In this document: piece after piece, positions 1 to 36,776 of the stretch
Layout of the letters: every line of letters begins with the position of its first letter
How positions within the stretch are numbered: the first letter of the stretch is position 1
Source: Akkermansia muciniphila
Lineage (GTDB): Bacteria; Verrucomicrobiota; Verrucomicrobiia; Limisphaerales; UBA9464
Assembly: GCA_945883815.1 (NCBI GenBank)
Contig: CAMCYJ010000027.1
Coordinates: forward strand, 1-36,776
DNA: 36,776 bases
Direction: 5' to 3'
Notes under the pieces: model-generated
What the model saw: only the letters and a program-made list of their open reading frames with translations
What the model was told of the DNA's origin: nothing
Databases searched by the model: none
Program-made: the position numbers and the translations under genes

Positions 1-338
1 GACCGATCCCATCGCATCGTTCCGGCTCGGCCGGAACGATTCAGTTGGGAGGAAAGGGATGGCGTCGCGGATTCTTTCGCACGACAAGGCGAGAGCGAGG
101 CGCGGGCCGATTGAAGGCCCGTAACGAGTGAACAACGAAGCTCTTGCGGAAGAAGACGCAGCCAGCACGACCGATCCAATTGAATCGTTCCGGCTTAGGC
201 TCACGCTGTCGGCGAATCGCTTCGGGCAGAGAAGCGGTCAGGCGAGGCGGAACCGATCGGCTCGGAGATCCGGCCCTACCGCAGGATGCCGATGAGCAGA
301 TCCAGCGAAATGGCCGAAGCCACGGGAACGGCCACGCC
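1..338. other. Noncoding stretch with degenerate repeat
   Basis: No recognisable gene lies here. A roughly 30-base unit at 1-30 recurs in degenerate form at 169-198: both begin with gaccgatcc and contain atcgttccggct. A shorter echo, ccgatcggctcgg, lies near 254-266. An ATG at 59, preceded by a purine-rich ggaggaaaggg, opens only a 21-codon frame ending at 124. I do not call it a gene. The stretch lies downstream of the Rpn-type nuclease gene and could be a remnant of a repeat or an inactive small element. Confidence 0.4.
16..40. repeat. Perfect inverted repeat, hairpin
   Basis: The arms atcgttccgg (16-25) and ccggaacgat (31-40) are exact reverse complements around the 5-base loop ctcgg. No T-run follows on either strand, so it is not a classical intrinsic terminator. 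It overlaps the first copy of the degenerate repeat described for 1-338. The second copy, at 169-198, keeps the left arm but not the right arm. Confidence 0.6.
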
Positions 339-1268
339 TCAGAACTCCTCGAGGCGGGGAATCACGGCCGCTCGGCGGAGCATCTCCTTGAGCCCTGCCT
401 CGTCGTAAAGGCCCTGAACACGGTCGCGGATGGCGACAGGCACTTCGCCGAAGCGGGTTTCGAGCAGATCCAAGATGCAGCCTTGGCAGCCTTCTTGGCG
501 GCCTTCCTGGCGGCCTTCTTCACGGCTGAGTTCTTCGAACAGGGTAACGTGGGGCATGGGTTTCTCCTTCTGAAGTTGTTGAAGCCTCTTTCTGAACTGC
601 ACTTTATGCTCTGCCGGCAGCGGCATCAACCAGTCGATGACGAAGAGCAAAGATCGGAGATCTTCCTGGGTATAGCCCCTGGCGTAGAGCCTCTGGGTGA
701 GTTCCAACCGGCATTCGGACAGGTTTGCGGGATCCTTGCGGTGCTTCTGGGTGCCGAGGTAGGCGGCGATGATGAAGATCGTCAGGTTGTCGCGGTGGAG
801 GGGGGCTTCAATGCGGTTCTTGAAGTCGTCGACCTTGCAGATGGCGAAGCGGATGCGCAGGCCTAGGTTGGCAAAGCCACCCGAGTAGGTGGTCGGCCGC
901 CAGTTACGACGGGTATCGCCGAGGATGACCAAGGGCACGACAGACATCTTGTACCGGCTGTGGATGCGGCAGCAGTAGTCGAAGACCCGTCGGGGTAATT
1001 TGGGGTCATACTGCATCTGCACCTCGATATGGATGAGCAACCACTCTTCGGTGCCATTGAGCAGCCGAACCTTGATCAGCTTGTCGGCTCGCAGGGGCCC
1101 CAACTCGGCGTCGGGCGCGATCTCCCGGAATTCCTGTTCCAGTGAAATCGGTGTGACCGACCAATCGATGTGCCGGGAGATCGACGGGAAGGTGAGCTCA
1201 AGGAAGGGACGCAGGAAGCGGTCGAGGGTTTCTTTCCAGGGGCTGTCATGATTGATCGGTTCGGCCAT
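339..1268 (-). CDS. Rpn-family PD-(D/E)xK nuclease / putative transposase-like protein
   Basis: Protein of 309 residues resembling the Rpn/YhgA-like (Transposase_31) nucleases, which have a PD-(D/E)xK endonuclease core and have been linked to RecA-independent recombination in enterobacteria. The visible core has an Asp in ADKLIKV (about D62) followed by the IHIEVQ strand with E82 and Q84, the usual E-x-Q form in this family. A short charged repeat, REEGRQEGRQEG, at about residues 250-262 matches the linker commonly seen before the C-terminal helical part; in DNA it is a 12-base tandem repeat near 485-525. The ATG at 1268 is directly preceded by ggggag, which is unusually close for a ribosome binding site. 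The gene stands alone with repeat-containing noncoding DNA downstream. The family is clear; whether this copy is active is unknown. Confidence 0.8.
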   Translation of the reverse strand: MAEPINHDSPWKETLDRFLRPFLELTFPSISRHIDWSVTPISLEQEFREIAPDAELGPLRADKLIKVRLLNGTEEWLLIHIEVQMQYDPKLPRRVFDYCCRIHSRYKMSVVPLVILGDTRRNWRPTTYSGGFANLGLRIRFAICKVDDFKNRIEAPLHRDNLTIFIIAAYLGTQKHRKDPANLSECRLELTQRLYARGYTQEDLRSLLFVIDWLMPLPAEHKVQFRKRLQQLQKEKPMPHVTLFEELSREEGRQEGRQEGCQGCILDLLETRFGEVPVAIRDRVQGLYDEAGLKEMLRRAAVIPRLEEF

Positions 1269-1486
1269 CTCCCCAGCTTTCGCTCGGCCACGATCGGAGC
1301 TTTCGAAGAATCATCGATTTACCCAGAAACGAGACGATCGCAGAGAAGGCGGCGACCGTGGGCCAAAGGGTGATCCGAGCCGCGGTCTTCAACTCAACCG
1401 CGACCGAAGGACAATCCTCGGCATGGGACAACCTTCCGCCGAAAATGCACCTGAACCGCCGCATTCGGCCGATTCCGTCCGAGAAA

Positions 1487-1503
1487 CCGGGCCTGATGCC
1501 CGG
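1487..1503 (-). terminator. Possible intrinsic terminator after the DUF1552 gene
   Basis: ccgggc (1487-1492) and gcccgg (1498-1503) form a perfect 6-bp GC stem with a 5-base loop. Read on the minus strand, the stem is followed by tttctc. It lies about 48 bases downstream of the DUF1552 stop codon at 1551. The T-run is short, so termination is plausible but not certain. Confidence 0.4.
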
Positions 1504-1550
1504 GATTCAGGGGACAAGGTATTTACCTCGGAGGGTATGAGCCCTGAGAT

Positions 1551-2906
1551 TCAGCTCAACTGATCCAATCGTCCCGTGCTGTCGCCGAAGCGCTCCGCCG
1601 GTGCGCCCATCCGGTCGAGCATCGACAAGAACAGGTTGCCCATTGGGGTGTTCTTGGCATACCGGACATGGCGTCCCGGTTTGATGGTGCCACCGCCCCG
1701 CCCCGCGAGCAGGACCGGCAAGTCATGGTGCGCGTGCGACATGCCATCCTCGATGGCACTGCCGTACACGATCATCGAATTGTCCAGCAAGCTGCTGCCA
1801 TCGGACTCACGGGTGTCCTGAAGTTGCTTCAGCCACGCGGCGAAGAGTTGCATGTGGAAAACGTTGATCTTGGCGATCTTCTCCTTCTTGTCCTCCTTGC
1901 TCTCGTGATGGGACAGGTCGTGATGTCCTTCTTTCACCCCGATGAGCGGATAGGGCCGGTTGCTGCCATCGTGCGCCATGATGAACGTACCGATGCGCGT
2001 GCTGTCGGTGCGGAAGGCCAGCGTCATGATGTCGAACATCAACTTCACATGGTCCTCGAACTTCGCAGGAACCCCTTGCGGGCGGGTGTGATCGGGCAAC
2101 TCGACCCCAACCTTGTCGGCCATGGCGATGCGGCGTTCCACATCGCGCACCGCGCTCATGTATTCGTCGAGCTTGTGCTGATCGTTGCGACCCAACTGAC
2201 CATGGAGTCGCTTGGCATCCTCCATCACGAAATCGAGAACACTGGAACGCCTCGCCTGCCGCCGAGCACGCACCTCGGCGGATTCGCCAGTGTCTCCCTG
2301 TGTAAACAACCGGTCGAAGGCCAACTTGGGATCCACCTCCGGAGGCATGGGCGTGGAGGCCGAACGCCAAGACACGTTGAACGAGTAGGCGCAACTGTAG
2401 CCGGAGTCGCACTGGCCGGAGAGTTGGCCGCGATCGGTGCCCAATTCGAGGCTGGGAAATCGGGTGTGGTTGCCGACTTTCTGGGCCGCCCATTGATCCA
2501 CCGAAACACCCACTCGAATATCGGCTCCCTGAGTCTTGCGGGCCTGACACGCGGTCAAAAAGGTCGCGGAGGCCCGGGCATGATCGCCGGCTCCATCGCC
2601 ATTGGGGCGGGCCTTGTCGTGGGCCAAACCGCTGAGCACCGATATCTGGTCGCGAACCGGAGCCAGCGGCTGGAGAATCCGGGGCAACTCGAACGCCGGA
2701 CCGGTTTGTTCGGGGGTCCAGTGCTTCATGAGGGCCCCGTTCGGAATGTACACGAAGGCCATTCTCAAGGGGGGCTTGCCCGCCGCCGTAGCCGCTGATG
2801 CACCCAAGGCCCGGACGGCTGGGGCCGACGCCAAAAACGGGAGGGCGACGGCAGTTCCCAAACCCCGGAGGAAGGTTCTCCGCGGCTGATTTTGAAAAAG
2901 GCTCAT
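1551..2906 (-). CDS. DUF1552 domain protein, Tat-exported
   Basis: Predicted 451-residue protein with a twin-arginine signal (RRTFLRG at about residues 8-14, then a hydrophobic stretch and an Ala-rich cleavage region). The body matches the DUF1552 family of planctomycetes, verrucomicrobia and myxobacteria, beginning with MAFVYIPNGALMKHW and including a GAGDHARAS segment and an HDLSHHE segment. Function is unknown; exported DUF1552 proteins are often encoded next to large DUF1592/DUF1588/DUF1587 haem-type proteins. No such partner is present here. The frame stays open to 3125, but the ATG at 2906 puts the Tat signal at the N terminus, so I use it. The gene diverges from the subtilase gene across about 159 bases. 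Confidence 0.85.
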   Translation of the reverse strand: MSLFQNQPRRTFLRGLGTAVALPFLASAPAVRALGASAATAAGKPPLRMAFVYIPNGALMKHWTPEQTGPAFELPRILQPLAPVRDQISVLSGLAHDKARPNGDGAGDHARASATFLTACQARKTQGADIRVGVSVDQWAAQKVGNHTRFPSLELGTDRGQLSGQCDSGYSCAYSFNVSWRSASTPMPPEVDPKLAFDRLFTQGDTGESAEVRARRQARRSSVLDFVMEDAKRLHGQLGRNDQHKLDEYMSAVRDVERRIAMADKVGVELPDHTRPQGVPAKFEDHVKLMFDIMTLAFRTDSTRIGTFIMAHDGSNRPYPLIGVKEGHHDLSHHESKEDKKEKIAKINVFHMQLFAAWLKQLQDTRESDGSSLLDNSMIVYGSAIEDGMSHAHHDLPVLLAGRGGGTIKPGRHVRYAKNTPMGNLFLSMLDRMGAPAERFGDSTGRLDQLS

Positions 2907-3029
2907 AGCGATGGGGCTTTGGACGGCTAAACTTGCGGGTGAATTTAACCCTGTTTGCATTGAACTCAAGGTTTCCAAGCAGACGAAGTCGGGGATTTCG
3001 AGTTCCCCTGAATTATCGAGGTCCAAACT

Positions 3030-3058
3030 TTGGCGTCTGGCCCGGAATTCGTTAGACT
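3030..3058 (+). promoter_or_regulatory. Candidate sigma70-like promoter for the subtilase gene
   Basis: TTGGCG at 3030-3035 and TAGACT at 3053-3058 are separated by exactly 17 bases. The -10 hexamer ends only 7 bases before the ATG at 3066, so a transcript from it would be nearly leaderless. No ribosome binding site is visible in front of the ATG, which fits that idea. Promoter consensus in this phylum is poorly known, so the call is weak. Confidence 0.25.
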
Positions 3059-3065
3059 TAACCCC

Positions 3066-4520
3066 ATGCGGAGCCGCCTGTTGCCACTGACCTGCCTTTG
3101 GGTGGGTTTGGTTCTCACCGGCCAAACGAATCCGGCCGCGCCATTAGCTACCCCTCTTCCGGCTCCCAAAACCAACGCTGCCACAAACTCTCCCATTCCC
3201 CCGTCCACCGCAGCCGCACGGAAAGGCTTGCTGTGGAATGCCGCGACCGATCGCTACACAGCTTCAATCCCGGGATGGCCTCTTCAACGGGTGTTGGCAC
3301 GCCTGAGCGCTCAAACTGGTTGGCGGGTTTGGATTGAAGACGGCATCGAAACCCAAGCCCGCCCTCAAATTCGGGCCCAGTTCCGCAATTTGCCGGCCCG
3401 GGAGGCCTTGCCCCGGATCTTGGGTGGATTGAATTATTCACTGACCACCTCCAGCACTGGCCGCAGGGAACTCAAGGTTTTCGCCACCCAAGCCCGTTCC
3501 AGCACCCACGAAATCATGGCCGATGAGGGCGAAGGGGTGATCGCCAACGAGCTGATTGTTCGTTCCAAATCGGGTTCCAAACTGGATGCCCAACGATTGG
3601 CTGATCTGAAGGGCGCAACCCTCGTGGGCACCAATGGGGTGTCGGGGGCCTATCGGGTGCGTTTCGATTCGGACCTTCAGGCGGAAGATGCCAAGCGGAC
3701 GCTGAGCGCGGAGTCCGAAGACCTCGCCGTCGAGAACAACCAACGGCTGGAGGCTCCGGATGCTCCTATCCCAGTCGCCGGGCTCACTGCCCCGCCCCTG
3801 CGATTGACGGCCACCGTCCGGCCGGATGGAACCCGACGGGTCATCGCGCTCATCGACTCGGCACCGCAACCCTTGGCTCCGGCCTTTCAGTCGTTTCTCT
3901 TGCCCACCGTGGATGTGGTCGCTGGAACTTCCGCTTCGGGCAACCCGTCTCACGGAACCTCCATGGCCGAAGCGATGGTTCGCGGGCTCAGTGCGGGAAC
4001 CGCCGAGACCAGCACCCGTATTCAACCTTACAATGTCTATGGTGCTCAGGAGGCCGCCTCGACCTGGGATGTCGCTCGTGGCATCACGCAGGCGGCTCAA
4101 GACGGTTCCACCATCATCAACCTGTCGCTCGGAAGCGCCCAAGACAGCCCTTACCTGCGCGATGTCATCCAGCAGGTCAGCGATCAGGGAGCTTTGGTCA
4201 TCGCCGCAGCGGGCAACAACGGAAGTGCCGACCCGTTCTACCCGGCAGCCTATGACGCCGCCCTGGCAGTGACCGCCACCGGACGCTCCGGACAATTGAC
4301 GCCCTACGCCAACCGGGGAGGCTTCGTCGATCTGGGGGTGCCGGGTTCCACCGTGGTGCAAATGGACGGCCAGTCCTGGGTGGTCCAAGGCACCTCCGTG
4401 TCGGCCGCCTACGCCTCCGGGATGGCCGGTGCCTGGGCTCAAAACCCGCAGACCCCGCTTACCCCGATCCGCTCCAAGTTGATCGAAACCTTCCCGGTCC
4501 AAACCACCCCGAAGCCCTAG
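3066..4520 (+). CDS. S8 subtilisin-like serine peptidase with N-terminal STN-like domain
   Basis: Protein of 484 residues. Residues 1-25 look like a signal peptide. Residues about 58-140 (PGWPLQRVLARLSAQTGW, then LPAREALPRILGGLNY) have the pattern of a secretin/TonB short N-terminal (STN) domain. Residues about 158-230 resemble an inhibitor I9-like propeptide. The peptidase domain follows, with a triad read as D264 (VIALIDSA), H296 (PSHGTSMAE) and S444 (GTSVSAA), plus the oxyanion Asn in AAGNNGS (about N384). All key residues are present, so it is probably active in the envelope or outside the cell. The frame is open from 3030, but the ATG at 3066 starts the signal peptide. The STN-subtilase combination is unusual. 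The gene converges on the Ig-domain gene with 43 bases between them. Confidence 0.85.
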   Translation: MRSRLLPLTCLWVGLVLTGQTNPAAPLATPLPAPKTNAATNSPIPPSTAAARKGLLWNAATDRYTASIPGWPLQRVLARLSAQTGWRVWIEDGIETQARPQIRAQFRNLPAREALPRILGGLNYSLTTSSTGRRELKVFATQARSSTHEIMADEGEGVIANELIVRSKSGSKLDAQRLADLKGATLVGTNGVSGAYRVRFDSDLQAEDAKRTLSAESEDLAVENNQRLEAPDAPIPVAGLTAPPLRLTATVRPDGTRRVIALIDSAPQPLAPAFQSFLLPTVDVVAGTSASGNPSHGTSMAEAMVRGLSAGTAETSTRIQPYNVYGAQEAASTWDVARGITQAAQDGSTIINLSLGSAQDSPYLRDVIQQVSDQGALVIAAAGNNGSADPFYPAAYDAALAVTATGRSGQLTPYANRGGFVDLGVPGSTVVQMDGQSWVVQGTSVSAAYASGMAGAWAQNPQTPLTPIRSKLIETFPVQTTPKP

Positions 4521-4563
4521 ATGGGCAGCCGGTGGGGATTGGCTGATTCGACCGGTCAACCGC

Positions 4564-5733
4564 TCAAAGCAAGGGGCGTGCTCGGTACAACCGGTTCGTG
4601 CTGGTGATCGGATCAAACAGAACGGTCACCCCGGCCTGCCCCATCATCTCCGCCAGCGGCGTGAACGGACCTGAGAGGTTACCTGCCGATTCGACGGCAT
4701 AGCGACGCCCCTCCAGTCCATTGAAGGTCAGCCTGAGGGAGTCTGAAATCTGGGTCGGCGGATCCCACAACACGGGTCCGACGACACTGACGCTCACCGC
4801 GTCACTGTCCACAGAGCCTCCCGGATTGGTGACTCGGACTCGATAAACCCCAGCCAGAGAAACCGTGGCATTGGTCAGGCTCAGAGTGGAGCCCGAGTCG
4901 CCCACAACAACGCCATCCCGGGTCCAGGCGTAGGTCAGGTCGGTACCGCTGGCCGAGACTTGAAGCGCGAAGGCCTCTCCGACGTGCAGTCGGCGACCCA
5001 CCGGTTGAACCGAAATCACTGGCTTGGCCACCGTCGCCTGCACGGTGAGGGTTGCCCAGTCGCTGAAGACGGTCCCCAAATCGTTGATCAGCCTCAGGCG
5101 ATACCGGCCGGAATCGGCAGCTTGGGCGCTGGGCAAGGTCAGGGTCGCGTTGGTGGCATTCTTGACTTCCAGATCCTCCTTGAACCACCGCAGCGCCACG
5201 GGTTGATCCCCCGAATAGGCAACCGTCAGACTCGCCGGTTGGCCCGGGGCCACGGTGAGGCTGGCCGGCTGGGACGTGACCACGGGCGGATTGGCACCGA
5301 CCACTGTGAGCGCCACGTTGAGATCAGACCAATTGCCGCCCAAGCTGGTAGTCTGCCAACCACGGATCCTCAAGGTGAATGGCCCACTGGCGGTGGGGGT
5401 TCCCGTGAGCGTTCCACGTGTGGAGAGCGTTGTGCCCGGCGGCAACCCAGAGAGGGCGGAATAAGATCTGGCCGTGCCGTGGGAAGGACTGGTGATCGAA
5501 AATGTCACCGACGTGCGAACACCGTTGGTAGCCCGAACGGCAGCAGGCACCACGCCGGTGGCTCCCGACAGCCCATGCATGCTGCCCGCAACGGCCGCAG
5601 TACCGAAGACCCATCGAAGGATGAAGAGCGTGGGAGCGGCGATCACCCCGGGGGCCGTCTGGGCCACCCGCACCAGCGGTGCCAATTGGAGGAAAGCCGC
5701 CAGGATATGGGAATGAATCAGAATGCGTTTCAT
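4564..5733 (-). CDS. Secreted Ig-like domain protein with an HGLSGAT motif
   Basis: Protein of 389 residues and last gene of the DUF3570-ApbE-TlpA-DUF4266 cluster, starting 55 bases after the DUF4266 stop. An N-terminal signal-like segment is followed by a hydrophobic region (about residues 30-50) and the motif HGLSGAT at residues 53-59. Residues about 60-158 form a putative Ig domain of the He_PIG type (SGLPPGTTLSTRGTLTGTPT). Two I-set-like Ig domains follow at about 160-240 and 245-325, each with a W and a DSGRYR- or LAGVYRV-type C-terminal strand. The last 60 residues resemble the C-terminal beta domain common in verrucomicrobial exported proteins (GRRYAVESAGNLSGPF ... RLYRARP). The start at 5733 was chosen because the upstream part of the open frame is low-complexity and overlaps the DUF4266 gene. 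Probably secreted or surface located; no enzyme domain is seen. Confidence 0.8.
   Translation of the reverse strand: MKRILIHSHILAAFLQLAPLVRVAQTAPGVIAAPTLFILRWVFGTAAVAGSMHGLSGATGVVPAAVRATNGVRTSVTFSITSPSHGTARSYSALSGLPPGTTLSTRGTLTGTPTASGPFTLRIRGWQTTSLGGNWSDLNVALTVVGANPPVVTSQPASLTVAPGQPASLTVAYSGDQPVALRWFKEDLEVKNATNATLTLPSAQAADSGRYRLRLINDLGTVFSDWATLTVQATVAKPVISVQPVGRRLHVGEAFALQVSASGTDLTYAWTRDGVVVGDSGSTLSLTNATVSLAGVYRVRVTNPGGSVDSDAVSVSVVGPVLWDPPTQISDSLRLTFNGLEGRRYAVESAGNLSGPFTPLAEMMGQAGVTVLFDPITSTNRLYRARPLL
5557..5577 (-). other. SGAT motif (possible flavinylation site) in the Ig-domain protein
   Basis: Codons for HGLSGAT. ApbE-type transferases modify the last Thr or Ser of motifs of the form D-x-x-[ST]-G-A-[ST]. 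Here the SGAT core is intact but the usual Asp is His. It lies directly after the hydrophobic N-terminal segment, so it would be just outside the membrane. Modification is speculative. Confidence 0.3.
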
Positions 5734-5788
5734 GGAGAGAAATCGAAGTTTCGAAACGTTGTTTTGCCGGACGGTTGTGACGGAGCCT

Positions 5789-6052
5789 TCAGTTGCAACC
5801 GCAGCCTCCACCTCCCACCCCGCGCCCGCCGGCGGCCGCCTCGCGGCTGAACCACATGTGCTCAGCCAACAACAGCCCCGCTGGATCCCGATCGCCGCGC
5901 ATGGTGGCATCAGACAGTGTTCGACGTTGCCACGGCTCGACCGTGGTGCAACCCGTTCCCAAGGCAATGATCACCGCCAAGACTACCAACGCCATCCCAC
6001 CCAGACGGGAAGAACAGGCTGGTTGGAGGGGGAGTGTATTTCTCGAGTTCAT
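5789..6052 (-). CDS. DUF4266 small lipoprotein
   Basis: Protein of 87 residues with a hydrophobic segment at about 19-33 and the lipobox LGTGC (lipidated Cys35), followed by TTVEPWQR and the AEHMWFSREA segment typical of DUF4266. It ends in a glycine-rich tail (about residues 74-87) closing with GGGGCGCN, a hallmark of the family. Function is unknown. Membership next to DUF3570, ApbE and TlpA-like genes recurs in this family as I know it and points to an envelope redox role, but that is inference. It starts 20 bases after the TlpA-like stop codon and is probably cotranscribed. The two tail cysteines could bind a metal, carry a modification or form disulfides handled by the neighbouring thioredoxin. 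Confidence 0.85.
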   Translation of the reverse strand: MNSRNTLPLQPACSSRLGGMALVVLAVIIALGTGCTTVEPWQRRTLSDATMRGDRDPAGLLLAEHMWFSREAAAGGRGVGGGGCGCN

Positions 6053-6072
6053 GTCGATCCTATCAATAATGT

Positions 6073-6612
6073 TCAGGCTTTGACCGATTTCAGGAGGCGC
6101 TCAATGATTTCAACGTACTTCTTGCGGGTGGCATCCCCTTCGTACTTGGGGTGCACCGAATCGAGGCGGCCATCGGTGCCAAAGAAATAGGAAGTCGGCA
6201 TTCCTGGCGGCCGCACCTTCGATGCCAGTTTTTCTTGGGCGTCACGGACGGTGGTGAAGCTCACGGGGTTCTTCTTGAGGAAGCGATCCATGTCGGGCTG
6301 TCGCTCGTCCATGGAAACACCTATGAGCACATACCCCTTGGATCCGTAGGTCTTGTGCAGTGCCTCCAACACGGGGAACGACTGACGGCACGGCACACAC
6401 CAGGAGGCCCAAAAATCCAGGTGAACCACCTTGCCGGACAAATCTGGCAGAGCGCCCTCGAGTTGCAGGCTCTTGAGGTCCGGAAGGGTATCACCTGGCT
6501 GAAGCCCCGCGGCCCAGGCCCATGGCGTCGCCAACGACAACGACAGCCAGGCGGCCGAGGCCTGCAGGAATCGGCGGCGTGGCAGGGAGAGTTCAAGAGG
6601 CGACATGTTCAT
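6073..6612 (-). CDS. TlpA/ResA-like thiol-disulfide oxidoreductase
   Basis: Protein of 179 residues. An RRRFLQASA motif plus hydrophobic stretch (residues 11-35) indicates export, probably by Tat, with cleavage near AWA. The thioredoxin fold follows, with active site WCVPC at residues 71-75 (C72, C75) and the cis-proline region GMPTSYFF. The family reduces disulfides or delivers reductant to proteins outside the cytoplasm, for example in cytochrome c or copper-site maturation. The ATG at 6612 overlaps the ApbE coding end (stop at 6593) by 20 bases, so translation may be coupled; a second ATG at 6606 is an alternative. Possible clients in the same cluster are the CGC-tailed DUF4266 lipoprotein and the ApbE protein. 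Confidence 0.9.
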   Translation of the reverse strand: MNMSPLELSLPRRRFLQASAAWLSLSLATPWAWAAGLQPGDTLPDLKSLQLEGALPDLSGKVVHLDFWASWCVPCRQSFPVLEALHKTYGSKGYVLIGVSMDERQPDMDRFLKKNPVSFTTVRDAQEKLASKVRPPGMPTSYFFGTDGRLDSVHPKYEGDATRKKYVEIIERLLKSVKA

Positions 6613-7621
6613 AGAATCGGCGACTACTCAGTTTGGATTGAGGCCCGTGGAGCAAACCTTCGGCTCCAGGTTGAGATTCGATCAGGCGAAGTCCTTCATC
6701 AAGCCCTAGCACCAAGGCAGCGGTGCTCAGCATTCCCGCCAAGGTGCAACTCGGAGCCAAGACATGCACAGCCCGGCACCCATTTTGTACGGGCCGCCCT
6801 GTGCGCGGGTCCAAGATGTGTCCCCAACGCCGCCCCCCGGCGGTGAAGCCCCGATGGTAATCCCCCGAGGTGGCCACGGCCGCATCCCGGACAGCCAGAC
6901 CGCACCACGCCTTTCCCGGTTGGTCGGGATTTTCGAGCCCGAGGTGCCAACCCGGGCGACCATCGGCTGGCAATCCCATCACCCGGATGTCAGCCCCGAA
7001 GTCCACCAGCGCCCCAGTCAAACCGCACTGACGGGCCAAGAGGGCGACTTGATCGACCGCGTACTCCTTGCCCATGCCGCCCAAATCCAGACACATCCCG
7101 GGCTCACTCAGGCGCACCGAACCCGGTCGGCGCTGGACCTTGCGCCAGCCGACACGCTGGCGGGCCGATTCGATCTCCGCGTCGGTGGGCATCTGCGCCT
7201 TGCGCCAATCCCACAATCGAATGAGCGGCAATGCCGTGGGATCAAACACACCGCGGGTGAGGAAATGCATCTCGTGGCATAGAGCCAGAATGCGGTCGAT
7301 CTCCGGATCGGAGGCCACGGCGGCACCGCCTGCGGATGCGTTGAGAACAGAGATCCAACTGTCGGGCAAGAATCGCGAATACTTGGCCTCGAAGGCCGCG
7401 AGCCATCCCAGGGCCTCGGTATCGAACCGGCGCTGGGCTGCTGGGGAACCCACCGTGACCCAACGACACGTGGTACCGAGAGCCATGCATCGCAACTCCC
7501 GACCGCCATCGGTTCGCGACTCGTGACAAGATTCCCGAATCCGGCGAAGGACCGCCGAAGCATTCCCCCGGACCACGGCCGCGGAGGCCGGTTCGCTCGA
7601 TTGGACCGGAGCATTCACCAT
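6593..7621 (-). CDS. apbE: ApbE-like FAD:protein FMN transferase
   Basis: Protein of 342 residues. ApbE enzymes use FAD and a divalent metal to attach FMN to Thr or Ser of exported target proteins. Family motifs are visible in order: SRFLPDSWISVLN, FDPTALPLIRLW, LDLGGMGKEYAVD, VDFGADIRVMG, ATSGDY and WGHILDPRTGRPV. Near the C terminus the usual ADALSTA metal-site motif reads AGMLSTA, so the expected Asp is Gly. The start ATG at 7621 lies inside the end of the DUF3570 gene (ATGGTGA overlap), giving tight coupling to the likely substrate. There is no obvious export signal at this start; the frame extends upstream to 7822 but that part overlaps DUF3570 and looks noncoding. The family is clear; activity depends on whether the Asp change is tolerated. 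Confidence 0.9.
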   Translation of the reverse strand: MVNAPVQSSEPASAAVVRGNASAVLRRIRESCHESRTDGGRELRCMALGTTCRWVTVGSPAAQRRFDTEALGWLAAFEAKYSRFLPDSWISVLNASAGGAAVASDPEIDRILALCHEMHFLTRGVFDPTALPLIRLWDWRKAQMPTDAEIESARQRVGWRKVQRRPGSVRLSEPGMCLDLGGMGKEYAVDQVALLARQCGLTGALVDFGADIRVMGLPADGRPGWHLGLENPDQPGKAWCGLAVRDAAVATSGDYHRGFTAGGRRWGHILDPRTGRPVQNGCRAVHVLAPSCTLAGMLSTAALVLGLDEGLRLIESQPGAEGLLHGPQSKLSSRRFYEHVAS

Positions 7622-8865
7622 TGGAAACCAATACCCATCGTGAAGACATTCGCCTGCGGATAAGCCGACGACAAGGTCACACCGTCGAGTCCTTGCATCA
7701 GGTAGCGCTTGTAGGCCAGGTCCACGGAAACGTGCTCGTGCACTTGCCAGTGAATGCCGACTCCGAGCGTCCAGGTCTCCAGGTGGCTCAGGCGATAATC
7801 CGCCGAATAGTACTGAGGCCATGCAGGCACCGAGAAGGCTCGGCCATCACCCGGAAAGCCCGCCTCCCCTTCGAAGAGGAGGCTTCCATCCGATTGAAGG
7901 GCCGCATTCACCCCATTGGGATCCACCAGTGTCCCATTGAAGACCGGCGCATAGAAGTCGGCCGACGATTGGACATGGTAACGCACCAACGGGGAGATCA
8001 GCAGCTTCTCGCCGAGCTTCTGGTTCCATTGGACAGTGGCCGTGTTGGCCCAGATTCCCCAGTCATCGTGGTGGAGACGATAGTTGGCATCGACGCTCCC
8101 GTTCAAGGGGCTCACGAAGTGGGTGATCCCCAGATACCCGACCTGCTTGATGCGCTGGTTCGGGCGATTCTCACCGACCGCGGCCGAGGGATCGGCGTTG
8201 TAACCATCCACCGGAAAGTCGTAGCGAAAATGCACTCCCTTGTAGGGATCGGTGAGGTAGCCATCGGCCACCCCGACCGTGAAGTTGGCCGTCACGTAGG
8301 TGTTGGGCCCCAGCAGTTGTGTGACGCCGATGAGGCCATCCCAGGTGTCCTTGTCTTTCCAAATGGTCTGGTTGCTCAGCCAAAATCCGGTCACCTGGTC
8401 AAAATTGCGCGACACTCCCAGATTCAGGATCGTGTTCTTTTGGTTGAACTCGATGCTCTGATTCCAAGACAGCCCCACCGATCGGTAATCACTTTCTTCG
8501 CTGTATGAAATCTGGGGCCGCGAGATGAACCGGCCTGCGGTCCAATCGAGCTCCACCGATCCAGCCCGGCGGATATCCTGGAAGTTCTGGATCGGCAACC
8601 GATCGCTGCCTGCAGGAGCGGCCGCACCGGTCGGAGTCGCCCCCGAAATGCCGTCATAGACAAAGTTTCCCTTCACCACCGCCTGGGCATTCAAAGCCTG
8701 CTCGGCGTAGACGGCGTGGGTCCGGATGTGAATCCGGTCGTTGTCCTCGATGTAATCTTCGTAGCGGTAGTCGACCCGGTTCTCGGCGCGGGCCCGGATG
8801 ACCGAGGCGCACTGAAGCAAGAAGGCTATCAGGATTGGTCTAAGGCTTCGGGACCACGGAGGCAT
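7615..8865 (-). CDS. DUF3570 outer-membrane beta-barrel protein with a DGISGAT motif
   Basis: Protein of 416 residues. A signal peptide (residues 1-25, ending near ARA) is followed by VDYRYEDYIEDNDRI and alternating amphipathic strands with many aromatic girdle residues, ending in a terminal aromatic (MGIGFQW), as expected for an outer-membrane barrel. DUF3570 proteins have no established function. Residues 71-77 are DGISGAT, an exact match to the consensus at which ApbE links FMN to the final Thr. This is the first gene of the cluster and overlaps the ApbE gene by 7 bases. The ATG at 8865 was preferred because the frame upstream (to 9183) lacks a signal peptide and has biased composition. 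Promoter sequences should lie in the 211 bases between it and tcdA; none is clear. Confidence 0.85.
   Translation of the reverse strand: MPPWSRSLRPILIAFLLQCASVIRARAENRVDYRYEDYIEDNDRIHIRTHAVYAEQALNAQAVVKGNFVYDGISGATPTGAAAPAGSDRLPIQNFQDIRRAGSVELDWTAGRFISRPQISYSEESDYRSVGLSWNQSIEFNQKNTILNLGVSRNFDQVTGFWLSNQTIWKDKDTWDGLIGVTQLLGPNTYVTANFTVGVADGYLTDPYKGVHFRYDFPVDGYNADPSAAVGENRPNQRIKQVGYLGITHFVSPLNGSVDANYRLHHDDWGIWANTATVQWNQKLGEKLLISPLVRYHVQSSADFYAPVFNGTLVDPNGVNAALQSDGSLLFEGEAGFPGDGRAFSVPAWPQYYSADYRLSHLETWTLGVGIHWQVHEHVSVDLAYKRYLMQGLDGVTLSSAYPQANVFTMGIGFQW
8635..8655 (-). other. Predicted flavinylation site DGISGAT in the DUF3570 protein
   Basis: The seven codons encode D-G-I-S-G-A-T, then P-T-G. The established ApbE target pattern in NqrB/NqrC, RnfG and flavinylated reductases is D-x-x-[ST]-G-A-[ST], with FMN on the last Thr or Ser. 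The adjoining ApbE gene makes a chance match less likely. It would be Thr77 of the precursor, in the periplasm-facing N-terminal part before or between the first strands. Confidence 0.6.
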
Positions 8866-9076
8866 AAGACGGATCAAAAGCTTCAAATCCGCGCGAATCA
8901 ATTCCGGAGACGCCAATAACTCCGAGTGGGTTTCCCCGGATCTTGAGAATGCAACCCCGCCCGATCTCGATTCGAGGGGGGCCGAGAACCGACGCCGGGA
9001 GGGAAACACGCCTGCGGGAAAAAAGGAGTGCGTCTTGATCTGGCGCTGTGGAACCCGTTTTCCGGTTGTCGCAACG

Positions 9077-9934
9077 CTATCCGACCGATGACCCCTGCAT
9101 CTCACGGTCGGGCTGCTCGGCGGGCGCGCTCGGCACCGCAACGGCCAGGCGAGCCAGCACGCGGGCGGCGGCGGCGAAGCCAAAGGTCCCGGTCACCTGG
9201 GTAGCCGAACCGAAGCCCGATTCGCAGTTGAGTCGCAGCGGGGTTTCGTCGTCTGAAGCTCGCGCAGCGCAGACATTCCCTTCCCGGTCCGGAAACACCG
9301 GAGCCTCCGCCGAGTGAATGCATTCGACCCGCAGTTTCTTGGCGGTCCTGGAGAACCCGTGCTCGCGTCGGAGACGCTTGCGCACCTCGCTCAGCAAGCG
9401 GTCGTGCGTGACGGTCGCCAGGTCGGCCACGCGGACGGCCGTCGGATCACGCCGTCCGCCGGCCCCGCCACACACCACCAAGGGAATCCCCGCCCCGTGG
9501 CACCATGCGATGAGTCGGACCTTGTTGGCCATGGCATCGATCGCATCCACCACAAAGTCGGGGCGCTCGGCGAGGCCTGATTCCTCGGCCAGTCCGAGCA
9601 GGCGCGGGCCCGTCTCGGCCGTGAAAAATTCCACCCGGGGCTCCACCCGAGTCTCTGGGGAGATGGCTCGAACTCGCTCGGCCATGACCTGAACCTTGGA
9701 CTGGCCCACGGTGGAATCCAGGGCGTGCAGTTGGCGGTTGATGTTGCTGACGCAGACGTCGTCCAAATCCACCAGACTCAGACGCCCCACCCCGGAGCGG
9801 GCCAAGGCCTCCACCACCCAAGACCCCACGCCCCCGATGCCCACCACCATCACGTGGGCGGCACGAAAACGGGTCAACGCCGCCGTGCCATACAGACGGG
9901 CGATCCCTCCAAAGCGAAAATCAAAGTCACTCAT
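9077..9934 (-). CDS. tcdA: tRNA threonylcarbamoyladenosine dehydratase TcdA
   Basis: Protein of 285 residues of the ThiF/E1 superfamily, close to Escherichia coli TcdA (CsdL) along its whole length. TcdA uses ATP to cyclise t6A37 of ANN-decoding tRNAs to ct6A. Visible landmarks are RFGGIARLYG at the N terminus, the nucleotide-binding GIGGVGSWVVEALARSG, DDVCVSNINRQLHAL, VDAIDAM, the GGAGGRRDPT segment and CESGFGSATQVTGTFGF near the C terminus. The ATG at 9934 gives the family-typical MSDFDFRFGG start; the upstream extension begins at a non-ATG codon. Probably a single-gene unit in the cytoplasm. Confidence 0.93.
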   Translation of the reverse strand: MSDFDFRFGGIARLYGTAALTRFRAAHVMVVGIGGVGSWVVEALARSGVGRLSLVDLDDVCVSNINRQLHALDSTVGQSKVQVMAERVRAISPETRVEPRVEFFTAETGPRLLGLAEESGLAERPDFVVDAIDAMANKVRLIAWCHGAGIPLVVCGGAGGRRDPTAVRVADLATVTHDRLLSEVRKRLRREHGFSRTAKKLRVECIHSAEAPVFPDREGNVCAARASDDETPLRLNCESGFGSATQVTGTFGFAAAARVLARLAVAVPSAPAEQPDREMQGSSVG

Positions 9935-10093
9935 GATGGAAATGCCCCACAGGCAAAACATTCAGGTCAAGGCACCCCTACCGTCGATCCGGATCCCTCA
10001 GCCCCCGGGGCTCTGCGCCCGATCAAAGTACTCCGACCTTCGGAGCCTTTCATGGACCCGCTGGAGGGTGGGCCCTGCCGTGCGCACGAAACA

Positions 10094-10123
10094 AATCAGG
10101 GAACTCCAGTGAGTTCCCTGATT
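10094..10123 (-). terminator. Intrinsic terminator of the pseudopilin gene
   Basis: Perfect 13-bp inverted repeat: aatcagggaactc (10094-10106) and gagttccctgatt (10111-10123) with loop cagt. On the minus strand the stem is followed by tgtttcg, a modest T-rich tail. It lies about 56 bases after the pseudopilin stop at 10179 and in front of tcdA on the same strand, where it would insulate the two genes. Confidence 0.75.
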
Positions 10124-10178
10124 GATGCCGGATGCCCTAGGCCACCCGAAAGCCATACCGTGCAGATTCTGCGGAGAA

Positions 10179-11045
10179 TCAGAGCTCCCGCCAACTGCGG
10201 TGACGGTAGTTGTTCCAAACCCAACGGAAGTCCGGGTTGTTGGGACCACCACCAGCCCAATTGAAGCTGGAGATGCCCACGGCGGAATCCTTGGCGGCCT
10301 TGATGGTTCTGGCTTCGATCCATCGGTGCCCCTCGTAGTGGCCGTCCTGGAAGGAGAAGGTGCTGAAGTTGCCGTGGAAAATGGCGAAGGGATCGATCCA
10401 TCCCCGAGAATCGGTGCTCAGAACCCAGGTGCCCAGGTTGGAATTGCGCGGATCGGATTCCTCGATAAAGACGAAGGACTGGGACGGAGAATTGACCTCA
10501 GAAGCCTTGAGGTACGGAGGCTGCGAGGCTTCCCATCCAAGGATGCCGTTCATGCCGTTGGCCTTGGAGTAACTGTCGTAAGCCCATCCGGCCCCGGGAC
10601 GCCGTTTAGAACGCAAATCTCCCGGACAATGATAGGCGCCAAAGGCCGTGCAGTACTCCCACATCGGAGAGTTGGTCATGCCCCGTTGAACCCGCCTGAG
10701 GGCTTCTTCCAAGGTGATGCCATTGGCGATGTCCGGGACAGGGCCCTGCCAATACCCACCACCCGTGAGCGCCACCACGGCACCGGCTTTGTTCCTCCAA
10801 CCGTCGGTCGGAGCCAAAGAGTCGTTGTTGTCCATTGAGTACATCTGCCAGGCCAGAACCAACTGCTTCTGGTTGCTGGCGCAGGCGGCTCCCGTGGCTT
10901 TGGATTTTGCCTTGGCCAAGGCTGGCAAGAGCATGCCCGCCAAAATCGCGATGATGGCAATGACGACCAGCAACTCAATGAGGGTGAAGCCGGAATTGCT
11001 CAACCGACGGCCCGAGGTACGCAAAGAACACGCATCAAATTTCAT
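10179..11045 (-). CDS. Type II secretion-type pseudopilin (H-x9-DG family)
   Basis: Protein of 288 residues. A short positively charged leader is followed by the prepilin peptidase site and methylation motif [20 protein letters not shown] (cleavage after Gly), then [18 protein letters not shown], the usual continuation in verrucomicrobial and planctomycetal paralogues. The C-terminal [13 protein letters not shown] resembles the conserved DG motif of this family. Such genes occur in many copies in these phyla, and their individual roles are mostly unknown; they may form pseudopili or surface fibres. The ATG at 11045 was chosen over a TTG at 11063. No other secretion genes are adjacent. A strong terminator follows at 10094-10123. 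Confidence 0.9.
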
Positions 11046-11635
11046 GAACGGGGGGGGTGACAACTACGGTGAAACGGTAGACCCATTCTCGACCAAACGC
11101 CAAGCTCATATCAGCACCCCACTCGAAATGGTGTTCCACTGGGGAAATCGAAGTGGTGCCGTTCACGCCGCGGTGACCATGCCCACCTCGTGTGAGCCAT
11201 GGAAACCGCGACCTTCGATTCAGGGATGCTGCAGGGTCCCCGGTGAACGAGGCGTGTTCTTGATCTGCCGTGTGCCGCGATCCTCGCGGAGATCCCGAGA
11301 CCCCACCTTGGGCCGGGTTGTTGCTTTGGACTTCGGCTTCGGCTCAGGCGGCTTCTCAACGGCGTGGGGGGGACGAGGAGTGTTGTACAGTGGTTCGGTT
11401 TTCATGGGATTTTGTTTTTGAATGTTGTTTGGGGGTGAGTGGGTAGAAAGGGCTGAAAGAGGGCAAAAAGGGTGCTCAATCAATACGAACGGGACCAACC
11501 GGACTCATGATGAGGAGCCGCTGCGGGCGCGTTTCCAACTGAGCCATACGGTGGACGAAGGCTTGCCCTTTGAAGGAGTTTGTCTCCCCAAGAGCCCCAA
11601 TCTGAACCCGTTGCGTTGAGTTGCTCCATAACGGT
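11046..11635. other. Gene-poor stretch between pseudopilin and DUF883 genes
   Basis: The only candidate gene in these 590 bases is the small frame at 11220-11405. The minus strand around 11406-11440 is A-rich (caaacaacattcaaaaacaaaa when read that way), like a leader or promoter region. I see no tRNA, no clear terminator and no repeat. Confidence 0.35.
11220..11405 (-). CDS. Possible small basic protein, unrecognised
   Basis: Frame of 61 codons starting at an ATG preceded by an A-rich leader without a clear ribosome binding site. The product is rich in Pro, Lys and Arg (EKPPEPKPKSKATTRPK in the middle) and has no hydrophobic segment, so it would be a soluble, highly basic and probably disordered peptide. 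I recognise no family. It lies on the same strand between the DUF883 and pseudopilin genes. It could be a chance frame in GC-rich DNA; the A-rich leader is the main argument for it. Confidence 0.3.
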   Translation of the reverse strand: MKTEPLYNTPRPPHAVEKPPEPKPKSKATTRPKVGSRDLREDRGTRQIKNTPRSPGTLQHP

Positions 11636-11941
11636 TCACCCGCCATTGCGGTCGGACTTGCGAGCGATCCAATAGCCCAAGAGCGCGCCGACGCCGACGC
11701 CAACAACGATGGCTGGGTAAGGGTGCTGATGGATGGCTGCATCCGTAACCTTGGCTCCCGCAATCGCTCGATCCCGGGCTCGGTGATAGATTTCTTCACC
11801 GTTTTCCAAGGCTCGTGTGAGGCGTTTGCGGGCTTCACCCACGCGATCGCCGGCGACGTCCGCAGTTGCAGCGATGAGCGCCCGAGCGTCATCGGCCAAT
11901 CGACCGAGGTCCTGCGCAAACTCCTGTGTGGTTCTATCCAT
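11636..11941 (-). CDS. DUF883 (ElaB/YqjD-like) membrane-anchored protein
   Basis: Protein of 101 residues. Residues 1-70 are amphipathic helix (LGRLADDARALIAATADVAGDRV, then EARKRLTRALENGEE). A C-terminal glycine-rich membrane segment lies at about 76-93, followed by a basic tail (ARKSDRNGG). This is the DUF883 pattern; the E. coli homologues YqjD and ElaB are inner-membrane tail-anchored proteins that bind ribosomes in stationary phase. The role here is presumably stress related, by analogy only. The ATG at 11941 is the family-typical start. A hairpin lies about 35 bases upstream. Confidence 0.85.
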   Translation of the reverse strand: MDRTTQEFAQDLGRLADDARALIAATADVAGDRVGEARKRLTRALENGEEIYHRARDRAIAGAKVTDAAIHQHPYPAIVVGVGVGALLGYWIARKSDRNGG

Positions 11942-12469
11942 GATAATTTATTTTTCGTGGGTTCGGAGGGTTGAAACTCCAGGGTTCATTTTCTGGAGTA
12001 TGAAGACGAAGGGGGCGATCCATTGTGGGGCACCGTCACGGTCAGCACCGAATTCCGTCCCCCAAAGGGAATCGAACGGGAACCGGTTTCAAATCACCCT
12101 CGGAGTGGGGGGGCACACTCCAAATCGGGGGCAAGAAAGAAGGGCTGTGCTGTTTCATGGTTTGGCGAACCGGGAGACGTCACCGTCACTGGAGAGTCCC
12201 TACCGTCTTCACCTAACATGTTCGCGTATTCCAACGGTCGCCATTGGTACGAGACAGCAATCGAACTAGGGAAGAAACGGATACCGGGTACGAAATCCTC
12301 CCAGCCGACATACAGGATCTTGCACAGTTGCCCTTGCGCCAGTTTCCAATAAAAGAGCCCCTCTCCAAGCGCGGTTCCCGTCCACGACCCGCTTCCGTGA
12401 TAGACCGCACAAGCTCCCAGAAAGACGTTGCGTTTGGCCCTTGGGTTTTGGGTCACTGGCGGAGTGAAT
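11942..12469. other. Gene-poor stretch upstream of DUF883 and rmuC genes
   Basis: This 528-base region separates two divergent genes and must hold both promoters. Frames on both strands give no recognisable protein. The left end contains the inverted repeat at 11976-11999. The right end has ggag at 12461-12464, six bases before the rmuC ATG. Nothing else is identified. Confidence 0.35.
11976..11999. repeat. Inverted repeat upstream of the DUF883 gene
   Basis: actccag (11976-11982) and ctggagt (11993-11999) are exact reverse complements with a 10-base loop. The element starts about 35 bases upstream of the DUF883 start codon and could be an operator or a leader hairpin. No T-run follows on the minus strand, so a terminator is unlikely. 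Confidence 0.4.
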
Positions 12470-14032
12470 ATGGTCGAACGCTTCGTGACCCTGATTGTAG
12501 GACTGCTGCTGGGCCTGGCGATCGGCTGGATCCTCAAAGGTCTGCGTCGAGAATCCTCGACGGCTTCCTCGGCCTTGGAGGGGGAACTGCGCCAGCAGGC
12601 TCTCCGGCGAGAGGCTGAGGCCCACGAGTGGCAGACCCGGTCGGCCAACGCGCAGGCTGCGGCCGCCGCCGCGGAGGCCGCTCGGGATGGCGCGCGCCGG
12701 GAGGCCTCACAAGCCATCGAGGCGCATCGTGAAAAGGACTCTGAGGCCAACTCGTTGCGTCATGAATTAGCCCAGATCCAGAGTCGCTTGGCCACGGCCA
12801 CGGCCGAGAGCTCTGCGGCCCGAAACAGCCTCATCGAACAGCAGCGGGTCCATGAAGAGTCCGAGCGCAGTTTGAAGGAGACTCATGCGCAATGGGTGGC
12901 GGAACTACGGACTTCGCAGGAGAAAGCCCTGACCGATCTCAAGGAAAGCTTCGCCGGCCTGAGCGCGGAGGCTCTCAAGCAGAACGGACCCGAATTCCTG
13001 CGTCTGGCCAACGAAACGTTCACCCGCTTCCAAGAATCGGCCAAGGGGGACCTGTCCTTGCGCGAACAGCGCATCGAATCGCTGGTCAAACCGTTGGAAG
13101 ATCAGCTCAAGGCCTATCAGACCCGTCTGCAACAGAGCGAGTCACTCCAATCCACCGCTCTCGGAGAGGTCCGACGGCAGGTTGAACAGCTGTCGACCCA
13201 CAGCCAGACCCTTTCCAGTGAAACCCACCGTCTCCGGGCGGTGCTCTCCTCCAATCAGGCCCGGGGTCGTTGGGGAGAAGAAACCCTGCGCCGCGTCGTG
13301 GAAGCCTCTGGCATGAGTGCCCACTGTGATTTCGTAGAACAGGTGCGCGAGGGAGATTCCAAACCGGATCTGGTTGTCCGACTCCCGGGCGAGCGGGTGA
13401 TCATTGTGGATTCCAAGGTCCCGGATCTGGAGTTTCTCGCCGCCATCGATTCGGAAGAGGAGGGACGTCGCAGCGCAGGACTGGCTGAGCATGCTGCCAA
13501 GATGAAATCCACCATCAAGGCGTTGGCCGACCGGGATTATCCGGCCCAATTCAACAACGCGCTGGACCATGTGGTGCTCTTCGTCCCGGCCGAATCCCTC
13601 TTCAGCGCCGCACTCGAGGGAGATCGGGATCTTATTGTCTGGGCCGCCGAACGCCACATCCTCCTGGCCACACCCGCTTCTCTCATCGCCCTGCTGCGGA
13701 GCGTAGCGGTGAGCTGGCAGGTGCACGAACAGTCCCAGAACGCCCAGCAAATCGCCGAAGCTGCGCAGACGCTCTACGAGCGGGTCAACCGCTTCGTGGA
13801 GCATTTCGAGCGGATCCGGGATGGATTGGGCAAGGCCACCAAGGCTTACGATGACGCCGTGGGCAGCTATGAGCGGATGGTCCGGCCCAGTGGTGAACGC
13901 CTGGCCCGACTGGGCGGGGGGGTGGAGAGCCGAACACTTCCGGAAATCCGCACCCTCGACACCTCACTGAGGCAAGCCCCGGAAAACCGCCTGCCCCTCG
14001 CACCGTCCAAAGAATCGGGCACGCCAGTTTGA
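12470..14032 (+). CDS. rmuC: RmuC family DNA recombination protein
   Basis: Protein of 520 residues. A membrane segment at about residues 3-22 is followed by a long coiled coil (about 27-200) and the RmuC domain. The domain shows GRWGE at about 266-270 and the PD-(D/E)xK-like core, with KPDLVV (about 298-303) and VIIVDSKVP (about 310-318). RmuC limits recombination between inverted repeats in E. coli; its precise nuclease substrate is unsettled. The ATG at 12470 has ggag six bases upstream and gives the membrane anchor at the N terminus; an earlier in-frame start at 12428 is less good. The gene converges on the M56 peptidase gene with 20 bases between stops. Confidence 0.92.
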   Translation: MVERFVTLIVGLLLGLAIGWILKGLRRESSTASSALEGELRQQALRREAEAHEWQTRSANAQAAAAAAEAARDGARREASQAIEAHREKDSEANSLRHELAQIQSRLATATAESSAARNSLIEQQRVHEESERSLKETHAQWVAELRTSQEKALTDLKESFAGLSAEALKQNGPEFLRLANETFTRFQESAKGDLSLREQRIESLVKPLEDQLKAYQTRLQQSESLQSTALGEVRRQVEQLSTHSQTLSSETHRLRAVLSSNQARGRWGEETLRRVVEASGMSAHCDFVEQVREGDSKPDLVVRLPGERVIIVDSKVPDLEFLAAIDSEEEGRRSAGLAEHAAKMKSTIKALADRDYPAQFNNALDHVVLFVPAESLFSAALEGDRDLIVWAAERHILLATPASLIALLRSVAVSWQVHEQSQNAQQIAEAAQTLYERVNRFVEHFERIRDGLGKATKAYDDAVGSYERMVRPSGERLARLGGGVESRTLPEIRTLDTSLRQAPENRLPLAPSKESGTPV

Positions 14033-14052
14033 GAGCTCAAGACCTTCCCGGC

Positions 14053-15087
14053 TCAGACCGTCGGAAACCCGGGCAAGGGGGGCAACAGTCCCAGAATGGA
14101 CTCTTTCTTCAGCAACCAGACACGTCGCGGGGGCAACGGTTCCTGATCGGTCAATCCCAACAGAGCGACGGCTGTCAGCGTACAAGCTCCGACCACCCAG
14201 GTCCGCCGCCCGGACCGAAACCGAGCGATGGCTTGAATGCGATGAACCAAGGATGGCGGGGCTGACGAGGGGTCTCCTTGCCACGCCACACCGACTCGAT
14301 CCGCCTTCAAACCCGCCGCGCTTTCCAGGCACTTGAGAAGGACCTGACCGTACAACACCTTGCTGACACCCCGGTCCGCCGACAATGCGTGAACATCACA
14401 CGCCTCTTCGCGATCTTCACGCCAACGCCGTAGTACCCAGCCCACCACGGGGTTGAACCAGTGCACGGTTCGCACGGCTTCCAAGAGCACGTTGAGCCAC
14501 AAGTCTCGCCGCCGGAGATGCGCCATCTCATGGAGGAAAATCAGACGGATTTCCTTCTTGGAAAACTGCTCGCTCAGATCGGGAGGCACCAGCAAGCACG
14601 GTTGAATCAATCCCGCCAGACACGGGCCACTCACCTCCGAGGATTGGAGGATCGGAACCCGGCGCAAGAACTCCGACTCTCCCTGGATGGCTTCGTTCCA
14701 GAGGGCTGCCAAACCGGATTGCGCTGGTCGCGAGCGAACGATCCGCTGTTGAAGTTGCCTCCAATCTGCAATCACCCAAGCGAATCGGACCACCACGCCT
14801 GCAGCCCATGCCGCCAGGCACCAACGCCACCCGTCGACGGGGAAGGATCCAGAATTGATCGGTGGCAACAGCGGAGCGGTGAAATTGAATAGACTGACCG
14901 GGGAAGGAATCTCCCAGGGCCACACCAAACGCACCAGCACCAGACCACTCAGTATCAACCGCCAGTCCGGAGACAAATGCCTTCGCAGCAACCACCGTGC
15001 TCCGAGCACCAGAATTCCCAGCACTGCCGCATTGGCGGAGCCGCTCATCAAATCCCACCCTAAATTGCGAATAACCTCCGGACTCAT
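14053..15087 (-). CDS. BlaR1/MecR1-type M56 membrane metallopeptidase
   Basis: Protein of 344 residues with several hydrophobic segments (about 20-33, 44-55, 88-106 and one near 300-315). The zinc motif is HEMAH at residues 186-190, followed by LRRRD, with the third-ligand region REDREEACD at about 223-231. M56 proteins sense an outside signal and trigger cleavage of a BlaI-type repressor. This one ends shortly after the last membrane segment and has no penicillin-binding sensor domain, so its signal is unknown. It follows the blaI-like gene by 47 bases on the same strand, an arrangement seen widely in this phylum. No beta-lactamase or other target gene is adjacent. Confidence 0.88.
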   Translation of the reverse strand: MSPEVIRNLGWDLMSGSANAAVLGILVLGARWLLRRHLSPDWRLILSGLVLVRLVWPWEIPSPVSLFNFTAPLLPPINSGSFPVDGWRWCLAAWAAGVVVRFAWVIADWRQLQQRIVRSRPAQSGLAALWNEAIQGESEFLRRVPILQSSEVSGPCLAGLIQPCLLVPPDLSEQFSKKEIRLIFLHEMAHLRRRDLWLNVLLEAVRTVHWFNPVVGWVLRRWREDREEACDVHALSADRGVSKVLYGQVLLKCLESAAGLKADRVGVAWQGDPSSAPPSLVHRIQAIARFRSGRRTWVVGACTLTAVALLGLTDQEPLPPRRVWLLKKESILGLLPPLPGFPTV

Positions 15088-15134
15088 GTCAGAACGTGTC
15101 TGACCGGCACAGCAAGTTGCTTGCCTGCCTCCGT

Positions 15135-15512
15135 CTACTTGGAAGTTTCCGATTCCAGAATCCGACGCAACTCACTCAATTGAGACTTGGAGAGTTTTCG
15201 ACTCTCGACGTAGTGAGCCATCATTCCGGTGAGGGATCCGCCGAAAACGCGGTCCAAAAACGAGCGTGTCGCCGCCGAGACACACTCCGCCTCGGACACC
15301 TTGGCACTGTAGTGATAAATCCGCCCGATGGCTTCGTAGCTCAAGGCCCCTTTGCGAACCAGTCGATTGAGCAAGGTCTTGACTGTGACCGCCCTCCAAG
15401 TGGGATCCTCTACCTGGAGTTGGTTGAGGACATCCGCAGAGATCACCGGATGTCGTTTCCAGACAATCCGCATGATCTCCCATTCCGTTTCTGAGATGCG
15501 GGGCAACGGCAT
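15135..15512 (-). CDS. BlaI/MecI/CopY family transcriptional repressor
   Basis: Protein of 125 residues. An N-terminal winged helix (ISETEWEIMRIVWKRHPVISADVLNQL, with recognition region TWRAVTVKTLLNRLVRKGAL) is followed by the dimerisation part, where M56-triggered cleavage normally occurs. It matches BlaI/MecI in length and order. It probably represses its own operon with the M56 gene, and possibly distant genes. The ATG at 15512 is supported by the family-typical MPxxSxxEWEIM start. The regulatory region would be the 171 bases up to frr. Confidence 0.9.
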   Translation of the reverse strand: MPLPRISETEWEIMRIVWKRHPVISADVLNQLQVEDPTWRAVTVKTLLNRLVRKGALSYEAIGRIYHYSAKVSEAECVSAATRSFLDRVFGGSLTGMMAHYVESRKLSKSQLSELRRILESETSK

Positions 15513-15524
15513 GACGGCTCCATC

Positions 15525-15543
15525 GGTAGAAACTAAAGGTACC
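15525..15543. promoter_or_regulatory. Possible BlaI operator
   Basis: Thirteen bases upstream of the repressor start lies a dyad: ggta and tacc as outer arms, with TAGaaaCTA (15527-15535) inside the left half. BlaI-type repressors bind short dyads next to their own gene, but the consensus in this phylum is not known to me. Weak candidate based on position and symmetry only. Confidence 0.2.
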
Positions 15544-15683
15544 GGGATTTGCCTTTTTGGGTTAAAGCCCTAGCGGTCTGATGTCAATCGGAGTTTTACT
15601 GAACTTTATCCGAAAGGTAAGCCGAGGTCTGACCCACCAGGAACTGCAACCCTGATGTCCGAAAAACAAACCCCCAGACCAAT

Positions 15684-16244
15684 TCAAACCGTCAGGATTT
15701 CCTTCTCCTTGAGCGCCAAGTGCTGATCTATCTTGGTGATGAAGGAATCGGTGAGTTTCTGGACATCGGCCTCAGCGGTTTTGATCGCATCTTCCGAGAC
15801 CCCGCCGTCGTTCTTGGTCTTCTTCAGCGCCTCGATGGCCTGACGACGTTCATTCCGGACGGCGACGCGCCCTTCCTCGGCGATACGCTTGCAAATCTTG
15901 ACGAACTCCTGACGACGCTCAGAACTCAAATCCGGCAGGACGATGCGAATGAATCGACCCTGTGAAGCAGGATTGAGCCCCAGACCCGAGGCTTGGATTC
16001 CCTTTTCGACGGCCTTCATGGTGGACTGGTCGAAGGGTTGCACCATCAGCATTCGGGCCTCGGGCGCCGTAATCGTGGCCAACTCCTTCAGTCGCATGTT
16101 GGAGCCATAGGCTTCCACCATCACATTCTCAATGAGCGAAGGGCTCGCCTTGCCGGTACGAACCCCGGCGAACTGGTTCAGGACGTGTTCCTCGGTCTTG
16201 AGCATCTTCTCCTCGGTGTCGAAAATCACTTCATCGATGGTCAT
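15684..16244 (-). CDS. frr: Ribosome recycling factor
   Basis: Protein of 186 residues, the standard length. It splits post-termination ribosomes together with EF-G. Family landmarks are the FAGVRTGKASPSLIENVMVEAYG segment (with the usual RTG/A-x-P-x-L), ITAPEARMLMVQPFD, GLNPASQG, IRIVLPDLSSERRQEFVK and the C-terminal KIDQHLALKEKEIL. The ATG at 16244 gives the typical length; the longer frame overlaps pyrH. It follows pyrH by 52 bases, a pairing conserved in bacteria. Confidence 0.97.
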   Translation of the reverse strand: MTIDEVIFDTEEKMLKTEEHVLNQFAGVRTGKASPSLIENVMVEAYGSNMRLKELATITAPEARMLMVQPFDQSTMKAVEKGIQASGLGLNPASQGRFIRIVLPDLSSERRQEFVKICKRIAEEGRVAVRNERRQAIEALKKTKNDGGVSEDAIKTAEADVQKLTDSFITKIDQHLALKEKEILTV

Positions 16245-16296
16245 GGCGATTGTCTTTGGGGTTGGGTCGTGTTTGGAAAATGTGGCAGCGAGTTGT

Positions 16297-17031
16297 TCAG
16301 GCCACCACCTGGGTGCCCACCTTCTTGCCCAACACCACATTGCGCAGATTGTGAGGCTTGAAGAAATCAAACACGACGATGGGCATCTTGTTGTCCATGC
16401 ACAGGGCGAAGGCCGCGGCATCCATGACCTTCAACTGTTTCTCAAGGGCCGTGGAGTAGCTGACCTGCTCGTAGCGTTTTGCATCAGCATGCTTCTTGGG
16501 ATCTTTGTCGTAGATGCCATCGACCTTGGTGGCCTTCAACACCACTTCGGCTCCGATTTCATTGGCCCGCAACGCAGCGGCCGTGTCGGTCGAAAAGTAA
16601 GGGTTGCCAGTCCCGGCCGCAAAGATGACCACGCGCCCTTTCTCAAGGTGGCGCACAGCCCGGCGCCGGATGAAAGGTTCGGCAATCTGGGTCATGTTGA
16701 TGGCGCTTTGGACGCGGGTGGGAATGCCCTGCTTTTCCAGCGCATCTTGCAGGGCCAAGGCGTTGATGACCGTGGCCAGCATGCCCATGTAGTCACCGGT
16801 GGCCCGCTCGATCCCCTTCTCGCTGCCCTGAAGGCCTCTGAAAATGTTGCCTCCGCCGACCACGATGACGACTTCAACACCCAGTTTCTGAACCTCGGCG
16901 ACCTGGCAAGCCATGTCGTGCACCGCTTCCGGATTGATGCCCTGCCCCTCTCCGCCTCCGAGTGCCTCACCGCTGAGTTTCAGGAGGATTCGGCGGTAAC
17001 GCGGTTGGGATGCTACAGCAGGTTTCTTCAT
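16297..17031 (-). CDS. pyrH: UMP kinase PyrH
   Basis: Protein of 244 residues of the amino-acid-kinase fold; it phosphorylates UMP to UDP with ATP in pyrimidine nucleotide synthesis. Landmarks are [47 protein letters not shown], the acceptor region [20 protein letters not shown] and [15 protein letters not shown]. The C-terminal [20 protein letters not shown] is typical. It sits between dprA (75 bases upstream) and frr. The usual upstream partners rpsB and tsf are not in this position. Confidence 0.97.
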
Positions 17032-17106
17032 CGGCGCAGGGTTGATACCAGTCAGACGATCCGCTCGTCAACGAGGTGACGACTTGGGTCCATTGTAAAA
17101 CCCAGG

Positions 17107-18225
17107 TCAATTCTCCGATGAAACCCGCTCAAACCGCCGCCCCGGCAACTGGCGAACCAATCGTTTGAGCTCGAGACTGAACAGGGCGACCTGGACCGCA
17201 CTGGGAGGCAGCCCAGACCCTCGGATAATCGGATCCACCTCCAAGGTCTCGCGACCCAGGGCATCCCATACGGTCTGCTCCGACGGGGTCAGGGTGATCG
17301 ACGGGAACTCCTGCTGCCCAGATGCAAGCTCCGGGCGATTGGATGCCGGGAAGCGGTATTCGAACTCGCTGAGAACGTCTTCGATACCCTCGCACAACTT
17401 GGCGCCTTTCTTAATCAAATCATGACAACCCTTGCTGCGCGGGCTGTCGATTCGACCCGGCACCGCGAAGACTTGGCGGCCGTAATCGTTGGCCAGATTG
17501 GCGGTGATGAGCGCTCCACTCGAAAGACTGGCTTCGATAACTACCGTCCCCAGACTCATGCCGGCAACGATGCGGTTTCGGGCGGGAAAGGTACCGCGGT
17601 CGGCGGAACGTCCGAAGGGAAACTGCGTCACCAGAGCTCCGCGCTCGGCGATTCGTTCGAACAAATCGCCATTTTCGGAGGGGTATACCCGATCAATCCC
17701 CGTGCCCAACACGGCGATGGTCCGGCCTTGGGCGCTCAAGGCCCCCTGATGGGCTGCGGTGTCGGCCCCTCGGGCTCCTCCGCTGATGACACTGACCCCG
17801 GTGTAGGCCAGTTGGTAACCCAGCTTCCGTGCCACATCCATGCCGTAGGAGGTCGTCAACCGGGAGCCCACCACGGCGACCCCCTGGCCGTCCTCCGCGG
17901 TCAGGCGCCCCTTCACATAGAGCACCGGTGGTGGGTCGTAGATTTGCTTCAAGAGGGCCGGATACTCTGCATCGGTGAAGCCCAGCACCGTGACTCCGGC
18001 TTCTTGAATGCGGCGCAACTCACCGGACAAATCGACACCGGATTGCCAACCAGCAATGCAAGATGACAATTGCCCACCAATGCCTGGCACTCGATCCAAC
18101 TCGCCTTGCGAGGCGCTGAGCACAGCCGCGGGATCGCCTCCAAAATGATCGAGCAAATTGCGGATGCGGATCGAACCGACGCCCGAGATCAGATTTAGGG
18201 CCACCAGGGCCTCGAGGGTTTCCAT
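17107..18225 (-). CDS. dprA: DNA processing protein DprA
   Basis: Protein of 372 residues; DprA loads RecA on incoming single-stranded DNA during natural transformation. An N-terminal helix-hairpin-helix region (ISGVGSIRIRNLLDHFG and VPGIGGQL) is followed by the Rossmann-like core with VAVVGSRLTTSYG, SGGARGADTAAH, FPARNRIVAGMS and SSGALITA. A C-terminal winged-helix domain (about residues 285-365) completes it. The ATG at 18225 has ggag eight to nine bases upstream; the longer frame starts with TTG. It is divergent from gatA across 119 bases. This hints at competence, but no com genes are visible here. Confidence 0.95.
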   Translation of the reverse strand: METLEALVALNLISGVGSIRIRNLLDHFGGDPAAVLSASQGELDRVPGIGGQLSSCIAGWQSGVDLSGELRRIQEAGVTVLGFTDAEYPALLKQIYDPPPVLYVKGRLTAEDGQGVAVVGSRLTTSYGMDVARKLGYQLAYTGVSVISGGARGADTAAHQGALSAQGRTIAVLGTGIDRVYPSENGDLFERIAERGALVTQFPFGRSADRGTFPARNRIVAGMSLGTVVIEASLSSGALITANLANDYGRQVFAVPGRIDSPRSKGCHDLIKKGAKLCEGIEDVLSEFEYRFPASNRPELASGQQEFPSITLTPSEQTVWDALGRETLEVDPIIRGSGLPPSAVQVALFSLELKRLVRQLPGRRFERVSSEN

Positions 18226-18344
18226 TGGGAATTTACTCCAAGTTTCTCCCAACTGATTCGGCGCGCGACCCCGCTTTCTTTCAGTCTTGGTGTTCCTTTG
18301 CGCTTTCGCACGGGGCCGATCGCTTGTTCCATTCCGAACCGACG

Positions 18345-19814
18345 ATGCTTCACCGAATCACCGTTTCTGAACTCGCCCACCGGATCCAACAAGGAGAGGT
18401 GTCCTCCCGCGAAGCCACCCAGGCCTGCCTCGACCAAATCGGTCGGGTGGACGGCCAGGTCAAGGCCTACCTGAACTACGATGCGGCCGACGCGCTGGCA
18501 CAGGCCGATGCCGCCGACCAATTGCGCACGTCGGGTTCGGCGACCCCTTCCGAGAAGCCGCTCCTGGGGGTGCCCATCAGCCTCAAGGATGTCATCGCGC
18601 AGAAGGGACAGCCCATGACCTGCGGTTCACGCATTCTCGGAAACTTCGTGTCGCCCTACGACGCCACGGTCGTGCAACGCCTGAAGCGGGCGGGCGCGGT
18701 GGTCTTCGGGCGGCTCAACTTGGATGAGTTCGCCATGGGCAGTTCCACGGAGAACTCGGCCTTCTTCACCACGCTCAACCCCTGGGACACCACCCGAATT
18801 CCGGGAGGCTCCTCCGGCGGTTGCGCCGCCAGCGTCGCGGCCCACGAGTGCTTCGCCAGTGTCGGATCGGACACCGGAGGATCCATCCGACAACCCGCGG
18901 CCTTGTGCGGCGTGGTCGGCATGAAACCCACCTACGGGCGCGTGTCCCGCTACGGTCTGACAGCCTTCGCCAGCTCGCTCGACCAGATCGGCCCCTTCAC
19001 CAAGGATGTCACGGATGCGGCACTGATGACCCAGGTCCTCAGTGGACATGACCCTCTGGATTCTACCTCCATGCAGGAACCGGTCCCCGATTATAGGGCT
19101 GCATTCTCCGGTTCATTGAAGGGGCTGCGGATCGGCCTGCCCAAAGAATACATGATCGGCGGCATGCACCCCGAGGTGGAGTCATCGGTGCGCGCGGCCG
19201 TCCGCCAACTGGAATCGCTCGGGGCCGAGATCGTCGAGGTCTCCCTGCCTCACACCGAATACGCGGCCGCCACCTACTACATCATCGCTCCGGCCGAGGC
19301 TTCGGCCAATCTGGCTCGCTTCGACGGTGTCCGCTATGGTGCCCGAGTGGATGGTGCCACGCCCATGGAGCTCAACAGCCGCACCCGTGGTCAGGGTTTC
19401 GGGCCCGAAGTGAAGCGCCGCATCATGCTCGGCACCTATGTGCTCAGCAGCGGCTACTACGATGCCTATTATATCAGGGCGCAGAAGGTCCGCACCCTGA
19501 TCCGCAACGACTTCCTGAATGTCTTCCAGACGGTCGATGCTCTGGTCACGCCGACCACGCCGGCACCAGCGTTCAAGGTGGGAGAAAAATCCAACGACCC
19601 GCTGCAGATGTACCTCTGCGACGTGTTCACCATCTCCTGCAATCTGGCGGGCATTTGCGGACTGAGCCTACCCTGCGGATTTGCCTCCGATCCGAAACTG
19701 CCGATCGGACTCCAGCTCCTCGGCAAGCCCTTCGGCGAATCCACCTTGTTCCGCATCGCCCACGCCTACGAGCAAAGCACTCCCTGGCATCGTGAGCTGT
19801 CCCCGCTGGCCTGA
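18345..19814 (+). CDS. gatA: Asp-tRNA(Asn)/Glu-tRNA(Gln) amidotransferase subunit A
   Basis: Protein of 489 residues, full length. GatA releases ammonia from glutamine and, with GatB and GatC, converts misacylated Glu-tRNA(Gln) or Asp-tRNA(Asn). The amidase-signature triad is visible: K81 (PISLKD), cis-S156 (GGSSGG) and nucleophile S180 (DTGGSIRQPA). GMKPTYGRVSRYGL and the C-terminal GLSLPCGF match the family. The ATG at 18345 gives the normal start; the 40-codon upstream extension is not family-like. gatB and gatC are not adjacent and must lie elsewhere. It converges on the UvrA-like gene. Confidence 0.96.
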   Translation: MLHRITVSELAHRIQQGEVSSREATQACLDQIGRVDGQVKAYLNYDAADALAQADAADQLRTSGSATPSEKPLLGVPISLKDVIAQKGQPMTCGSRILGNFVSPYDATVVQRLKRAGAVVFGRLNLDEFAMGSSTENSAFFTTLNPWDTTRIPGGSSGGCAASVAAHECFASVGSDTGGSIRQPAALCGVVGMKPTYGRVSRYGLTAFASSLDQIGPFTKDVTDAALMTQVLSGHDPLDSTSMQEPVPDYRAAFSGSLKGLRIGLPKEYMIGGMHPEVESSVRAAVRQLESLGAEIVEVSLPHTEYAAATYYIIAPAEASANLARFDGVRYGARVDGATPMELNSRTRGQGFGPEVKRRIMLGTYVLSSGYYDAYYIRAQKVRTLIRNDFLNVFQTVDALVTPTTPAPAFKVGEKSNDPLQMYLCDVFTISCNLAGICGLSLPCGFASDPKLPIGLQLLGKPFGESTLFRIAHAYEQSTPWHRELSPLA

Positions 19815-19819
19815 TTGCG

Positions 19820-19848
19820 CCCTCTGGTACGCGGTAATGGATAGAGGG
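19820..19848. terminator. Weak hairpin between gatA and the UvrA-like gene
   Basis: ccctct (19820-19825) and agaggg (19843-19848) can pair around a 17-base loop in the 65-base gap between the convergent gatA and UvrA-like genes. No good T-run follows on either strand. Its position between two convergent stops is the main support. Confidence 0.2.
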
Positions 19849-19879
19849 TTCCCGGCATAGCAGCGTTCCTGACAGCCTC

Positions 19880-22690
19880 TCAAGCGGGCTGCTGATCGAG
19901 AGTCCGTCGCAGGTGCCGACCCGTGTGGGAGATGGGGTCGGCGGCGATTTGTTCCGGTGTCCCCTCGGCCACAACTTGCCCGCCACCCGAGCCGCCCTCG
20001 GGACCCAGATCCAGGATCCAATCGGCTTCGGCGATGAGGTCGAGGTTGTGCTCGATCACGATGACCGAGTGCCCTGCATCGACCAACCGCTGCAGGACGG
20101 CAACCAGCCGTCGAACATCCTGGATGTGCAGTCCGAGGGTCGGCTCTTCGAGCACAAAGAGGTCCCGAGGCAGCGGTCGGCCGGGAGCCTTTCGTGCGGT
20201 CAGATCGGCGTTTTCCCGCTCGATCGCGGCAGATTTGAGTCCACCCAGAAGGTGGGTCACCAGCTTGATCCGCTGGGCCTCGCCCCCGCTCAGGGTCGGG
20301 CTGGTCTGGCCCAACTGAAGGTATTCGAGACCGGTGTCCCTCAAGGCTTCCAGAGGGCGACGCAAGCGCGTTTGGTGGGCGAAAAACTCGATGCCTTCAG
20401 CCACGGAGAGCTGCAGCACCTCCGCTATGGACTTGCTCTGGTAGCGAATCTCCAACGTCCCCGAGTTGAAGCGTTGGCCGCCGCAGGCCTCGCAACCCAC
20501 CGAGGCGGTCGGGAGAAAGTTCATCTCCATCTTCACCACCCCCGCCCCTTCGCAGTGTGGACACCGTCCCTGGGGTGAATTGAAACTGAAGCGTCCGGGT
20601 CCATAGCCGCGCATCCGGGCCTCGGGCACCTGGGCGAACAAGGCTCGGATTTCGTCGAAGAAACCCACATAGGTGGCCGGTGTGGAGCGCGGAGTGCGTC
20701 CGATGGGGGTCTGGTCCACCTCGTGGACGGCGCGCAAATTACCCAAGCCGCTGACCCCGCCCGCCAATCCTCGGAGCTTCTTTTCGTTCTCGCCGGCCAG
20801 CACCGCCCGAACCCCCGGCACCAGACACTCTTTGACCAAGGTGCTCTTGCCCGACCCGCTGACCCCCGTCACCACCACCAAGCGTCCCAAGGGGAAGGAT
20901 GCAGTGACATCCTTCAGGTTGTTCAACCGCGCACGGTGCACGGTCAACCACTCGACGGAGATCGCCGATGCGTTCGCCTTTGCGGATTTCCCCCGCGGCT
21001 TGCGCACTCCAGTCACTTCGACGGGGCGCCGCTCGCCCCGGGCCGGTCGCGGCAGCGGTTCTCGAAGGCAGCGACCGGTCACCGAATCCGGGTGGCGGAG
21101 CAAATCCTGCAATGTGCCCTCGGCAACGACCTCTCCCCCACGCACACCCGCACCGGGACCCAAATCCAGAATCCAATCGGCACGGCGCATGGTGTCTTCA
21201 TCGTGCTCCACCACCACGAGGGAATTGCCCCGTGCGCGCAGTTTCTCCAGGGCGTCCAGCAAGTGTTGGTTGTCTCGGGCATGGAGCCCGATGGTGGGCT
21301 CATCGAGCACATACAGGACGCCACTGAGATTCGAACCCAACTGGGCCGCGAGCCGGATGCGTTGGCCTTCACCACCGCTCAAGGTGGTCACGCTGCGACT
21401 GAGTTGCAGATAACCCAGACCGACCTCGCCCATGAACTTCAGTCGTTCACGGATCTCCGGCAGGATATCCCGGGAGATCTCCGCCGCCCGACCCTCGGGG
21501 CGCAGGGCGTCAAACCAAGCGTAAGCCACTTCAACCGACCAACGCCCCATCTCCTCGACGGTGGGCCGTTCCGACGGGGCTGCGCCCAGAGGCAAGCGAA
21601 CGGACCGCGCCACTGGATTCAGACGGGCTCCTTGGCACGAAGGACAGGTCTCCCGGGATTCCGCCCAACTGAACCACGATTCCTCCACCGCGTCGGCATT
21701 GGCCCCGCGCTCCACATCGGGCAGGTGAAACAACTCGCCGAAACCGCGGCATTGCAGGCACCACCCCTGACTGGAGTTGTAGCTGAAATTCTTGGGATCC
21801 AATGGGGGGAACGACCGCCTGCATTTGGGGCAACCACGTTCATCGGAATGCACTGTCAGGTGTCCCTTGCGATCCAGAGCAAAGAGGGTGCGTTTGCCCA
21901 CTTCGAGGGCTTCCTCGATGCGTCGGACACGCACCTCGGAAGAGTCGCTGGCCTGAAAAACACCTGTGACGACTTCAACATCGTGTTCCTTGAACCGATC
22001 GAGTCGGAAGTTCTCATCGGCAGGAACCAACTGACCATCGGCGCGCAATTCGTGATAGCCCCGCTGACGGGCCCATTCGGACACCTCGCTGTGGAAACCC
22101 TTGCGGTTCCGGATCACCGGAGCCAGCAGCGTCAGCGGCCCGCGCTTGCGGACCGCCTCATCCAAGGTGGCCAACAACTCTTCGCGGGTCTGTGCCTCGA
22201 CGGGAACAGCGCAGTCGGGGCACTGCAAAATCCCCAATCGGGCGTAAAGCAGGCGGATGAAGTGATACACCTCGGTCACGGTGGCCACTGTGCTCTTGCC
22301 GCCACCTCGGGTGGTTCCCTGCTCGATGCTGACCGACGGTGGCAACCCCGTGATGAGATCCACATCCGGCCGGGACATCGGATCTGCAAACTGGCGGGCG
22401 TAGGCACTCATCGAATCCAGAAACCGACGCTGGCCTTCAGCGAACAGGATATCGAAGGCCAGAGTGCTCTTGCCGGAGCCACTGACCCCGGTCACCACCA
22501 CAAATTTTCCCCGCGGAATGTCCACAGTGACATTGCGCAGATTGTGCTCCCGCGCCCCCTGGATCCGGATGACATCCGACGCCACGGGAGAGTTTTTCAG
22601 TTCCTTTGCCACGGCCTGAGGATGGTCCCGCTTTGATTCTCGGGCAAACGGTCCGGCCGTCTCTTTTGGGCGTGCCCAGGAAGGGGTCAA
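19880..22690 (-). CDS. uvrA: UvrA-like excinuclease ABC subunit A (possible paralogue)
   Basis: Up to 936 residues, close to canonical UvrA (about 940), which finds DNA damage as a dimer and hands it to UvrB. Seen in order: Walker [10 protein letters not shown], the UvrB-binding region ([16 protein letters not shown] to [14 protein letters not shown]), zinc cysteines CPKC and CLQC, first signature LSGGEGQR with Walker B VLDEPT, second Walker A, zinc module CPHC to CEAC, and second signature LSGGEAQR. The second Walker B reads VLEEPT, with Glu for Asp. No ATG lies near the start: TTG at 22690 (15 bases after the NUDIX stop, agga about 11 bases upstream) or GTG at 22612 or 22585 are options, and the last would give the family-typical N terminus. 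Last gene of a co-directional run. Confidence 0.9.
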
Positions 22691-22705
22691 AAACAGGAAG
22701 TCCTA

Positions 22706-23095
22706 TCAGCGAGCCAGCAAGGCCACCAATTCCCGATCGGCCTCGGGAAACGAGTAATCTGCGAGGTTCTTCGGACAAACCCAGGCCACGGCCGCGCAGT
22801 CGATGGGCTGGGGCTCACCCGAAATCAGCGCTGCGGCGTAGAAGCGGAGTTGGACGGATTTCTCCGGGTAGTGATGGATCGTCTCATACCGCAGTTCCCC
22901 CACGGTGACGGTGATCGCCAATTCCTCCTGCAACTCGCGGATCAGGCAGTCTTGCCAGGTCTCGGACGGCTCGCGCTTGCCGCCGGGGAATTCCCAGAGC
23001 CCGGCCAGATGAGAACCCTGTTTTCGCTGGGTGATGAGGATCAACCCATTGCGCTCCACCAGGCCTGCAGCGACGTCGATGACACCGGAGGGCAT
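22706..23095 (-). CDS. mutT: MutT-like NUDIX hydrolase (8-oxo-dGTP diphosphatase type)
   Basis: Protein of 130 residues, the usual MutT length. The family hydrolyses oxidised (d)GTP to the monophosphate and prevents mutations. The N terminus (IDVAAGLVERNGLILITQRKQ) and the GLWEFPGGK motif resemble MutT, and the Nudix box is complete, with G-x5-E-x7-REL-x-EE from GGKREPSE to RELQEEL. The C-terminal part has the MutT-like pattern around DCAAVAWVCPKNLADYSFPEADREL. It starts 7 bases after the epimerase stop, so it is probably cotranscribed. The ATG at 23095 was chosen; the upstream frame overlaps the epimerase. Confidence 0.88.
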   Translation of the reverse strand: MPSGVIDVAAGLVERNGLILITQRKQGSHLAGLWEFPGGKREPSETWQDCLIRELQEELAITVTVGELRYETIHHYPEKSVQLRFYAAALISGEPQPIDCAAVAWVCPKNLADYSFPEADRELVALLAR

Positions 23096-23102
23096 GACGA
23101 AT

Positions 23103-24116
23103 TCAGCAGCCGATGCGGTAGTATTCCCGGTACCAAGCGACGAACCGCTCGATGCCCACCTCGATGGGAGTCGCCGGCTTGAAGCCCACGGCCTCGGTGA
23201 GGTCATCCACGTCGGCATAGGTTGCGGGAACGTCGCCCGCCTGCATGGGTAGTGAACGCTTCTCCACGGTCTTTCCGATGGTCTTTTCCAGACAATCGAT
23301 GACGTGCATCAACTCGGCAGGTTGGTTGTTGCCGATGTTGTAGATGCGGTAGGGAGCCGAACTGGTTCCCGGATCTGGCACAGCCCCGTTCCAGTCGGGG
23401 TTGACCGAAGCCACGCAGTCGCAGGTGCGGACCACGCCCTGGACGATGTCATCGATGTAAGTGAAATCACGCCGCATCTTGCCGTGGTTGAACACGTCGA
23501 TGGGCTGGCCGGCCAGGATCGCCTTCGTGAAGAGGAACATAGCCATGTCCGGGCGTCCCCAGGGCCCATACACCGTGAAGAATCGCAACCCCGTGGTCGG
23601 CAGGCGGTACAGGTGGCTGTAGGTGTGCGCCATCAGCTCATTGGCCTTCTTGGTGGCGGCATACAAGCTCAACGGGTGATCCACCGTGTGGTGGACACTG
23701 AAGGGCATGGTCGTGTTGGCTCCGTACACCGACGAGGAGGAAGCGTACACCAGGTGCTCCACGCCATGATGGCGACATCCCTCCAGGATGTTGATGAAGC
23801 CCACGAGGTTTGAATCCACGTAGGCGTGGGGATTTTGGATGGAATACCGCACGCCAGCCTGAGCGGCCAAGTGGATCACCCGCTGCGGCTTTTCTTGAGC
23901 AAATAGCGCCTCCATGCCGGCGCGGTCGGACAGGTCCAACTGATGGAAGCGGAATCCCGGACGCCCGCTGAGTCGGGCCAAACGGGCTTCCTTGAGGCTG
24001 ACATCGTAGTAGTCGTTGAGGTTGTCGAGCCCGATCACCTCGTCGCCCCGACCGAGAAGCATCTCGCAGGTGTGGAAACCGATGAAACCGGCCGCGCCGG
24101 TGACGAGGATTTTCAT
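23103..24116 (-). CDS. NAD-dependent UDP-sugar epimerase, probably UDP-glucuronate 4-epimerase
   Basis: Protein of 337 residues of the extended short-chain dehydrogenase family. NAD-binding GAAGFIGFH is at the N terminus. The catalytic Ser lies in YASSSSVYG, and Tyr and Lys in YAATK (Y152, K156). The [18 protein letters not shown] and [18 protein letters not shown] segments are characteristic of UDP-glucuronate 4-epimerases that make UDP-galacturonate for capsule, LPS or exopolysaccharide. The neighbouring ugd gene, which makes UDP-glucuronate, supports that substrate. A UDP-glucose type activity cannot be excluded. The ATG at 24116 is preferred over a TTG two codons upstream. Confidence 0.9.
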
Positions 24117-24182
24117 AAACAAGTCCGTCCTGATTCCAAAGGCTCACCGAACAACGCCCAAAGGTCGGCGCTGCGATACGAT

Positions 24183-25481
24183 TCAGCGCCCGACGCTGCG
24201 ATACAGGAAACCCAATTCCTTCATTTCAGCCGGATCCAGCAAATTCCGACCATCAAAGACAATCGGGGTGGCCATGGCGGCTTTGATCCTGGACCAATCG
24301 AGTCGACCGAACTCGGACCACTCGGTGGCAATGACCAGTGCATCGCACCCGGCCGCTACTGCTTCGGCCTCGGAGACGTACTCCACCGCCGAACCGGCTG
24401 CGAAAAACGACCGAGCCTTCTCCATGCCCTTGGGGTCATGGACCCGCAATCGCGCGCCATCGGCCAACATCCGGTGACAGAGATCGATCGACGGCGAATT
24501 GCGCACGTCATCGGTGTTCTGCTTGAAGGTCAGACCCAACACCCCGATATGCTTTTCTTTGAGCACCCAAAGCGTGTCGGTGATCTTCTGATGGAAGCGC
24601 TCCATCTGAGCACAATTGATCCGCTGAACCTCTTTGAGCAGCCGAAAATCATACCCCAACTGCTCGCTGATCTTGATGAAGGCGCTGAGATCCTTCGGGA
24701 AGCAGGACCCCCCGAAACCGAGACCCGCCTGAAGGAATCGAGTGCCGATACGTGCATCGAGGCCCATGCCTCGGGTGACCTCCTGGACATTGGCGCCACT
24801 GGCCTCGCAAATCACGGACAGCGCATTGGCGTAGCTGATCTTCAGCGCCAGGAAGGAATTGGCCGCGTGCTTGATGAGTTCAGCCGAGTTGGCGTCGGTC
24901 ACGATCATCGGCGCGCGGAAGGGTTCGTAAATCTCCCGCATCTTGGCGGCTGCCCGTTCACTGGAGGTCCCAATCACCACCCGATCGGGCTTCATGAGGT
25001 CGTCGATGGCGAAACCTTCCCGCAAGAACTCCGGATTGCTCACCACATCGAAATCGGCATCGGTCTTCCGGTAGCGCTTGATCGTCTCGGCCACCTTTTC
25101 GGCGGTTTTCACCGGAACCGTGCTCTTGTCGACGATGACCCGGTAACCCGAAAGACAGCCGGCAATTTCCCGGGCCACGCCCTCGATGAAACTCAAATCC
25201 ACCGAACCATCCGGCTGAGGCGGCGTGGGAACCGCGATAAACACCGCCTCGGAACCACCGACCCCCTCGGCCGTGGACGCGGTGAAACTCAACCGACCCG
25301 CCGCCACCGTCCGGTGCACCAAGGCTTCAAGGCCCGGTTCGAAAATGGGAATCTCCCCGCCCTGCAAACGCCGGACCTTTTCGCGGTCCGAATCGACGCA
25401 AATTACCCGGTGTCCGACGTCGGCAAAACAGGCTCCGGTAACCAGTCCCACATAACCGGTACCGATGATCGAAAGATTCAT
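24183..25481 (-). CDS. ugd: UDP-glucose 6-dehydrogenase
   Basis: Protein of 432 residues. It oxidises UDP-glucose twice with NAD to UDP-glucuronate. N-terminal NAD site IGTGYVGLVTGACFAD, central FLREGFAIDD and KHAANSFLALKISYANA segments, and catalytic Cys260 in GFGGSCFPKD are all present, followed by the UDP-binding C-terminal domain (LGLTFKQNTDDVRNSPS). It precedes the epimerase gene by 66 bases; the two would act in sequence to supply UDP-glucuronate and UDP-galacturonate. The TPR-protein gene lies 78 bases upstream on the same strand. Confidence 0.96.
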   Translation of the reverse strand: MNLSIIGTGYVGLVTGACFADVGHRVICVDSDREKVRRLQGGEIPIFEPGLEALVHRTVAAGRLSFTASTAEGVGGSEAVFIAVPTPPQPDGSVDLSFIEGVAREIAGCLSGYRVIVDKSTVPVKTAEKVAETIKRYRKTDADFDVVSNPEFLREGFAIDDLMKPDRVVIGTSSERAAAKMREIYEPFRAPMIVTDANSAELIKHAANSFLALKISYANALSVICEASGANVQEVTRGMGLDARIGTRFLQAGLGFGGSCFPKDLSAFIKISEQLGYDFRLLKEVQRINCAQMERFHQKITDTLWVLKEKHIGVLGLTFKQNTDDVRNSPSIDLCHRMLADGARLRVHDPKGMEKARSFFAAGSAVEYVSEAEAVAAGCDALVIATEWSEFGRLDWSRIKAAMATPIVFDGRNLLDPAEMKELGFLYRSVGR

Positions 25482-25559
25482 TCAGGATGGTACTATTGCC
25501 AAAACAAACTGTTCAGTGAGCAGTCGAAGCGAGTTTCAGGCAGGGCCTTCGAAAGAGCT

Positions 25560-26285
25560 TCAGGGGGCGGGCTTCACCGCGGCCTTGGCGGCGGGAGCAT
25601 TGGTGACCACCGGGGTCAATTCGGGATGAGCCTGGAGCAAAGCCGCCTTGCGGGCCGATGCATCTTGGGCCGTCATGCTGGTGGTGTCTTTCGATACCTC
25701 ATCATACAAGGCGACCGCCTCCGAATACTGCTTTTGCGATTCGTGAATCAGCGCTTTGGACAACCGGGCCTGAGCCACCAACGGATCGGTGGCAAAGCCC
25801 GAGATGAACCGAGCATAGGCAGCGATGGCCTCGACTGTTTTGTTCTGGGCGTCGAGGGCGCTGGCCACTCCGTAGGTCGCGGCACCACCCAACAGACTGT
25901 CTGCGTGAGCCTGATTGAAAGCCTCCAACGCCTTCTGAGCCTCGGCATACTTGCCGTCTTCGAACAGTTTGGTAGCAGCCAGGAATTCCGAACGCTCGGC
26001 AGCAGCTGTTCCGGAATGCTGGGAAGCGACTTTGGACAAGTCCGCGGCGCTCGGTCCGCCGGTCTTGGCGGCGGCACTCAGGGTGGACAAGAGGGCCTGA
26101 TTGGCTTCGGCCTCGGCAGAGGCTTGCACGTTCTTCTGGATGATCAGAGTCACTGCCGCCGCGGAAACCACAGCACAGCCGATGGCCAGAATCTTCTTAT
26201 TCTCCTCCAACCAGGTCAGGACAGACAATGTCAGGTCCGCCGAGGGCTGTTGCTCTTCGGGCTTGGGCTGAATCTGCAGGCTCAT
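25560..26285 (-). CDS. Membrane-anchored TPR protein (YfgM-like)
   Basis: Protein of 241 residues. A short N-terminal soluble part is followed by one membrane segment at about residues 31-50 (KILAIGCAVVSAAAVTLIIQ) and TPR-like helical repeats (for example ERSEFLAATKLFEDGKYAEAQKALEAF split over two helices). The C-terminal tail is Ala/Pro-rich. The layout matches YfgM-like ancillary translocon proteins and related TPR proteins, so an envelope-folding or assembly role is possible but unproven. The ATG at 26285 places the membrane anchor as in the family; the upstream frame begins at a non-family start. Confidence 0.75.
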   Translation of the reverse strand: MSLQIQPKPEEQQPSADLTLSVLTWLEENKKILAIGCAVVSAAAVTLIIQKNVQASAEAEANQALLSTLSAAAKTGGPSAADLSKVASQHSGTAAAERSEFLAATKLFEDGKYAEAQKALEAFNQAHADSLLGGAATYGVASALDAQNKTVEAIAAYARFISGFATDPLVAQARLSKALIHESQKQYSEAVALYDEVSKDTTSMTAQDASARKAALLQAHPELTPVVTNAPAAKAAVKPAP

Positions 26286-26399
26286 AAATTTTCTGAGATG
26301 ATTGAGATCAAGGCTGCAAACACAAGAGCGAACCCAAGGAGGCGCTGTCAGAGTCATCCCACAAGTTCGCAAGCCAGTCGCCCAGGCTCTGAGACACCC

Positions 26400-26447
26400 A
26401 AAAAAACCGAGACTCGCCAGAGAACTATTGAAGATCCAAGGGGTCTC
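26400..26447 (-). terminator. Possible terminator after the sialidase-family gene
   Basis: On the minus strand gagac and gtctc arms (26443-26447 and 26409-26413) could pair around a large loop and are followed by gg and seven Ts (26400-26406). It lies 34 bases beyond the stop at 26481. The stem is short, so confidence is low; the T-run is the strongest part. Confidence 0.3.
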
Positions 26448-26480
26448 CTCCCGGCTGGGGTGCGTGCAATAGAACGTTTC

Positions 26481-27707
26481 TCAAAACTCCGAAGATCGGA
26501 CCCAGGCTCGGTTGAACCGCGCATGGCGTATGGTTTCCCGGCCACCGAGCACTTCACTCCAAGTCGCGTGCAACCAACCGTCCCGCGTTTCGATCAAGGA
26601 TGGATAGGAAAACGAGCCCTGCCCCGGCAAAGCACCGGCCAATTGCCTCCGAATCGGCCAGGTGAACCCCTCGTCGTGGCTGATCCAGACTGCCAATGAA
26701 TGACGCCCGGATTCCAAATCGTTGCCGATAAAGATCCATTCACCCGATCGGAGCACCCTCACCTCGGCTCCGGAGCCCGGATTGGGGATTTCAGAATCCT
26801 CCGCCGGAGTCCACGTCTCTCCGCGATCCCAGGATTCGGCGCGCAGCAATCGCTGCGGAGGTGGACCATTGTCCCGCATCCAAGCCACCACCGAACCATC
26901 CCGGCGAACGGTCAGGCTCGGTTGGACATTCCCCAAACCCACGATGGGCGCGGATGGGCGCCACGACCGTCCCTGATCATCGGAAAGGGCCACCATCGAA
27001 ATGGAGTACCCGTCGTGGTACAAGGGCAGCATCCAACGACCCGCAACCGTCGTGAGATGAGCACGGGGCATCCAACCCAGACGACTGTAGAGATGATTGG
27101 TGGCTCCGAGGTGAATCCCGTCGATGAATTCGGAGACTTCCTTTCGTTGCTGCGCGGTCAGATCTGGTCGTGCCTGCTCCACGAGCAACCGAGGCAGATA
27201 AGCCTGAATGGCCTGAAGAAAGTCCTCACCCGGAGCCAACAGCACCGGCTGCATGGCATCCCAACGAACCGGCCCTCGGTTCCGCCACTGGGAACTGACC
27301 CGAGACTGCAACAAGGTGGATTCCCATGTGTTGGCCAAGATGGCCGCATGGAACAGCCACAACCGACCTTGCTGATCCACATGGAGCGACGGATTGCAGT
27401 CCGGAAAGCCCGGAGTATCCCACAAAGTGAATCGAGGCTCCCAAGACCGAGCCCCGGGGCGGCGACGAGATGCCTGAAGTTTCACGTCATTGGCCTGGCG
27501 TTCCCCAGACCCATTGAACCACGCGACAAACACAGTGCCATCCGGAGCTTCGACCATGCAGGAAGCGTGATTGTGTCGAGCTTCCGGAGCGAAAATGGGC
27601 TCGCTCACCAGAACCGGCAGCAAGCGATCTGATCCGAATGCTGGAAGGCCCAACACAATCCAGAGACCCAGGAAAAGTAGCGCTCCTCTCATGCTGGAAA
27701 ACTTCAT
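26481..27707 (-). CDS. Sialidase/BNR-repeat family secreted protein
   Basis: Protein of 408 residues. Residues 1-25 form a signal peptide. The body is a predicted six-bladed propeller of the BNR_2 sialidase type. Three Asp-box motifs are visible: SDDQGRSW (242-249), SWDRGETW (292-299) and SHDEGFTW (343-350). HNHASCMVEAPDGTVFVAWF near the N terminus matches exo-alpha-sialidase-like proteins common in PVC bacteria. Substrate is unknown; true sialic acid activity cannot be inferred because the arginine triad cannot be assigned with confidence. The ATG at 27707 starts the signal peptide (a second ATG is at 27692). It follows the rhodanese gene by 71 bases. Confidence 0.8.
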   Translation of the reverse strand: MKFSSMRGALLFLGLWIVLGLPAFGSDRLLPVLVSEPIFAPEARHNHASCMVEAPDGTVFVAWFNGSGERQANDVKLQASRRRPGARSWEPRFTLWDTPGFPDCNPSLHVDQQGRLWLFHAAILANTWESTLLQSRVSSQWRNRGPVRWDAMQPVLLAPGEDFLQAIQAYLPRLLVEQARPDLTAQQRKEVSEFIDGIHLGATNHLYSRLGWMPRAHLTTVAGRWMLPLYHDGYSISMVALSDDQGRSWRPSAPIVGLGNVQPSLTVRRDGSVVAWMRDNGPPPQRLLRAESWDRGETWTPAEDSEIPNPGSGAEVRVLRSGEWIFIGNDLESGRHSLAVWISHDEGFTWPIRRQLAGALPGQGSFSYPSLIETRDGWLHATWSEVLGGRETIRHARFNRAWVRSSEF

Positions 27708-27778
27708 ACCAAAACCTAGTCGATCCCCCTCCGCAGTGTCGTTGGGGAAATAACCCCATCGCTCTCCACTTCCGGAGA

Positions 27779-28273
27779 TCATTGCGATGGGTTTGTTCCG
27801 GATTCGCCGTCGGTCACTGCTTTACCCGCCCAACGCCAAGCCATCATTCCCCGATGCAAATGAAGCACCGAGTTGAAGCCCAAGGACCGCAGCACCTCGA
27901 CGGCCTTCCGGCTGCGATACCCGCCCTGGCAATACACCAGAACGGGACGCGAGCGGTCCCACCGACTCAACTCCAGCTCGAAGGCTGGATCTCCCCAACT
28001 GATGCGTCGGGCACCCGGCAACATTCCCCGGGCGGTCTCACCCGGAGTCCGGACATCCAACACCTGAAGGTCGGGGTGTCCCGAAAGGAACTCCCACGCC
28101 TGCTGAGCACTCAGGTTCTTCGCCGTGGTGTCGGCCATTGGGGCAAAGAATCGGGAATCCCATAGGGATTCCCAGGCCCACCACGCAGCCGAAATCCCCG
28201 CCATGCCAAGAGCCATTCCGAGAATCACCCCATGGAATCGAGACAGGGCCCTGCGGTGTCCAGAACCGGTCAT
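27779..28273 (-). CDS. Membrane-anchored rhodanese-like protein
   Basis: Protein of 164 residues. An N-terminal membrane segment (about residues 14-35, GVILGMALGMAGISAAWW) is followed by a single rhodanese domain with LDVRTPGE and the active-site loop YCQGGYRS (Cys115). Rhodaneses carry sulfur as a cysteine persulfide; with this anchor the domain would face the periplasm or the cytoplasm, topology unclear. The ATG at 28273 overlaps the stop of the giant gene as ATGA, so translation is probably coupled. The sialidase-family gene follows. Sulfur or redox chemistry on exported proteins is a guess. Confidence 0.85.
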   Translation of the reverse strand: MTGSGHRRALSRFHGVILGMALGMAGISAAWWAWESLWDSRFFAPMADTTAKNLSAQQAWEFLSGHPDLQVLDVRTPGETARGMLPGARRISWGDPAFELELSRWDRSRPVLVYCQGGYRSRKAVEVLRSLGFNSVLHLHRGMMAWRWAGKAVTDGESGTNPSQ

Positions 28274-31200
28274 TGCGGAGTCACGTCCAGGACTCGGTAG
28301 AACCGCGTGGCGTTGGCATCGAATCCGGGTTCGTTGAGGACTGTGACCGTCTCCGCAGCCGACCAATCCCGGGAAGGACTCCAGACACCCAAAACATCCC
28401 CACGGTCCAACCGATAGCGCCGACCCACAGCCCCTCGAACCAGCAGCCGTAAGGATCCATCCGGGAGGAATTCCAGGAGCTCCAAGCGGGGAGCCAAAAA
28501 ACCTTGATTGGCGGCGCCGGGCGTTGGGTTGGTCTGGACCAAAGAGGCCGGGTCCCCATCTGGCTGGCGTGCCCAGGAACGATCATCGGCCGATCCCACA
28601 ACGGATCGGAAGAGGTCCACCACCTGGGGAACGCCCCCGAGGTCACGACCGAGCATCACCAAGAAACCGGCCCCCTCAATGGCTGGCAACCGGAACGAGG
28701 CATGCCATTCCGAGGCCGAAGACTGGGCCGGCTCGCCGTCGGCGAAGACCACGCGGAAACCACCGGGCTCGAGGACTCCCGAAGAAGGGAATACCCATCG
28801 ATTGGTTCCTTGTGCGTTCTCGGCCAAGAAAAGCCCTTCCAGAGAGACGGGTGATGAGCCCGTGTTGACCAACTCCAGCCAAGGCTCGAACTTGCCGCTG
28901 GCATCCACGAGTCCCCGAGTATTCCGTGGCAGCACTTCATTGATGCGCAGCGTTGGAAACTCCGGAAGTACGGCCGCCACGTTGTTCGGGGCACCCGGCG
29001 TTACGGTCGCACTGTCACCACCCTCGAGGGTCATCTCCAAGCCGAACACGATGTCGGAGCTTCCGAGATTGGATTGATGCACCTCGACCGCGAAGGTGTT
29101 TTCGCCGGGGATGAGAAACTGGGAGGGCAGAGTGAACGGCCCCTCGATGGCTGCATCGGCGACGGTGCGGTTGGCCAATGTCTCATGGGTTACCACGACA
29201 TCATCCATGCCGAGGAAATGCGCCTTGCGGCCATTGACCCAAAGCACATAGCCATCGTCCAGCATCACCCGGAATCGGACCGAAACGCCGGCCGTCAGGG
29301 TCGGGATCGTGACCTTCCGGCGGAAATAGTAGGCCGACTGCCCCAGCGTCAGCGCAGTCGTTTTGTTGGTTGCCACGGCCGCAGATTCCACAAAGTGGAG
29401 CCCACCACCGCTGGACCAGGTCGTGTCGTTGAAGCCTGGAGTCACCCAATTGGTGCCGCCAGCTGGCGCTCCATCCTGATAGTACTTCCAGACATCCCTG
29501 AAACTCAGGACCGCCCGACTGCCCTGAAACGCGGAGGCTTCCGTCCAATTTCCGAGCCGATTGCGATCCTGGCGGGCATCGATGAGCTGCAGCGAACGAT
29601 TGGGTCCCTGGGAGCCACTGGGCCAAGGGGCCAACCCATCGTAATCCACCCGGTCCAACTCTGATTCTGGAGAACCTGCAGCGGCAGGGCGGACCAGCCT
29701 CAAGGAATCGGCCACGGGGCCGAGAGTTCCCGTCCACTCGCCGAGAATTCCCGGAAACACGCCAAAAACCCCAGTAATGACGTTCCGACTGGCGACGACC
29801 AGCACTCGAGCTCCCGGAGCCATCGAACTTCCAACTGGGAAGGTGAAACTCAAATTGCTGCCGGTCAGCCGAAGTCCGGAAAGGTCCCACGTCGTCTGGG
29901 ATGAGCGGTTGAACATCTCGATGAACTCACCGCCGACCGGCGAAGACCGCCGCAGGATTTCCGAGAAGACCACCTTGAAGCGCGGACGCACGGAGATCTC
30001 GACGCGTTGCGTGGCGCTGAGGTTGCCCGGACCATCATCGGTCACACGGACGGAGACCGTCTGGGTGGAGGCCCCGGCATCGTCATTCGGGGTCCACTGG
30101 AACAAACCACTGATCGGATCGATGCTGGCTCCGGCCGGAGCACCGGCTTCCAGCGAGAAGCGCAAACTTTGCGCGGGCAAATCCGGATCCGAAGCCTGGG
30201 CCACGAAACTTACCAGTTGTCCCTCCTCCACCGTGATCGGGGCGATCGAAGCTATCGACGGCGGTTGGTTGTCCTCGGCGACTTCCATCAGGAGTTCACG
30301 AACAACCGACTGGGCATCCGGGGATCCGTCAATCGCCCGAATCAGGACGACCACGGTGGCAGGCCCTTGGGATTCGGAGGGAGTCCAGAAAACGACACCA
30401 CTCTGCGGTTCAAGAACCAGACCTTTCGGAGCGGGACCATCCACCTGGAACCGAACCGAAGTTCCTTCCGGATCCGTCGCAACCAAGTTCACAGACCATG
30501 CCTTGCCCTCGGTCAACTGCTGAGGTGCCAGTGGCTCGAACCGCGGCGGATTGTCGATTTCCACAACTCGAATCTGAACAACGCCGGAAACGGATAGGGA
30601 GGGCACTCCGTCATCCCGGACCCGATACGCCACGGTTTGAACTGTGCCACCGAAACTTTCATCGGGCGTCCAAGCAATGTGCCCATTGGGCGAGAGCGTC
30701 AGGCCCAACGGCGCAATCCCGTCCAGTTCGAAGGTCAGGGCCTGAACTGGACGATCGGCATCGGACGCCTCCAATCGGGCGAGAAACTCGACCCCCTCCT
30801 TGGCCTCCAGGGTCACCGCGGCAGGAAGAATGGGCGCCACATTGACCTCCGTGACAGTCAATTGGCCCCGCAGCAGGCTGGTCCGGACCGGCGAGCCATT
30901 GTCCGAGGCGCGAACCAGAAAACTGTAGACCCCCGGTCCCTCGTTCTCTGAAGGAAGCCATTGGAATCGGCCACTGTTAGGATCAATCACGGCACCTGGA
31001 GGACCATCGGCTCCCAATGCATAGGTCACCGTTTGCCCCTGATCCGGATCAACCGCGCCGACGGTGAAGGTGATCAACACCGCTTCCGGAGAACTCATGG
31101 GGGCTAGAGGCGCAAACACGGGAGGCCGGTTGCCGCCCACCAATGCGTTGGGCAATCCCGGAGTGGGCACTTCCATCGAGTACAACGGTGCGGGTGCCCC

Positions 31201-34200
31201 GTCTGGGAACCGGCCCAAGGAGACATCGTTGGTCTGGGCGCCGAAGGTAATCCCATCCACCAGGACACCCCGAGGGTCGAACAAACCAACCTGTTCCCCC
31301 TCCCGAGCCAGCGAGAAGTTGACGTGGAGATCGGCGGTGCCGGGTTGGTTCTGCCCGGTTTCATTGTCCGCCCAGATGCGAATGAATCCGCCGGCCGGAA
31401 TCGGATAACCTGATGGAATCCGGAACATCGACCCAACGGAATTGGTCAGACGGTCGGTCAGGTAAAACCCGCTCAAATCCACCGTGTTCGTTCCACCATT
31501 GTGAAGTTCAAACCAATCATCGTAGTCCCCATCGGCAGGATCCACCACGGTCACCCTGTTCTGGGCCATGATTTCATTGATCGTGACCCGAAAATCCGGG
31601 AACGACGCATCATTGGTGGCTCCGGGTGTGGGATAGAACAGAGTCCGAACACTCCGGGCCAAACCGTCCGGAATCAGGCCCAGAGGTCGGTCTGCCGGCA
31701 ACGAGCGCCAGGACAAATGATCCAAGACCGTGGCACCTGCTACTCCTCCATCGTCTCGCACCAAGGCCACAACCCCATTGGTGGGCGACAAGCGGAACGA
31801 GGTGTGCGGGATCCCGGAGGCAGACTCGCCCGGTTCCCCATCGGCCCAGATGGTGAGAAACCCTCCCGCCGGAACCACCGATCCGAACGGAAAGGCCCAA
31901 GCCAATCGATTCGTCCAGTTGTCGGTCAGGTAGTAGCCGCCCAAGTCCAGATCGTTGCTCCCCGTATTGAAAACCTCGAGGTACGGATCCCGATCACCGG
32001 CATTGTCCTTGGGACCGGAAACATTGGCGGGAAGCACCTCATTGATCCAAACCGGTGGAAAGGCCACCAACGCACCGGCAGCCGCGTTGGCACGACCCGG
32101 CGTCACTCGATTGACGGCGTTGGTCTCGGCAGCCATCCAATTGGCGACCCTCCAGGAAGATTGGGAGGCATCGATGCGTTGCAGCGATGAGCCTCGACCG
32201 TCCGCCACTGACGGCCAGGGCGGCGCATCGTCATAGCGCACTTCGCTAATGACCACTTCGTTGGTACCGGAGCCCCGGACCAACGACAAACGTTCTCCCC
32301 CGTTGTCCAAAGAGCCGGCGAATTCATCCAAGACTCGAACCCCTGAACCATAGGCGAGGACAAATGCCGCCCGATCTCGAACCAACACCCAATAGTTGGC
32401 CGGGGGAATGACGGAACCGTCCGGGAAGGTGTAATCCACCCCGTTGAGGCGGCATCCCGAAAGATCAAACGAGGTGGAAAGCGATCGGTTGAAGATCTCA
32501 ACAAAAGATGCACCCGGCTCCAGCGGATTGTAGTGGATCTCGTTGATCCCCACATAATCGGCCGCCTGCTGAATCACTCCCGTGTATCGAACCGTCACCG
32601 ATTTGGTCATCCCCGGCAGTGGCGTGCCATCGGCCCGGACCGCCACCAGATTCAGCACATTGGTGACACCGACCAGTGGCACACGAATGCGGAAGACCTG
32701 AGGGGAGGTCCACTCCAGCGGCATGGGAGTGCCGTTGACCTCGATGGCTGCAGTCGCAAACGGCGCCGTGCCATCGATGACCGCCACCGGAGTCGCGGAG
32801 GTGAAATTGTTCCCCCCATTGCTGGTGATGGCAAAGGCCTTGGCGTCAGAGGCCGTGATCTGGGTATTGATATAAGTCCGGCGTCCATTCAGATAGCTGC
32901 CGATGACGGAGGGCGAGGAAATGCCCGTGACCCCATTGAATGCCAACGCCGCACTTCGCGCGGTGAACTGCGGTTGGTATTGGGCGGAGGTCAAGGGACC
33001 CGAGACGGCATCTTGATAAGCCCGCCACGCCATGCGCTGGAAGATGGGCGTATCGAACATCACGTTGACCGCGCCATCATTGCCTCCAAAGAGACGTCGA
33101 TTGGTCGGGTCTCCAACTCCCAGAACCCAGTCCATGTCCCAGGGCAGGATTCGCCAACGACCTCCCGGCTGGAAATAAATGTACTTGTTCTGCGAATTGC
33201 CCGTTCCCCAAGTGTCCCAGTTCCCCAGGCACCCATCGAGGGCGAAGCTTCGCATCCATTGATTGATGTCGGCGATATTGAGCAGGTTCGGGACGAAGTT
33301 TGCGGTGCGATCATTGGCCGCGGTGACCATCGCGAAGAAGTTGGTGAAGTCGTTGGCTGTCGTGCCGGTGGGCCGCCCCTGCCAGGTGTAGCGGTACCTC
33401 GAGAGATTGTACTGGCCATTGGGATTCCGGTAGACGCCCAGATCAGCACCCGTCGCTTCAAACCCTCCGAAATCATCGAATTCGAAGGCGAAGGCCACCT
33501 TGCGCAAGTCACCAGAGCCGCCCTCCGGGTACCAGGCTTCGGCGTAATCATTGGAGGGCTGTTCCAAATCCTCGGACACGCTGCCGTACGGAGATCCGTT
33601 GCGGTAAAACTGCATATAGGCGGTGTTCAGGTAGGGCAACCCCATCTTCCGGGCGATCCAGTTGGCGATTTGGTTGCGCATCCGGGTCTCCTCTTCGCCA
33701 CCATTGCCGGTCAAGCCGAAGACCCGGTCCCGGGTTCCCAATAGCAGGTCGTCACCAGGGACCGTCAGGGAGTAATCGGCCTGTCCAGTGAAGGGACTTC
33801 CCTTGCGGCGGATGCCGGCGTTGTAAATCACGCGGAGATTACCATGGACGAGGGTGCAATCGCGGAAGGTGTTGTCGAGACCACCCACCAGCGACGAATC
33901 CTGACCATTGCTGAGCCAGGTGTTCTGGGAAGCGGTCAACCAGGCGTGGACATGGTTGAACGTGCCCGTGGGCACTGGATCTCCCCAGCGGATGTTGGCT
34001 CCACTGACAGCAGGCAACCCGGCGTAAACCGTTCCTGTCGGGAAAATGCTCGAAGCCGTCGAAGAGGCGTTGTCGAAGGCCTCGACAATGAACTGCACCA
34101 ACTCACCCGAACCCCGACCATTCAAGGTCCCCGACCAGATGCCGTCGCCCGCGAGAGCATCACCACCGGCACCGTCGTCGCGCATGGCCACCGACGAGAA

Positions 34201-36776
34201 AGCGGCCGTCTCGACGGTGCGAAAACGCAAACTCACCGAACTCAACCCGTCCGGATCGGAGACCCGAGCCGTGACGACCACGGGTTGCCCGGCTGCGGGG
34301 ACTGCCGGCGTGTGACGGACCAAATCAATGGAAGGACCGGCATTGTTGATCTTGCGGCTATTGGGCAAACCCGGTGTGCCCAGATTGCGGGGCACTTGCA
34401 GGCGGGCCGTCATTTCGAATCCGCCGCCGCGGGTCCGGAAGAGTACCTCGGGCCAACCTGCCTTCCAGCGAGCTCGCACCCGCAGGGTCATTCGGGATCC
34501 ATCATTCAGACCACCGGACATCGGAGCGCGGATGCAATTCCGGCCGGCATCCAGGTCGCCCGGCGCAATGACGCGTAAAACACGACTGCCCTCAAAGGCT
34601 CCCGTCGATTCGATCCGTGAGCGGCGGTGATGTCCCAAGAACGACCACCCATTGGCGGCGGTGCCCGAGCCCACCTCGAATCCACCATTGGTGACGATCA
34701 CGGTCCCGGCGGCATTGAGGACCTCCAACTGGTCCAGAAGGCATTCCCCGGCCCCCAACATGCCCAACTGCAAACGCGTGGCAGGCTGGGTACTGAAGCG
34801 GAGGGTGTCGGTCAGGGTGAACTGCTGCCACTCGCCCTTGGCCGTTTCATCCGAATCCGCCCAACTGGAAGCCCGAAGGGGATCGGCACGGGCATCCACC
34901 AATTCCATGGAGGAACCACCGCCGCCAGACCATTGCCCCCATCGACCCGCATCCCGATAATCCACCGAGGAAACTTCGATGTGGATCGTGTCGCTGGACA
35001 CCTGGCCCAGCGAGTTGGTGCTCAGGATTAGGTCTGGCTTGGACAGGGACAAACGCTCCCCGGAATTCCGCAGCGAACCCGACCAGTTGCCGAAGGAGTT
35101 GGCTGCGGTTAATTGAGCGTGGTTGGCCCGGAGGCGTTCCACATTCCGACCGACAACCACATACCCCCCGCCCGGAATCGAAGCTCCCGCCGGAAAGGTG
35201 TACGAGACACCTTGCGCCAAACGCCAACCGGCCAAATTCACCGGTTGGGAAGATCGATTGTGCAATTCAACAAATTCATCCGCGTCATCGTCCGAGATCG
35301 GATGGTACATGATCTCATTGAGCACCACCTCCTCGACCCGGCGCGCTGCATTGGCCTTTCCGGGGGTGAAAGATTCCAGACGCCTCCAACCCGAAGCCCC
35401 GTCCGGCGTGCGCCCCGAAGCCACCCCATTTTCCTGAGCCCCAAAGCGAACAGCATCGAGTACCCTCACTCCATTGGAACTGATGAACCAAACGGTCTCG
35501 CCAGCGGAGCTCAACCGAAAACCGAGAGCATTCTCGTCCAACACCAAGAAACCACCCGGTGCCAACACCGTACCGGCCGGGATCCGGAACCGATTGGTCT
35601 GAACATCATCGGTCAACACACAACCCGACAAGTCCGCCGGTTGGGTGCTGCCATTGTACAGTTCCAGAGTGTCGAGTTGAGGCAGGTCGGTGTGGGCCAA
35701 CACTTCATTGATCAACACTTTCGCAGCGGGATCCAATGGCGGCAGAGCGTCCATCTGACCGGGATTTCCACCGCGTACGGCGCTGATCGTCCACGCGCGA
35801 GGATCGGCCTCGCCATAACTGGGGTTGGCCAAGACCAAGGAGTGACCTGAACCATCGGCGGCGGTGGGCCAGGGATCGCGGGTTCCGAAATCGGTCACCA
35901 ACTTCTGAGCGCCCATTTCATCCCGCAACTCGAGCGGCCCTCCCGATCCATTGAAGCTGCCCGAATAAGGGCCCAAAACATCCCGAATCCCATAGCGTTC
36001 CATCAAGGCGGCCGGATCTTTGGCCACGACCACAAACTGACCGGCCCCCAGTCGGAATCCCTCCGGAAACTGGAAGCGGACCGTCCCTTCAATCTTCCAG
36101 CGGGAAAGGTCCTCGAACACATCCCCCGCATTGTACAGTTCCACGAACTCCAACCCCGGGGTCCCGGGAAGGGTCTGCGGGTGGTACTGGATTTCGCTGA
36201 AGACGATCCGCGTGCGCCGACTGGAAAGTCCCAACCCTTCCCGTTGAGGCTGATACGTCACCTCATTGGCTCCGGAAACCGTACCGTAGTCGCGGAACCG
36301 CACCACCGCCACGGCATTGGTATCGCGTCCCGCGACGGTCAGACCCACCTGCACCGAACTGGGCATGGAAAGGGTCGTGGACCCCAGCGCGGTCCAGTTG
36401 GTGCCGTCGAAGGAACCAAATCCGGAGAGCGAAGCCCCGTCGCGTCGCAGTCGCAGCCATGTCTGGGGGTAATTCACCGGATACCCACCTCGCGGGGCGG
36501 TCATCGGGGCGTTGGCACCGCTGAACGGGCGATTGCGAAAGAAGCAACCCACGGAGGGCGATCCGGCAAAGGCTCCGGCGAAGGGCGCATTGGCCTCGAT
36601 TCCGGAGCGGACGACCAATCCGGCCGTCATGTAAGGATCGGTGACGGTCAACCCGTCCACGCGAACCCGAAGATCAAAATTTCCAGTCAGCGACTGTGCG
36701 GCAAAGCCGGCCGAGTCGGTCGTTCCACTGATGTCGCCACCGCGGGCCGAGATATCAAACCCGCCTCGGGCAACCC
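28270..36776 (-). CDS. Giant secreted lamin-tail/CotH/cadherin-like protein, 5' end beyond window
   Basis: At least 2834 residues; the frame is open through the right edge, so the N terminus and signal peptide are missing. Numbering from the GTG codon at 36660, the parts are: a lectin/laminin-G-like beta domain (1-140); lamin-tail domains starting near 152, 314, 444, 1368, 1535, 1690, 2228 and 2569, each opening with an INE- or SEI-like motif; a CBM-like region (610-760); a Y-like domain (775-870); a CotH kinase-like domain (about 935-1265) with GNWDTWG and LPWDMDW; four cadherin/He_PIG-like repeats (1845-2225); a jelly-roll-like domain with DDGYVLWVNG (2385-2545); and a C-terminal domain ending RFYRVLD. 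CotH kinases phosphorylate proteins outside the cytoplasm in spore formers and effector systems. Role here unknown, perhaps surface attachment or matrix. The stop overlaps the rhodanese start. Confidence 0.85.
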   Translation of the reverse strand, partial: VARGGFDISARGGDISGTTDSAGFAAQSLTGNFDLRVRVDGLTVTDPYMTAGLVVRSGIEANAPFAGAFAGSPSVGCFFRNRPFSGANAPMTAPRGGYPVNYPQTWLRLRRDGASLSGFGSFDGTNWTALGSTTLSMPSSVQVGLTVAGRDTNAVAVVRFRDYGTVSGANEVTYQPQREGLGLSSRRTRIVFSEIQYHPQTLPGTPGLEFVELYNAGDVFEDLSRWKIEGTVRFQFPEGFRLGAGQFVVVAKDPAALMERYGIRDVLGPYSGSFNGSGGPLELRDEMGAQKLVTDFGTRDPWPTAADGSGHSLVLANPSYGEADPRAWTISAVRGGNPGQMDALPPLDPAAKVLINEVLAHTDLPQLDTLELYNGSTQPADLSGCVLTDDVQTNRFRIPAGTVLAPGGFLVLDENALGFRLSSAGETVWFISSNGVRVLDAVRFGAQENGVASGRTPDGASGWRRLESFTPGKANAARRVEEVVLNEIMYHPISDDDADEFVELHNRSSQPVNLAGWRLAQGVSYTFPAGASIPGGGYVVVGRNVERLRANHAQLTAANSFGNWSGSLRNSGERLSLSKPDLILSTNSLGQVSSDTIHIEVSSVDYRDAGRWGQWSGGGGSSMELVDARADPLRASSWADSDETAKGEWQQFTLTDTLRFSTQPATRLQLGMLGAGECLLDQLEVLNAAGTVIVTNGGFEVGSGTAANGWSFLGHHRRSRIESTGAFEGSRVLRVIAPGDLDAGRNCIRAPMSGGLNDGSRMTLRVRARWKAGWPEVLFRTRGGGFEMTARLQVPRNLGTPGLPNSRKINNAGPSIDLVRHTPAVPAAGQPVVVTARVSDPDGLSSVSLRFRTVETAAFSSVAMRDDGAGGDALAGDGIWSGTLNGRGSGELVQFIVEAFDNASSTASSIFPTGTVYAGLPAVSGANIRWGDPVPTGTFNHVHAWLTASQNTWLSNGQDSSLVGGLDNTFRDCTLVHGNLRVIYNAGIRRKGSPFTGQADYSLTVPGDDLLLGTRDRVFGLTGNGGEEETRMRNQIANWIARKMGLPYLNTAYMQFYRNGSPYGSVSEDLEQPSNDYAEAWYPEGGSGDLRKVAFAFEFDDFGGFEATGADLGVYRNPNGQYNLSRYRYTWQGRPTGTTANDFTNFFAMVTAANDRTANFVPNLLNIADINQWMRSFALDGCLGNWDTWGTGNSQNKYIYFQPGGRWRILPWDMDWVLGVGDPTNRRLFGGNDGAVNVMFDTPIFQRMAWRAYQDAVSGPLTSAQYQPQFTARSAALAFNGVTGISSPSVIGSYLNGRRTYINTQITASDAKAFAITSNGGNNFTSATPVAVIDGTAPFATAAIEVNGTPMPLEWTSPQVFRIRVPLVGVTNVLNLVAVRADGTPLPGMTKSVTVRYTGVIQQAADYVGINEIHYNPLEPGASFVEIFNRSLSTSFDLSGCRLNGVDYTFPDGSVIPPANYWVLVRDRAAFVLAYGSGVRVLDEFAGSLDNGGERLSLVRGSGTNEVVISEVRYDDAPPWPSVADGRGSSLQRIDASQSSWRVANWMAAETNAVNRVTPGRANAAAGALVAFPPVWINEVLPANVSGPKDNAGDRDPYLEVFNTGSNDLDLGGYYLTDNWTNRLAWAFPFGSVVPAGGFLTIWADGEPGESASGIPHTSFRLSPTNGVVALVRDDGGVAGATVLDHLSWRSLPADRPLGLIPDGLARSVRTLFYPTPGATNDASFPDFRVTINEIMAQNRVTVVDPADGDYDDWFELHNGGTNTVDLSGFYLTDRLTNSVGSMFRIPSGYPIPAGGFIRIWADNETGQNQPGTADLHVNFSLAREGEQVGLFDPRGVLVDGITFGAQTNDVSLGRFPDGAPAPLYSMEVPTPGLPNALVGGNRPPVFAPLAPMSSPEAVLITFTVGAVDPDQGQTVTYALGADGPPGAVIDPNSGRFQWLPSENEGPGVYSFLVRASDNGSPVRTSLLRGQLTVTEVNVAPILPAAVTLEAKEGVEFLARLEASDADRPVQALTFELDGIAPLGLTLSPNGHIAWTPDESFGGTVQTVAYRVRDDGVPSLSVSGVVQIRVVEIDNPPRFEPLAPQQLTEGKAWSVNLVATDPEGTSVRFQVDGPAPKGLVLEPQSGVVFWTPSESQGPATVVVLIRAIDGSPDAQSVVRELLMEVAEDNQPPSIASIAPITVEEGQLVSFVAQASDPDLPAQSLRFSLEAGAPAGASIDPISGLFQWTPNDDAGASTQTVSVRVTDDGPGNLSATQRVEISVRPRFKVVFSEILRRSSPVGGEFIEMFNRSSQTTWDLSGLRLTGSNLSFTFPVGSSMAPGARVLVVASRNVITGVFGVFPGILGEWTGTLGPVADSLRLVRPAAAGSPESELDRVDYDGLAPWPSGSQGPNRSLQLIDARQDRNRLGNWTEASAFQGSRAVLSFRDVWKYYQDGAPAGGTNWVTPGFNDTTWSSGGGLHFVESAAVATNKTTALTLGQSAYYFRRKVTIPTLTAGVSVRFRVMLDDGYVLWVNGRKAHFLGMDDVVVTHETLANRTVADAAIEGPFTLPSQFLIPGENTFAVEVHQSNLGSSDIVFGLEMTLEGGDSATVTPGAPNNVAAVLPEFPTLRINEVLPRNTRGLVDASGKFEPWLELVNTGSSPVSLEGLFLAENAQGTNRWVFPSSGVLEPGGFRVVFADGEPAQSSASEWHASFRLPAIEGAGFLVMLGRDLGGVPQVVDLFRSVVGSADDRSWARQPDGDPASLVQTNPTPGAANQGFLAPRLELLEFLPDGSLRLLVRGAVGRRYRLDRGDVLGVWSPSRDWSAAETVTVLNEPGFDANATRFYRVLDVTPQ

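Follow-up and report, generated by a model that had tools for sequence, protein, structure and literature searches.

Introduction

Subtilases of the S8 family are made as zymogens in which the cut falls between propeptide and protease, and other S8 propeptides work as intramolecular chaperones. The N0 domains of known proteins, on the other side of the comparison made here, are described in one study as parts of outer-membrane transport or signalling assemblies (PMC3093366). Two small proteins of this type reportedly serve their secretins: TcpQ is required for the secretin to be stable and correctly located, BfpG for it to form multimers (PMC4971541). A paper on a fusion between a domain of this kind, the STN domain of secretins and TonB-dependent receptors, and a subtilase was not found in the open-access literature, subscription journals and preprints being outside the scope of the search.

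Here we describe such a fusion in a stretch of 36,776 nucleotides, called the window below, which is contig CAMCYJ010000027.1 (positions 1 to 36,776, forward strand) of assembly GCA_945883815.1, deposited as Akkermansia muciniphila and placed by GTDB in the order Limisphaerales, family UBA9464. An earlier note made from the letters of the window had proposed an STN-like domain ahead of a subtilase propeptide and, from this, a protease docked on or regulated by an outer-membrane secretin or transport system. We tentatively lean, at somewhat below an even chance, towards a different role, in which the gene product is the zymogen of an exported subtilase whose STN domain binds a periplasmic partner and is lost from the protease on maturation.

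Results

Layout of the gene

Positions 3066-4520 (+) form an uninterrupted reading frame that codes for 484 residues and ends in a stop codon. Sequence comparison confirms that it encodes a predicted S8 subtilase precursor with an STN/N0-like domain ahead of the propeptide, and this pairing of S8 and STN brings together, in a new way, two domains of known kinds. The features are as follows.

3066..4520, + strand: whole gene, with likely Sec-type signal, STN/N0-like domain, fervidolysin-type propeptide and S8 catalytic domain
3066..3125, + strand: likely signal peptide, residues 1 to about 20, cleavage site judged by eye
3228..3515, + strand: STN/N0-like domain, about residues 55-150 with core 55-140, from family profiles and domain model
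3519..3749, + strand: I9/fervidolysin-type propeptide, residues 152-228, Pfam match 152-218
3750..3839, + strand: poorly conserved linker with expected autoprocessing, residues 229-258, cleavage inferred
3840..4481, + strand: S8 subtilase domain, residues 259-472, Pfam Peptidase_S8
3855..3857, + strand: catalytic Asp264, D in 52/52 aligned homologues
3951..3953, + strand: catalytic His296, H in 52/52 aligned homologues
4215..4217, + strand: Asn384, presumably the oxyanion-hole residue by analogy with subtilisin, N in 52/52 aligned homologues
4395..4397, + strand: catalytic Ser444, S in 52/52 aligned homologues

The alignment with close homologues begins at residue 1 of the window protein. Of the 52 family members, 45 have a hydrophobic stretch at the N-terminus and 4 a lipobox-like motif. 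When the window protein was scanned with Pfam at E 10, only the S8 and propeptide domains were found; the Secretin domain (PF00263) had no match, and a receptor plug and barrel following the STN domain were absent.

The catalytic domain matched Peptidase_S8 at 1.4e-19 (70.9 bits against a cut-off of 21.8, residues 259-472), and the intact D-H-S triad read by the earlier note holds throughout the family. Because the three triad residues and Asn384 are unchanged in all 52 aligned homologues, the protease is, as judged from sequence, very probably active. Directly ahead of the catalytic domain, residues 152-218 matched Fervidolysin_NPro-like (PF22148) at 4.6e-4, with 21 bits at a cut-off of 21, and it is this match that corresponds to the I9-like propeptide proposed before. 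The solved structures nearest in sequence to the window protein are thermitase and AK.1 protease. In the family alignment the residue two after the catalytic Asp is variable and the Ser motif reads like GTSxATAY, Gly and Pro being usual at those positions in classical subtilisins. The full-length AlphaFold model is poor (pLDDT 42.6), with block means of 69-87 for residues 161-230, and its top fold match is unprocessed pro-subtilisin E.

Identity of the N-terminal domain

The window sequence by itself gives no significant STN match. Neither the whole protein nor residues 50-230 matched STN in Pfam, and the isolated residues 50-155 and 54-150 reached E 0.14 and E 0.1, respectively, with 12.5-12.8 bits against a cut-off of 28.4; the direct search of the N-terminal residues with the STN model thus did not bear out the assignment for this single protein. 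It is the family that settles the identity. STN was matched by 23 of 40 diverse homologous N-termini (best 5e-4, Pfam, threshold E 10), while every other Pfam family was matched by at most 2 of the 40. The remaining 17 members had no listed STN match at E 10, HMMER filters dropping most weak ones. With NCBIfam models at a threshold of E 1, TIGR02516 (type III secretin SctC) was matched by 8 of the 40 N-termini (best 4.4e-5), two HofQ models by 5 and 5 and PilQ by 3, these being weaker, and five further families had 1 to 3 weak matches each.

A profile named A1 was built from these 40 N-termini (40 of the 52 aligned rows). Its first match in the PDB was chain R of 9u5s at E 2.5e-4, followed later by PilQ (0.0057 and 0.028) and GspD N0 (0.19), which are not significant alone. 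The entry title of 9u5s names the BfpBG complex of the type IVb pilus, and by this title and its size chain R is presumably BfpG; a paper on 9U5S was not found in the open-access literature. Residues W86 and F106 are invariant in 40/40 STN rows, and 9u5s chain R carries W and F aligned to both. These two look like core residues and would therefore mark no binding surface.

A1 was then compared with 286 genomes of the class Verrucomicrobiia, of which 60 had a match, 51 in the window's own order and 9 outside it; the genomes listed without an A1 match include one of the own order (G218). There were 10 A1 matches outside the order. Six are secretins over the Secretin cut-off, and for the other four the best Pfam match was a sub-cut-off STN (E 1.1e-4 to 0.045). 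For a direct comparison, a set of 24 STN regions was picked by the Pfam STN model in the class (25 loci minus L213, which is the same gene as L118). In this single comparison, hhalign aligned A1 with the 24 regions at a probability of 87.5 and E 3.6e-6, compared with probabilities of 0.06-4.56 for 30 column-shuffled A1 profiles, 0.43 for the reversed profile and 0.52 for the propeptide region.

The best model of the domain came from the orthologue L033, which is 92% identical to the window domain, and had a pLDDT of 75.8, the other four models having 47-54. In the PDB, the best Foldseek matches of this model were to a chain of the Dot/Icm system, to LspD, a secretin of Legionella, and to PilQ and GspD N0, at E 5e-3 to 1e-2, the best value being 5.3e-3 and none under 0.001. 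VIA-align gave Z values of 7.9 for PilQ, 7.8 for FpvA, 7.7 for GspD, 7.5 for DotD, 7.1 for PupA and 7.0 for FecA, and the tool cautions that values below 8 may reflect no more than a shared arrangement. Phage-baseplate chains were mixed among the matches of both tools, one with a VIA-align Z of 7.4, and anti-sigma C-terminal domains were also among the fold matches. Similar values, from DALI, have been listed between accepted N0 domains, phage gp44 included, at 5.0-7.3 (PMC3093366). Taken together with the sequence profiles, the modelled fold fits kinship with STN domains.

It could be argued that the STN resemblance is due to chance and that the N-terminus is an unrelated domain. The sub-threshold score of the window protein, the 17 family members without a listed match even at E 10 and the modest best Foldseek value would all agree with this. 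However, the Pfam, PDB, class-wide profile, fold, hhalign and NCBIfam results point to one superfamily, whereas the hhalign controls do not. We therefore consider chance very improbable. With the family, genome-search, hhalign and NCBIfam results in agreement, a chance match was rejected, and the relationship of the N-terminal domain to secretin N0/STN domains is, at the level of sequence comparison, regarded as confirmed. The domain spans about residues 55-140, close to the region of residues 58-140 named in the earlier note.

The searches also returned proteins of other layouts. Two short proteins of the own order, L128:334-1056 (-) and L129:752-1411 (+), carry the STN-like domain without a protease, so that the domain also occurs on its own; by eye, one has an acidic, EF-hand-like stretch, and the other has a Gly-rich tail. 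A third match, L130:1021-2229 (+) in genome G348, has a TAA inside the matched frame and is possibly a decaying copy or has a different start. In other orders, L119, L122, L123 and L127 show a sub-cut-off STN after a hydrophobic stretch and, by eye, a similar charged C-terminal part; they are apparently a family of their own.

Conservation, spread and origin

Homologues of the window protein were matched at E 0.001 or better in 92 of 96 genomes, its own included, and at 1e-40 or better in 88 of 96, the eight genomes short of the latter being G006, G012, G030, G032, G044, G046, G048 and G079. There is usually one strong copy per genome, G084 having two. A protein 86% identical to that of the window is encoded at L031 (CAMATE010000180.1). 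Mean pairwise identity among 40 sequences was 41% for STN, 42% for the propeptide and 43% for S8, so that the STN part is about as conserved as the protease, and it fell to 16% in the signal/linker and 25% in the propeptide-protease linker (residues 229-256).

The combination of STN with Peptidase_S8 in further proteins, for which the earlier note had suggested a search, was found across the order and in a second clade from other classes of the phylum, whose members have the same domain order and stand among the high-ranking homologues. Since these rows were taken from the top of a search with an STN-containing profile, they give no frequency estimate. The STN profile matched 22 of 23 second-clade proteins; with filters off and a nominal 1,000 sequences, the domain E-value was 0.001 or better in 12 of the 22 and 0.27 in L177, the weakest. 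The remaining protein, L194, had been labelled STN-less from the profile, an STN-like domain being visible in it by eye only. As judged by eye, this clade has not conserved W86. Ten members were scanned with Pfam: all ten had propeptide and S8, with the propeptide over its cut-off in each, two matched STN (7e-4 and 0.26) and one FecR_C (9.1e-4), these three matches being below cut-off. In 22 other S8 proteins from the homologue searches, the N-terminal profile had no match.

A tree was calculated from 87 S8 domains, leaving out 8 near-duplicates among the 52 order rows and the weak L199 and L200. A branch (99/95) set the order members apart from the other rows, the second clade grouped together with L194 (100/99), and 20 STN-less subtilases formed another group (98/86). 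With the old label of L194, the tree tool counted two changes for each of the two labels concerned, and with L194 relabelled one branch separates STN-bearing from STN-less rows. This sequence tree, which has no outgroup, is compatible with one origin of the STN-subtilase combination.

The conservation pattern bears on the main rival to our reading, in which the STN domain acts inside the molecule only, enlarging the pro-region and aiding propeptide folding and inhibition while binding no partner. Other S8 propeptides are chaperones of this intramolecular kind, in this family STN goes together with the propeptide and is about equally conserved, and no partner gene is linked to the subtilase. 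On the other hand, a propeptide does not require STN, since its region is still matched by many relatives that lack this domain, and known N0 domains are parts of transport or signalling assemblies of the outer membrane (PMC3093366). We regard a purely intramolecular role as possible, yet on the unlikely side.

Gene neighbourhood

Two neighbours of the subtilase gene in the window have the following positions.

1554-2906, - strand: DUF1552 gene, E 2.4e-109, divergent from the subtilase, starts about 160 bases apart
10179-11063, - strand: prepilin-like protein with prepilin-like motif, 6 kb downstream of the subtilase

The DUF1552 gene is the only recurrent neighbour with a fixed place in the order and is limited to the own bacterial family. 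It was found upstream on the other strand in 11 of 41 order loci, all of that family, lying within 350 bases of the subtilase match in 10 of the 11 and about 1.1 kb away in L064, and a twelfth, weaker match lies 5 kb downstream in L060. Its absence at L057, L065 and L066 means nothing, because little upstream sequence is available there. Downstream of the subtilase lies an Ig-domain protein on the other strand. Among the order loci 7 of 41 have a prepilin-like gene in their flanks, and among the second-clade loci 3 of 20 do, at places that are scattered except among close relatives; such genes are common in these bacteria, and we therefore give them little weight. A thioredoxin-like gene recurred in four related second-clade loci and one other. 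The neighbour clusters were built from raw six-frame ORFs, which are full of antisense shadows, and were judged by eye. No conserved neighbour in the order or second-clade loci points to a partner, and the neighbourhood was set aside as a route to one.

Farther along the window, 28273-36660 (-) is an open frame of 2,796 aa for a giant surface-type protein; it matches CotH kinase and contains putative Ig domains and eight stretches of Lamin Tail Domain. An open frame of 918 aa at 23943-26699 (+) had no Pfam match at 1e-5; it overlaps shorter opposite-strand frames and may be a shadow.

Candidate partners in the genome

A secretin match was present in 58/58 order genomes searched, and in the own genome five secretins score above the cut-off. 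In the flanks of the 41 order loci and 20 second-clade loci, a secretin domain was not found near the gene; as a positive control, the same purpose-built secretin model recovered 5 of the 6 own-genome stretches L082-L087. The A1 profile had no match in six own-genome secretin stretches, which include only 1,500 bases on each side, so that N-termini may be missing. For six genomes from other orders the A1 search gave a secretin but no STN-subtilase match, which indicates that secretins do not need the STN-subtilase.

These results, together with the domain order, bear on the proposal of the earlier note, taken here to mean that STN keeps the active protease attached to a secretin or transporter or under its control. 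In favour of that proposal, the related domains belong mostly to outer-membrane complexes and are largely secretin-associated, and secretins are present throughout the order genomes searched. Against it, no secretin gene lies beside the subtilase in the 61 loci, the own genome has no STN match at E 0.001, no FecR_C match and a single FecR match, and STN is on the propeptide side of the expected cut. Because STN precedes the propeptide, it should leave with it on canonical maturation, and its loss would favour a role in the precursor over lasting attachment of the protease. A permanently docked protease thus appears improbable to us, and a docking or tethering domain on the zymogen side is favoured.

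A TonB/FecR partner is likewise disfavoured. In this version STN would contact a FecR-like transducer as in FecA or PupA, and the protease would take part in regulated proteolysis. The fold matches to FecA, PupA, FpvA and the anti-sigma C-terminal domains would fit, as would the one sub-cut-off FecR_C match among the 10 second-clade members scanned. Yet at E 0.001 the own genome had no STN and no FecR_C match and one FecR match, and no fixed neighbour recurs across the order. We rate such a signalling role as quite improbable.

Discussion

For the preferred reading, a zymogen with an STN domain that binds a periplasmic partner, the following course of events can be proposed. After Sec export, the folded propeptide would keep the protease inhibited, as happens in other S8 zymogens. 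Placed at the mature N-terminus, the STN domain would bind its periplasmic partner and so hold or place the zymogen. A cut at the junction of propeptide and catalytic domain would then free the protease from the STN-propeptide half, which may remain as tether and inhibitor. The likeliest class of partner would be the periplasmic part of a secretin assembly of the type II or type IV pilus-like kind, because this is where the related domains of secretins, BfpG and DotD are located; it is the least certain step. A more specific form seems unlikely to us as stated: a family of envelope proteases would use a secretin-type N0 domain to address its zymogen, the STN-propeptide half inserting into the N0 layer of a secretin or a ring like it, silencing the protease there and releasing it on cleavage.

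If this specific form is true, the N0 fold would have a use beyond the structural and signalling components of outer-membrane machines, and there would be a way to couple protease activation to export. Should STN target the zymogen to a secretin-like complex, this would reveal the site at which a protease of most genomes in the order is kept and becomes active. The range of known N0 carriers would also be widened by a zymogen protease that is widely conserved and has an N0-type domain.

Among the known systems, the secretin N0 domains (GspD, PilQ, SctC/EscC; STN PF07660, type_II_gspD_N0 PF21305) are related to residues 55-140 by sequence profile and by the modelled fold. In secretins, however, the N0 domain is followed by the secretin domain, whereas in the window protein a protease follows instead. 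The STN domains of the TonB-dependent receptors FecA, PupA and FpvA resemble the modelled domain in fold (Z 7.0-7.8) and have the same N-terminal place in the mature protein, but these receptors have a barrel, which the window protein lacks, and its genome is without a FecR_C match. The small N0-type proteins (BfpG/TcpQ, DotD and Xanthomonas VirB7) include what is presumably the best solved sequence match overall, 9u5s chain R, and DotD, which reaches a Z of 7.5. In contrast to the window protein they have no enzyme domain and belong to pili or secretion systems. The fervidolysin-type and other S8 zymogens (PF22148 with PF00082; pro-subtilisin E, thermitase, AK.1 protease) likewise have a propeptide and then a catalytic domain, and the D-H-S triad and the GTS motif are common to them and the window protein. 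The Asp and Ser motifs of the family differ from those of classical subtilisins in that Gly and Pro are absent, and to the zymogen plan of these proteases the window protein adds an STN/N0 domain before the propeptide.
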